48,878 nt of DNA from Verrucomicrobiota bacterium (GTDB lineage Bacteria; Verrucomicrobiota; Verrucomicrobiia; Opitutales; Opitutaceae): contig JANYJB010000009.1 of the NCBI GenBank assembly GCA_025361935.1, positions 1 to 48,878 of the forward strand. Direction: 5' to 3'. The translations under genes and the position numbers were made by a program. This document shows, piece by piece, positions 1-48,878 of this stretch (the first letter of the stretch is position 1; every line of letters starts with the position of its first letter). The notes under the pieces are model-generated. The model did not search any database. It worked only from the letters and a program-made list of their open reading frames with translations, and was not told the origin of the DNA.

Positions 1-1
1 G

Positions 2-421
2 CTGGATGAAGCCATCGCCGCAGCGGGCATCAATAATGTCACTACCGCCTCCTACAAAGCGCTTGCGGCACGCTCAACTAGTCCAGTTATCGTTACAACC
101 AATAATGATATTCAAGTGGCTGGTGCGCCGGGTTACTTAAGGCAGGGTGATATGTTGCAAGCACTGGCCCCCGGGCTCACCGCGCGATCCGATACGTTCC
201 TCATTCGCACCTATGGCGATGTGCGAAACCCCGCGACCAACGGCATAGAGGGGCGTGCCTGGCTCGAGGCCGTGGTGCAGCGCCTGCCGGATTACGTCGT
301 TCCGGATACCGTCGCGGGTGGCGACAAGGCGGATGCCAATCCCGCCAACGCCACCAACGTATCATTTGGACGGCGCTTCCAAGTCATCTCGTTCCGTTGG
401 CTCACTTCGTCGGACATCTAA
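2..421 (+). CDS. Verru_Chthon cassette protein A, C-terminal part
   Basis: The reading frame is open from the left edge, so only the last 139 residues are present. The final 100 residues carry the features I associate with the end of Verru_Chthon cassette protein A: the stretch LTARSDTFLIRTYGD, then EGRAWLEAVVQRLPDYV, and the terminal FGRRFQVISFRWL. In Verrucomicrobia this large protein is encoded with smaller pseudopilin-like cassette proteins B, C and D; its function is not established, and an exported surface or pilus-like structure is only inferred. The next gene starts 10 bases downstream on the same strand, so the two are probably cotranscribed. The family call rests on remembered C-terminal motifs; the N-terminal part and the rest of the cassette lie outside the window. 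Confidence 0.7.
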   Translation: MDEAIAAAGINNVTTASYKALAARSTSPVIVTTNNDIQVAGAPGYLRQGDMLQALAPGLTARSDTFLIRTYGDVRNPATNGIEGRAWLEAVVQRLPDYVVPDTVAGGDKADANPANATNVSFGRRFQVISFRWLTSSDI

Positions 422-431
422 TCTCTCTTCC

Positions 432-1229
432 ATGAACCTTGGTATTTTCTTCTCTTTATCCGCACGGGTGTTGGCTCTCGCGGTTATGCTTGGATGCGTC
501 GTCAAGGCACAGACCACAGAGCTGCAACCCGACCGCTCCATCGAGATCCTGGGCTTTGGGAGCGAGCTCGGCGAGCTAAAGTTGCTTCAAGGCAAGGAGC
601 TTCAAATCATCACGGTGAAATGCATTCCTCCGGGGCCTATCGTGAATTTGCCCAGTGCCAGTCCCGTCGAGTTCCAGCGACGGGCCAAGACGGCCGACGG
701 AAAGGAAACATGGATAAGTGTCGCTAAGACCGAAATCCCGGTAAAAGGCGGGGATTTAGCAGCGGTGTTGGTTCCCAATCCGCAGCCTCTAAAAGAGGGG
801 AGCCTGTTTTATAGCGTGCGGTTGTTCCCCAGGCCCGCTACATTACCCGGGGGCACGATTGAATTGTCAAATTTCACGCCTACACCTTTGATGGTCCAGT
901 TAGGCGATACGGGAGCGCCGTTGGAATTGGAGCCTTGGGGGCAGCGTCTCTTCACGCCAAAAGTGGACGACCAATTCTGCGTGATGGTGCGTATCGCTTA
1001 TCGCTCCGCGCAAGATAACGAATGGAAGCTCGTAAAGGGAGACATCGTCGGCCTGCCACCCACCCAAGCGATGCGCTATAGCTTCGTATTCGCACCCTCC
1101 GGCATGGGTGACCTTATTAAAGCCGATTTTCTTACCGGAGAAAGGAATAAGGCTGCCACCGAGTCCACGCTTTTTTTAATGGAAGGCAACGTGCCGGTCA
1201 CTCCGACAAAACAGGCCGCCGCACACTGA
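432..1229 (+). CDS. Exported protein of unknown function downstream of Verru_Chthon protein A
   Basis: A 265-residue protein starting at the ATG ten bases after the cassette gene; the frame is open further upstream but that part overlaps the previous gene. Residues 1-25 form a signal peptide with a hydrophobic core (SLSARVLALAVMLGC) and a likely cleavage site before QTTELQPD; the cysteine at the end of the core could also make it a lipoprotein. The mature part is rich in beta-type sequence (IEILGFGSELGELKLL, LFYSVRLFPRP, GTIELSNFTPTPL), suggesting a beta-sandwich. I do not recognise the family. Position suggests that it is exported or assembled together with the cassette. The GH128-like gene follows 30 bases later on the same strand. 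Confidence 0.7.
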   Translation: MNLGIFFSLSARVLALAVMLGCVVKAQTTELQPDRSIEILGFGSELGELKLLQGKELQIITVKCIPPGPIVNLPSASPVEFQRRAKTADGKETWISVAKTEIPVKGGDLAAVLVPNPQPLKEGSLFYSVRLFPRPATLPGGTIELSNFTPTPLMVQLGDTGAPLELEPWGQRLFTPKVDDQFCVMVRIAYRSAQDNEWKLVKGDIVGLPPTQAMRYSFVFAPSGMGDLIKADFLTGERNKAATESTLFLMEGNVPVTPTKQAAAH

Positions 1230-1259
1230 TGCGTGATGCCAGCGATGAACCCCCAAGGC

Positions 1260-2087
1260 ATGAATCGTAGAGATTTTATCCAACTCAGCCTGGCAGCCTC
1301 GGCGGTGGCGTTTCTGCCGCCTTGCGCGATGGCATCGACCAAAGCCTCAGGCCATCCCCACCCCAAGCGCGGAGTGGGCATGTCCATCAAGTCCATGAGA
1401 GGGGCTGAAAGACTTCAGGCGCTCAATGTGAAGTGGTTTTATTCGTGGTCGCAAAACGTGCCCGATGTCATCCCGCCCGGCATGGAGTATGTCCCGATGA
1501 TTTTCAAAGGCATGAAGGAGACCGCGCTCGCCAAGGACGGCCAAAGTTTCCGGAAACACGGTTCCAAGTATCTGTTGGGCTACAACGAGCCCGACAATGA
1601 AAAGCAGGGCAATATGACCGTCGAGGCCGCGCTGGATCTTTGGCCCCGCCTGATGGCGTTGGGTCTGCCCTTGATCGGCCCAAGCTGCGTGCATCCCGAC
1701 AACGACTGGATGAAAGCCTTCATGAAGGGAGTGGAAGAGCGCTCCTTGCGCGTGGATTACGTGGGAGTGCATTCCTACGGCGGCCCCAAGGCCGACGCGT
1801 TCATGCAGCAACTGGAAAACGCTCATGAACTCTACAAACGGCCGCTCTGGATCACGGAATTTGCCGTGGGCGACTGGAAGGCCAAGACCCTGGCGGAAAA
1901 CATCCACAGCCCGGAGCAGGTGTTGGCGTTCATGAAAGAAGTGCTGCCCCGGCTGGACGCGTGCGACTACGTGTCACGCTACGCCTGGTTCAACGCCGGG
2001 GTGGGCAACGTCCATCTCGCATCGTCCGCCCTGTTCAACGAAGACGGCAGCCTCACGCGCCTCGGCGAAGCCTACCGCTCGGTCTAA
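1260..2087 (+). CDS. GH128-type (Asl1-like) glycoside hydrolase, copy 1
   Basis: A 275-residue exported hydrolase. The N-terminus MNRRDFIQLSLAASAVAFL is a twin-arginine-type signal peptide (RRDF followed by a hydrophobic core). The mature protein has the TIM-barrel motifs of the Asl1-like/GH128 family: WFYSWS at 59-64, the probable acid/base Glu110 in YNEPD, VHSYGG at 170-175, and the probable nucleophile Glu200 in WITEFAVGDW. Characterised GH128 enzymes cut beta-1,3-glucans; the substrate here is not known. I chose the ATG at 1260 rather than the upstream ATGs near 1233 because the Tat motif begins there and the second copy at 11281 has exactly the same start and length. The neighbouring regulator gene is convergent. 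Confidence 0.8.
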   Translation: MNRRDFIQLSLAASAVAFLPPCAMASTKASGHPHPKRGVGMSIKSMRGAERLQALNVKWFYSWSQNVPDVIPPGMEYVPMIFKGMKETALAKDGQSFRKHGSKYLLGYNEPDNEKQGNMTVEAALDLWPRLMALGLPLIGPSCVHPDNDWMKAFMKGVEERSLRVDYVGVHSYGGPKADAFMQQLENAHELYKRPLWITEFAVGDWKAKTLAENIHSPEQVLAFMKEVLPRLDACDYVSRYAWFNAGVGNVHLASSALFNEDGSLTRLGEAYRSV

Positions 2088-2098
2088 AACCTCCGGCA

Positions 2099-2175
2099 GG
2101 TGGAACGCGTTGACCTCAACGCGTTGAAGCAAAGCGCCCTCCCAATCCAGCGTGGTGGGGTCAACACGCTCCACC
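2099..2175. repeat. Composite palindromic (REP-like) element
   Basis: The gap between two convergent genes is filled with nested inverted repeats. A 17-base arm GGTGGAACGCGTTGACC at 2099-2115 pairs with GGTCAACACGCTCCACC at 2159-2175 (15 of 17 positions). Within the first half, 2104-2125 is a perfect palindrome of two 10-base arms (AACGCGTTGA and its complement) around CC. The second half has AGCGTG at 2149 facing CACGCT at 2165. No T-run follows, so it is not a classical terminator. It resembles a bacterial REP/BIME element; copy number cannot be judged from one window. Confidence 0.5.
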
Positions 2176-2237
2176 CTCGGCATTTTCCCTGCCTCTCCGG
2201 CAAGGCATTGCGGCAACAGCCGCCGTGCGGCGCGCTC

Positions 2238-3332
2238 TCAGAACGAGCCGCGCTTGATCATCACGGGGGCGACGCGTTCAAGGACGCCGATCTCCTCATG
2301 CCCGGAGGCGATTTGCCGCACCCAGTGGACGGCGGAATGGGCGATGCGATCCATGTCCTGTTGAATCGTCGTCAGCGGCGGATCGGTAAGCTCGCCGCTC
2401 TGGGAGCCGTCATAGCCGATCAGGCTCACATCCCGGGGAACCGCCACTTTCTGGTAGTTCAATATCTCCAGAAAACTGGTCGCCAGGCGTCCATCGGTCA
2501 CGAAGTAGCTCCCGCGGGCCGGATTTTTGTCCAGATAAGCCTGCACGTTGAGCGAAATCTCGAAGGCGCTCCGGCTCCACTCGATCGGCACCACGGTGAG
2601 AGTGTCCGGCGCGCGCCCGGCCGCCAGCCAAGTGTGCCGGAACCCCTCGATGCGCGGGCTCACGCGGGGGTTGTTTTCCGAGCCCGCATGATAAACGACC
2701 ACCACGGAGCGGGCATCGGTCTTGAGCAGAGCCTCGGCGGCGAGGCGTCCGCCCATGTGGTGATCCGTCACGATATTTGCCCGGTAGAGGCCGCTGTAGT
2801 TGGCATCAAGCCCGATGACGGGCACGGGAAACTTCTCGAACGTCTTGAGGAAGGAACGGCTGCTGTCGCTGTCCAGTAGCATCAGGTCACAGCCCTCCCA
2901 TACGGATGCTTCCGGCATCGTGCTCAAAGGGAGCAAGTCGATATGCAGGTCGATGTTGCTGTAACGGCACTCCCGGCTGAGCGCATCGGCCAACCGGCGA
3001 AACCCCGAAAAATAGATGTAACTCTCGCCCGAGAAGACCGCCTTTACCCGGATCGAACGCAGGATGCGTTTATAAAGCTGGGCGGAAACTTTGTAGCCCC
3101 GGTTGGGCAGCAGATCGAGCCACTCCTCCTTGTGCAACTGCCGGAGCGCACGCCAGACCGCATCCCGGCTGATTTTGAAATGCTCGGACATCTTGCGCAC
3201 CGTGGGCAACCGCTCGCCCGGCTGCAGGCGATTGGCGCGGATGAAATGCTTGATCTGCTCACCAGCCGCATCTCGGCGGTTCGCGTCCGGGCTGATTTCC
3301 AGCGCACGCTCAATATTGGTGATGGCCGACAT
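2238..3332 (-). CDS. GntR/LacI hybrid transcriptional regulator
   Basis: A 364-residue cytoplasmic regulator. Residues about 23-83 form a GntR-type winged helix (EQIKHFIRANRLQPGERLPT, then SRDAVWRALRQLHKEEWL and the wing LPNRGYKV). Residues about 93-360 look like a periplasmic-binding-protein sensor of the LacI type, with VIGLDANYSGLYRANIVTD, AAEALL and the C-terminal VSLIGYDGSQSGELTDPPLT and TTIQQDMDRIAHSAV motifs. Such proteins normally bind a sugar and control neighbouring carbohydrate genes. It is convergent with GH128 copy 1 and divergent from the MsmK-type ATPase gene, which has a good promoter in the shared gap. Its ligand is unknown. The start is the only ATG before the winged helix. 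Confidence 0.85.
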   Translation of the reverse strand: MSAITNIERALEISPDANRRDAAGEQIKHFIRANRLQPGERLPTVRKMSEHFKISRDAVWRALRQLHKEEWLDLLPNRGYKVSAQLYKRILRSIRVKAVFSGESYIYFSGFRRLADALSRECRYSNIDLHIDLLPLSTMPEASVWEGCDLMLLDSDSSRSFLKTFEKFPVPVIGLDANYSGLYRANIVTDHHMGGRLAAEALLKTDARSVVVVYHAGSENNPRVSPRIEGFRHTWLAAGRAPDTLTVVPIEWSRSAFEISLNVQAYLDKNPARGSYFVTDGRLATSFLEILNYQKVAVPRDVSLIGYDGSQSGELTDPPLTTIQQDMDRIAHSAVHWVRQIASGHEEIGVLERVAPVMIKRGSF

Positions 3333-3370
3333 TAGAAAAATTTAAGTCTCCCGAAGCTGTAAGCCCTTAA

Positions 3371-3400
3371 TTGTAATGGCAAGAATCGATCACATATAAT
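3371..3400 (+). promoter_or_regulatory. Sigma-70 type promoter for the ABC ATPase gene
   Basis: TTGTAA at 3371-3376 and a perfect TATAAT at 3395-3400 are separated by 18 bases. Transcription would start near 3407, giving a leader of about 210 bases before the ATG at 3616; I see no gene in that leader. The divergent regulator gene starts at 3332, so an operator for it may overlap this promoter. Confidence 0.5.
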
Positions 3401-3615
3401 TTAAAGGGCATTTTTCAGACAAAGGGCACGCATGGCCGAAATCGAGCGTGATCGGTGCATCCGCCATAAAGTTTTCCCCATCTCGCACGCCGCCTGTCGC
3501 GCCTGTCATCACTTCGATTCCGACGCTGGACATCTTTCTTCCGCCGCCGAAAAATCATCATGCGCGGCATCATCCCCACCCTTTGATGAAGTGTGCGTTT
3601 TCCAACTTCATTCTT

Positions 3616-4746
3616 ATGGCCAACATCGTCATCGAAAATCTCGTCAAAATCTACCCAGGGGAAAAATCGAAGGACGTGAAGGTTGTCCATGGCATCAACC
3701 TCGAGATTCACGACCGCGAGTTCATGGTTTTGGTGGGTCCCTCGGGCTGCGGCAAATCGACCACCCTTCGCATGATCGCCGGCCTCGAGGAAATCTCGGG
3801 CGGCACCATTTCGATCGACGGGCGCGTGGTGAACAACGTGCTGCCGAAAGACCGTGACATCGCCATGGTGTTTCAGAACTACGCGCTCTACCCGCACATG
3901 TCGGTTTACGACAACATGGCCTTCGGCCTGAAACTGAGAAAATTTTCCAAAACCGAGATCGACCGGCGCGTGCGCGAGGCCTCGGCGATGCTCGGCCTTG
4001 ATCCGTATCTGGATCGCAAACCCAAGTCCCTCTCAGGCGGCCAGCGTCAGCGCGTGGCCGTCGGCCGTGCGATCGTGCGCAAGCCCAAGGTTTTCCTCTT
4101 CGACGAACCGCTCTCCAATCTCGACGCCAAGATGCGGGTGGTCACGCGCACGGAGATCACCAAGCTGCACGCCAGGCTCGACGCCACCATGGTCTATGTG
4201 ACCCACGACCAGGTCGAGGCGATGACGATGGGCGATCGCATCTGCGTCATGAAGGACGGCCACATCATGCAGGTCGCCGAACCGCTGGCGGTCTACAATC
4301 ATCCGGAAAACATGTTCGTCGCCGGATTCATCGGCAGTCCGCCCATGAACTTTTTCAAGGGCATCGTCGTGAAAGACGGCGAAACGTTGAAGTTTGCCGA
4401 GGCGAACCCCAAGGGAACACCCGTGGTCGTGACGCTCGATGCGCGCCTGCACGCCATCGCGCAAGACCACGTCGGGAAATCCCTGGTGTTCGGCATTCGC
4501 CCGGAGGATGTGCAGGACACTTCAGGCCTCGTTGACCCCGACCCTAAGCGAACTGCCCGCGTGAGCGTCGAAGTCTCCGAACCGATGGGCGCGGAAACCT
4601 ATCTTTATCTCACCACGGGGGCCTCCTCCTTCGTCGCGCGCGTGCGCCCGACCGACAACTTCAAGCCGGACCAGCAAATCCAGGTCACGTTCCGCATGGA
4701 GAACGCCCACCTTTTCGACGAAGCCACCGGCAAGGTGCTCAAGTAG
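3616..4746 (+). CDS. MsmK/UgpC/MalK-family sugar ABC transporter ATPase
   Basis: A 376-residue ATPase of the CUT1 sugar importer type. Visible motifs are Walker A GPSGCGKST (41-49), Q-loop FQNYALYP (86-93), signature LSGGQRQRVAVGRAI (139-153), Walker B VFLFDEPLSNLDAKM (159-173) and the switch histidine THDQ (196-199). The C-terminal third has the TOBE/MalK-type regulatory region (FGIRPEDV and the ending LFDEATGKVLK). The start MANIVIENLVKIYP is typical of the family; the frame is open upstream but without family similarity. No binding-protein or permease gene lies nearby, so this is probably a shared ATPase energising several CUT1 importers, as MsmK does in some bacteria. Linkage to the GntR/LacI regulator suggests carbohydrate control. 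Confidence 0.9.
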   Translation: MANIVIENLVKIYPGEKSKDVKVVHGINLEIHDREFMVLVGPSGCGKSTTLRMIAGLEEISGGTISIDGRVVNNVLPKDRDIAMVFQNYALYPHMSVYDNMAFGLKLRKFSKTEIDRRVREASAMLGLDPYLDRKPKSLSGGQRQRVAVGRAIVRKPKVFLFDEPLSNLDAKMRVVTRTEITKLHARLDATMVYVTHDQVEAMTMGDRICVMKDGHIMQVAEPLAVYNHPENMFVAGFIGSPPMNFFKGIVVKDGETLKFAEANPKGTPVVVTLDARLHAIAQDHVGKSLVFGIRPEDVQDTSGLVDPDPKRTARVSVEVSEPMGAETYLYLTTGASSFVARVRPTDNFKPDQQIQVTFRMENAHLFDEATGKVLK

Positions 4747-4756
4747 GGCCTGTCGG

Positions 4757-6337
4757 TTATTGAATTTCGATCGCTCCAATATCGGGCTTTCCGACGATGG
4801 GATTGCCGAAGAAATCATGCGTGATCTTCAATCCGGTCATCAATCCCGATGAGTCGCCCTCGATCAGCGGAATTTCAATGCCCTGATCTTTGACGAGTTT
4901 CACATTTTTCGGGATATAGTCCGCCGCCTCGACGCCGTCGGGTTTGGTGAATCCCACATCGCCGACAATCATCCGTGTGTCCTTGAAAGGAATGTTGGGA
5001 GGCAGGACAGACCCGCTGCTGTAAATGTTGTTCTGCACGAAGGAGCGCTGGATTTCCATCGCGACCTTGTCTTTGCGTTTATCCTGATCGTCGAGGACGT
5101 TGACGGTGGTCCCCTGGATGGCGAAAATATTGTTGGCGATCAGCAGTCCCTGGGTGGAGGGAGCGATCGAAAAACAGGAACGGGTGTTGGCCCGGGTGAA
5201 AATGGTGTTGTTGTAGATATAGGAATCATACGGGCCTGACTTGGGGCTTCTATTACCCGTATAGCCGCTGGTCATGAGCGCCTTGCCCTCCTGAAACGCG
5301 CCGTTCTTTTTCTTCACGCGAAACCCGTCGTTGATGCTGATGTTGTAACGATAGGCGCAGTTGTGGTTGTTGCCGAGGATTTCGATGAAGCCGCCCTCGT
5401 TGTCCACGCTCAGGTTGTATTGGACGATGACATCGTTGCAGTTGTAGTCGATGTGGATGCCGCAGGAGTCGCCCGGGCCGCGCGCGTGCATGAACTTGTT
5501 GTTTTCAATCAGCACGCGTTTCGAGGACCACGGCCAGATACCGCTGCCGCGCCCGTGCATGCGGGAATCGAGACTGGAACCACAGCGGTCAACGACATTG
5601 CCACGGACGACAAGATCCTCGACACGACCCGGCTGGATGGCGGGGCCGCCGATATCCTTCATCATGTTATCGAGCACTTGGACGTCTTTGACCTCGGAAA
5701 GGCTGATGGCCTTGAATCCAGTTTCAGCGATACGACAGCCGCGAACGATAAAGCCTCGGCTTGACGTCTCCGCTTCGCCCTCGATTGCGATGGCCGTGCC
5801 GAGGTAAGTGGTCGGATTCTTGCCCTCGTGCTTGGTGTCTTTCTCCGGATAAATCCGGTAAATCGTCAGGTTTTCCAAGGTCACCTGCGAGGTCTCACCC
5901 TTTTGGCCCCTCACATAGACTCCGTAGCGATTGCTGGGGCGTGAACCATCCACGGTCTTTCCGCCGTCGGCGGTGATCGCCAGATCCTTCACAACCACAT
6001 GGCGGGAGTTCGTCAGATAGACTCCCGCAATATACCCCTTGGCGTCGATCAGGGGCGCCGGGCCCTCGCCGTATGCGCCGATGGTGATCGGTTTTTCGGG
6101 CGTTCCTTCAAGGGTGAGCGCCAGTCCACCCTCAAACCGGCTTCCACGGCTCAACAGCAAAGTATCTCCGGGCTTAAAGTGGTTCTCGCTGGCCTTCGCC
6201 AAGGATTTCCATGCGCGGCCGGCAGCCTCGCCGGTATTGGCATCATCTCCCTTAAGGCTGTCCAAATAAAACACGTCCGCCGATGCGGAACCGGCGAGGC
6301 AGAAGATCAGGGCAAGCGCACGCAGCAATGGTTTCAT
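4757..6337 (-). CDS. Exported right-handed parallel beta-helix protein
   Basis: A 526-residue protein with signal peptide MKPLLRALALIFCLAGSASA. The mature part begins DVFYLDSLKGDDANTGEAAGRAW, the start common to exported beta-helix proteins of polysaccharide degraders (compare the DUF1565/PL6-like entry strand). It continues with ladder-type repeats around 90-420 such as HVVVKDLAI, SQVTLENLTIYRI, VQVLDNMMKDIGG, LVVRGNVVDRCG and VLIENNKFMHA, and ends with GNPIVGKPDIGAIEIQ, a typical closing motif. The fold is typical of polysaccharide lyases, epimerases and some glycosidases; the catalytic type cannot be set from the sequence alone. The start at 6337 is chosen for the signal peptide. It is divergent from the fucosidase gene; the 247 bases between them probably hold both promoters. 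Confidence 0.75.
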   Translation of the reverse strand: MKPLLRALALIFCLAGSASADVFYLDSLKGDDANTGEAAGRAWKSLAKASENHFKPGDTLLLSRGSRFEGGLALTLEGTPEKPITIGAYGEGPAPLIDAKGYIAGVYLTNSRHVVVKDLAITADGGKTVDGSRPSNRYGVYVRGQKGETSQVTLENLTIYRIYPEKDTKHEGKNPTTYLGTAIAIEGEAETSSRGFIVRGCRIAETGFKAISLSEVKDVQVLDNMMKDIGGPAIQPGRVEDLVVRGNVVDRCGSSLDSRMHGRGSGIWPWSSKRVLIENNKFMHARGPGDSCGIHIDYNCNDVIVQYNLSVDNEGGFIEILGNNHNCAYRYNISINDGFRVKKKNGAFQEGKALMTSGYTGNRSPKSGPYDSYIYNNTIFTRANTRSCFSIAPSTQGLLIANNIFAIQGTTVNVLDDQDKRKDKVAMEIQRSFVQNNIYSSGSVLPPNIPFKDTRMIVGDVGFTKPDGVEAADYIPKNVKLVKDQGIEIPLIEGDSSGLMTGLKITHDFFGNPIVGKPDIGAIEIQ

Positions 6338-6584
6338 GGGGTAAAAGGGTAAGGCAGGAGAATCCCGGAATCGCACGAAGATGTTTTATGCCCGACTTCA
6401 GGCGTAAACAAATGGGGTGCATAATTTTCTCCTCGCGAGTCGCGAAAGACGGCTGTTTTTTGTCTTAAGTCAATTACCCTCTCCTTGCCGCAAAGTTCCC
6501 CGGCAAACAAGCTTGCCCTATTGCCCCCACCCCTGTGCCGACGCCGCGATTCAGTCGCCCGTTTCTCCCTCCCCAAAACATACC

Positions 6585-8024
6585 GTGAAAAAAATCTCCA
6601 TAATCGCGGCCATTCTTCTGCCCCTTTTACCCGCGACCGTCCGGCTGGCCGAAGCGCGTCCGGTGACGGACGACATGGGCATCGTCCAGCAGGACGACGC
6701 CAAGATGAAATGGTTCGAGGACGCCAAGTTCGGCATGTTCCTGCATTGGGGTATTTATTCGGTGCCCGCCAAAGGTGAGTGGTTCATGGAGAACAAAAAG
6801 ATGAGCCCGGCCGAGTATGCCAAATTCGCGACCGACCAAGGCGACGGCGTTTACTTTGACGCCAAGGATTTCAACCCGGCGGAGTGGGCCAAAATCGCGA
6901 AGGACTCGGGCATCAAATACATGTGCCTCACGTCGCGGCATCACGACGGATTCGCCCTGTTCGACAGCAAGCACCCGAACGCATTCACCAGCGTGCAGAC
7001 CATCCATCGCGATCTTTACGCGGAGTATGTGAAGGCCTGCCGGGCGGAAGGACTCCGCGTCGGGCTCTATTTCTCACCGATCGACTGGCGCTATCCGGGT
7101 TATTACGACGTCACCGGAACGAACTGCGTGCCCAACAAATGGCATTACCAGACCAACCCCGCGCACAAGGAAAACGCCCGCGTGATGAAAGAGGAGGTTT
7201 ACGAACAAGTGCGCACGCTCTTCCGGAATTACGGCCCGTTCGATTATTTTTTCTGGGACGGTGCCTGGCTCGGCCAGCAGGGCACCGACCGCGACGGCGC
7301 GTTTTTTTGGGAGCCGGGCAAATACCGCGACCCCGCCAACGCCTGGCCCGTGGGCAAAGAGTATTCCGATCAGGATGAAACCGGCCGCGATCTCGGCCTG
7401 ATGGGCATCGTGCGCAAATATTCGCCCGACATCGTCTGCAACCGGCGTTCCGGCTGGATCGGGGATATCAAGGACGAGGAAGGCGGCAAACTAGTGACCG
7501 GACCGGTGCGCTCCGATTACTGGGAAAAGTGCCTTAACCTGAACAAACCGAGCTGGGGCTACAACGACAGGCAGAACCTGATGACCTACGACGAGATCGT
7601 GCGCTATCTCGTCGATGTCGTGATGCGGAATGGCAACATGCTGCTCAACTTCGGGCCGGATCGACACGGTAAAATCCCCGAAAGCCACGCGGCCTTGACC
7701 CGCCGGGTCGGTGCATGGCTGGCCAAAGTCGGCGACAGCATCTACGGCACGCGGGGCGGCCCTTGGAACCCCGTGGACGGTCAATACGGCTTCACCTGCA
7801 AACCGGGCAAATATTTCGTCCACCTGCTGCCGGACTACGCCGGCACGGAATTCACCACGCCGGTGATTCCCGGCAAAGTCACGGGCTGCCGCGACCTGTT
7901 CACCGGCGAAGAGCTCGCGCACACCGTCGCGGCGGACGGCTCGCTGCACATCACCGGATTAAATCGCACGGCACATCCGGCGGATACGGTGGTCATGATC
8001 ACCACGCAAGACGCTGCAAAATAA
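6585..8024 (+). CDS. GH29 alpha-L-fucosidase
   Basis: A 479-residue exported enzyme that would release alpha-linked L-fucose. The GTG at 6585 starts a good signal peptide (KKISIIAAILLPLLPATVRLAEA); the frame is open back to 6417 but that extension looks non-coding. Family features are WFEDAKFGMFLHWGIYSVPAKGEW (43-66), the histidine pair in TSRHHDGFALFDS (117-128), and FDYFFWDGAW (219-228), in which Asp225 is the likely nucleophile. RRSGW and LLNFGPDRHGKIP follow, also typical. It lies 40 bases upstream of an esterase gene and in a run with sulfatases, so a fucose-containing sulfated polysaccharide is the likely substrate. Retaining GH29 chemistry is family knowledge. Confidence 0.9.
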   Translation: MKKISIIAAILLPLLPATVRLAEARPVTDDMGIVQQDDAKMKWFEDAKFGMFLHWGIYSVPAKGEWFMENKKMSPAEYAKFATDQGDGVYFDAKDFNPAEWAKIAKDSGIKYMCLTSRHHDGFALFDSKHPNAFTSVQTIHRDLYAEYVKACRAEGLRVGLYFSPIDWRYPGYYDVTGTNCVPNKWHYQTNPAHKENARVMKEEVYEQVRTLFRNYGPFDYFFWDGAWLGQQGTDRDGAFFWEPGKYRDPANAWPVGKEYSDQDETGRDLGLMGIVRKYSPDIVCNRRSGWIGDIKDEEGGKLVTGPVRSDYWEKCLNLNKPSWGYNDRQNLMTYDEIVRYLVDVVMRNGNMLLNFGPDRHGKIPESHAALTRRVGAWLAKVGDSIYGTRGGPWNPVDGQYGFTCKPGKYFVHLLPDYAGTEFTTPVIPGKVTGCRDLFTGEELAHTVAADGSLHITGLNRTAHPADTVVMITTQDAAK

Positions 8025-8064
8025 GCCCGACGGAACCAGCCCCGTTTCCATAGCCATTAACTTC

Positions 8065-9624
8065 ATGCACACCCCAAAATTTATCACCCTCGGCCGGCTC
8101 GTTTGCGGGCTCGTAACGCTGACTCCGTTGATCGCCTCCACGGCGATGGCCGACGTTACTCTGCCCTCGATTTTTTCCGACCACATGGTGTTGCAACGCG
8201 ACACCACCGTGCCCGTCTGGGGCTGGGCGGATTCTGGGGAAAGCGTCACCGTCACCATCGCCGGACAGACCTTCGAGACCAAGGCGGACACAACCGGCAA
8301 ATGGAGCGTCAAACTCGGCAAGCTTTCGGGCGGGGAACCGGTTACTCTCACTGTGAAGGGGAAGAACACGGTGACCATCAACGACGTGCTGGTGGGCGAA
8401 GTCTGGCTCGCATCCGGCCAGTCCAACATGCAGCTCCATGTAGGCGAGGTGAACAATGCAGGGCAGGAAAAGGCGTCGGCCAAATTTCCGCAGATCCGCA
8501 TGTTTATCGTGGCGCGCCGTCCGTCGGTCACCCCTCAAACGAATTGCGAGGGCCAGTGGGTCGTGTGCAGTCCGGAAACCGTGGCCTCGTTTTCGGCGGC
8601 GGCCTATTTTTTCGGCCGCGAGTTGCATCAAAAGCTCGGCGTGCCCGTCGGCCTGATCCACGCATCGTGGGGTGCCACGCCGATTGAAGCGTGGACCAGC
8701 ATGGATCGCATGGAGGGGAAAAAGGAATTGAAACCGGTTTTCAAACCGTGGGAGGACAAACTCAAGGTGCCTTACGACGACGTGAAGGCCCAGGCCCAAT
8801 ACCAAAAGCAGCTCGTGGTCTGGAAACAAAATGCCGAGGCGCGAAAGGCGGAAGGCAAACCCGTTGGCGACGGGCCCGAGAAACCGGTGAACCCTCGCGA
8901 GCATAAGAATTATCCCGCCAATTTGTTCAACGGAATGATCTCGCCTCTCATACCCTACGCAATTCGCGGCGGCATCTGGTATCAGGGGGAAAACAACGCC
9001 AAGGGTGAGTTGGCCAAACTCTACGAGACACAGCTTCCCCTGCTCATTCAGGACTGGCGCACGCGTTGGGGTCAGGGGGACTTCCCCTTCGCATGGGTGC
9101 AGTTGCCCAATTATAAAAAACGCACGGAGGAGCCCGGCGCGGCCAGCGATTGGGCGGTGATGCGCGAAAGCATGCTGCACAGCCTGTCGGCCGTTCCGAA
9201 TTCAGGCATGGCGGTCACGATAGATGTGGGCGATGCCGCGACCATTCATCCCAAAAACAAACAACCGGTCGGCCACCGGCTGGCGCTCTGGGCTCTTGCC
9301 ACGGTTTACGGCGAGAAAGTTGTTTTCTCAGGACCGCTGCCGGCGGGCCGCAAAATCAGCGGGGCCGAGGTCACGCTGTCATTCACGCACACCGAAGGAG
9401 GCCTCGTGGCCAAGGACGGCGAGCCCAAGGGCTTTGCCATCGCCGGTGCCGATAAAAAATGGGTGTGGGCCCAGGCCCGTATCGAGGGAGACAAGGTGAT
9501 CGTCTCCAGCGCCGAGGTTAAGTCGCCGGTGGCCGTGCGCTACGCCTGGGCCGACAACCCCGACTGCAATCTCTACAACGGCTCGGGCCTGCCGGCTTCT
9601 CCGTTCCGCACGGACACTTGGTAA
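8065..9624 (+). CDS. Sialate O-acetylesterase-family SGNH esterase
   Basis: A 519-residue exported esterase with an N-terminal signal peptide ending near AMAD (27-30). It opens with VTLPSIFSDHMVLQRDTTVPVWGWA, the usual start of the 9-O-acetylesterase family, followed by a small beta domain (about 50-105) and the catalytic GQSNM motif with Ser120. GGIWYQGENNA (about 304-314) is the conserved block around the oxyanion region, and the DVGDAATIHPKNKQPVGHR stretch holds the catalytic Asp-His pair. Despite the family name, many members in polysaccharide clusters remove acetyl groups from plant or algal glycans. It sits between the fucosidase and a sulfatase gene with gaps of 40 and 33 bases, consistent with one operon. 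Confidence 0.9.
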   Translation: MHTPKFITLGRLVCGLVTLTPLIASTAMADVTLPSIFSDHMVLQRDTTVPVWGWADSGESVTVTIAGQTFETKADTTGKWSVKLGKLSGGEPVTLTVKGKNTVTINDVLVGEVWLASGQSNMQLHVGEVNNAGQEKASAKFPQIRMFIVARRPSVTPQTNCEGQWVVCSPETVASFSAAAYFFGRELHQKLGVPVGLIHASWGATPIEAWTSMDRMEGKKELKPVFKPWEDKLKVPYDDVKAQAQYQKQLVVWKQNAEARKAEGKPVGDGPEKPVNPREHKNYPANLFNGMISPLIPYAIRGGIWYQGENNAKGELAKLYETQLPLLIQDWRTRWGQGDFPFAWVQLPNYKKRTEEPGAASDWAVMRESMLHSLSAVPNSGMAVTIDVGDAATIHPKNKQPVGHRLALWALATVYGEKVVFSGPLPAGRKISGAEVTLSFTHTEGGLVAKDGEPKGFAIAGADKKWVWAQARIEGDKVIVSSAEVKSPVAVRYAWADNPDCNLYNGSGLPASPFRTDTW

Positions 9625-9657
9625 CCAAAGAAGTCTTTCCGCCAATCCCCCTGCTTT

Positions 9658-11022
9658 ATGGGTAAAATAAACAAGTGGCGCGTATCACTCATTCTCCCGT
9701 TGTTGGTTTTGTTAAGTCAGTTGAGCCTTTGCGCCGCCGAGCACCCGCGGCCGAATATCCTCTGGCTTATCGCAGAAGATATGGGCCCCGAGGCATTGAG
9801 CCGGGCCGCCACGCCCGAGGTTTGGACGCCGAATCTGGATCGGCTCGCTGCTGAAGGAGTATATTACTCCCGCGCCTATTTGGGACAGGTCTGCTCGGTT
9901 TCTCGGAGCGCGTTTATGACGGGCATGTATGCCACGAGCATCGGTGCTCAGAATCATCGCACCACGAATAAAAAGCCCCTGCCAGCGGGCGTGCGCGTGC
10001 TAACGGATTGGTTGCGCGACGAAGGCTATTTCACCGCCAACGTGGTCACGTTGCCAGAAGCGTGCGGTTTCAGTGGAAGCGGGAAAACGGACTTTAATTT
10101 CAAAACTTCCAGCCCCCCGTTCGATTCAAAGGATTGGAAGGATTTGAAAGGACATCAGCCGTTTTACGCTCAGATCAACTTTTCTGAAACCCACCGTAAA
10201 TTTAAAGCTCCGGCTCAGGCCGATCAGGCCAAGGTAGTGATCCCGCCGTATTACCCGGATGACCCGATCACGCGCCAAGATTGGGCGCAGTATCTGGACT
10301 CCGCCACCGAGCTTGATCGCAAGGTAGGCCGTGTGCTCAAGCAGCTCGAAGTCGACGAATTGGCCGAAAACACCATCGTGGTGTTTTTCGGAGACAATGG
10401 CGCGGCCATGGTGCGTGCGAAGCAGTTTTGCTACGAGGAAGGCTTCCATGTGCCATTGATGATTCGTTGGCCGAAAGGAGTTCCGGCTCCGATCCAGATT
10501 CAAGCCGGCAAAGTTGAGGAGCGCTTCATTGATGGCATTGATTTGGCCCCGACCATGATTGATATCGCTGGCGGCAAAAAGCCGGCGGCGATGCAGGGGC
10601 TTATTTTCGTTGGAGGCCGCGCCGAACCCGCGCCGGAATATATTTTTGGCACGCGTGATCGCTGTGATGAAACCGTCATGCGCATTCGCTCCGTCCGCGA
10701 TGCACGCTACCGTTATATTCACAACTTCACGCCCGAGGTGCCCTTTCTCGCGCCCAACCATTACAAGGAAACCGAGTATCCTGTCTGGAATCTCCTCAAG
10801 AATCTGCATGCCAAAGCCAGGCTGACGCCTGCGCAGGAGTTCCTTTGCCAACCACGCATGCCCGCCGAGGAGCTTTACGATCTGCAAACCGACCCCGATG
10901 AAATCCACAATCTGGCCGCCTCAGAGCAATCCGAGCATCAATCGGAATTGAAGAAACTACGGGCGGTGCTGACGAAGTGGATGGTGGAATTTTCCCCGGG
11001 CGACATCGCCGCCCGTCCGTAA
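9658..11022 (+). CDS. Type I sulfatase with non-canonical CSVSR active-site motif
   Basis: A 454-residue exported sulfatase, signal peptide about 1-27. NILWLIAEDMGPE (33-45) supplies the metal-binding acidic pair, here Glu-Asp rather than Asp-Asp, as in heparan N-sulfatase-like subfamilies. The active-site block is VCSVSRSAFMTGMYATS, with Cys79 as the residue to be converted to formylglycine. The usual recognition pattern is C-x-P-x-R or C-x-A-x-R; valine at the third position is unusual. INFSETHRKF (about 174-183) and IVVFFGDNGAAM (about 241-252) provide further active-site residues, and the C-terminus has the LYDLQTDPDEIHNLA closing motif. It is probably the last gene of the fucosidase-esterase run; 258 bases without a gene follow. 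Confidence 0.9.
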   Translation: MGKINKWRVSLILPLLVLLSQLSLCAAEHPRPNILWLIAEDMGPEALSRAATPEVWTPNLDRLAAEGVYYSRAYLGQVCSVSRSAFMTGMYATSIGAQNHRTTNKKPLPAGVRVLTDWLRDEGYFTANVVTLPEACGFSGSGKTDFNFKTSSPPFDSKDWKDLKGHQPFYAQINFSETHRKFKAPAQADQAKVVIPPYYPDDPITRQDWAQYLDSATELDRKVGRVLKQLEVDELAENTIVVFFGDNGAAMVRAKQFCYEEGFHVPLMIRWPKGVPAPIQIQAGKVEERFIDGIDLAPTMIDIAGGKKPAAMQGLIFVGGRAEPAPEYIFGTRDRCDETVMRIRSVRDARYRYIHNFTPEVPFLAPNHYKETEYPVWNLLKNLHAKARLTPAQEFLCQPRMPAEELYDLQTDPDEIHNLAASEQSEHQSELKKLRAVLTKWMVEFSPGDIAARP

Positions 11023-11280
11023 ACGCAGGGGAACCGGTTAAGCTCAGCATGCATTCGCGGGTATATCCGTAATAGGATTAGGAAACGCTGCCGAACATGA
11101 TGCACCTTTGATTTCAGCCAACCCCATGGAACATGTTTTGAACTCGCGAATCATAGTTGTCTGGTATTTGCATGACCTAGGTCGCCGCCCCAGCGTCCAC
11201 CGTTGGTAGATTTTCATCCATTACCCCCCACTCCCGGCTCGTTTTGAAGCCCGTAAAAACCCTGTCGTTTATTGAGATTT

Positions 11281-12108
11281 ATGAATCGAAGAGACTTTAT
11301 CCAACTAGCAATGGCGGCGTCGGCGGGAGCGCTTGTCCCGAGTTACGCCGCAGATACCTTAAAGCCGATTTCACCATCCAATCCTAAACGCGGACTAGCC
11401 GGGTCCGGGCCGGACGACCTTGGGCAGAAAAGCCTCCGATCGGTCGGTGCAAGTTGGTTTTATTCCTGGTCAAGCGGCATACCGGACGACATCCCGCCGG
11501 ACATAGAGTATGTCCCCATGGTTTTCAAAAGAATGAGCGTCAGAGCCCTCACGGAACTAGGCGAAACCTACCGGGACAGGAAGGTGAAGGAAGTGCTCGG
11601 ATTCAATGAACCCGATGGCGGACTTCAGGGAAACACGAGCGTTGAAGATGCGCTGGAAATTTGGCCGAAAATAATGGAATTGGCACCGCGCGTGGGCAGC
11701 CCCGCCTGTGTGCACCCCGACAACGCATGGATGACTGCATTTATGAAGGGCGTGACAGCCAAGAAGCTGCGGGTGGATTTCGTGACAGTTCATTCTTACG
11801 GCGGCTTGGATGTGGATGGATTCATGAGGATGCTGGAGACCGTCCATAAACTTTACCGTCGGCCCATATGGATAACGGAATTTGCCGTGGGCGACTGGAA
11901 GGCTAAAACCCGCAAGCAAAACGTCTATAACCCGGAGCAGATCGTGAAGTTTATAGAGCAAGTGCTGCCCCGTCTGGATCGTTGCGACTTCGTGGAACGC
12001 TACGCTTGGTTCTCTGCCGGGCAGCAGAGCAGCGCGCTCGGTCCATGCGCCTTGTTCAACGAAGACGGTTCGCTAACGGCGCCGGGAAAAGCCTATCGCT
12101 CTTCGTAA
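11281..12108 (+). CDS. GH128-type (Asl1-like) glycoside hydrolase, copy 2
   Basis: A 275-residue paralogue of the gene at 1260, with exactly the same length and the same residue numbers for the key sites: Glu110 in FNEPD (likely acid/base) and Glu200 in WITEFAVGDWKAKT (likely nucleophile). The N-terminus MNRRDFIQLAMAASAGALVP is again a twin-arginine-type signal. Sequence is well conserved around CVHPDN-WM-AFMKGV, VHSYGG and ALFNEDGSLT but diverges at 25-55 and 90-105, so this is an old duplication rather than a recent copy. A TTG at 11272 is in frame, but the ATG at 11281 matches copy 1. It lies between two sulfatase genes; GH128 activity on beta-1,3-glucan is family knowledge. Confidence 0.8.
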   Translation: MNRRDFIQLAMAASAGALVPSYAADTLKPISPSNPKRGLAGSGPDDLGQKSLRSVGASWFYSWSSGIPDDIPPDIEYVPMVFKRMSVRALTELGETYRDRKVKEVLGFNEPDGGLQGNTSVEDALEIWPKIMELAPRVGSPACVHPDNAWMTAFMKGVTAKKLRVDFVTVHSYGGLDVDGFMRMLETVHKLYRRPIWITEFAVGDWKAKTRKQNVYNPEQIVKFIEQVLPRLDRCDFVERYAWFSAGQQSSALGPCALFNEDGSLTAPGKAYRSS

Positions 12109-12181
12109 AATTCACGCTGCGTCGCCGCGCGAGTCCGGTGTCCACGCCGATCAAGCCCCCCCCCTACCGTATATCAATTTC

Positions 12182-13756
12182 ATGAAACTACTCGGTTATT
12201 TTTTGAGCGGCGCGCTGTGCTCGCTCCCCATCGTCACGCAGGCGGAAGCTCCCGCCAAACCCAACATCCTGTTCATCCTCGTCGACGATTACGGTATCAA
12301 GGATGTGGGCATCGAGGGAAGCTCGTTCTACGAAACCCCCAACATCGACGCGCTTGCCCGTAGCGGGATGCGGTTTACCCAGGGTTATTCGGCATGTTCC
12401 GTTTGCAGCCCTTCGCGCGCCAGCATCCTGCTGGGACAATACCCCACGCGGCACGGTATCACCGATTGGATTGGCGAAGGCGTAGGGGAAGCTTTTGCAA
12501 AAGAGCGCAAAGCCAAACTACTGGTTCCCGATTACGTGCGCAATCTGCCGAACGACACCACCCTGCCCGCCGCTCTCAAACAGGCCGGATACACGACCTT
12601 CTTTGCCGGCAAATGGCACCTAGGCAGCGAAGGCGCATGGCCGGAGAACCGTGGCTTCGACATCAACAAAGGCGGCTGGGATGCTGGCGGTCCGTCCGGT
12701 GGTAAAGGCGGCTATTACGCGCCGTGGACAAACCCCCGTCTTCCGAGCGGTCCCCAAGGACAGTCGCTTACCCTGCGGCTCGCCGACGAAACCATCGCCT
12801 TCATCGAGCAAAACAAGAAGCAGCCGTTTTTGGCCTATCTTTCATTCTACGCCGTGCATGGCCCGATCGAAACCACCAAGACGTTGTGGGAAAAATACCG
12901 CGCAAAGGCCGCCGCACAGCCGAAGCCCTCCGAGCGTTTCGTGATCGACCGCACCTTGCCCGTCCGCCAAGTGCAGGACAACCCGATCTACGCGGGCTTG
13001 ATCGAAGAAATGGATACCGCCGTGGGCCGGGTCTTGAGGAAACTGGATGAGATCGGGTTGACCCAAAACACCATCGTCGTTTTGACCGGCGACAACGGCG
13101 GCGTCTCCTCCGGCGACAGTTTCAGCTCCTCGGAGCTGCCCTATCGCGGCGGCAAGGGCCGCCAATGGGAGGGCGGCACCCGCGTTCCCCTCTACATTCG
13201 CGCACCCGGAATAACCAACTCCGGATCAACGTGTGACACGCCCGTCTGCGGCATTGATTTTTTCCCCACCCTGCTGCAACTGGCCGGTGCCAATGCGCAC
13301 CCGCAGCAGGTCATCGACGGCGTGAGCTTGGTGCCGCTTTTGAAGGGCGGCACAATCGCACCGCGGTCTTTGTATTGGCATTATCCGCATTACGGCAATC
13401 AAGGCGGCGAGCCATCCTCGATCGTGCGCGACGGCAATTGGAAACTCATCCATTACTGGGAGGACGGGCATAATGAACTCTACAATCTATCCGCCGACAT
13501 CGGCGAACAGCACGATCTGGCCAAGGGCGAACCGGAACGCACCGCCACGCTCTGGAAAGAGCTTCAAGCTTGGCTAAAAGCAACCGACGCAAAGATTCCC
13601 CAGCCCAATCCGGCGTATCAAACCGCATGGGCGCAGCAACAGCAGGCAGGTGCGATCAAGTTGAAAATCCGGCTCGAGGAGCAACACGCGAAATATCTGA
13701 GTCCGGAGTGGCAGCCCGACCCCACCTGGTGGAACAGCCAGACCACGAAGGACTGA
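12182..13756 (+). CDS. Type I sulfatase
   Basis: A 524-residue exported sulfatase with signal peptide about 1-22. NILFILVDDYG (28-38) carries the metal-binding Asp35-Asp36, and the active-site block is CSPSRASILLGQYPTRHG with Cys75 in the canonical C-x-P-x-R context, so maturation to formylglycine is expected. GKWHLGSEG (143-151) gives the active-site Lys and His, and VVLTGDNGG the second metal-binding Asp-Asn. DGVSLVPLLKGG and ELYNLSADIGEQHDLA are typical C-terminal motifs. Its sulfated sugar substrate is not known, but the neighbouring fucosidase and galactosidase point to algal-type sulfated polysaccharide. A degraded sulfatase gene follows 68 bases later. Confidence 0.93.
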   Translation: MKLLGYFLSGALCSLPIVTQAEAPAKPNILFILVDDYGIKDVGIEGSSFYETPNIDALARSGMRFTQGYSACSVCSPSRASILLGQYPTRHGITDWIGEGVGEAFAKERKAKLLVPDYVRNLPNDTTLPAALKQAGYTTFFAGKWHLGSEGAWPENRGFDINKGGWDAGGPSGGKGGYYAPWTNPRLPSGPQGQSLTLRLADETIAFIEQNKKQPFLAYLSFYAVHGPIETTKTLWEKYRAKAAAQPKPSERFVIDRTLPVRQVQDNPIYAGLIEEMDTAVGRVLRKLDEIGLTQNTIVVLTGDNGGVSSGDSFSSSELPYRGGKGRQWEGGTRVPLYIRAPGITNSGSTCDTPVCGIDFFPTLLQLAGANAHPQQVIDGVSLVPLLKGGTIAPRSLYWHYPHYGNQGGEPSSIVRDGNWKLIHYWEDGHNELYNLSADIGEQHDLAKGEPERTATLWKELQAWLKATDAKIPQPNPAYQTAWAQQQQAGAIKLKIRLEEQHAKYLSPEWQPDPTWWNSQTTKD

Positions 13757-13824
13757 GCCGATCCATCGAAACGGAAATGGCCGAACCCCAAAAACGGATT
13801 CAGCCCTGCCAACGAAAAGGAATC

Positions 13825-14660
13825 ATAAAAACGGGACGCTATTTTTCTGCGCCCTCGCCGTGATGGCGTGCACCGGCATTGGATCGAACTCCTCTTCAGC
13901 GGCGACTCCGTCGAAGCCCAACATTGTGTTTATTCTGGCCGATGATCTGGGTTGGCGCGACGTGGGTTGCTTGGGCAGCACCTACTTCAAGACGCTGAAC
14001 ATGGACGCCTTGTCGAAACGAGGGATGATCTTCACGCAAGCCTACGCGACAAACCCGCTCTGCTCGCCGTCGCGCGCCAGCATCATGAGCGGCCAATATC
14101 CCGCCCGCATCGGCATGACCCAGGCCGCAGGACATTTGCCCAATGTGATCATACAACAGTCGGTGCAAGCGCGTGGAAAACCGGATCAAAAATCGCTCGC
14201 CGACAACAGTGTCACCTGGCTACCCACCAATTTGGTGACGCTCGCTGAGATCGTGGGCGCTCCCCTGCTTACGAATCAAATCATGGATGGCCGTAGTTTC
14301 CTTCCGGTGCTCAAAGGGTAATCCACGACGGCACGAAACGCGATTTTTGATTTTTTCCCGCATAATTTAAAGACGACCAATCAGGTGCCTGCCGCCTCGG
14401 TCCGCGAATGAGACTGGAAGCTGATCCGCTTTTTCAACGACGGCCCGCAGCAGCAGGATCGTTTTGAATTGTATGATTTGCAGAATGATCTGGGGGAAAG
14501 CAAAAATCTGGCCGAAGCCCAGCCCGAGCGCGTCAAACAACTCGCGGCATTGCTGGAAAATTTTCTCAAAGACACCAAAGCCGTCGTGCCGGGCCCAAAT
14601 CCGGCCTACAAACCGCAGACTGTAACTTCCTCCAGCGCTGAACCGGCTCAGGATTCGTAG
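13825..14660 (+). pseudogene. Degraded type I sulfatase
   Basis: One reading frame retains both ends of a sulfatase. The N-terminal part has a signal-like region (GTLFFCALAVMACTG), NIVFILADDLGWRDVG and the intact motif CSPSRASIMSGQYPARIG. At about 14250 the text jumps from NLVTLAE directly to IVGAPLLTNQIMDGRSFLPVLKG, so the central section of some 200 or more residues, including GKWHLG and the GDNGG region, is missing. TAA at 14319 and TGA at 14427 then interrupt the same frame (the latter where GDWKLI is expected), and the C-terminal ELYDLQNDLGESKNLAEAQPERV follows. At 13825 an AT precedes AAA-AAC-GGG in frame after an AAGGA, as if the G of the start codon were lost. No functional sulfatase can be made. 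Confidence 0.85.
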
Positions 14661-14790
14661 AGGCGACGCGTGAAACGCGTGTAAAAGATGGCGTTTCAAA
14701 CACCCCCCAAAAAAAGCGGTGGCAGTTTTCCGGAACTCGGAATCACTCTGATGTCATTTCGGCTACGTGGCCGGTGCATCCACCCTCTCC

Positions 14791-14818
14791 TTGGAAAGCC
14801 TGACAGCAGGCTTTCCAA
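14791..14818. repeat. Perfect 12-bp hairpin between the sulfatase pseudogene and the GH35 gene
   Basis: TTGGAAAGCCTG and its exact complement CAGGCTTTCCAA are separated by ACAG. No T-run follows on either strand, so it is more likely a dispersed palindromic repeat or a processing site than a strong intrinsic terminator. An ACGCGT-GAA-ACGCGT repeat lies just after the pseudogene, near 14669. Confidence 0.5.
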
Positions 14819-14887
14819 ACCGCCCGACATCTTGCCAACATAGCGCCGCCCCTGTCTGCTGATGACCCTAAGAAACGTCTCCTTTCC

Positions 14888-17299
14888 ATGACCACAAAAC
14901 TAACACCCCAAACCTGGAAGGCAGTTTTCACACTGACCGTCCTTTCGGCAGCCACCTTGGTAACGCCCACCGGCATGGCTGCGGGGCCTATTTTGGAAGT
15001 CGTGGCTTTTGATGTCAGCCTCACGGCAAAACCGGACTCTTCCGCCCCTTACCTTGCTTCCTGGACCGCCACCAGCCCCGATGGCGTTAAATTATCCGCC
15101 AACCGCCTCCATTTGCTCCGCGACGGTCAGCCCATGCCCGTCACGATGGGTGAAATGCATCCTCAACGGGTGCCGGTAGCTGAATGGGAAAAGGACATCC
15201 TTAAGATGAAGGCGGGAGGACTGAATGGTATCAGTTGTTACTGGTTCTGGACCTTCATCGAGCCGAAGCCAAGGCAGTTCGATTTCACAGGGCAGAACAA
15301 CATCCGTCTCTTCTTGGAGCTTTGCAAAAAGCACGACGTGCTGGTGTTTGCTCGAATCGGGCCGTTCTGCAATGCGGAGATTCTCTGCGGCGGCCTGCCC
15401 CCTTGGATTTTTGGGATGCCTTACAAGGAACGCAGCAACGACCCGGGATACCTCGCGGCAGTAGGTCGTTATTACAACGAAATGGGCAGACAGATGAGAG
15501 GACTGCTGTGGAAGGAGGGTGGCCCGGTTTTCATGCTGCAGCTTGAGAACGAGCTTTCCCTTGCGCCCAATTCCTGGGGTCAGGTTTACCGCCAAGGCGC
15601 GCCCGAGGAGAACCGTGGTCCCATGGATGCCGATGGATTCAATAAACATTATCAAAACCTCTACGATCTGGCCGTAAAGGCGGGGATTTCGGTTCCGTTT
15701 TACAGCATCACCGGCTGGGGCATGCCCACCGGCGCCCAGCCAAAAGATCACTTTGTGTATGGTTACGGCGGTTACATGTATCTCGGACCTCCGGGTAAAA
15801 ACAACTCGGATCTGACGACTTTGCAGAATGCACCTTACATGGCAGGCCGGTATCCCGTCGCCTATGTCGAATTGGGGGCTGCGGGCTCGCCTCCCCGCCA
15901 GCATTGGGTGCCCATGCCTCCGGTGGAGAGCGCCATTTCCACCGCTTTTAGCCGCATCGGCGTCAGCAACACCCTCATCTGCGGATGGTATATGTATCAG
16001 GGCGGCACCGACCCTCTGCATCCGGTCTGGGGCTGGTCTACCAAAGGAGACGACCTCGCACTGATGTCGTATGACTTCCACGCGCCCTTGAGCGAATATG
16101 GTCTGCGTCGTCCGGCATACTATCAATTGCGGCCCTTTCATCAGACACTGCTGAACTTCGGTTCAACCTTCGCCAGTGGAGCGATTGTTTGCCAGAATCC
16201 AGCCATAAAACCCAATGACGACAAACTGCGTGCCTCCGTGCGCATGGGAGACCAGGACGGGGGCGTCGTCTTCCTCCTGAACTATGGAAACATCAATCCA
16301 TTGAGCGACCGTCTGGCTCACCTCGACCTCAAGACCTCATCCGGTGCGGTGCGCCTCCCGGCCGCTGGCGAAATCGAGTTCAAGAACGGCGACGCCATCA
16401 TCCTGCCTTTCAACATGGCGCTGGCCAACGGCGTGAAACTCGTTTCCTCGACCGCCCAGTTTTCTTCCCGGGTCACGAAGGGCGACGACACCGTCTATTT
16501 CTCCTCAACGCTGCATGATCAACCGGCGCAACTATTGTTCAAACTGCCCGCCGGCGTGAAAGTGAAAACCTCCGGCAAGGTCGAGACCATGGGCGATAAA
16601 ACGTTGGTGACCCTCACGCCGACGCTCGACGCCGCCGTGATCATCGAAGGCGCCGAAGGGAAGCGCTCCATCGTGGCGGTGCTGCCGGTCGAAGCGGTGC
16701 GCCACAGCGTGGAGGCAAATCTCAACGGCCAGAAAACTTACCTCATATCCGACCAGGACATCGTCGCCAACGGCAACACCGTTCGGATCACCAGCAAGCA
16801 AACCAACAAGTTCAGCCTGTTTTCATACCCCGCGGTGACATGGAAGGGTGGCAAACCGATCGGCCAGCCGGGTCTTTTCTCCAAAGTCGAAGCCGAGGTC
16901 CCGCCCAAAAAAATCGCGGTAAACCTTCTCGCGGTCGATTCTCAAAAAGCCCTGTTAACGATGCCCGCTGACGCGTTTGACGGACTGAGTGACATCTACG
17001 CCAAGGTTGATTTTGAAGGCTATATCTGCCGCATTTTTGACCAAGAAACCGGCCTGCCGGTTGGCGATCAGTTTTATGACAAGGACTGGACCTGGTGGGT
17101 TAGCCTGAAGCGATTTTCCAAGGCGCTCGAAGGCAAGGGACTGGTCTTCTGCGCCACGGGAGAAGCCGGCAAGATGAAGAATAAGATGAGCGCCGGCGGC
17201 ATGACCATCGATTCGGAACGCGTGGGAGGCGGCGCTGGCAAGTTCTCCGGCATCACATTTTATCCCGAATACCAAGTGACTCTGGAGGCGAAACGGTAA
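14888..17299 (+). CDS. GH35-like beta-galactosidase
   Basis: An 803-residue exported enzyme with a signal peptide of about 32 residues. Residues about 65-420 look like a GH35 TIM barrel: LSANRLHLLRDGQPMPVTMGEMHPQRVP, WEKDILKMKAGGLNGISCYWFWTFIEP, FARIGPFCNAEILCGGLPPWI, and GGPVFMLQLENEL, in which Glu222 is the expected acid/base. VAYVELGAAGSP with Glu328 is the candidate nucleophile site. The remaining ~380 residues are beta-rich accessory domains. The family removes terminal beta-galactose; the barrel departs enough from standard GH35 (for example FVELG rather than TEFW-type) that the exact specificity is open. The following unknown exported protein and sulfatase are on the same strand. Confidence 0.8.
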   Translation: MTTKLTPQTWKAVFTLTVLSAATLVTPTGMAAGPILEVVAFDVSLTAKPDSSAPYLASWTATSPDGVKLSANRLHLLRDGQPMPVTMGEMHPQRVPVAEWEKDILKMKAGGLNGISCYWFWTFIEPKPRQFDFTGQNNIRLFLELCKKHDVLVFARIGPFCNAEILCGGLPPWIFGMPYKERSNDPGYLAAVGRYYNEMGRQMRGLLWKEGGPVFMLQLENELSLAPNSWGQVYRQGAPEENRGPMDADGFNKHYQNLYDLAVKAGISVPFYSITGWGMPTGAQPKDHFVYGYGGYMYLGPPGKNNSDLTTLQNAPYMAGRYPVAYVELGAAGSPPRQHWVPMPPVESAISTAFSRIGVSNTLICGWYMYQGGTDPLHPVWGWSTKGDDLALMSYDFHAPLSEYGLRRPAYYQLRPFHQTLLNFGSTFASGAIVCQNPAIKPNDDKLRASVRMGDQDGGVVFLLNYGNINPLSDRLAHLDLKTSSGAVRLPAAGEIEFKNGDAIILPFNMALANGVKLVSSTAQFSSRVTKGDDTVYFSSTLHDQPAQLLFKLPAGVKVKTSGKVETMGDKTLVTLTPTLDAAVIIEGAEGKRSIVAVLPVEAVRHSVEANLNGQKTYLISDQDIVANGNTVRITSKQTNKFSLFSYPAVTWKGGKPIGQPGLFSKVEAEVPPKKIAVNLLAVDSQKALLTMPADAFDGLSDIYAKVDFEGYICRIFDQETGLPVGDQFYDKDWTWWVSLKRFSKALEGKGLVFCATGEAGKMKNKMSAGGMTIDSERVGGGAGKFSGITFYPEYQVTLEAKR

Positions 17300-17473
17300 A
17301 CCGTGGCAAAACGAATTATGAAATTCCAAACGAATCCGTTATTGAAACGATTGCCATTCCGCCAACAGCCCTACCCGCCCTCATCCATTTGAGGGCGACT
17401 ACGCATCAGCCCAAAACAACACCTCGTTCCCCAAAGCCGATTGCTACCAATCGCAGCGTTGGAATTTTTAATC

Positions 17474-18406
17474 ATGCGACATTTTTTTATCGTCTTCGCC
17501 ATGCTGAGCTTGGCTCTAAACCCGTCCGTGGGTGCAGACAAGCCGACAAAAGCGGTGGCAGGTGCTGCCGTAATCAAGCCGGCAGACTGGGTCTTTATTG
17601 ACAACGGCATCGTGCGGCTGGGCGTCAAAAAAACCGCCGGTGCTGGCATCGGTTGGTTCTCGCGCAGCGGCTCGCAGGAGAATCTGTTGGATCACTATGA
17701 CGCCGGCCGATTGATCCAGCAGAGTTATTATGGGAAAAAAGATGGTTCGATGTGGCGCGATAAGCCATGGACGTGGAATCCGGTCCAGGGTGGTGACTAC
17801 AAGGGTCACCCCTCGGAAGTGTTGGAATTGACCAGCAATTCTACGGCGCTCTACGCACGCATTCGCCCACGGAACTGGGCGGGCGGAGAATTGCTCGATG
17901 AGTGCTTGATGGAGCAGACCATTGTGCTCCAAGGCGCGGAGGCTTTGGTTCGGTTCAGTTTCCGCTATCGCGGCACGGAGGTTCATCCCATGCGCTCGCA
18001 AGAAGTGCCGGCTACGTTCATTAACCCCGCTTACGACACAATGGTCATCTACGAGGGCGATCAGCCGTGGACGGGTGGCGAACTGACCCGCTCGCAACCG
18101 GGCTGGCCCAATGAATCACGCAAAATTTCCGAAGGCTGGGCGGCTTGGGTAAACGATCAAAACATAGGCGTCGGCGTCTATTCGTCCGTGGCGAAAGACC
18201 TCACCTGCTATCGCGCCGGAAAATCCCCCCAAGCCAAGGGCGCATGCTCATACGTCGCACCATTGGTGAAGTTCGCCATCACCCCGGGATTTTATTTTGA
18301 ATACAAAATGGCGATCGCCCTGGGCACTCCCGAAGAGATGCGGGTTGCATTCTCAAAGCTTAGGGAGGTGCTTAGCTCGGAATCTAAAAAAGCCGCCACG
18401 GAATGA
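17474..18406 (+). CDS. Exported protein of unrecognised family, coupled to a sulfatase
   Basis: A 310-residue protein with signal peptide MRHFFIVFAMLSLALNPSVGA. I do not recognise a named family. The sequence looks all-beta, beginning with WVFIDNGIVRLGVKKTAGAGI and GWFSRSGSQENLLDHYDAGR, which recalls galactose-mutarotase-like sandwich domains of carbohydrate enzymes. Striking blocks are RLIQQSYYG (about 76-84), PWTWNPVQGGDYKGH (about 95-109) and MRSQEVPATFINPAYDT (about 175-191). Its TGA overlaps the ATG of the next sulfatase gene (ATGA), a sign of translational coupling and joint function, so it is probably a glycan-acting or glycan-binding partner. The start at 17474 is chosen because the signal peptide begins there; an in-frame start 33 bases upstream is possible. 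Confidence 0.75.
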   Translation: MRHFFIVFAMLSLALNPSVGADKPTKAVAGAAVIKPADWVFIDNGIVRLGVKKTAGAGIGWFSRSGSQENLLDHYDAGRLIQQSYYGKKDGSMWRDKPWTWNPVQGGDYKGHPSEVLELTSNSTALYARIRPRNWAGGELLDECLMEQTIVLQGAEALVRFSFRYRGTEVHPMRSQEVPATFINPAYDTMVIYEGDQPWTGGELTRSQPGWPNESRKISEGWAAWVNDQNIGVGVYSSVAKDLTCYRAGKSPQAKGACSYVAPLVKFAITPGFYFEYKMAIALGTPEEMRVAFSKLREVLSSESKKAATE

Positions 18407-20556
18407 AGCCGATTAAATTTGTGCTGAACAAATCAACCCGCCGCATTCTGGCCGGAGCACTCCTTGCCTGCGGCGTTTTGACGTGCTCCGCAGCGCAAAC
18501 CAATGCCCCGCCCAACATCATTTTAATTCTCTGCGACGACCTTGGCTACGGAGATGTGGGCGTATTTTACCAGAACCAGCGTGCCGCGTTGCACGACCGG
18601 AGTGTGCCCTATTTTAGCACACCGAATATCGACACGCTGGCGCAGCAGGGCGTGATGCTGACTCAGCATTACAGCGGCGCACCGGTCTGCGCACCCTCGC
18701 GCGCCTCGCTGCTGTCGGGGTTGACCCAGGGCAACTGCAACGTGCGCGACAATCAATTCGACAAGGCGCTGGCGGATTCCCACACGCTCGGCACGGTGCT
18801 GAAAAAGGCGGGCTACGCGACGGCCGCTTTTGGGAAATGGGGATTGCAGGGAGGTGACTGGAAAAACAAGGACGACGATAAGCCAAACATCAACGAGTCG
18901 GCCGAACAAAAAGCCGCCAGATACCAGTCGTGGGAGGCCTTCCCCACCCTACGCGGCTTTGATTTTTTTTATGGTTACGTGCGGCACATAGACGGACATT
19001 TCCACTACCCGAAGGAGAACCAGCGCGAAGTCTGGGAAAACGACCGTGTGGTGACCGCAGATCTGGACAAGTGCTACACCGACGACCTTTGGACCGCACG
19101 GGCCAAAAAATGGATCACCGAACAAACCAAAGCCCATCCGAACCAGCCGTTTTTCGCCTACCTTGCCTACGACACGCCGCACGCCGTGTTGCAAAATCCA
19201 CCCTGTGCCTATCCGCAGGGCGGAGGCTTGACCGGCGGTGTTCAATGGCTGGGCGAACCCCATCACATGCTCAACACCGCGCAGGGCACGATGGACGGCT
19301 ACATGTTTCCCGATTACGAGAAAGGCACTTGGGACGACGATCACAATCCCGCCACTCCGGAAGCGCCCTGGCCGGACGTGCAAAAGCGCTATGCGAATGA
19401 TGTGCGGCGCATTGATTTTTGCGTGGGCGACGTGATGCGGTTGTTGAAGGACCTCAAAATCGACAACAACACACTGGTGATCTTCACCTCGGACAACGGG
19501 CCGTCCGTAGAATCATACCTTGCCAAGGAGCCCTTCACGCCGACGTTCTTTCGCGGGTATGGCCCGTTCGACGGCATCAAGCGGGACACTTGGGAAGGCG
19601 GCATGCGCGAGCCGACAATCGCGAGCTGGCCGGGCGTGATTCCGGCGGGCAAAATGATTAACCAACCGTGCGGCCAGTGGGATTGGCTGAACACGTTTGC
19701 GGAAATCGCGGGACTTCCGATGCTGGCTGCTTCGGATGGCGTTTCGCTCCTGCCTTCGCTCACCGGTCGCGGCAAGCAGCAGCCGGGGACAATCTATATC
19801 GAGTATTTCGTAGGTGGCCTGACTCCGGATTTTGCTGATTTTTCTCCGGCGCATCGCGGGCGGAAACGCGGCCAGATGCAAAACATCTATCTCAACGGTT
19901 ACATGGGAGTTCGCTACGACGTGAAGTCGGCGGACGACGACTTCGAAATCTACAACGTCACCAAGGATCCCCAACAAACCCTCAATCTGGCGAAAACCCC
20001 GGAACTGGCCTCCCTGCAGGCCGCCATGAAGGCGCGGGTGTTGCAGCTGCGCAAATCCAATGCGAGCGCGCCTCGGCCATACGACAATGCAATGGTCCCG
20101 CCGGCGACATCCGATCCGGTCGGCCAGCCCGGCGTCAGTTGGGCATGGTTCGATGGCGATTGGCCTTGGATGCCGGATTTTCGCACCCTGACTCCGGCCC
20201 GCAGCGGATACTCACCGACGATTGCACTGCCCTCACAATCAGATGTGCGGCCATTCGGAGTGTCGTTCGCAGGGTATTTTCACATTCCTGCGGACGGTGA
20301 ATACACCTTCTCCGTCGATGCCGGAGGACCGGCCATGCTGTTCGTGCACGACATCCGCGTCATTGATGAGTCACCAAATGTTCCCGAAGGGCCCCTTCAA
20401 GGCGGCGTTCGGCTCAAGGCTGGCTGGCATCCGTTGCGACTTTATTACCGGCAGCCCTCGGGCAAGCCGAGATTGGAGTTCCAAGTTAAGGCGAGTGACG
20501 GCATGTTGCTCCCGTTGAACGTCTCCACTTTTTGCCGGTTTGAGTCGCAGAAATAA
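18403..20556 (+). CDS. Type I sulfatase with C-terminal PA14-like domain
   Basis: A 717-residue exported sulfatase, longer than usual. The N-terminal 30 residues are a signal peptide, with LLAC at 20-23 as a possible lipobox. NIILILCDDLGYGDVG carries Asp45-Asp46; VCAPSRASLLSGLTQG is the canonical active site with Cys96; FGKWGLQGG and VIFTSDNGPS complete the catalytic set. After the usual sulfatase end (DFEIYNVTKDPQQTLNLA, about 507-524), residues about 590-715 form a beta domain, FAGYFHIPADGEYTFSVDAGGPAMLFVHD and GVRLKAGWHPLRLYYRQ, which matches the PA14/GLEYA pattern and may bind carbohydrate. The start overlaps the stop of the unknown protein upstream by four bases. Substrate not known. Confidence 0.92.
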   Translation: MKPIKFVLNKSTRRILAGALLACGVLTCSAAQTNAPPNIILILCDDLGYGDVGVFYQNQRAALHDRSVPYFSTPNIDTLAQQGVMLTQHYSGAPVCAPSRASLLSGLTQGNCNVRDNQFDKALADSHTLGTVLKKAGYATAAFGKWGLQGGDWKNKDDDKPNINESAEQKAARYQSWEAFPTLRGFDFFYGYVRHIDGHFHYPKENQREVWENDRVVTADLDKCYTDDLWTARAKKWITEQTKAHPNQPFFAYLAYDTPHAVLQNPPCAYPQGGGLTGGVQWLGEPHHMLNTAQGTMDGYMFPDYEKGTWDDDHNPATPEAPWPDVQKRYANDVRRIDFCVGDVMRLLKDLKIDNNTLVIFTSDNGPSVESYLAKEPFTPTFFRGYGPFDGIKRDTWEGGMREPTIASWPGVIPAGKMINQPCGQWDWLNTFAEIAGLPMLAASDGVSLLPSLTGRGKQQPGTIYIEYFVGGLTPDFADFSPAHRGRKRGQMQNIYLNGYMGVRYDVKSADDDFEIYNVTKDPQQTLNLAKTPELASLQAAMKARVLQLRKSNASAPRPYDNAMVPPATSDPVGQPGVSWAWFDGDWPWMPDFRTLTPARSGYSPTIALPSQSDVRPFGVSFAGYFHIPADGEYTFSVDAGGPAMLFVHDIRVIDESPNVPEGPLQGGVRLKAGWHPLRLYYRQPSGKPRLEFQVKASDGMLLPLNVSTFCRFESQK

Positions 20557-20662
20557 CTTTAAAATTATCATCCCAGAAAAACATTCAATTCTCGCCAATC
20601 TGCGTGAAACGGAATGAGTGCCGACTGGGGGAGATTGTTCCCATTTCACCTGTCCGGCGTCT

Positions 20663-21871
20663 CTAGCCGTTAAGGAGGGTGCGGCGGTAATGCAGCGGAG
20701 TGACCGTCATCTGCCGTCGAAACACCGTGGTCATGTATTCCGGCGAACTGAAGCCGGCTTGCTCGGCCACGACGGAGATGGGCAAAGAAGTTTCCCCTAG
20801 GAGTGATTTGACGCGTTCAAGCCGCAAGCGGGAGATGTAGTCAGCGGGGGCGCTGCCGACTAGACTGCGAAAACGCCGTTCGAGGCCGCTGCGAGAGAGT
20901 CCGACGATGCCCGCCAGCTTCGGCACCGGCAGATCGCCTGTCAGGTTTCCGTGGATGTAGTGGAGCGCGGCCCTCATTTTTGCGTCGGCTATGGCCAGCG
21001 TATCGGTGGATTGGCGGGTGATGACGGCGAGAGGTGCTATTAGCGTGGTGCTTGGTCTGCGGCTTGATCCGCCGATGAGCCGTGCAAGCTTCGCCGCCGC
21101 CTCGTAGCCGATGCGTTCGCTGGCGGATTTCACACCCGAGATCGGAATCGGGGAGAGACCGCACATCAGCTCGTCGTCGGAGCCGCTGAGCAGAGCGACA
21201 TCCTGAGGCATCTGCAGCCCGACTTTTTGGCACGCATGGATGATTTCCCTGCCTCCGCTCCAGGTAAAAAGCGCCACCGGCTTAGGGAGTGTGAGCAACC
21301 ACGCACCGAGCTTTTCGAGGTTTAGATTCCAATCCGGGGATTGAAACCCGGGCATGATTTCCACGCCGTGCACGGCCACGCTGCCACCGCCGGTCTTTTG
21401 AACCGCTTCGACAAAGGCGTCACGCTGACGGCTCACGTATTCCAAGCCGATGAAGCTAAGATAGGCGAAAGCCCGAAATCCGCGCCGACGGAAGTAATCC
21501 ACCGCAAGCCGGGCCACGCCTTCGACATCATTGTTTACCCGCGGAAACTGTGGTCCCTTATACTGGATGGCCGACACGTTTACCACGGGAGTTTTGCGTT
21601 GGCTCAGGTGCCACGCGATTTCCCCGTTTGCGATGCGGGCGATGATACCCTGGCCCTGCCAATCCGGCGCGAGATTTACTGCAGGCTCAAGCCCCCGGTG
21701 ATCAAAAAACAAATGCCACGGTCCATTCTGCCGGCTGTAGCGGTGGATACCGTTTAGAATACCGCGCCCCCAGTCAGTGGCGGTATCGACCAGCACGGCG
21801 ACACGCGGAGTGATTTCGGGCGAATAATTTTTAGTGGAACGTTTGGGCACGTGGAGGAGCTGGTGCGTCAA
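20663..21871 (-). CDS. XylR-like AraC-family transcriptional regulator
   Basis: A regulator of up to 402 residues with a LacI-like sensor at about 20-290 (RVAVLVDTATDWGRGILNGIHRY, DYFRRRGFRAFAYLSF, VALLSGSDDELMCGLSPIPISGV) and a C-terminal AraC double helix-turn-helix at about 300-400 (AGIVGLSRSGLERRFRSLVG, then ISVVAEQAGFSSPEYMTTVFRRQ). This layout is that of XylR-type sugar-responsive activators. There is no ATG; the frame begins at a TTG (21871), and a GTG at 21850 is an equally possible start. It is divergent from the FAD oxidoreductase and GH9-like genes, which it probably controls from the 56-base gap. The ligand is unknown. Confidence 0.88.
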   Translation of the reverse strand: MTHQLLHVPKRSTKNYSPEITPRVAVLVDTATDWGRGILNGIHRYSRQNGPWHLFFDHRGLEPAVNLAPDWQGQGIIARIANGEIAWHLSQRKTPVVNVSAIQYKGPQFPRVNNDVEGVARLAVDYFRRRGFRAFAYLSFIGLEYVSRQRDAFVEAVQKTGGGSVAVHGVEIMPGFQSPDWNLNLEKLGAWLLTLPKPVALFTWSGGREIIHACQKVGLQMPQDVALLSGSDDELMCGLSPIPISGVKSASERIGYEAAAKLARLIGGSSRRPSTTLIAPLAVITRQSTDTLAIADAKMRAALHYIHGNLTGDLPVPKLAGIVGLSRSGLERRFRSLVGSAPADYISRLRLERVKSLLGETSLPISVVAEQAGFSSPEYMTTVFRRQMTVTPLHYRRTLLNG

Positions 21872-21927
21872 AATCTAAGATAAGATACGCGATCACATCT
21901 AGCGAAAAGCAACCCGTTTCGGGCATA

Positions 21928-24240
21928 ATGGCAGGACTAAACCTCCCCTCCCCCATGATTTCTTCCCATGCCGCAGCTTCTCGTCAGATTAAATCACAAA
22001 GCCTCACCGCCGACCTTGTGGTCGTAGGCGGCGGTCTGGCCGGCGTGTCCGGGGCGATAACGGCCGCCCGGGCCGGTTGCCGCGTCGTTTTGATCCAGGA
22101 TAGGCCCGTGTTGGGCGGCAATGCTTCCAGCGAGGTGCGCCTTTGGGCGCTCGGCGCGACTTCCCACATGGGCAACAACAACCGCTGGGCCCGCGAAGGC
22201 GGGGTGATCGACGAGATTTCTGTCGAAAACACCTTCCGCAACCCCGAGGGCAACCCGCATCTCTTCGACGCCCTGCTTCTGGATATGGTCGTCGCCGAGC
22301 CCAATATCCGCCTGCTGCTCAACACCGCTGTATTCGAAACCCTCAAAACCGACGCCGACACCATCCGCTCGGTGCGCGCCTTTTGCAGTCAGAACGAGAC
22401 GCTCTACGAAGTCGCCGCGCCGCTGTTCTGCGACGCCTCGGGCGATGGCATCGTGGGTTTTCAAGCCGGGGCCGCCTTCCGCATGGGGGCTGAGGCGCAG
22501 TCTGAGTTTGGCGAAAAATTCGCCCCCGACGCCGAATACGGCGAACTGCTCGGCCACTCGATTTTCTTTTACAGCAAAGACGTCGGCCGCCCGGTCGAGT
22601 TTGTGCCGCCCGCCTTCGCGTTGACCGACATCACAAAGATCCCTCGTTTCGGCCAGATTGCCGCCAGCGATCTCGGCTGCGCTTTTTGGTGGCTGGAATT
22701 CGGCGGCCGACTCGACACCGTCCACCAGACCGAGGAGATCAAATGGGAACTCTGGAAGGTCGTTTACGGCGTCTGGAATCACATCAAAAATTCCGGGAAA
22801 TTCCCCGAGGCCGCCAACCTCACTCTCGAATGGATCGGCTCCGTCCCCGGCAAGCGCGAAAGCCGCCGTTTTGAAGGCGACTATATGATGATCCAACAGG
22901 ACGTGATTGAACAACGCCGGCACGCCGACGCGGTCAGTTACGGCGGTTGGGCCATCGACCTCCACCCTGCCGACGGGGTCTATAGCACCAAATCTGGCTG
23001 CACCCAGTGGCACAGCAAAGGCGTCTATCAAATCCCCTATCGCTCCCTGTATAGTCGTAATATTAAAAACCTCTTTCTCGCCGGGCGCATCATCAGCGTC
23101 TCGCACGTGGCCTTCGGCACCACCCGCGTCATGGCCACCGCCGCGCACACCGCCCAGGCGGTGGGCATGGCGGCCGCGCTCTGCCGCGAGAGCGGCCTGC
23201 TGCCCCGCGATCTGCTCGTTCCTCAACGCATGCGGGAGTTGCAAACCCGTCTGGCGCGCACCGGCCACTACATCCCCCACGTCAACCACGCGGAAAAGGC
23301 CAACCTGGCCGAAACCGCAACCGCCACCGCGTCGTCGACCTTCGCACTCGCTTCGCTTTCGGCAGGGACCCTCCGCTCCGAGCTCGACTGCCCCCGCGCG
23401 ATGATCGTGCCGATGACCGCGGGTCCCGTGCCCCGCGTCACCATCTGGGCCGATGTCGCCGCAGCCACCGATATGGAGTTCCAACTGCGCGCCTCCACAC
23501 GCGAGGGCAATTTTACCCCAGACGTGACCCTGGCGGTTAAGAAACTCCACGTGCCCGCGGGACAAGGCGTGCCGGTGACGGTGGATTTCGGCGTCGTTCT
23601 AGACCAAGCCCGGTATGTGTTCATCTGCGTCATGCCGGTGGCAGGCGTGAGCCTGGTGCTGAGCGATCAACGCCTTACCGGCATTCTCTCGGTGCGCCAC
23701 GGCGCGAACAAAAAAGTCGCCAAAAGCGCGGTGCAAAACCCGACGAGCGACGTCGGAGTGGACACCTTTGAATTCTGGATCCCAGAACGCCGTCCCAGCG
23801 GGCAAAACTTCGCGCTTGGCTTCGACCCTCCGCTGGCCGCCTTCGCGCCCGCGCACACCTTGACCGGCCCGGCCCGGCCAACCACCCGGACCAACGCCTG
23901 GGTGCCCGCACTCGCCGACCCTGCGCCCACTCTCACCTTGTCCTGGCCGACCCCTCAAACCATCCGAACCGTGGAACTTTCGTTTGATACGGATTTTGAT
24001 CACGCGATGGAGTCGGTTCAATGGGGTCACCCCGAACGCCGCATGCCGCTGTGTGCTCAAAATTACCGCTTGCGAGACGCCGACGGACGGGTGCTGGCCG
24101 AGGTCGTTAAAAATCACCGGACGCGCAACGTCATCCGCCTCGAAGCGGCGGTGGTGACCGACCGGCTGGTGGTCGAACTGGTGCCGGAGTCCGGCCAGCC
24201 CCCGGCGGCCGTGTTTCAGGTGCGTTGTTACGCCGATTGA
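21928..24240 (+). CDS. FAD-dependent oxidoreductase with C-terminal beta domain
   Basis: A 770-residue protein with no export signal. Residues about 28-440 are an FAD-dependent oxidoreductase of the PF12831 type: dinucleotide-binding DLVVVGGGLAGVSGAITAARAG (29-50), then PVLGGNASSEVRLWALGA, FCDASGDGIVGFQAGA, GKRESRRFEGDYMM and the FAD-closing NLFLAGRIISVSHVAFGTTRVMATAAH. Residues about 470-770 contain beta-sandwich sequence recalling discoidin-like domains, unusual for a cytoplasmic redox enzyme. Members are often encoded in carbohydrate loci of Verrucomicrobia and Bacteroidetes, but the substrate is not established. The ATG at 21955 is an alternative start. The GH9-like gene begins 40 bases downstream; an XylR-like regulator gene is divergent. 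Confidence 0.85.
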   Translation: MAGLNLPSPMISSHAAASRQIKSQSLTADLVVVGGGLAGVSGAITAARAGCRVVLIQDRPVLGGNASSEVRLWALGATSHMGNNNRWAREGGVIDEISVENTFRNPEGNPHLFDALLLDMVVAEPNIRLLLNTAVFETLKTDADTIRSVRAFCSQNETLYEVAAPLFCDASGDGIVGFQAGAAFRMGAEAQSEFGEKFAPDAEYGELLGHSIFFYSKDVGRPVEFVPPAFALTDITKIPRFGQIAASDLGCAFWWLEFGGRLDTVHQTEEIKWELWKVVYGVWNHIKNSGKFPEAANLTLEWIGSVPGKRESRRFEGDYMMIQQDVIEQRRHADAVSYGGWAIDLHPADGVYSTKSGCTQWHSKGVYQIPYRSLYSRNIKNLFLAGRIISVSHVAFGTTRVMATAAHTAQAVGMAAALCRESGLLPRDLLVPQRMRELQTRLARTGHYIPHVNHAEKANLAETATATASSTFALASLSAGTLRSELDCPRAMIVPMTAGPVPRVTIWADVAAATDMEFQLRASTREGNFTPDVTLAVKKLHVPAGQGVPVTVDFGVVLDQARYVFICVMPVAGVSLVLSDQRLTGILSVRHGANKKVAKSAVQNPTSDVGVDTFEFWIPERRPSGQNFALGFDPPLAAFAPAHTLTGPARPTTRTNAWVPALADPAPTLTLSWPTPQTIRTVELSFDTDFDHAMESVQWGHPERRMPLCAQNYRLRDADGRVLAEVVKNHRTRNVIRLEAAVVTDRLVVELVPESGQPPAAVFQVRCYAD

Positions 24241-24280
24241 ACACGGGGAAAAACCCAACGGAACCAACTCTCTTCGCCCC

Positions 24281-26050
24281 ATGATGAAGCCCAGCTTGTT
24301 CCTCGTTTGTTTGGGAGTGCTCAGCACCAGCCTCGGATTCTCTACGGAGCCCGTGCCCAAGACCCCGCCGATTGACCGCACGATCCATCAAATCGCGGTT
24401 AATCAGATCGGCTACGCCACCGGCTACGCCAAACGGTTCACCGCACCGCTTTCCGCCGATGGCACGCCGTTCATCGTGCGTCTGGCCGATGGCACCGAGC
24501 CGCTTTTTCGTGGCCAAATCCACGGCGGCGTTGGCGATTTCAGCGACTTCCGTCCGTCCGATTCACCCCGGCATTACGTCGTGACCGTAAGCGGCGGCGC
24601 ACTTCGCCCCGGCGTCAGCGATCCCTTCCTCATCCGCACGAATCTCTGGCAGGATCAGTTCTGGCAACCGGCGGTCGATTTCCTCATCGATGCCCGCAGT
24701 GTGGTCGGCACGCACCCGAGCGCCTATGGTGGCTGCCCGTGGAGCGACGGCACCTACTACGACGCCATTCTCCCCTCGCTGGTGCTGCTTTACCTCGCAG
24801 ACGCCGCCCGTCTCGAGGCGATGCCCCGGCAGATCGACTGGGTGGCGGACAAGAAGCGCGCCCTCGGTCCCGACTTCGTTTTTGACGCGAAGAACCCTCA
24901 AAGCGCCGGGGTGATGCAAGCCGTAATCCGCTACTACACCGAGCTGGAGGCTCCGGCGGCGAACGCGCCCGACGTGGTGAAACTGCTCCACTGGGGCGCG
25001 GGCTTTTATTTGATGAAACCCATCACCGCGGATCCTTCGCAAGATCCGGACGGCGCGACGATTCATACCCAGACAGTCGAGCAGATTGCCTACGTTGTCT
25101 GGGCCTGGCCGGTGCTCAAACAGTGGCTCCCGCAGTCTTTTTACAACCGCTGCCGCGATTTTTGTTTTGCCAACTGGAAGCCGTCTCTGGGCATCGATCC
25201 CTGGTGGAATCCGCAGACTTATCTGACCGTCGAACAGATCACTGGGAAAAACCCGATGGGCGGTCTGCTGCATCCGTATAAAGGTCGCCACGCGCCCGGC
25301 CATTCGATCGTGCCCAACCTGCTCATGCACGAAGTCGCCAAGCGCGAAGGTCGCCCGGACGCCGGCATTTATCTGGACGCCGCCGTGGCCCAGGCCGAAT
25401 GGATCATCAAAAACCTCGATTGGAACGACCCGCGCACCACCAAAGGCCAGCGCATGAGCGAGCATCGCACGATCCCCAACCTCGTATGGCTGCTGCAAAA
25501 CTATCCGGACCGCGCTCCCGCCGGGCTCAAAGAAAAAATCCGCAGTTGGGCCGAAGTGGCCGTGCGCCGTTCCAACAACCTCTGGGACTTCCGCCGCTAC
25601 GACGAAGACACCCTATGGACTGTGCCCAAGATCAACGATTCAGGCAACGTCGTAGGTTTTCCCGCCGTCGCGCTGGCGGCCTCATGGGTGATCAACGACC
25701 CCGTGCTTAAGAACCGCCTGCGCCAACTGGCATGTTCCCATGTGGACGCGATTTTTGGGCGCAATCCCCGCCTCGCCGCCCAGCCCGCCAACACGCTTGC
25801 GGTGAGAAGTTTTCCCGAACTCGAACGCGGCTGGCCGGTGCAACACTCCAAGAATGTCTGCGCCCGTCTGGAACTCTGCCGCGGTTCGCTGGATTCTTCG
25901 CCCGGCACGGAGATGTATCCCTTCAATCCGGAAGGCGCCTACCGCCACAGAGAGGGCTGGGTAAACTATGGCGCGGCTTGGTGTATTTCCCTGGCCTATC
26001 TTAACAACGACTGCCACGGACGCACCTCACCTCCACCTGTTGTCCGCTAA
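24281..26050 (+). CDS. GH9-like exported protein with CelD_N domain
   Basis: A 589-residue protein with a short signal peptide (about 1-21). Residues about 36-120 resemble the Ig-like N-terminal domain of GH9 enzymes (HQIAVNQIGYATGYAKRFTAP). The rest is helix-rich with (alpha/alpha)6-type features, WSDGTYYDAILPSLVLLYLAD and DAIFGRNPRLAAQPANT, the latter near the GRNP block of GH9. However, the canonical DAGD base motif is not seen, and the usual C-terminal Asn-Glu of GH9 reads VNYGAAWCIS here. It may therefore be a different hydrolase of the same fold or a lyase-like enzyme; cellulase activity should not be assumed. It follows the FAD oxidoreductase gene by 40 bases, probably as one operon. 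Confidence 0.65.
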   Translation: MMKPSLFLVCLGVLSTSLGFSTEPVPKTPPIDRTIHQIAVNQIGYATGYAKRFTAPLSADGTPFIVRLADGTEPLFRGQIHGGVGDFSDFRPSDSPRHYVVTVSGGALRPGVSDPFLIRTNLWQDQFWQPAVDFLIDARSVVGTHPSAYGGCPWSDGTYYDAILPSLVLLYLADAARLEAMPRQIDWVADKKRALGPDFVFDAKNPQSAGVMQAVIRYYTELEAPAANAPDVVKLLHWGAGFYLMKPITADPSQDPDGATIHTQTVEQIAYVVWAWPVLKQWLPQSFYNRCRDFCFANWKPSLGIDPWWNPQTYLTVEQITGKNPMGGLLHPYKGRHAPGHSIVPNLLMHEVAKREGRPDAGIYLDAAVAQAEWIIKNLDWNDPRTTKGQRMSEHRTIPNLVWLLQNYPDRAPAGLKEKIRSWAEVAVRRSNNLWDFRRYDEDTLWTVPKINDSGNVVGFPAVALAASWVINDPVLKNRLRQLACSHVDAIFGRNPRLAAQPANTLAVRSFPELERGWPVQHSKNVCARLELCRGSLDSSPGTEMYPFNPEGAYRHREGWVNYGAAWCISLAYLNNDCHGRTSPPPVVR

Positions 26051-26153
26051 CATATTTTCGCCCCAAGGATTCGGCGCGCCTCCCTGCGACACGGTGTCAC
26101 GTTCCATGCGGAAAACCCTGATCGCAAAAATCGCGGCTCTTCGATGATGATCT

Positions 26154-26573
26154 TTATTTAAAGGCCAGCACGACGGCGCCCGCCACGATCAAAGTTCCAC
26201 CCAGCCCCGTGCGCCAGGTGATCTGCTCGCCCAGAAACATCGCCGCGAAGAGCAGCACAAACACCACGCTGAGCTTGTCGATCGGCGCGACCTTCGACGC
26301 CTCGCCCAGCTTCAACGCGCGGAAGTAGCACAGCCATGACAGCCCGGTCGCCAGTCCCGACAACACGAGAAACAACCATGTCCGCCGGGAGAATCCCGTC
26401 ATCGCGCTTGCCGGACACGTCGCCAGCGCCACGCCCCATGCAAACACCAGCACCACCGAAGTGCGCACCGCCGTCGCCAGATTCGCGTCCACCCCGGTCA
26501 CGCCGACCTTGGCGAGAACCGCGGTAAGCCCGGCGAACAGTGCCGAAAGAAGCGCCCAGAAAAGCCAGTTCAT
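26154..26573 (-). CDS. Half-size EamA-family transporter
   Basis: A 139-residue membrane protein of about five transmembrane segments, half the length of standard ten-segment EamA permeases. It starts MNWLFWALLSALFAGLTAVL and contains the EamA signature LCYFRALKLGEASKVAPIDKLSVV at about 83-106, ending with the segment LGGTLIVAGAVVLAF. Small single-domain members of this family are known and would work as dimers; substrates are unknown. The start at 26573 is chosen because the preceding in-frame residues are not membrane-like. It lies downstream of crcB on the same strand with a 46-base gap, and is convergent with the GH9-like gene. Confidence 0.8.
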   Translation of the reverse strand: MNWLFWALLSALFAGLTAVLAKVGVTGVDANLATAVRTSVVLVFAWGVALATCPASAMTGFSRRTWLFLVLSGLATGLSWLCYFRALKLGEASKVAPIDKLSVVFVLLFAAMFLGEQITWRTGLGGTLIVAGAVVLAFK

Positions 26574-26619
26574 CGTGCAGTCAGAACACGCCACGCCGCG
26601 CCCGCTGGCAAGGGTGCTT

Positions 26620-27021
26620 TCAGCGGGACGGACTGAGCGCGACGGCCAGCAGGTGACCCAACCATACCGCTACGAGGCAGATCACCATCGAGCCGGCCAC
26701 GTTGCCCCCGGCGCGCAGGAACTCGCCGTCACGGGCCAACGCGAGCGTTTGCAGGCTGAACGACGAGAACGTCGTGAACCCGCCCAGCACCCCGGTCATG
26801 AAAAACATCCGCACGCCTTCGCCCGCCGTCCACCTGCCCTCGGGCCCGGTAAACGCGGAGAAAAAGCCGATCACAAACGAGCCGAGCACATTCACGATCA
26901 ACGTGCCCCACGGAAAGGTCGAGCCAAGCTGGCTGGCGGCCAGGCCCGACAACGCAAAACGCGCCACGCTGCCAAGCGCGCCGCCGAGGGCGATCAGGAT
27001 GTATGGTGTCGTCGTGTTCAC
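26620..27021 (-). CDS. crcB: CrcB/Fluc fluoride ion channel
   Basis: A 133-residue inner-membrane protein with four hydrophobic segments. It shows the Fluc family pattern GGALGSVARFALSG (13-26), FPWGTLIVNVLGSFVIGF (36-53) with the conserved Asn, and GVLGGFTTFSSFSLQT (76-91) with the phenylalanine and threonine/serine track that lines the pore. The family exports fluoride as a dual-topology dimer. The start codon is GTG and overlaps the amiC-type gene stop (GTGA), so translation is probably coupled. No fluoride riboswitch leader can be present at this junction. Confidence 0.93.
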   Translation of the reverse strand: MNTTTPYILIALGGALGSVARFALSGLAASQLGSTFPWGTLIVNVLGSFVIGFFSAFTGPEGRWTAGEGVRMFFMTGVLGGFTTFSSFSLQTLALARDGEFLRAGGNVAGSMVICLVAVWLGHLLAVALSPSR

Positions 27022-28070
27022 TTTGATTTGTTGGATGCGGTGACGGCGGCGTAGGCCTTGATGCCGGCCGCGATGCCCTCGGCGATACTTTCACGATAGG
27101 CAGCGGTGCATATCTTGCGAGCCTCGGCTGTATTCGAGAGATAGCCGCTCTCCACCAAAACGGCGGGGGCGTTGACGAACCGGAGCACGGCAAATCGCGC
27201 CCGTTTGAAACCGCGGTCTTCGGTGCCGAGTTTGTTGAGCAGTTGGTTTTGGATGCAATAGCCGAGCACCACGTTCAACGGATCGTGGTTGTTGCCGGGA
27301 TATGCCAAGCGCGCGCCGGGATCTTTCTCGCTCGGGGAAGTGGAGGTTGAGCGCTGGTATTGCGGCGTCATCGCGTAGGTCTCCGAACCAAATACCGTGG
27401 AGGCTCCTTCCACCGAGTTGAAATGAATGCTGATAAAAAGATCGGCCCCCGCCTTGTTGGCGATCTCGGCGCGGTCGGGCAGCGGGATGAAGCGATCGTC
27501 GGTCCTCGTCATGATGATTTTGTAGCCTTCCTTTTGGAGAAGCGTCCTCAAGCGCAGGGCTACGTCGAGTGTGAAGGTTTTTTCGTTGAGCTTGAGCGCC
27601 TTGTTTTGCGTGCCCGTGTCCTGGCCGCCGTGGCCGGGGTCGATGGCGATCACCTGCACGGCCGACGAGGACGGCGAGAACGTCCCGGCGGGATTGAGCA
27701 GCGGGGCGAACAATTTCTCCGCGTCGATGCGGCTGATGTAGAGCGAGGAGCCGTAAAACACCACCGGGTCGCCGAGCAGCACACGACGGCCGTTGAACTC
27801 CGCGTCGCGCTTGTCGGTCTCGATCTCAATCTTGGTATTCGCGCCTTCCAAGCGCATCTGCTCCCCAGTTTTTGTCCAGACGGCTTTTTTCACTCCGTAG
27901 CGAGCGAAAAAGACGCGGGCGTCGGTATAGCCGATACCCCTTACGGTCATGTTTACGGTATTGGCCGAGGACGATGACCGGCCGGGCAAAGCGTAAACCC
28001 CGACAGTGGAAAAAAGGCTCAGCGAGACCAAAAGCGCGAACGCCAAAATACAACGCCGGTGAATGCCCAT
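27018..28070 (-). CDS. N-acetylmuramoyl-L-alanine amidase (AmiC/Amidase_3 type)
   Basis: A 350-residue exported peptidoglycan amidase that would cut the lactyl-peptide bond during cell separation. Signal peptide about 8-27. Residues about 38-125 form a small beta domain similar to the copper-amine-oxidase N-terminal-like repeats found in envelope proteins (RVLLGDPVVFYGSSLYISRIDAEKLF). The Amidase_3 domain follows, with zinc ligands His147 (DPGHGG), Glu163 (LNEKT) and His216 (ISIHFNS), and catalytic Glu307 in VLVESGYLSN. It lies 13 bases after infC and overlaps crcB by four bases. No SH3 or LysM binding domain is seen. Confidence 0.9.
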   Translation of the reverse strand: MGIHRRCILAFALLVSLSLFSTVGVYALPGRSSSSANTVNMTVRGIGYTDARVFFARYGVKKAVWTKTGEQMRLEGANTKIEIETDKRDAEFNGRRVLLGDPVVFYGSSLYISRIDAEKLFAPLLNPAGTFSPSSSAVQVIAIDPGHGGQDTGTQNKALKLNEKTFTLDVALRLRTLLQKEGYKIIMTRTDDRFIPLPDRAEIANKAGADLFISIHFNSVEGASTVFGSETYAMTPQYQRSTSTSPSEKDPGARLAYPGNNHDPLNVVLGYCIQNQLLNKLGTEDRGFKRARFAVLRFVNAPAVLVESGYLSNTAEARKICTAAYRESIAEGIAAGIKAYAAVTASNKSK

Positions 28071-28083
28071 AAAACCCGGAGGC

Positions 28084-28758
28084 TCAGGCCTGGGCCTGCG
28101 TTTCGTCTTCCTCCTGACCTGCGTCCGAGCCGGTGTCGTCGATCGCCTGTTCGTCGGCCTCCAGGGTGTATTTGCGCTTCCGCTTGTTCTCGGGAAGCGG
28201 GGTCAACATCACGTTGATCTGCTTGCCCATGAGTTTGGCGAGATTGTCGGGGTGCCCCATGCCTTCGAGTTCGGCCAGCGCCCTTTTCATGAGCTCGAAA
28301 CCGATTTCGGTGTGCGCCATCTCGCGTCCGCGGAACTTGAGGCGGAGCTTCACCTTGTTGCCATGCGAAAGGAATTCCTCGGCGTGACGGATCTTGGTAA
28401 GAAAATCGCCGCCGGCGATGCGCGGCGTGAACTCGATTTCCTTCAGCTTGGTCGTCGTGGACTTGGCGTGACTCGCCTTTTTCTGCTCCTCGTAGATGTA
28501 TTTGCCGAAATCCATAATGCGGCAAACGGGGGGCTTGGCGGTCGCCGCCATCTCGACGAGGTCGAGATTGAACTGCTGAGCCAGCGCGAGCGCACGCTCG
28601 GTCTGCATGATGCCGAGCTGCTTGCCCTCGGGACTGATGACGCGGATTTCGGGCTCTTTGATCCGGGCGTTACGACGGATGTGCGCGAAAGGATCGCTGT
28701 TGCGACGCTGATAATAACCGGGGCGGTTGCCGCCCGACGAAGAAGACGAATTGGCCAT
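28084..28758 (-). CDS. infC: Translation initiation factor IF-3
   Basis: A 224-residue IF-3, which binds the 30S subunit and checks initiator tRNA and start codon. The N-domain shows RIKEPEIRVISPEGKQLGIMQTERALALAQQFNLDLVEMA, then the linker ATAKPPVCRIMDFGKYIYEEQKK and the C-domain VKLRLKFRGREMAHTEIGFELM. The C-terminus has an extra acidic tail (about 195-224) not found in the E. coli protein, and the N-terminus has a Ser-rich stretch of about 20 residues. Unlike many bacteria, rpmI and rplT do not follow; an amidase gene does. The bases just before the ATG read ACCTCCTTA on the mRNA, the anti-Shine-Dalgarno sequence rather than a ribosome binding site. A TTG directly before the ATG is in frame. 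Confidence 0.95.
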   Translation of the reverse strand: MANSSSSSGGNRPGYYQRRNSDPFAHIRRNARIKEPEIRVISPEGKQLGIMQTERALALAQQFNLDLVEMAATAKPPVCRIMDFGKYIYEEQKKASHAKSTTTKLKEIEFTPRIAGGDFLTKIRHAEEFLSHGNKVKLRLKFRGREMAHTEIGFELMKRALAELEGMGHPDNLAKLMGKQINVMLTPLPENKRKRKYTLEADEQAIDDTGSDAGQEEDETQAQA

Positions 28759-28762
28759 CAAT

Positions 28763-28866
28763 AAGGAGGTTGCAGTATGGAAACGGATCAGATTTCGCCC
28801 AGAGCCCCGGGGAAGACAATCACGAAGTTAGGCAACCGGCACGCTTCGGCGCAAAAGGGAGTTTAG
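28763..28866 (+). other. Possible small ORF with perfect Shine-Dalgarno, or anti-SD leader of infC
   Basis: On the plus strand AAGGAGGT (28763-28770) stands six bases before an ATG at 28777 that opens 29 codons, METDQISPRAPG to the TAG at 28864. This frame almost exactly fills the gap between the ErpA-type gene and infC, both on the other strand. Good ribosome binding sites are rare in this window. The alternative is that only the complement matters: the infC leader contains ACCTCCTTA, a copy of the usual 16S rRNA 3' end. I cannot tell which, or whether this is chance; no similarity to a known peptide is recognised. Confidence 0.25.
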
Positions 28867-29276
28867 ACACTGAAACTCTCGCCGCACGAGCAGCTCGCCT
28901 TGGCGTTGGGATTGGAGAACTTGAAGCCGCCCGCGATGAGCTTGTTCGAATAATCGAGCACTGTTCCCTTGAGATAAAGCGCCGTCTTGGCGTCAATCAC
29001 CACGGAAACCCCCGACGACTGGACAAGAATGTCGCCCTTGCGAGGCTCTGGCACGAATTTCATTTTGTAACTGAGCCCGTTGCATCCGCCGCCGGTGATC
29101 GCCACCCGCAGCAAACCACCCTGCCCCTCTCTGGCAACGAGCGCGCGGACCTTGGCCCCGGCCGGCTCCGTCAGGCGCACGAGGTTCTCGTTGCCCGCAC
29201 GCACGCCCTCGGGAAGAGGGGTGCCGGACGACGCGGCGACAGTTGAAATGGTTTCGGGAGCGGCTGACATCGGCAT
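28863..29276 (-). CDS. HesB/IscA/ErpA-family iron-sulfur carrier protein
   Basis: A 137-residue protein of the A-type iron-sulfur carrier family, which receives Fe-S clusters and passes them to target proteins. Residues about 32-137 contain the three conserved cysteines: Cys65 in GGGCNGLSYKMKF, and Cys129 and Cys131 in the terminal SCSCGESF. An N-terminal extension of about 30 residues is not part of the domain. The ATG at 29276 lies two bases after the pdxA stop; a second ATG at 29270 is possible. The arrangement pdxA-ErpA suggests cotranscription. I cannot decide between ErpA and IscA, so no symbol is given. Confidence 0.88.
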   Translation of the reverse strand: MPMSAAPETISTVAASSGTPLPEGVRAGNENLVRLTEPAGAKVRALVAREGQGGLLRVAITGGGCNGLSYKMKFVPEPRKGDILVQSSGVSVVIDAKTALYLKGTVLDYSNKLIAGGFKFSNPNAKASCSCGESFSV

Positions 29277-29278
29277 CA

Positions 29279-30202
29279 CTATTGCGCAGCGCGGGCGTTT
29301 ATCAAGCGCCGCGCCACGGTCACGGCATTGGCAAAACTCGTGCCGCTCGCCACACCTCTGCCCGCGATGCCGAACGCAGTGCCGTGGTCCGGACTCGTGC
29401 GCACAAAGGGTAGCCCCAGCGTGACATTCACCGCCTCGTTGAAATCGACGACCTTGAGCGGCGCGAGTCCCTGATCGTGGTAAAGCGCGATCACCACGTC
29501 GAATTCGCCGCGCAGCGCCCGCCCAAAAAGCGTGTCCCCCGGCTGGCAAAGCGACACGCCGGGAAAAACTATGCGCAGCTTCCCCAACGCCGGATCGATA
29601 AAATCCCGCTCTTCTTCGCCAAGCAGTCCGTCCTCGCCGGCATGCGGATTCAGCCCGCACACGCCGATGCGCGGCGCGGCGATTCCTTCCGCCCGAGCGA
29701 GTTGATCGGCGGCCGCCACGGTGCGGCGCAGTAACTCCGGCCCGAGATTACGAGCTACCTCGGACAACGGTAAATGCCACGTCGCCAAAACCACCCGAAG
29801 CCGCCCGCCGCAAAACGCCATCACCGGCTCACCTCCCCAACGCGCCGCAAAAAATTCCGTCTGTCCCGGATAACGATAACCGACCCGCGCCAGCTCCGCC
29901 TTGCTCACCGGCCCCGTCACCACGCCTGCCCACGCCCCCGTGCGGCAACCCTCGGCCGCGGCTTCCATCGCCGCGATCGCAACGCGGGCGCCGGCCTCGT
30001 CCGGTCGTCCGGCGACAGCCGCATAATCCGCCGGGCCGACGGCAATGTGCTTCGCGGCACCCGCCGACAAAGTCGCCAGCCAGCGTGCGGGGCCGATCAC
30101 CGTGACATCACGCGCAGCCTCGGAATGAGTCGCCAGCCACGTCGCGATGATTTCCGGTCCAACCCCCGCCGGATCGCCACAGGTAAAGGCAAGCCTAGTC
30201 AT
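29279..30202 (-). CDS. pdxA: 4-hydroxythreonine-4-phosphate dehydrogenase
   Basis: A 307-residue cytoplasmic NAD-dependent dehydrogenase of pyridoxal phosphate synthesis. It starts TRLAFTCGDPAGVGPEIIATWL, the family's N-terminal signature, with GPVSKAEL, the PGQTEFFA block and CGLNPHAGEDGLLGEEE (metal-binding His), then FPGVSLCQPGDTLFGRA and ALYHDQGLAPLK, which holds another metal histidine. The C-terminus has FVRTSPDHGTAFGIAG. The start at 30202 overlaps the end of lpxA by eight bases. The family also includes PdxA2/DtnS-type enzymes, but the placement in a housekeeping operon favours the vitamin B6 role. Confidence 0.93.
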   Translation of the reverse strand: MTRLAFTCGDPAGVGPEIIATWLATHSEAARDVTVIGPARWLATLSAGAAKHIAVGPADYAAVAGRPDEAGARVAIAAMEAAAEGCRTGAWAGVVTGPVSKAELARVGYRYPGQTEFFAARWGGEPVMAFCGGRLRVVLATWHLPLSEVARNLGPELLRRTVAAADQLARAEGIAAPRIGVCGLNPHAGEDGLLGEEERDFIDPALGKLRIVFPGVSLCQPGDTLFGRALRGEFDVVIALYHDQGLAPLKVVDFNEAVNVTLGLPFVRTSPDHGTAFGIAGRGVASGTSFANAVTVARRLINARAAQ

Positions 30203-30953
30203 GCGTATCCTCCGCAACCACACGCGTGGCACGGGAAAAACCGCGTTTACCGCCGCCAAAAAATTCCAGAAATCTCCGCGCCTCCACCGTCGTATAACCA
30301 CCGCCCGCCAACTGCGCCGCCGCCAGTTCACGGATGTTGCCCGCGCCAAAATAAACCGCGCGAAACGCCTTCTTAAGCTCGCCAATCGCCTCCCGCGAAA
30401 ATCCGCGCCGCTTGAGTCCCACGAGGTTCAGGCCCGACACCTCGTCGCGTTCGGCCGTGATCGTAAACGGCGCGAGATCCCGCGAAATGCGCGAAAGCCC
30501 GCTCACCATCGCGCTCTCGCCGATCCGGGCGAACTGGTGCACGCCGGCGCCGCCGCCGATAAAGGTAAACGCACCGACATGCACATGGCCGGCCAGCATC
30601 ACGTTGTTCGCCAGCACGACATCATCCGCCAGCACGCAGTCATGGCCGACATGGGAATTGGCCATCAAAAAACATCTCTCGCCCACAATGGTTTCACCGC
30701 CCGGCTGCGCGGCGCGGTTGACGGTCGCATGCTCGCGAATGACGGTGCCGCTTCCGATGCGCACGCCGGAAGCCGTGGCGCGGTCGAACTTGAGATGCTG
30801 CGGATCTCCACCGACGACGGCGTAGGGATAGACGACGACACGTTCGCCGAGCACAACATGTCTGCCGATGATCGCGCCCGCTTGAATGTCGCACCCGTCG
30901 CCGATGACGGCACCGGCCTCGATGATCGCAGTGGGATGAATGGAAACGCTCAT
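30195..30953 (-). CDS. lpxA: UDP-N-acetylglucosamine O-acyltransferase
   Basis: A 252-residue cytoplasmic enzyme for the first step of lipid A synthesis. The first ~190 residues are hexapeptide repeats of a left-handed beta helix (IHPTAIIEAGAVIGDGCDI, GAIIGRHVVLGERVVV, GSGTVIREHATVNRA), with the catalytic His in MANSHVGHDCVLADDVVLAN. VGLKRRGFSREAIGELKKAFRAVYF begins the helical C-terminal part. It shows that the organism makes a lipid A outer membrane, in agreement with the porin. lpxA sits apart from lpxD and fabZ here, between a gene of unknown function and pdxA, with gaps of 9 bases and -8 bases. Confidence 0.94.
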   Translation of the reverse strand: MSVSIHPTAIIEAGAVIGDGCDIQAGAIIGRHVVLGERVVVYPYAVVGGDPQHLKFDRATASGVRIGSGTVIREHATVNRAAQPGGETIVGERCFLMANSHVGHDCVLADDVVLANNVMLAGHVHVGAFTFIGGGAGVHQFARIGESAMVSGLSRISRDLAPFTITAERDEVSGLNLVGLKRRGFSREAIGELKKAFRAVYFGAGNIRELAAAQLAGGGYTTVEARRFLEFFGGGKRGFSRATRVVAEDTHD

Positions 30954-30962
30954 GGGGTGGAA

Positions 30963-31595
30963 TCAGGATTTCGGGCGACGCAAAGAAGCCGCGCGCTCGG
31001 TCAGCAGGTCAAGCTGGGCGTCCTTCAGCAAGTCGTAGTTTTTCAATATTCGCATCACTTGCAGCGTGTCGCTTTTGCCGTAGTTGCGGTTGATCTCCAC
31101 CTTGTCCACCAAGTCGAGCAGCATGGAGCGGAAGGAAATGATGGCGTCCACGCCGCGCTCCTTGAGCAAGGCGACGCTCTGCGAGCGAAACGGCTCCTGC
31201 GTCGGCAGACTCGGCAGCACAAGAATTTTGGTGAGATCGGCGCTTTCCCCGGAACCAGCGTCCGCCGGGAAAAACCGTGTCGCTTCCTTCAACACATTGT
31301 CCTCCAGAAACCGGAATATTTCAGGCGAACTCTTCAGCATGGTCGGCGTGAACACGCCCGTATGCCAGCCCTTGACGGCAATCATCGCGCGATGAACCAG
31401 CGGCAGTTCATTGGAAAAAAGAAAAAAGTCAGGACGTTTGGATTCGCGTCGCCAAGACGGGTTGTAAACCAGCAGATCAATCTCCTCGTCGCCCGTCTTC
31501 TTGCGAGCCGAGACCTGATACTTGCGGACTTGGCGCACGAGAAACCCGTTTTGCTCAAAGTATTCCCGAACAATGCCTTCATCAATAGCCGACAT
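30963..31595 (-). CDS. Unknown protein with a PD-(D/E)XK nuclease-like N-terminal half
   Basis: A 210-residue cytoplasmic protein that I cannot name. The first 80 residues follow the restriction-endonuclease-like pattern seen in YraN and Mrr-type proteins: a starting helix VREYFEQNGFLVRQVRK (9-25), GDEEIDLLVYNP with Asp40, then a strand AMIAVKGWHTG. In active nucleases the last strand reads E-x-K; here Glu is replaced by Ala (AVK, Lys75), so it may be inactive or use another residue. The C-terminal half is helical (LLDLVDKVEINRNYGKSDTLQVMRILKNYDLLKDAQLDLL). It lies 45 bases after aroB and 9 bases before lpxA in a housekeeping operon. Confidence 0.7.
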   Translation of the reverse strand: MSAIDEGIVREYFEQNGFLVRQVRKYQVSARKKTGDEEIDLLVYNPSWRRESKRPDFFLFSNELPLVHRAMIAVKGWHTGVFTPTMLKSSPEIFRFLEDNVLKEATRFFPADAGSGESADLTKILVLPSLPTQEPFRSQSVALLKERGVDAIISFRSMLLDLVDKVEINRNYGKSDTLQVMRILKNYDLLKDAQLDLLTERAASLRRPKS

Positions 31596-31640
31596 GGAGA
31601 CGATGGTATCTCAAATTTACCCGAGGACGGAAGCGTGGAA

Positions 31641-32726
31641 TCAAACCGCGCCCACCTCGCGAAAACATTGCTCAGCCAGAGCCGTGTCCACGCCAGCCTG
31701 CGTCGCCGCCTCGCCCAGGGATTTCAGCACCACGAATCGCAGGGAGCCCGCCCGCACTTTCTTGTCGCGCGACATCGCCATCATGAGCGCAGCCAACGGC
31801 AGCGGCTCGCGCAGCCGGATCGGCAGGGCGTGGGCCTTCACCACCGCTTCCACCTTCGCCACCTCCGTAGCACCGAGATAACCCAGCTTGAGAGAAAGAC
31901 GGGCGGCGGTGGCCAATCCGATGCCAATCGCCTCGCCGTGCAAATAAACTCCGTAGCCCGTGACCTGCTCGATCGCGTGACCAAAGGTATGCCCGAGGTT
32001 CAACAGCGCGCGTCCGCCTTCCTTCGCGGTCTCGTGCTCGTCGGCCTCGACGACGCGTGCCTTGAGCGCGCAACAACGCCGAATGATCGGAGCCAGCGCC
32101 GGGCTGTTAACCGTCAACGCCGCGTGTTCGAGTTGCGCGAAAAGATCCGCATCGCCCAACAGACCGGTCTTGATGACTTCCGCCATGCCGGCGGCAAACT
32201 CGCGCGGCGGCAACGTTGCCAGCAGCCCCGTGCCGATAAAGACGCCCTTGGGCTGGTGAAACGCGCCGACGAGATTCTTGCCCGCGTGAAGGTTGATGCC
32301 GGTCTTACCGCCCACCGAACTGTCCACCATCGCCAGCAACGTCGTGGGCACTTGGTAAAACGCGATCCCGCGCAAGTAAGACGCCGCCGCAAACCCCGCG
32401 AGATCCCCGATCACGCCGCCGCCCACCGCAAAGACCACGCCGCCACGGTCCACGCGGTTTTCCGCCAAAAAATCCAGCACGCGACCCAGCTCGCGCAACG
32501 ACTTCGTTTCCTCACCCGGATCGAGCACCAGCGTCGGCTGCCCGCCGAACATGTCCCGAAGCGCGTCCAGTTGGAGATGGGCGATGTTACGGTCGGTGAC
32601 CACCATGACCTTGCGGCCTTCGGCGACCAGCGCGTCCACCTGAACACGCACGGCGGACGACACATCCGACCCGAAATAAATCGGATAGCTCCGTTCGCCG
32701 AGATTGACCGTAAGGCTTTCAACCAT
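31641..32726 (-). CDS. aroB: 3-dehydroquinate synthase
   Basis: A 361-residue NAD- and metal-dependent enzyme of the shikimate pathway, converting DAHP to 3-dehydroquinate. Motifs are LVLDPGEETKSL (NAD site), the glycine-rich FAVGGGVIGDLAGFAAASYLRGIAFYQVPTTLL, VDSSVGGKTGINL, then FAAGMAEVIKTGLL with a metal Glu, and LLNLGHTFGHAIEQ and HGEAIGIG with metal histidines. The start at 32726 matches the family N-terminus VESLTVNLGERSYPIYFG; upstream in-frame residues overlap the divergent promoter. rph begins 109 bases away on the other strand. Confidence 0.95.
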   Translation of the reverse strand: MVESLTVNLGERSYPIYFGSDVSSAVRVQVDALVAEGRKVMVVTDRNIAHLQLDALRDMFGGQPTLVLDPGEETKSLRELGRVLDFLAENRVDRGGVVFAVGGGVIGDLAGFAAASYLRGIAFYQVPTTLLAMVDSSVGGKTGINLHAGKNLVGAFHQPKGVFIGTGLLATLPPREFAAGMAEVIKTGLLGDADLFAQLEHAALTVNSPALAPIIRRCCALKARVVEADEHETAKEGGRALLNLGHTFGHAIEQVTGYGVYLHGEAIGIGLATAARLSLKLGYLGATEVAKVEAVVKAHALPIRLREPLPLAALMMAMSRDKKVRAGSLRFVVLKSLGEAATQAGVDTALAEQCFREVGAV

Positions 32727-32835
32727 GGACGGGTTAAATGCGCCCGCCTCCACGGGGTCAACCTCGCCCGCAGGTCTTCGCAAACTCCGCATTTCTCTAT
32801 GGCGGTCAACCGTCCGCCTACTACCGTTCTCCCCA

Positions 32836-33588
32836 ATGTCTTACCCTGCTCTCCGCGCCGACGGCCGCAAACCCGACCAGCTCCGCCCCATCACCTTTGA
32901 GGCCAACATCGCCCCGCACGCCACCGGCTCCGTGCTCGTGTCCTTCGGCACGACCCGCGTCATCTGCGCCGCGACCATCGAGCCCAAGGTCCCCGCTTGG
33001 ATGAAACAGCAGCGCGTCCCCGGCGGCTGGCTCACCGCCGAATACTCCCTGCTCCCCTACAGCACCCACGAGCGCAAACAGCGCGACATCTCCAAGGGCA
33101 AACTCGACGGCCGCACCGTTGAAATCCAGCGCCTCATCGGCCGCTCCCTCCGCGCCGTCCTCGACCTCAAAAAGCTCGGCGAAAACACCCTCTGGATTGA
33201 CTGCGACGTCCTCCAGGCCGACGGCGGCACCCGCACCGCCTCCATCACCGGCGCCTACCTCGCCGCCCGCCTCGCCATCCAGACGCTCCTCGACGCCAAG
33301 CGCATTCCCGAAAACCCGCTCACCGACTCCGTCGCCGCCGTGAGCGTCGGCCTCTACGACGGCCGCGAACTCCTCGACCTCCCCTACGTCGAAGACAAGG
33401 ACGCCGAGGTCGACTTCAACGTCGTCATGACCGGCCAGGGCAAATTCGTCGAAGTCCAGGGCTGCGGCGAAGAAGCCACCTTCACCCACGAACAGCTCCT
33501 CAGCCTCATCGCCCTCGCCCAAAAAGGCCTCAAGGAAATCAACGCCTTGCAAACCGCCTTCTTGACCAAACAACTGCTTAAGTTCTAA
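32836..33588 (+). CDS. rph: Ribonuclease PH
   Basis: A 250-residue phosphorolytic 3' exonuclease that trims tRNA 3' ends. It has the family N-terminus ALRADGRKPDQLRPITFE, then GTTRVICAATIEPKVPAWM, GWLTAEYSLLPYSTHERKQR and the phosphate-binding IQRLIGRSLRAVLDLKKLGENTLWIDCDVLQADGGTRTASITGA, and CGEEATFTHEQLLSLIALAQKG at the end. It is slightly longer than the usual 238-240 residues. The ATG at 32836 is chosen because the frame upstream covers the aroB start. The HupE gene follows 46 bases downstream on the same strand. Confidence 0.95.
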   Translation: MSYPALRADGRKPDQLRPITFEANIAPHATGSVLVSFGTTRVICAATIEPKVPAWMKQQRVPGGWLTAEYSLLPYSTHERKQRDISKGKLDGRTVEIQRLIGRSLRAVLDLKKLGENTLWIDCDVLQADGGTRTASITGAYLAARLAIQTLLDAKRIPENPLTDSVAAVSVGLYDGRELLDLPYVEDKDAEVDFNVVMTGQGKFVEVQGCGEEATFTHEQLLSLIALAQKGLKEINALQTAFLTKQLLKF

Positions 33589-33634
33589 CCGGTAAACTGG
33601 CCCGCCAACTGCTTCCCGATTACCCATAAAACCC

Positions 33635-34234
33635 ATGCCCACGAAATCCCTGCGCACTCTCCTCAAAGGCTTCGTTCTTTTGGCCGCCCTGCCCGCCCTC
33701 GCCAGCGCCCACCCGGGCCACGATGGCGACCACGGCTTCGGTTGGGATTTCAGCGGCGGCTTCACCCATCCGCTCAGCGGCTGGGATCACCTCCTCGCCA
33801 TGATCGCCGTCGGCCTCTGGGCCGCGCAGCTCGGCGGACGCGCCCGCTGGCTCGTGCCCGCCGCCTTCTTGAGCGTGATGACCCTCGGCGCCATTCTCGG
33901 CCACGGTGGCCTGCAAATCGCGGGCACCGAACAAGGCATCGCCGCCTCGGTCCTCGTGCTCGGCCTGCTCGTCGCCACCGCCGCCCGTCTCCCTGTCGCC
34001 GCCGGCATGGCCATCGTCGGCATATTCGCCCTCTTCCACGGCCTCGCCCACGGTGCGGAAATGCCCGCGACCGCCGCCGGTCTTTCCTACGGCCTCGGCT
34101 TCGTGCTCGCGACCGCCCTGCTCCACGCCGCCGGTCTCGGCCTTGGCCTCTTCACCTCACGCAAATCCACCGTCATCCCGCAGACCGCCGGAGTCGCCAT
34201 CGCCCTGGTCGGCGTGGCCATGCTGGCCTTCTGA
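33635..34234 (+). CDS. HupE/UreJ-family nickel permease-like protein
   Basis: A 199-residue membrane protein with a cleavable signal peptide (about 1-25) and about six membrane segments. The mature N-terminus HPGHDGDHGFGW is histidine-rich and may bind metal. The family signature HPLSGWDHLLAMIAVGLWAAQLGG lies at 45-68, and FALFHGLAHGAEMP (about 131-144) supplies further histidines. HupE/UreJ proteins import nickel or cobalt for hydrogenase or urease. Here the gene is convergent with the urease accessory gene ureD and there is no hydrogenase, so nickel supply for urease is the likely role. A terminator hairpin for this transcript lies inside the end of ureD at 34307-34336. Confidence 0.88.
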   Translation: MPTKSLRTLLKGFVLLAALPALASAHPGHDGDHGFGWDFSGGFTHPLSGWDHLLAMIAVGLWAAQLGGRARWLVPAAFLSVMTLGAILGHGGLQIAGTEQGIAASVLVLGLLVATAARLPVAAGMAIVGIFALFHGLAHGAEMPATAAGLSYGLGFVLATALLHAAGLGLGLFTSRKSTVIPQTAGVAIALVGVAMLAF

Positions 34235-34239
34235 GGTAG

Positions 34240-34260
34240 GGACGGACCGCTGGGCCGTCC
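34240..34260. repeat. Palindromic intergenic element downstream of hupE
   Basis: GGACGGACC and GGCCGTCC face each other around GCTG, with one bulged base, in the 35-base gap between the convergent hupE-type gene and ureD. There is no T-run, so it is probably a REP-type sequence or a weak hairpin rather than the terminator. Confidence 0.35.
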
Positions 34261-34269
34261 GGTTCGAGT

Positions 34270-35085
34270 TCACAGCTTGCGCGCATCGCAGGCCAGATGA
34301 GGAAAACGCGCCGACAACAGTCGGCGCGTTTCTTTTAACCCCTGCCGCAGCCGCACGCCGTCCGTCGCGACAAACTTCAGGCTCCAGCCGCCTTTGCGCA
34401 GACGGCTCGCGCCGATCCAAAGACCGTCGCCCTGCAAGGCGTGCACCGCCTCGCGCCAGCCGTCACCCGGCTCCTCCGCAATGAGCACCGCGTTGCCAAA
34501 GCAAGCTCCCGGCCCGGAACCCATCAGAGCGGCCATCGCTTTCAACTCCTCGCCCGACGGATGGAATCGCTCGCGCAAAATCAGTTCGCCGCCCAGCCGC
34601 ACATCCACTTCCAGGCACAGCGAATCCCACAGCCACGCCTCATCGTGCGCCACCCGACCCGGCATGAGCATATCGGCGAAAAATAGTCCGCCGCCCGGCT
34701 CCATCTCGATGCGCGTGACCTGCCGGTAGCGGCAGCCCCGATGCGGCACCAGCGGCTCCGGCATCACCTCCATCCAGCCGCCTCTCTCCACCGAAAACCG
34801 CTGGAGGCACTCCGCCGAACCTTCCCGCATCTTGAACACCCGGCTCGCGCTTGGCGTGGTGACGAGCAGCGCCGCCCCCGCGCCCACCGCGATGTCCGAT
34901 TCCAATTTATCCCCCGACAAAATCCCCGCCGTAGGATTCACCACCTGCACAAGTAACGTCCCCGTGTCCGCGTCCCAGTAAGGTTTGCTCACATGAAACG
35001 GCGCGCGAAACGCCTGCGCCGCCAGCACCGTGCGGCCATCGCGCGCCTCGGCGCGCAGAGAAAGTTGTCCGTAAAAATCGGCCAT
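34270..35085 (-). CDS. ureD: Urease accessory protein UreD/UreH
   Basis: A 271-residue scaffold protein that binds apo-urease with UreF and UreG during nickel insertion. Family features are LRAEARDGRTVLAAQAFRAPFHVSKPYWD, VQVVNPTAGILSGDKLESDIAVGAGAALLVTTPSASRVFKM, PEPLVPHRGCRYRQVTRIEM and GLFFADMLMPGRVAHDE. The start at 35085 overlaps the ureG stop by one base (TGATG), so translation is coupled. ureD is last in the cluster, unlike clusters where it comes first. A perfect hairpin followed by a T-rich run lies within its last codons, on the strand that would end the convergent hupE transcript. Confidence 0.92.
   Translation of the reverse strand: MADFYGQLSLRAEARDGRTVLAAQAFRAPFHVSKPYWDADTGTLLVQVVNPTAGILSGDKLESDIAVGAGAALLVTTPSASRVFKMREGSAECLQRFSVERGGWMEVMPEPLVPHRGCRYRQVTRIEMEPGGGLFFADMLMPGRVAHDEAWLWDSLCLEVDVRLGGELILRERFHPSGEELKAMAALMGSGPGACFGNAVLIAEEPGDGWREAVHALQGDGLWIGASRLRKGGWSLKFVATDGVRLRQGLKETRRLLSARFPHLACDARKL
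34307..34336 (+). terminator. Intrinsic terminator of the hupE transcript inside ureD
   Basis: CGCGCCGAC (34307) and GTCGGCGCG (34320) form a perfect 9-bp stem with loop AACA, followed by TTTCTTTT and preceded by AAAA. It lies 73 bases after the hupE-type stop and falls within the final codons of convergent ureD. On the minus strand the same hairpin is followed by only TTTTCC. Confidence 0.6.
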
Positions 35086-35705
35086 CAGCCCTTCGCCTTT
35101 CGCGCAAACAGCACCTCGCGTTCGATCCACGCGATGACCGCATCGAGGTTATGCTCGCGCTTGAGGTCGCAAAACAAAAACGGCTTCGCCCCGCGCTGGA
35201 TTTTCGCATCGCGATCCATCACGCCGAGATCGGCGCCCACGAGCGGAGCGAGATCGATTTTGTTGATGATGAGCAGATCGCTGTGCCGGATCGCCGGCCC
35301 GCCCTTACGCGGGATCTTGTCCCCTTCGGCCACGTCAATCACGTAGATGAACACATCCACCAGCTCCGGTGAAAACGTCGCCGTGAGATTATCGCCGCCG
35401 CTCTCGACGAGCACGAGTTGCAAGTCCGCAAATTTCGCCTCCAACGCTCGGCACGCCTGCTCGTTCATCGTCGTGTCGTCACGGATGGCCGTATGCGGAC
35501 ACCCACCGGTCTCCACGCCCGCGATGCGCTCGGCGGACAACGCGCTGTGCTGAATGAGAAACTGCGCGTCCTCGGAGCAGTAAATGTCGTTGGTCACGAC
35601 GGCCATCGAGTAGCGCTCGCGCAGCTTCTGGCAAAGTTTGAGACAAAGCATGGTCTTGCCCGAACCAACCGGGCCGCCGATGCCGATGCGTGGGGGACGA
35701 GACAT
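35085..35705 (-). CDS. ureG: Urease accessory GTPase UreG
   Basis: A 206-residue SIMIBI-class GTPase that drives nickel delivery to urease. P-loop GPVGSGKT at 11-18, [14 protein letters not shown], the nickel-binding [13 protein letters not shown] with the Cys-Pro-His motif, [21 protein letters not shown] and the base-recognition INKIDLAP. The start at 35705 gives the normal N-terminus [11 protein letters not shown]. It is separated from ureF by 170 bases that contain an inverted-repeat element, an unusual break in a urease accessory operon, and its stop overlaps the ureD start. Confidence 0.96.
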
Positions 35706-35731
35706 AATTGAATTAAAGATTTTGAGTTGGG

Positions 35732-35850
35732 ACACAGAGAGCACAGAGTTCCAATCCGGAGTTTACAGAGCAAATCATAGAAACCACGGAAAAACATTCG
35801 TAGTCGGACGGCCCTCCCAAAACTCTATCCGAACTCTGTGCCCTCTGTGT
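35732..35850. repeat. Long inverted repeat of the CTCTGTG type inside the urease operon
   Basis: Two 20-base arms at 35732-35751 and 35831-35850 are reverse complements in 19 of 20 positions, about 79 bases apart. Each arm itself contains the direct repeat CACAGAG/ACAGAG, or CTCTGTG on the other side. They fill most of the ureF-ureG gap. The CACAGAG motif resembles dispersed intergenic repeats I have seen in many environmental bacterial genomes. There is no transposase gene and no target duplication that I can point to. Confidence 0.6.
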
Positions 35851-35875
35851 AACTGGATTGAAGTTCTTCATCGTC

Positions 35876-36589
35876 TCACGAAATAAACAACCTTCCATCC
35901 GCCGTCTCATGCCGCGCCGCCGCGATGTCGAGCCAAGGGTTGAACCAGCCGATCTCGTCGAACGACACCTGCTCCGCCGCCGCGATGATCGCCAGCGCTT
36001 GCGCCAGAGCCTCGGTGAGCAACGCCTGACAACCGTTCTGCCCGATACGCAAAATCTTCATCGCCGCCGCCAGTTGCCCGCCAATGGCCGCATAATAAAC
36101 GCCCGCCATCACCGCCGCCAACGGCGCACCCAGCATGCGGCCTTCCAGCGCCGCCGATACCGACGCCGAAAACGGCCAGCCACCCGCCGCCGCCTGTTCC
36201 AAATACGCGACCGCCAGCGGATGGCCGTGCAGGCTCGCCGCCAGTTCGGCGCGCTGACGCCCGATGTTGTGCGACGCCTGCCGCGCCTCGCTCGCGGTCT
36301 TCACCGCCGACGACAGCACGCACAGTTCTTCCATCCGCACCCAATCCGGTTCTCCCAAGGCCCTGTAAGCATGCGCTGCCAAAGGCAACTCGACATGCCT
36401 TAACGCCGGCAACGCCGATAAAAACAAAAACTCCCGCAAGGTCGCCCGGTCGTGCACCGCCCCCGCTTGCACGAGCCCCTCCAACCCGAACGAATGCGCA
36501 TAGCTCCCCGTCGGATAAAACGAGTCGCCCGCCTGAAGCAGGCTTACGATCCAGCCGGCGTCAGTGTTTGTGGCTGGGCCCGAGTTCAT
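35876..36589 (-). CDS. ureF: Urease accessory protein UreF
   Basis: A 237-residue, all-helical protein that acts with UreD and UreG in urease activation. Recognisable blocks are WIVSLLQAGDSFYPTGSYAHSFGLEGLVQAG (13-43), LRHVELPLAAHAYRALGE, ASEARQASHNIGRQ, HPLAVAYLEQAA and the C-terminal ILRIGQNGCQALLTEALAQAL. The start at 36589 lies inside the end of ureE, an overlap of 29 bases; the frame is open farther upstream but only as antiphase of ureE. The C-terminus ends HETADGRLFIS. Confidence 0.92.
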   Translation of the reverse strand: MNSGPATNTDAGWIVSLLQAGDSFYPTGSYAHSFGLEGLVQAGAVHDRATLREFLFLSALPALRHVELPLAAHAYRALGEPDWVRMEELCVLSSAVKTASEARQASHNIGRQRAELAASLHGHPLAVAYLEQAAAGGWPFSASVSAALEGRMLGAPLAAVMAGVYYAAIGGQLAAAMKILRIGQNGCQALLTEALAQALAIIAAAEQVSFDEIGWFNPWLDIAAARHETADGRLFIS

Positions 36590-37028
36590 GAGGAGTTGCG
36601 GCAACTGCGCCCCGGGCAAAACGCCCCGCGCGAAACACCGCCATCGTTGGTTTGCAGGAAATCTGGATGCGCTCGAAAAGTTGCCGCGCCGCCGGTTCGT
36701 CCGGCGTGAGAAGGCGCGTCGGCTCGGACGAAAACTCAAGATGCAGGTTGCCCACCGCCCAACCGATACCGGCGGCCGCGCTCGGCGGGAGATCGAGCGC
36801 AATCTCCAGCACCGCCTCGGGTTCCTGCACGATCACGTAGCGCGCCGTGGGGGTCTGGCAAAAAGCGGCTCCGTGTCGCAGCGGCGTATCCAACTCGAAA
36901 CCAAACTCCACCCCGTCCTCCGCCATGCCGCGCCATAATCTTTTAGCCAGCGTGCGCCGCTCCACACGCAATCCGATCTCCGGCAAAGCGGAATCAGGTT
37001 TGGTTATGGAGGCGGTGATCAAAATCAT
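36561..37028 (-). CDS. ureE: Urease accessory nickel chaperone UreE
   Basis: A 155-residue metallochaperone that brings nickel to the UreG complex. The N-terminal part (about 1-75) is the peptide-binding domain with LRVERRTLAKRLWRGMAEDGVEFGFEL and LRHGAAFCQTPTARYVIVQEPEAVLEIAL; the C-terminal metal-binding domain shows AVGNLHLEF, where the conserved His lies. The tail ends HELGPSHKH, so there is a short His-containing end but no long His-rich extension. It lies 55 bases after ureC and overlaps ureF. An in-frame ATG pair about seven codons upstream is an alternative start. Confidence 0.88.
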   Translation of the reverse strand: MILITASITKPDSALPEIGLRVERRTLAKRLWRGMAEDGVEFGFELDTPLRHGAAFCQTPTARYVIVQEPEAVLEIALDLPPSAAAGIGWAVGNLHLEFSSEPTRLLTPDEPAARQLFERIQISCKPTMAVFRAGRFARGAVAATPHELGPSHKH

Positions 37029-37083
37029 AGCAAAGCGTTCACCCATCATCGCGAGGCAAAGCCGCGTGGGCAACAAGCCGATT

Positions 37084-38850
<1,767 letters not shown>

Positions 38851-38863
38851 GGAAGCGGATGCG

Positions 38864-39175
38864 TCAGAGTTTGCCGTTGATCTTGGCGTTGAGGCCCCAG
38901 ACCTCGCGAAGGCCCGTGAGGGCGACGAGCTCAACCTGCTTGGTGTCGCCGGCCTCGAAGCGCACCGCCGTGCCGGCGGGGATGTTCAGGCGAAAACCGC
39001 GGGCAATCTTGCGGTCGAAGCGCAGCGCGGAGTTGGTTTCGTAGAAATGAAAATGAGAACCGACCTGGATGGGACGATCGCCGGTGTTGGCGACCTGAAT
39101 AATCTTGATCTCCAGTCCGAGGTTAGCGTCGAGCGCGGGCGCGTCAGGAGAAGGGATGATTTCGCCGGGGATCAT
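38864..39175 (-). CDS. ureB: Urease subunit beta
   Basis: A 103-residue structural subunit. [10 protein letters not shown] is the usual start, followed by [28 protein letters not shown] and [28 protein letters not shown], both diagnostic. Length is standard for separate UreB of bacteria with three-subunit urease. The ATG at 39175 follows the ureA stop by two bases, and ureC begins 13 bases after its own stop, so the three structural genes are tightly linked. Confidence 0.96.
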
Positions 39176-39177
39176 GG

Positions 39178-39480
39178 TCAGCGGATGGGATTGTGGACGG
39201 TGACGAGCTTGGTGCCGTCGGGAAACGTCGCCTCGACCTGCACGTCGTGGATCATCTCAGGCACGCCCTCCATGACCTGGTCGCGCGCGAGGAGCGTGGT
39301 GCCGTAGCTCATGAGATCGGCAACCGTGCGGCCGTCGCGGGCGCCTTCCATGATCTCGTAGGAAATGATCGCGATGGACTCGGGGTAGTTAAGCTTGAGT
39401 CCCCTCGCCTGCCGACGACGGGCAAGATCGGCGGCGGTGACGATGAGGAGTTTTTCGCGTTCGCGCGGGGTCAGGTGCAT
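39178..39480 (-). CDS. ureA: Urease subunit gamma
   Basis: The 100-residue small structural subunit, normal length. It begins [23 protein letters not shown] and contains [46 protein letters not shown] and [20 protein letters not shown], as in all UreA proteins. It is separated from urtE by 67 bases that hold a triple 10-base direct repeat. No sigma-54 or obvious sigma-70 promoter is seen in that gap, so ureA probably depends on transcription from the urt genes. Confidence 0.97.
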
Positions 39481-39503
39481 GAGGGGAAGACGAAAGAGTT
39501 AAC

Positions 39504-39531
39504 CACTAATGTGCACTGATGAACACTAATG
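39504..39531. repeat. Three direct repeats with 10-base period between urtE and ureA
   Basis: CACTAATG, CACTGATG and CACTAATG begin at 39504, 39514 and 39524, exactly one helical turn apart. The stretch resembles the ATTAGTG-type dispersed repeat that I recall from intergenic regions of various environmental bacteria. A protein-binding site with helical phasing is the other possibility. Confidence 0.5.
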
Positions 39532-39547
39532 TTCGGAAAAATAAAAC

Positions 39548-40261
39548 TCAGACTTGCAGGTGGGTTTTCACGACGTCGTCGGTGAGCGACGCAATGTCGC
39601 CGGAAATCGTAACCGCGCCGCGATCCATCGCGTAAAAACGGTCGGAAATCTCACGGCAAAAATCGACGTATTGCTCGACGAGCAAAATAGCGAGTGAGCC
39701 GTCGGACTTGAGCGCCTTGAGCGCGTCGCCGATCTGGTCGATGATCGACGGCTGGATGCCCTCGGTGGGTTCGTCGAGGATGAGAAGTTTCGGCTTGGTG
39801 AGAAGCGCACGGCCGATGGCGAGCTGCTGTTGCTGTCCGCCGGAGAGCACGCCGCCTTTGCGCGAGAGCATTTCCTTGAGCACGGGAAAAAGCGTGAAGA
39901 CTTTGTCGAGACCTTCGCGGGCCTCGGCGCCCTTGCGTCCGTGGACGACGAGACCAACGTGGAGGTTTTCCTCGATGGTCAGGTGCGGGAAAATGTCACG
40001 ACCCTGCGGCACATAGCCTATGCCGGCACGGGCGCGGGCGTCAGGAGGGAGTTTGTCGATACGCTGGCCATCGAGCGTGATCGACCCGGCGCGGATGGCG
40101 CGCAGGCCGGTGATGGAGCGCAGCGTGGTGGTCTTGCCAACGCCATTGCGGCCCATGAGAGCGACGAGTTCGCCAGATTTCACTTCGAGGTTTACACCGC
40201 GCAGGATGCGGGAACCACCGATGTCGGCTTCGACGGATGCGAGTTGGAGAAGGGCGTTCAT
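39548..40261 (-). CDS. urtE: Urea ABC transporter ATP-binding protein UrtE
   Basis: A 237-residue LivF-type ATPase of the urea importer. Walker A GRNGVGKTT (38-46), GYVPQGRDIFPHLTIEENL, signature LSGGQQQQLAIGRALL, Walker B LLILDEPTEGIQPSII and the LLVEQYVDFCREISDRFYAMDRG C-terminal block, which is the UrtE form of the family. The start overlaps the urtD stop (ATGA). It pairs with UrtD to power UrtB/UrtC. Confidence 0.95.
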   Translation of the reverse strand: MNALLQLASVEADIGGSRILRGVNLEVKSGELVALMGRNGVGKTTTLRSITGLRAIRAGSITLDGQRIDKLPPDARARAGIGYVPQGRDIFPHLTIEENLHVGLVVHGRKGAEAREGLDKVFTLFPVLKEMLSRKGGVLSGGQQQQLAIGRALLTKPKLLILDEPTEGIQPSIIDQIGDALKALKSDGSLAILLVEQYVDFCREISDRFYAMDRGAVTISGDIASLTDDVVKTHLQV

Positions 40262-41022
40262 TTGTTGGACTTTCCACGACCGAGATAAACCTCGCGAACC
40301 TTGGGGTTGGACTGGACCGCGTCGAATTTGCCTTCGCAGAGGACGCTACCTTGGTGAAGGACGGTAACCTGGCCGTCGCGGGCGATCTGTTTGACGAAAG
40401 TCATATCGTGCTCGATGACAATGATGCTGTGCTTGCCCGCGAGCGAGATGAGGAGCTCGCCGGTGCGGTGGGTCTCCTCGTCGGTCATGCCGGCGGCGGG
40501 CTCGTCCACGAGTAGGATTTTCGGATCTTGAGCGAGCAACATGCCGATCTCCAACCACTGTTTCTCACCGTGAGCGAGCTGACCGGCCTTCCAGTCGCGC
40601 TTGCCATCGAGACGGATGAGCTTGAGCAACTCGTCGATGCGGTCGCGATCTGTCGAGGAAAGACGTGTGAAGATGGATGCAAAAACGCCGCGCGAGCCTT
40701 TGAGAGAAAGGACTATGTTGTTGAAGACCGTGTGCTCGGTAAAAACGCTCGGCGTCTGAAACTTTCGCCCAACACCCAGGCGGTTGATCTCGTATTCGTT
40801 CATCGTTGTGAGATCGGTATCGAAACCAAACTCGATCTTACCCTTGTCGGGCTTGGCGCGACCGGTGATGAGGTCGAAGAACGTGGATTTCCCCGCGCCG
40901 TTAGGACCGATGACGGTGCGCAGTTCGCCTTCAAAGAGGTAGAAAGTGAGATCGGTGATCGCTTTGAATCCATCGTAGGTTTTCGAGACGTCCTCGACCG
41001 TGAGCATGTATTTGTTGTTCAT
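40258..41022 (-). CDS. urtD: Urea ABC transporter ATP-binding protein UrtD
   Basis: A 254-residue LivG-type ATPase. It begins MLTVEDVSKTYDGFKAITDLTFYLFEGELRTVIGPNGAGKSTFFDLITGRAKPD after five residues, with Walker A GPNGAGKST, then IGRKFQ-like GVGRKFQTPSVFTEHTVFNNI, signature region LAHGEKQWLEIGMLLAQDPKILLVDEPAAGMTDEET and EHDMTFVKQIA. The LAHGEKQWLEIGM form is typical of UrtD. It starts six bases after urtC and overlaps urtE. Confidence 0.95.
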   Translation of the reverse strand: MNNKYMLTVEDVSKTYDGFKAITDLTFYLFEGELRTVIGPNGAGKSTFFDLITGRAKPDKGKIEFGFDTDLTTMNEYEINRLGVGRKFQTPSVFTEHTVFNNIVLSLKGSRGVFASIFTRLSSTDRDRIDELLKLIRLDGKRDWKAGQLAHGEKQWLEIGMLLAQDPKILLVDEPAAGMTDEETHRTGELLISLAGKHSIIVIEHDMTFVKQIARDGQVTVLHQGSVLCEGKFDAVQSNPKVREVYLGRGKSNK

Positions 41023-41028
41023 GGCGGA

Positions 41029-42120
41029 TCAGGCGGAAGGTTGGCGGGTGACGCGCTGCCAAAGGGATTTTAGCCGGGCCGGAATGCTTACAATGCCACC
41101 AGGTAGCAGCAGCACGACGACCACAAACAAGCCGCCCAAGATCACCAACCAATAATCGGGTGCCGCGCGCGAGGCCCAGCTCTTGAGAGAGTTGATACTG
41201 ATCGCGCCGATGATCGGGCCGACTAGCGTGCCGCGCCCGCCAACCGCGCACCAGACGACGGCTTCGAGAGATTTGTCGGGCGTCATCTCGGATGGATTGA
41301 TGATGCCTACCTGCGGGACATAAAGCGCGCCGCCAATGCTCGCGATCAGCGCGGCCACGACAAAAATAAAGAGCTTGAAATGAGCAGTGGCGTAGCCGCT
41401 GAAAAGCACGCGATTCTCGCCGTCGCGGATGGCGCGTTGCACGAGGCCGAACTTCGTATGGCTGAGCAGGCGCAGGGATGCGTAAACCAGCAGCAGCACG
41501 ATTGCCGTGACGATAAACAGCCCTCGCTGGGTGGACGCTTCCCGCAAATCATGCCCCAAGATAAATTTGAAATCGGTAAACCCGTTGTTGCCGCCCATCA
41601 GCATGTCGTTGCGGAAAAACATCAGCGACGCTCCGTAGGTCAGCGCCTGCGTAAGAATGGAAAAATAGACGCCCTTGATGCGGGAGCGAAAGGCGAGGAA
41701 TCCGAATACAAGCGCCAGCAGGCCCGGCAGCAGAAAAATCATCGAAGCCGCGAAGGGAAAACTGGCGAACGGCTTCCAGAACTTGGGCAATTCCGTCCAA
41801 CCGAGAAAGACGAGGAAGTCCGGAATGGGCTTATGATATTGGCCCAAGTCACCGATCATGCGCATGAGATACATGCCCATCATATAACCACCGAAACTGA
41901 AGAAAAGCGCCTGCCCGAGACTAAGCAGACCTGTGTAACCCCAGAGTAAATCCACCGAGATGGCCAGCAAGGCGTAGCAAAGATACTTGCCCCAAAGATT
42001 GATCGTAAAATTGCTGACCATGCCGTGGGCATTCAGCAGGGGAAAAATGACGATGAAGAACAAACCGATGGCGCTGGCGGCAATCAGTTCGACTTTGTGT
42101 CGGGTGGAAAGGGTGGACAT
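41029..42120 (-). CDS. urtC: Urea ABC transporter permease UrtC
   Basis: A 363-residue inner-membrane permease of the LivM type with about ten hydrophobic segments. Diagnostic parts are [32 protein letters not shown] near 57-88, [23 protein letters not shown], the urea-family [16 protein letters not shown], and the LivM block [31 protein letters not shown], followed by GSIGGALY-type sequence and [17 protein letters not shown]. urtB ends 59 bases upstream and urtD begins six bases downstream. Confidence 0.95.
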
Positions 42121-42179
42121 TAGACGATGAAAATTGGAAGTGGGTTGGTTGAAGGATCGCCCGCAAGCAGGCTCTTACA

Positions 42180-43895
42180 TTAGTCATCAAGATTTCGGCT
42201 GCGCGTGACGAAGAGGCCGGACGGCTTCCATTGCAGGAACAGGATGATCGCCACAAGGACGAGAATCTTGCCGAGAACGGGATTCAGCAGAATTTGCTGG
42301 AGCGACTGATCCACCAGCCCGATGCCGAGCGCGCTGTAAATGGTGCCTGCCAGATTGCCGACACCGCCGACCACGACGGTCATGAAGCAATCAACGATGT
42401 AGTTTTGCCCGAGCGAAGGACCAACGTTGCCAATCTGGCTGATGAACGCGCCGGCGAGTCCCGCGAGACCGCTGCCAAGGCCAAAGGTAAGCATGTTCAC
42501 GCGTTCGGTGCGGACACCCATGCAAGAGGCCATGTTGCGATTTTGCATCACCGAGCGAATGAGCAGGCCAAGCGGAGTTTTGGTGAGGATAAGCCACACG
42601 CCGAAAACGATGAGACCAGCGAACCCGATCACGAAGATGCGATTCCAGCCGAAAGTGATGTCATCAATCGTCCAGTTGCCGCTCAGGTAAATCGGGCTGC
42701 TGACTTGGACGTTGTTGGAACCAAACATAAGCTTGAGCGCTTGTTGCAGGAGGAGCGAGACGCCCCAAGTGGCGAGGAGGCTTTCCAAGGGACGACGGTA
42801 GAGGAAGCGGATGATGCTCCGCTCCAGGGCGATTCCCACCAAAGCGGCGGCGAGAAAACTGAGCGGAAGCGCGACCAAAAAGTAGGTTTGATAAAACCAT
42901 CCGGTCGCATGAATCCCGGGAATCGGCAGGCTGAAACCAAAGAACGGGATAGTGATGCCTGTTCCGAAAATATTTTCGACCAGGTAGGTCGTATAAGCAC
43001 CCACGGCGATCATCTCGCCGTGCGCCATGTTGATCACACCCATGAGACCGAAGGTAATGGCCAGACCGATGGCCACGATCAGGAGGATGCTGCCGAGACT
43101 GAGGCCGCGGAAAAGGGTGCCAAAGACGTTGATCTTGGTCTTGTGAAGATCGATCGCCTTGAGTGCGTGCAGGCCGGCCTCGGCAAGCTCCGGCTTGCCG
43201 GCTTTTTCCTCCTCACGCATCGCCGTGCGGATTAGATCGTAACTGGAAAGGGAATGAAGGTCCTTGAGTTCGTTGAACGCGGAAAGTTTTTCCGCATCGG
43301 ACGCTTTGAGACGTGTCACCGCAAGCGCTTCCAACAGTGACTTGCGGGCGGCTGAATTTTTCTCAAGCGAAAGGCGCTTTTCCAGAGCTGGAATTTTTTC
43401 AACATCCTGGGAAAAACCGACCGCTTGGATCGCCTGGATGCGCTTGATGATGTCGGGCGTGGCCAAGTCGAGTAGATCGAGCACGTTTTTCATGGCATGC
43501 CGAAGCTCCGCATCATGTTCAACGGAGGTGAGGTCACCAGCCACGAGTCGCACGGGTTTGCCGACGGCATCCAGCAGGGGCTGACCATTATCAACACGAA
43601 GGGCGGCCTGAGCATCATTGGCATCTTTATCGCCCGTAAGAATGACCGGAAGCGGCGGTGCGTCGTCCGAAGCCTTGCAGACAAACAGCCCATCCTCTTT
43701 CCACGCCATCAGGAGAGGTTTGATGGCTTCATCGCTTTCGCCCACCAATGAACCGATCAATTCAAGCTTGTGGGCCTGATCCTTGGCCAAGATGGCCGCA
43801 GTGATGATGGCGCGGGGCGATTCAGTAGCAAACGCGCAACCGAAAGCCAGCAGCCCAAAAAGTGTTATGAAAATAAATCGAGTGAGTGAGCGCAC
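42180..43895 (-). CDS. urtB: Urea ABC transporter permease UrtB
   Basis: A 571-residue LivH-type permease beginning at a GTG. Residues about 1-24 are a signal-like segment, and about 25-265 form the periplasmic helical domain typical of UrtB (AAILAKDQAHKLELIGSLVGESDEAIKPLL). The permease domain follows from about 280: LSLGSILLIVAIGLAITFGLMGVINMAHGEMIAVGAYTTYLV, the RPLESLLATWGVSLLLQQALKLMFGSNNV block and SVMQNRNMASCMGVRTERVNMLTFGLGSGLAGLAGA. The frame is open upstream but the residues there cover the terminator after urtA, so the GTG with its hydrophobic start is preferred. Confidence 0.93.
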   Translation of the reverse strand: MRSLTRFIFITLFGLLAFGCAFATESPRAIITAAILAKDQAHKLELIGSLVGESDEAIKPLLMAWKEDGLFVCKASDDAPPLPVILTGDKDANDAQAALRVDNGQPLLDAVGKPVRLVAGDLTSVEHDAELRHAMKNVLDLLDLATPDIIKRIQAIQAVGFSQDVEKIPALEKRLSLEKNSAARKSLLEALAVTRLKASDAEKLSAFNELKDLHSLSSYDLIRTAMREEEKAGKPELAEAGLHALKAIDLHKTKINVFGTLFRGLSLGSILLIVAIGLAITFGLMGVINMAHGEMIAVGAYTTYLVENIFGTGITIPFFGFSLPIPGIHATGWFYQTYFLVALPLSFLAAALVGIALERSIIRFLYRRPLESLLATWGVSLLLQQALKLMFGSNNVQVSSPIYLSGNWTIDDITFGWNRIFVIGFAGLIVFGVWLILTKTPLGLLIRSVMQNRNMASCMGVRTERVNMLTFGLGSGLAGLAGAFISQIGNVGPSLGQNYIVDCFMTVVVGGVGNLAGTIYSALGIGLVDQSLQQILLNPVLGKILVLVAIILFLQWKPSGLFVTRSRNLDD

Positions 43896-43924
43896 AAAAG
43901 GACGACGTGGTGAAAGTGACGGGC

Positions 43925-43960
43925 AAAAAAAGGGCGGGCCCACAAAGAGGACCCGCCCTC
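43925..43960 (-). terminator. Intrinsic terminator between urtA and urtB
   Basis: Read on the minus strand, GGGCGGGTCC and GGCCCGCCC form a stem with one mismatch around an eight-base loop, followed by seven T. It lies 55 bases after the urtA stop and 30 bases before the urtB GTG. It should end most urtA transcripts and let a fraction continue, giving an excess of binding protein over permease. Confidence 0.8.
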
Positions 43961-44014
43961 CCGTATGAACGGGATAATTAGCAAAGTCTGTGCCTAATCG
44001 CACAGGCAGCGTGA

Positions 44015-45274
44015 TTACTTGGACTTGAATTTACCAAGCAGCCAGGGCTCGCCGTAGACGTCCTTGAATTCCTCAAGGATCTTGAACTGGCCTTTGGCCG
44101 TGGTCTCGCCGATGAACACATTCTTGGTCATGTGCATGTTGGGCTGGCTGGTGACTTTGCCACCAGGACCGTCGAAGGAGAGGCCGGATTTGAGAGCGGC
44201 GCGAACCTTATCAACATCAAAGGAGCCGGCCTTTTCGACCGCAGCTTTCCAAAGGTAAACACCGTCGTAGCTGAGCACCATAGGCGAGCAGGTGACGCGG
44301 CCTTCCTTCACGATACCGGGAACATTGGTGGTCTTGAGCCAAGCCTTGAAGTTTTTGACAAACTCTTTGTTGGCAGGGCTTTTGATGGACTGGAAGTAGG
44401 TCCAGCAGCCGAGCTGCCCGACTAGTTGCTTCGCGGGAAGACCGCGGAACTCGTCTTCCGAGATCGAGAAGGAAACAACCGGAGCGGTTTCGGCAGTGAG
44501 GCCGGCAGCAGCGTATTCCTTGAAGAAGGGAACGTTGGTGTCGCCGTTGAGCGTGCTCACGACGGCAGTCTTGCCACCAGCGGCGAACTGCTTGATTTCA
44601 GCAACGATCTGCTGGTAATCAGTGTGGCCGAACGGCGTGTATTTGCCAGCAGAGATGATCTTGCCGGAGTCATCTTTTTTGAAGCCGCCGCCGATATTTT
44701 CCAGAGCGACGCCCTTGCTGAGGAGATACTCGAGCAGCACGAGGTTGGTGGTTTGGGGATAAACGTAATCAGTGCCGATCAAGTAGAACTTAGTGTAGCC
44801 CTGCTTGAGGAGATAATCGATCGCAGGGGTCGCCTGCTGATTAACGGCCTCGGCAGTGTAGAACACGTTCTGGGACTCTTCTTGGCCCTCGTATTGCACG
44901 GGGTAGAAAAGAAGACCGTTGTTCTTCTCGTAAACAGGCAGGACCGACTTGCGGGACACCGAAGTCCAGCAACCGAAGGTCACGGAAACCTTATCCTGCT
45001 CGAGCAGTTGCTTGGCCTTCTCAGCGAAGAGGGGCCAGTTTGAGGCACCGTCAACGACGACCGGCTCGATTTTCTTGCCGAGGACGCCACCCTTGGCGTT
45101 GATCTCGTCGAAGGTGAAAAGAAGCACATCGCGCAGCGAGGTTTCGCTGATCGCCATCGTGCCGCTGAGGGAGTGAAGAACGCCAACCTTGACGGTGTCT
45201 TCCGCGTGGACGGAACTGACGAGCGCTCCGAGAGCGAGAGCACCAGCAGTCATCAACTGATTTACTTTTAACAT
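44015..45274 (-). CDS. urtA: Urea ABC transporter substrate-binding protein UrtA
   Basis: A 419-residue periplasmic protein with a signal peptide [20 protein letters not shown] ending near VHA-ED (24/25). It has the amide-binding family start [66 protein letters not shown] and the UrtA-type block [62 protein letters not shown] closes the second lobe. There is no Tat motif. Its promoter is of the sigma-54 type, and an intrinsic terminator follows, so it is an independently expressed first gene of the urea import unit. Confidence 0.96.
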
Positions 45275-45345
45275 GTGGTTTGGACTTGGTTAGTTTTTAA
45301 ACCCTCTAATCGCTAAAACGGCGACAGACGGGAGGCCTCCAGATT

Positions 45346-45362
45346 AGCACTCGCTTTGCCAA
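45346..45362 (-). promoter_or_regulatory. Sigma-54 (-24/-12) promoter of urtA
   Basis: The minus strand reads TTGGCAAAGCGAGTGCT. TTGGCA matches the -24 element and GTGCT the -12 element (consensus TTGCA/T, one mismatch), with GG and GC exactly ten bases apart as sigma-54 requires. The start site would be near 45335, about 60 bases before the urtA ATG. Urea uptake genes are controlled by nitrogen in many bacteria, which fits. Confidence 0.65.
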
Positions 45363-45502
45363 CTTAAGGGAAAATTTCCGGTATCCCCAATAACTCCGTA
45401 AAACAACACGCACGACCATCCGCTCCGTCCAATCTCCAATCTGGATGCAGCCAAACTAGGGCGCCCCGGACGGCTTTGGCATTTATCTCGTGAAACGGAC
45501 AC

Positions 45503-45536
45503 AAAAAAGGCGGGTCGTGGAAAACCACGACCCGCC
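45503..45536 (-). terminator. Intrinsic terminator after the porin gene
   Basis: GGCGGGTCGTGG and its perfect complement CCACGACCCGCC form a 12-bp stem around a four-base loop, followed on the minus strand by six T. It lies about 90 bases after the porin stop, so the porin is probably transcribed alone. Confidence 0.9.
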
Positions 45537-45625
45537 TGAAACTATAATATCTAAAATTTAAGCTTTTAAATCCTTGAGATTAAGAGGCACGAGACTTCGA
45601 AATCGAAAGGTCAAAGCTTAAGCAA

Positions 45626-46654
45626 TTAGAACTTGAAGAGACCCTGCACGGCGTAGAAGAACGTGTCGCCGGTGTTGTCATTGTAGTCCTGCTTGGTGAC
45701 TTCACCCTTAACCGAGAAGTTCGGTGTGATGATGTAAGTAGAAGCAACACCGTAGTCGGTGTAGTTGCTGGCGGTGGTGTTGATCGAACCAGCCGTGCCA
45801 TCAGCAGCACCGAAACGACCGGAAATCGACAACTTGTCATTGACAGCGTAGCTAGCTTGCAGCGTGTAAGCAAAGCTCACCGTTTGGACAGAGGACTTGG
45901 GTCCCGTGCCATTGAAGTGGCTGGCATAGGAAGCAACAAGCGTGAGCTTGTCGGTCGCAGCGTAAGCAGCCCAAGCGTTGTAGGTCTCGAGCTTGTAGCC
46001 ACCGCTGACATCCTGATAGCCAGCACCCGCGAACACCGTCAGCTTGTCGATGCCGGAGTAGAGGACATAGCCTTCATAACCCTGGTCGTTGGAGTATTCT
46101 CCATCGCCCTGGAAAAAACCCTTAGGGGTAGCGTCAGGCAAAAGAGAATCGCGGACGGAAATGCCAGCCGACAGCGTCTTGGTGATGTATTCAACCTTGG
46201 CGCCGGTGGTGTAGTTGGCGATGTAGCCGACATTGTCAGCCGCACCGAAGGTGATGAAAGCGTTGCTGGGCGAGTCGAACGACTCGTAACCCAACCAGCT
46301 GTTGAACTTGCCGGCGGTCACAGCGAACTCACCCTTGGTGTAGGTCACGTAAGCGTCGAGAAGACCCGCGTCTCCTGTGCTGGACTTGAGCTTAGGAACA
46401 TCGAAAAGGCTCACCTTGCCGGTGAAATCACCGTATTTGCCATTGAGGGCAACTTTGACGGCGTCGATCTGCTTGTTGCCGGAATCAAGAAACGTGTCGT
46501 TTTGGGCGGCACTGCCTTCGGTAACGGCAAGAGCTCCGATGGCGTAACCTTCGAGAGCGAGGTTATCGTTGATTTTAACTTCCGCAGAAGCAGTCGCGGC
46601 AAGAGCAGCAAGAGCTGCGGTCCAACCAGTCAGTTTGGTCATGTGTTTGATCAT
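45626..46654 (-). CDS. Outer-membrane porin-like beta-barrel protein
   Basis: A 342-residue exported protein. Signal peptide about 1-24 (TAALAALAATASA before EVKIND). The mature chain alternates short polar turns with amphipathic strands: VKVALNGKYGDFTGKVSLF, LLDAYVTYTKGEFAVTAGKFNSWLGYESFDS, AKVEYITKTLSAGISV, YNAWAAYAATDKLTLVASYASHF, and it ends with the outer-membrane signature FFYAVQGLFKF, terminal Phe. It resembles the OmpL-like barrel porins (BBP2 type) of Verrucomicrobia. A sigma-54 promoter and placement immediately upstream of urtA suggest diffusion of urea or other small nitrogen compounds; this is inference. An ATG at codon 5 is an alternative start. Confidence 0.85.
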   Translation of the reverse strand: MIKHMTKLTGWTAALAALAATASAEVKINDNLALEGYAIGALAVTEGSAAQNDTFLDSGNKQIDAVKVALNGKYGDFTGKVSLFDVPKLKSSTGDAGLLDAYVTYTKGEFAVTAGKFNSWLGYESFDSPSNAFITFGAADNVGYIANYTTGAKVEYITKTLSAGISVRDSLLPDATPKGFFQGDGEYSNDQGYEGYVLYSGIDKLTVFAGAGYQDVSGGYKLETYNAWAAYAATDKLTLVASYASHFNGTGPKSSVQTVSFAYTLQASYAVNDKLSISGRFGAADGTAGSINTTASNYTDYGVASTYIITPNFSVKGEVTKQDYNDNTGDTFFYAVQGLFKF

Positions 46655-47035
46655 GGCTTGTATGTTTTGTTTGTAGTTCAGCCCCGCACTCGCTGCGGAT
46701 TATCCACAGAGAACGCTGGCCGATGGGTTACTAAGCAACTGGCCTGCCAATCAGCGTCAAGACTTTGATTTCCATACCCCAGCCACACGAAAACCCTGTC
46801 ATAATTGGAGCTTCTTTCTAAATAACAGCGAGATAGAGGCTATCACCTTACATATTTTCATATCAGGTAATGAGTTCCTTTTGCCAAGCCTGGCCTCGAT
46901 TACTGCCCTTGTGCGCTATTTTGATCAGCCATTCTTTTATAAGAACTCCAGAAACAATACGGGGATTTTAAACTACACCTTCAATAAATCGCTCTAACGC
47001 CAAGCTACTCAAGCGGCGAAAATAGACCGCAGCCA
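46655..47035. other. Gene-free upstream region of the porin
   Basis: This 381-base stretch shows no gene. It holds the porin leader with a small hairpin (CCGCA/TGCGG at 46684-46698), the sigma-54 promoter, and about 280 AT-richer bases beyond it. At 47026-47047 a weak hairpin (ACCGCA facing TGCGG-T) overlaps the stop of the helix-turn-helix gene and may end that transcript. Confidence 0.6.
46734..46750 (-). promoter_or_regulatory. Sigma-54 (-24/-12) promoter of the porin gene
   Basis: The minus strand reads TTGGCAGGCCAGTTGCT: a full TTGGCA at -24, a full TTGCT at -12, and GG-N10-GC spacing. This is closer to consensus than the urtA promoter. The start site would be near 46724, giving a leader of about 70 bases. 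The agreement between the two sites, on genes of one functional set, makes chance less likely. Confidence 0.75.
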
Positions 47036-47515
47036 TTAGCTTGCGGTATTTTTTCGGTCTTTGGGAAGCTCGCCGAAAGTTCCCTGCTCGGAGGCACGCA
47101 CAAATCCCTCGGTAACGCTTTTCAACTCCTCCCACCGTTGGCGAATCTGGCGAGCTTCCTCCTTGGTGATTTTACTGTCAGCCGCAGCCGTGGCGATGGT
47201 CGCCAGCATGTCGGCAAACTCTTGGACAATCTCGTTGGCAACCGGGATGATCGAATCTGCGCGCGGCGCGGACTTGGGGTTTGCGATAAAAAATCCCCCT
47301 GCCTGTTCGCACACCCACTGGGCGATTCGGCGGTCATTTGTGCTTTTTAATAACTGCTGGATGCGATCAAGCGGGTTGTTGGCTCCGCTGCCTTCACTGT
47401 CGGAAGGAGGTTCCGCCCATTTGTAGATAAGAGACAGAGACAGCCCCATATCGGCCGCGATCTGTTTGGCGCTGGTTTGCTTCAGGACTTCCTTGAGAAC
47501 CTCATGCGAGTGCAT
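47036..47515 (-). CDS. Small helix-turn-helix DNA-binding protein
   Basis: A 159-residue cytoplasmic protein. The first 35 residues contain a helix-turn-helix, VLKEVLKQTSAKQIAADMGLSLSLIYKWAEPP, like the recognition part of phage CII/Cro-type regulators. A central region (RRIAQWVCEQAGGFFIANPKSAP) is followed by a long helical stretch (ANEIVQEFADMLATIATAAADSKITKEEARQIRQRWEELK) that may form an oligomerisation helix. I recognise no specific family. The start at 47515 (MHSHEVLKE) is chosen over an in-frame codon at 47551. It is divergent from sucC with 124 bases between starts, so regulation of sucCD is possible but unproven. Confidence 0.75.
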   Translation of the reverse strand: MHSHEVLKEVLKQTSAKQIAADMGLSLSLIYKWAEPPSDSEGSGANNPLDRIQQLLKSTNDRRIAQWVCEQAGGFFIANPKSAPRADSIIPVANEIVQEFADMLATIATAAADSKITKEEARQIRQRWEELKSVTEGFVRASEQGTFGELPKDRKNTAS

Positions 47516-47639
47516 AACGACCGAGTTTGCCGCAGCATAAGCCAAACGCAATCTCGCACGCTTCCCTGCTTACAAGCGCAAACCGTGCGTGGTTTTGGCG
47601 TGCCATCCGCCTGTCACTTGTGGCAATCCTTGAACTTCC

Positions 47640-48821
47640 ATGAACATCCACGAGTATCAGGCCAAGACCCTCTTCGAGAAATTCGGCGTCCCCGTCCCCA
47701 AGGGCGTGGCGGCAAAATCCCCGGCGGAATTCGCCTCCGCCCTCGCCCAACTGCCCGACGCGCCCGTAGTCGTTAAATCACAAATCCACGCCGGTGGCCG
47801 CGGCAAAGGCACGTTCACCGACGGCTTCAAGGGCGGCGTCAAATTCGCCAAAACCAAGACCGAGGCCCTCGACTATGCCAACAAGATGTTTAACAACACC
47901 CTTGTCACCATCCAGACCGGCCCCGTCGGCCGCAAGGTCCAGACGATCTACTTCACCCACGCGAGCGACATCAAAAAGGAATACTACCTCGCCATCCTCC
48001 TCGACCGCGTCACCTCCCGCCCCGTGATCGTCGCCTCCACCGAAGGCGGCGTTGAAATCGAAAAGGTCGCCCACGACACGCCTGAAAAAATCTTCAAGAT
48101 CGTCATCGATCCCGCCTACGGCATCGCCGATTTCCAAATGCGCGAACTCATCGCCAAGCTCGGCCTCGCCGGTGCCGAGGCGAAAAACGCCGCGAAGCTC
48201 ATCCGCAACCTCTACGCATGCTACTGGGAGACCGACGCCGCCATGATCGAGGTCAACCCGCTCATCACTACCCCCACCGGCGACGTCCTCGCGCTCGACG
48301 CCAAAGTCTCCTTCGATTCCAACGCCCTCTACCGCCACCCCGAGATCGTCGCCCTGCGCGACCTCAACGAAGAAGACCCCAAGGAAATCGAAGCCTCCAA
48401 GTTCTCGCTCAGCTACATCGCCCTCGACGGCAACATCGCCTGCCTCGTCAACGGCGCCGGCCTTGCGATGAGCACGATGGACATCATCCAGCACTTCGGC
48501 GGCACTCCCGCCAACTTCCTCGACGTCGGCGGCGGCGCCACGAAGGACCAAGTCATCGCCGCTTTTAAGATCATCCTCGGCGATCCGAACGTGAAAGGCA
48601 TCTTGGTAAATATTTTCGGCGGCATCATGGACTGCAACGTCATCGCCACCGGCATTGTCGAGGCGGTCAAGGAAGTCGGCCTCAAGCTCCCCCTCGTCGT
48701 GCGCCTCGAAGGCAACAACGTCGCCGCCGGCAAAGCCACCCTCGCCAACTCGGGCCTCGCGCTCGTCTCCGGCGATTCCATGGCCGATGCCGCCCAGAAA
48801 ATCGTCAAACTCGTCGCCTAA
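47640..48821 (+). CDS. sucC: Succinyl-CoA synthetase subunit beta
   Basis: A 393-residue subunit of the citric-acid-cycle enzyme that converts succinyl-CoA to succinate with ATP or GTP formation. MNIHEYQAKTLFEKFGVPVPKG is the usual N-terminus; VVKSQIHAGGRGKGTF belongs to the ATP-grasp domain, EVNPLITTPTGDVLALDAKVSFDSNA carries metal-binding residues, and GNIACLVNGAGLAMSTMDIIQHFGGTPANFLDVGGGA and the VRLEGNNVAAGKATLANSGL block form the C-terminal CoA-ligase domain. sucD begins 18 bases downstream. Confidence 0.97.
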   Translation: MNIHEYQAKTLFEKFGVPVPKGVAAKSPAEFASALAQLPDAPVVVKSQIHAGGRGKGTFTDGFKGGVKFAKTKTEALDYANKMFNNTLVTIQTGPVGRKVQTIYFTHASDIKKEYYLAILLDRVTSRPVIVASTEGGVEIEKVAHDTPEKIFKIVIDPAYGIADFQMRELIAKLGLAGAEAKNAAKLIRNLYACYWETDAAMIEVNPLITTPTGDVLALDAKVSFDSNALYRHPEIVALRDLNEEDPKEIEASKFSLSYIALDGNIACLVNGAGLAMSTMDIIQHFGGTPANFLDVGGGATKDQVIAAFKIILGDPNVKGILVNIFGGIMDCNVIATGIVEAVKEVGLKLPLVVRLEGNNVAAGKATLANSGLALVSGDSMADAAQKIVKLVA

Positions 48822-48839
48822 CCTTCCGCCCAGACTCCC

Positions 48840-48878
48840 ATGTCCATTTTTATCACCCCCCAGACCAAGATTCTCGTG
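48840..48878 (+). CDS. sucD: Succinyl-CoA synthetase subunit alpha, first 13 codons
   Basis: The ATG at 48840 opens MSIFITPQTKILV before the window ends. This is the usual start of the alpha subunit, whose next residues would be the QG-TG CoA-binding motif. Position 18 bases after sucC supports the call. Confidence 0.85.
   Translation, partial: MSIFITPQTKILV

Follow-up and report, generated by a model that had tools for sequence, protein, structure and literature searches.

Does an outer-membrane porin encoded immediately ahead of the genes for urea import and hydrolysis share their control? The question is raised by a gene cluster in a draft genome (2.48 Mb, 88% complete) of a member of the Opitutaceae. 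The window, i.e., the whole stretch of 48,878 nucleotides that was analysed, carries on its minus strand, in this order, a CII-like regulator gene, a porin gene, urtA, urtB, urtC, urtD, urtE, and ureA, B, C, E, F, G and D (Table 1). A sequence-only reading had placed one sigma-54 type promoter before the porin and another before urtA, and had joined outer-membrane entry, ABC import, hydrolysis and nickel supply into one nitrogen-responsive unit. We propose that the porin and urtABCDE-ureABCEFGD probably belong to one sigma-54 (RpoN) nitrogen-scavenging regulon that comprises at least two transcripts.

Gene order and predicted transcripts of the urea cluster

Table 1. Features of the porin, urt and ure region, in window coordinates
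Feature	Coordinates	Strand	Basis
Sigma-54 type -24/-12 site of the porin	46734..46749	-	TGGCAGGCCAGTTGCT
BBP2-family outer-membrane porin, 342 aa, C-terminal F	45626..46654	-	Pfam PF07642 (E value 4.7e-17), AlphaFold2 barrel, general-porin folds in PDB
Strong intrinsic terminator in the porin/urtA gap	45508..45537	-	13 pairs, 10 of them GC; T-run
Sigma-54 type site of urtA	45346..45361	-	TGGCAAAGCGAGTGCT
urtA, urea-binding protein of ABC importer	44015..45274	-	NCBIfam TIGR03407, 496.6 bits (cut-off 492.75)
Terminator-like hairpin 3' of urtA, followed by T-run	43932..43958	-	Custom script scan
urtB, urtC, urtD, urtE	39548..43905	-	Pfam permease domain (urtB, urtC); start of urtB tentative
Urease genes ureA, B, C, E, F, G, D	34270..39480	-	Open reading frames, tracked in relatives
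hupE/ureJ, convergent with the urease genes, outside these promoters	33635..34234	+	PF04955 (E value 1.5e-58)

The products of urtC, urtD and urtE, the three of the urtBCDE group scanned against NCBIfam equivalogs, all scored above the cut-off. The names of the urease genes, including the accessory genes ureEFGD that lie downstream on the same strand, are those which we presume from sequence and order, independently of a family search. The CII/CP76-like regulator gene (47036-47551, minus strand) is located between the porin and a divergent sucC, a position kept in several relatives. No Rfam match at the gathering score was obtained in 43900-47700.

The cluster is better described as part of a regulon than as one unit, since a strong intrinsic terminator parts the porin from urtA and another, terminator-like hairpin follows urtA. 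The idea of one unit from porin to urease, weakened by these two structures, was given up. A simple terminator scan returned an overlapping but different stem (43952-43973) in place of the second hairpin. A strong terminator-like hairpin was found within 160 bases 3' of urtA in 80 of 109 loci, as compared with 0.2 in shuffled sequences. Given these two elements, the cell could produce more porin and UrtA than UrtBCDE and urease: the hairpin after urtA would keep the binding protein above the permease and the enzyme, both of which would be reached by read-through. Nickel supply also falls outside the unit, as the hupE/ureJ gene is convergent with the urease genes.

Sigma-54 type sites and their conservation

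Sites were scored against a sigma-54 consensus that we take to consist of a TGGCAC-like -24 element and a TTGCW-like -12 element with GG-N10-GC spacing. Scoring is by simple weighted agreement with TGGCACGN4TTGCW, with weights chosen by the analyst and a maximum of 17.4. Both predicted 16-mers are present on the coding (minus) strand with the exact spacing. The porin site (score 16.4; mismatched at one position) begins 95 bases ahead of the ATG of the porin gene (46654), which is followed 12 bases further in by another in-frame ATG, while the urtA site (score 14.7; three mismatches) begins 87 bases before the urtA ATG at 45274; the distance of 70-80 bases originally given holds if counted from the downstream end of each site. 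In 200 dinucleotide shuffles of the respective upstream regions, the score of the porin site was reached in none and that of the urtA site in two.

The motif alone is weak evidence and, by genome-wide counts, hardly exceeds chance: TGGCAN7TGCT has 18 matches in the whole genome against 31 in the reversed control, and TGGCAN6TTGC has 15 against 21. Such counts were dropped as proof of the sites and, in the absence of enrichment, position and conservation were used to judge them. Four of the 18 matches to TGGCAN7TGCT lie upstream of nitrogen-related genes (porin, urtA, amtB and glnII), at 86 to 107 bases from the ATG, whereas the remaining 14 all fall within some open frame of at least 123 codons, seven of them within frames of more than 400 codons. 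This placement favours the nitrogen-gene sites but is suggestive only, because the porin and amtB sites likewise overlap opposite-strand open frames (395 and 129 codons, respectively) and for several of the other 14 matches a potential start is found no more than 200 bases away.

The conservation analysis employed the urtA loci of relatives. The urtA gene was found in 54 of 150 family genomes, that of the window included, and the locus set consisted of the window, stretches from the other 53 genomes and the best 80 of 132 named loci in public genomes, the record titles of which include Opitutaceae, Chthoniobacteraceae, Akkermansiaceae and Verrucomicrobiaceae. Removal of duplicates reduced these 134 loci to 117. 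In 97 of them a same-strand open frame of at least 180 codons ends a short distance upstream of urtA; such a frame is absent from 12, and eight contain too little sequence. Exclusion of L088 and L136, in which the encoded protein is not barrel-like, and of five loci with missing upstream sequence (L063, L064, L100, L154 and L158) left 90 porin-slot loci.

A site scoring at least 14.2 precedes the porin-slot frame in 72 of these 90 loci, which, as many of the genomes are related, do not represent 90 independent events. Dinucleotide shuffles gave 3.9 such loci and reversed sequence gave 0; scans within the coding sequences gave 1 for urtA and 2 for the porin, and the opposite strand yielded 14, perhaps because the motif is partly palindromic. 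Among the 18 loci scoring below 14.2, three (L130, L137 and L171) have a site outside the scanned stretch. Another of the 18, L112, contains two porin-like genes in tandem before urtA (about 2273-4648). In Chthoniobacter flavus (L136, outside the 90), no site was found near urtA (best score 11.7). Conservation of the porin site in relatives, which the sequence-only reading had proposed as a check, is borne out, and conservation places both window sites far above chance.

The urtA site is conserved over a narrower range. It is present in all six loci whose UrtA is at least 92% identical (the window, L054, L110, L111, L112 and L113), 85 to 90 bases before the start, but is sparse outside this close group. 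A second site within 170 bases of urtA occurs in eight of 16 loci with a strong post-porin terminator and in three of 79 without one, counts that are uncorrected for kinship; the close group of the window supplies five of the eight loci having both terminator and urtA site. In several loci where no urtA promoter was seen (e.g., L061, L063, L078, L084 and L103), a GGCYACTGCC-like word recurs approximately 45-60 bases before the urtA ATG.

Natural rearrangement of the cluster provides the clearest evidence, in that the predicted promoter type accompanies the porin, the transporter and the enzyme to new places. Eleven family loci have no porin ahead of urtA, and in ten of them ureABC is divergent. 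A site is located 96 to 123 bases upstream of the porin-less urtA in all eleven (scores 13.5 to 16.2; ten at 14.5 or above and one at 13.5), before the divergent ureA in nine of ten (score at least 13.2), and at a displaced porin-like gene beyond urtE (23-27% identity) in seven of eight (score at least 13.2), although in L088 it falls within the open frame, 25 bases past its first ATG. At the 13.2 threshold the controls for urtA, ureA and the porin gave 1.1, 1.2 and 1.0 in shuffles and 2, 0 and 1 in reversed sequence; at 14.2 the counts were 10, 8 and 7, against 0.2 each in shuffles and 0 in reversed sequence. Two named loci with no porin ahead of urtA (L162 and L165) also have a site of score 14.4 before that gene. 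Sigma-54 control of the porin and urtA, as predicted from these patterns, is well supported.

The porin and its cargo

The porin matches PF07642 with 62.7 bits (gathering cut-off 26.2), and 45 of 45 aligned members match the BBP2 profile at an E value of 0.001 or lower. In the AlphaFold2 model (mean pLDDT 83.2) it is a barrel with 16 long strands, and is closest to the general porins OmpT, chitoporin and DcaP in the PDB (TM about 0.6). By sequence, the BBP2 alignment revealed no kinship to solved chains up to an E value of 1.

In other Verrucomicrobiota a smaller barrel-like protein occupies the porin slot (L137, L140, L141, L145, L146, L147, L149, L157, L159, L164, L168, L172, L173, L178, L180, L181, L182, L185, L188 and L189). 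The one that was modelled (L145; pLDDT 84) forms 12 long strands and weakly resembles PcoB, Tsx and NanC. Cultured representatives include Verrucomicrobium sp. BvORR034 (L168) for this barrel and the isolate Opitutaceae bacterium EW11 (L126) for the arrangement seen in the window. A tblastn search with the window porin gave no match at the slot of the smaller-barrel loci in other Verrucomicrobiota and, of ten divergent slot proteins searched against Pfam, nine had no match up to an E value of 0.1 and one had two matches below the cut-off. Since different pores occur in one slot under one promoter type, it would be the role rather than the protein that has been kept.

A barrel fold says nothing of cargo. 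Because the porin and the urea genes have in common a promoter type of nitrogen genes, the porin is probably the outer-membrane entrance for urea under nitrogen scarcity, and urea is a plausible cargo. The strongest competing account, which we rate below this one but take seriously, is that the porin is a general nitrogen-starvation pore for many small solutes, such as amides, amino acids and ammonium, and that its place next to urt is incidental. It would agree with the predicted general 16-strand fold, with the rapid divergence of BBP2 porins (29-61% identical to that of the window in alignment A2) while UrtA stays at 72-93% within the family, and with the smaller, not detectably related barrel in other Verrucomicrobiota. 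However, the porin gene adjoins urtA in most of the loci examined and, when displaced, has a site of its own yet still remains near urt, which points to urea or close analogues.

RpoN, candidate activators and other nitrogen genes

The source genome contains rpoN once. The gene is present in 138 of the 150 family genomes and in 52 of the 54 with urtA; it was not found in the urtA-bearing genomes G081 and G109, both of which are fragmented. Seven matches to the activator domain were identified in the source genome, and two of these are convincing in that they cover the whole NtrC profile and include the motif G[AS]FTGA, which a third match lacks. One of the two is nearest to NtrC and the other, encoded beside a kinase, to AtoC, neither being above the cut-off of its own family; by TIGR01818 no NtrC orthologue was recognized, the proteins of contigs C12 and C86 reaching 488 and 436 bits, respectively, against a cut-off of 558.6. 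A true NtrC orthologue may be absent from the assembly through incompleteness. The rpoN gene and NtrC-type activators that the original proposal called for are both present.

Core nitrogen genes share the promoter type. In the same genome a sigma-54 type site is located at -86 of amtB on contig C61, which is followed by two P-II genes, and at -107 of a glutamine synthetase gene on contig C39 (PF00120 by search) that we take to encode the type II enzyme, GlnII. Among family loci (the 30 best from either search, the genome's own included) the site occurs before amtB in 23 of 30 and before glnII in 29 of 30, with 1.7 and 1.1 in mononucleotide shuffles and 2 and 0 in reversed sequence, respectively. 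The amtB locus of a same-genus genome (G041) has no site (best score 12.4), nor is there one of at least 13.4 upstream of a larger glutamine synthetase match on contig C59.

A search for an enhancer common to the four promoters of the genome (porin, urtA, amtB, glnII) found none shared by all, so that any choice of activator is a guess. In relatives, ATGA/TCAT words accumulate 16-30 bases before the -24 box of the porin, glnII and amtB promoters (50 in this 15-base bin over 100 promoters, against 6 to 28 in other bins), and in the group without a porin ahead of urtA they do so 31 to 45 bases before it. This excess may represent an activator site or a structural element. In the window, TTATGACA lies further out from the porin promoter, near -53. 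The palindrome ATGAAAN3TTTCAT precedes the porins of relatives in 11 of 34 cases with at most two mismatches (0.3 in shuffles); it is not claimed for the window, where the best match has three mismatches and is not significant (0.18).

Nitrogen control of the porin and urtA is likely. Of the nitrogen-responsive sigma-54 control claimed at the outset, the sigma-54 part is sustained by the sites kept in relatives, rpoN, the activators, and the shared promoter type of amtB and glnII; the nitrogen response is what these would imply. It is unlikely that the promoters are of sigma-54 type but answer, via a dedicated activator, to urea or another substrate rather than to general nitrogen limitation. 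Such a signal would be compatible with two activators below the NtrC cut-off, with four promoters sharing no enhancer, and with the fmd genes of Methylophilus methylotrophus, described in the available portion of the source as induced by formamide and urea, though also repressed by ammonia (PMC10781810). It fits poorly with amtB and glnII, the products of which do not handle urea but which have the same promoter type; moreover, apart from the CII-like gene, no regulator was noticed among the open reading frames examined beside the urea genes. That both motifs are chance resemblances and sigma-70 promoters drive expression is most improbable, for although short patterns are common genome-wide and two overlapping sigma-70-like matches (1.3 expected) occur at 45541-45570 (minus strand), upstream of the terminator, conservation is far above the controls and a simple scan detected nothing sigma-70-like in the interval from either sigma-54 site to the gene that it precedes.

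In the nitrogen-scavenging regulon that we favour, RpoN holoenzyme would wait at the -24/-12 sites, and an NtrC-type activator sensing low nitrogen would open those of the porin and urea genes at the same time as the promoters of glnII and of amtB and its two P-II genes. Urea would cross the outer membrane via the porin, be bound by UrtA and imported by UrtBCDE, and urease would free ammonia for glutamine synthetase.

The principle is known, within the parts of the sources available, from Methylophilus, Burkholderia and Nitrospira, and the arrangement described here is a variant. The fmdCABDEF genes of M. methylotrophus are repressed by high ammonia; they include formamidase in place of urease, belong to a different phylum, and are presented in the accessible text without mention of sigma-54 (PMC10781810). 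The likeness of FmdC, an amide/urea porin, to the porin of the window is one of description. In an ntrC mutant of Burkholderia cenocepacia H111, expression of urt, ure, glnA and glnB drops along with that of several porins, while one porin rises (PMC5491218). By locus tag, however, those porins do not adjoin urt. In the window, by contrast, the urea cluster begins with the porin, and in its genome the site-bearing glutamine synthetase gene is glnII. Genomes of comammox Nitrospira with urease, some also with urt, contain fmdC as a putative short-chain amide/urea porin (PMC11064514, PMC7078480); promoter evidence is not given in the portions available, and the likeness to the window porin is again by description only. 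A sigma-54 regulon survey across phyla that covers Opitutia reports sigma-54 control of urease genes, chiefly in alpha- and beta-Proteobacteria, with nitrogen enrichment weaker in Opitutia, and urtA and the porin do not appear in its main text as accessible (PMC12316311). Among the matches listed from titles and abstract openings of the open-licence literature, no description of this arrangement and its spread in Verrucomicrobiota was found.

More tentatively, and with somewhat less than even confidence, we suggest a sigma-54 nitrogen regulon that is widespread in the Verrucomicrobiota and is marked by a dedicated urea pore drawn from two barrel families with no detectable sequence relationship; the promoter follows rearranged porin, urt and ure genes, and a non-classical activator possibly acts at the ATGA/TCAT words, unusually near the -24 box. 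Through a concrete gene set (porin, urt, ure, amtB and glnII), the regulon proposed here would add a large phylum that has been less studied to those with sigma-54 nitrogen control. Porins known only as BBP2 would gain a testable function, and the results suggest that urea crosses the outer membrane in a regulated manner and not by free leakage.
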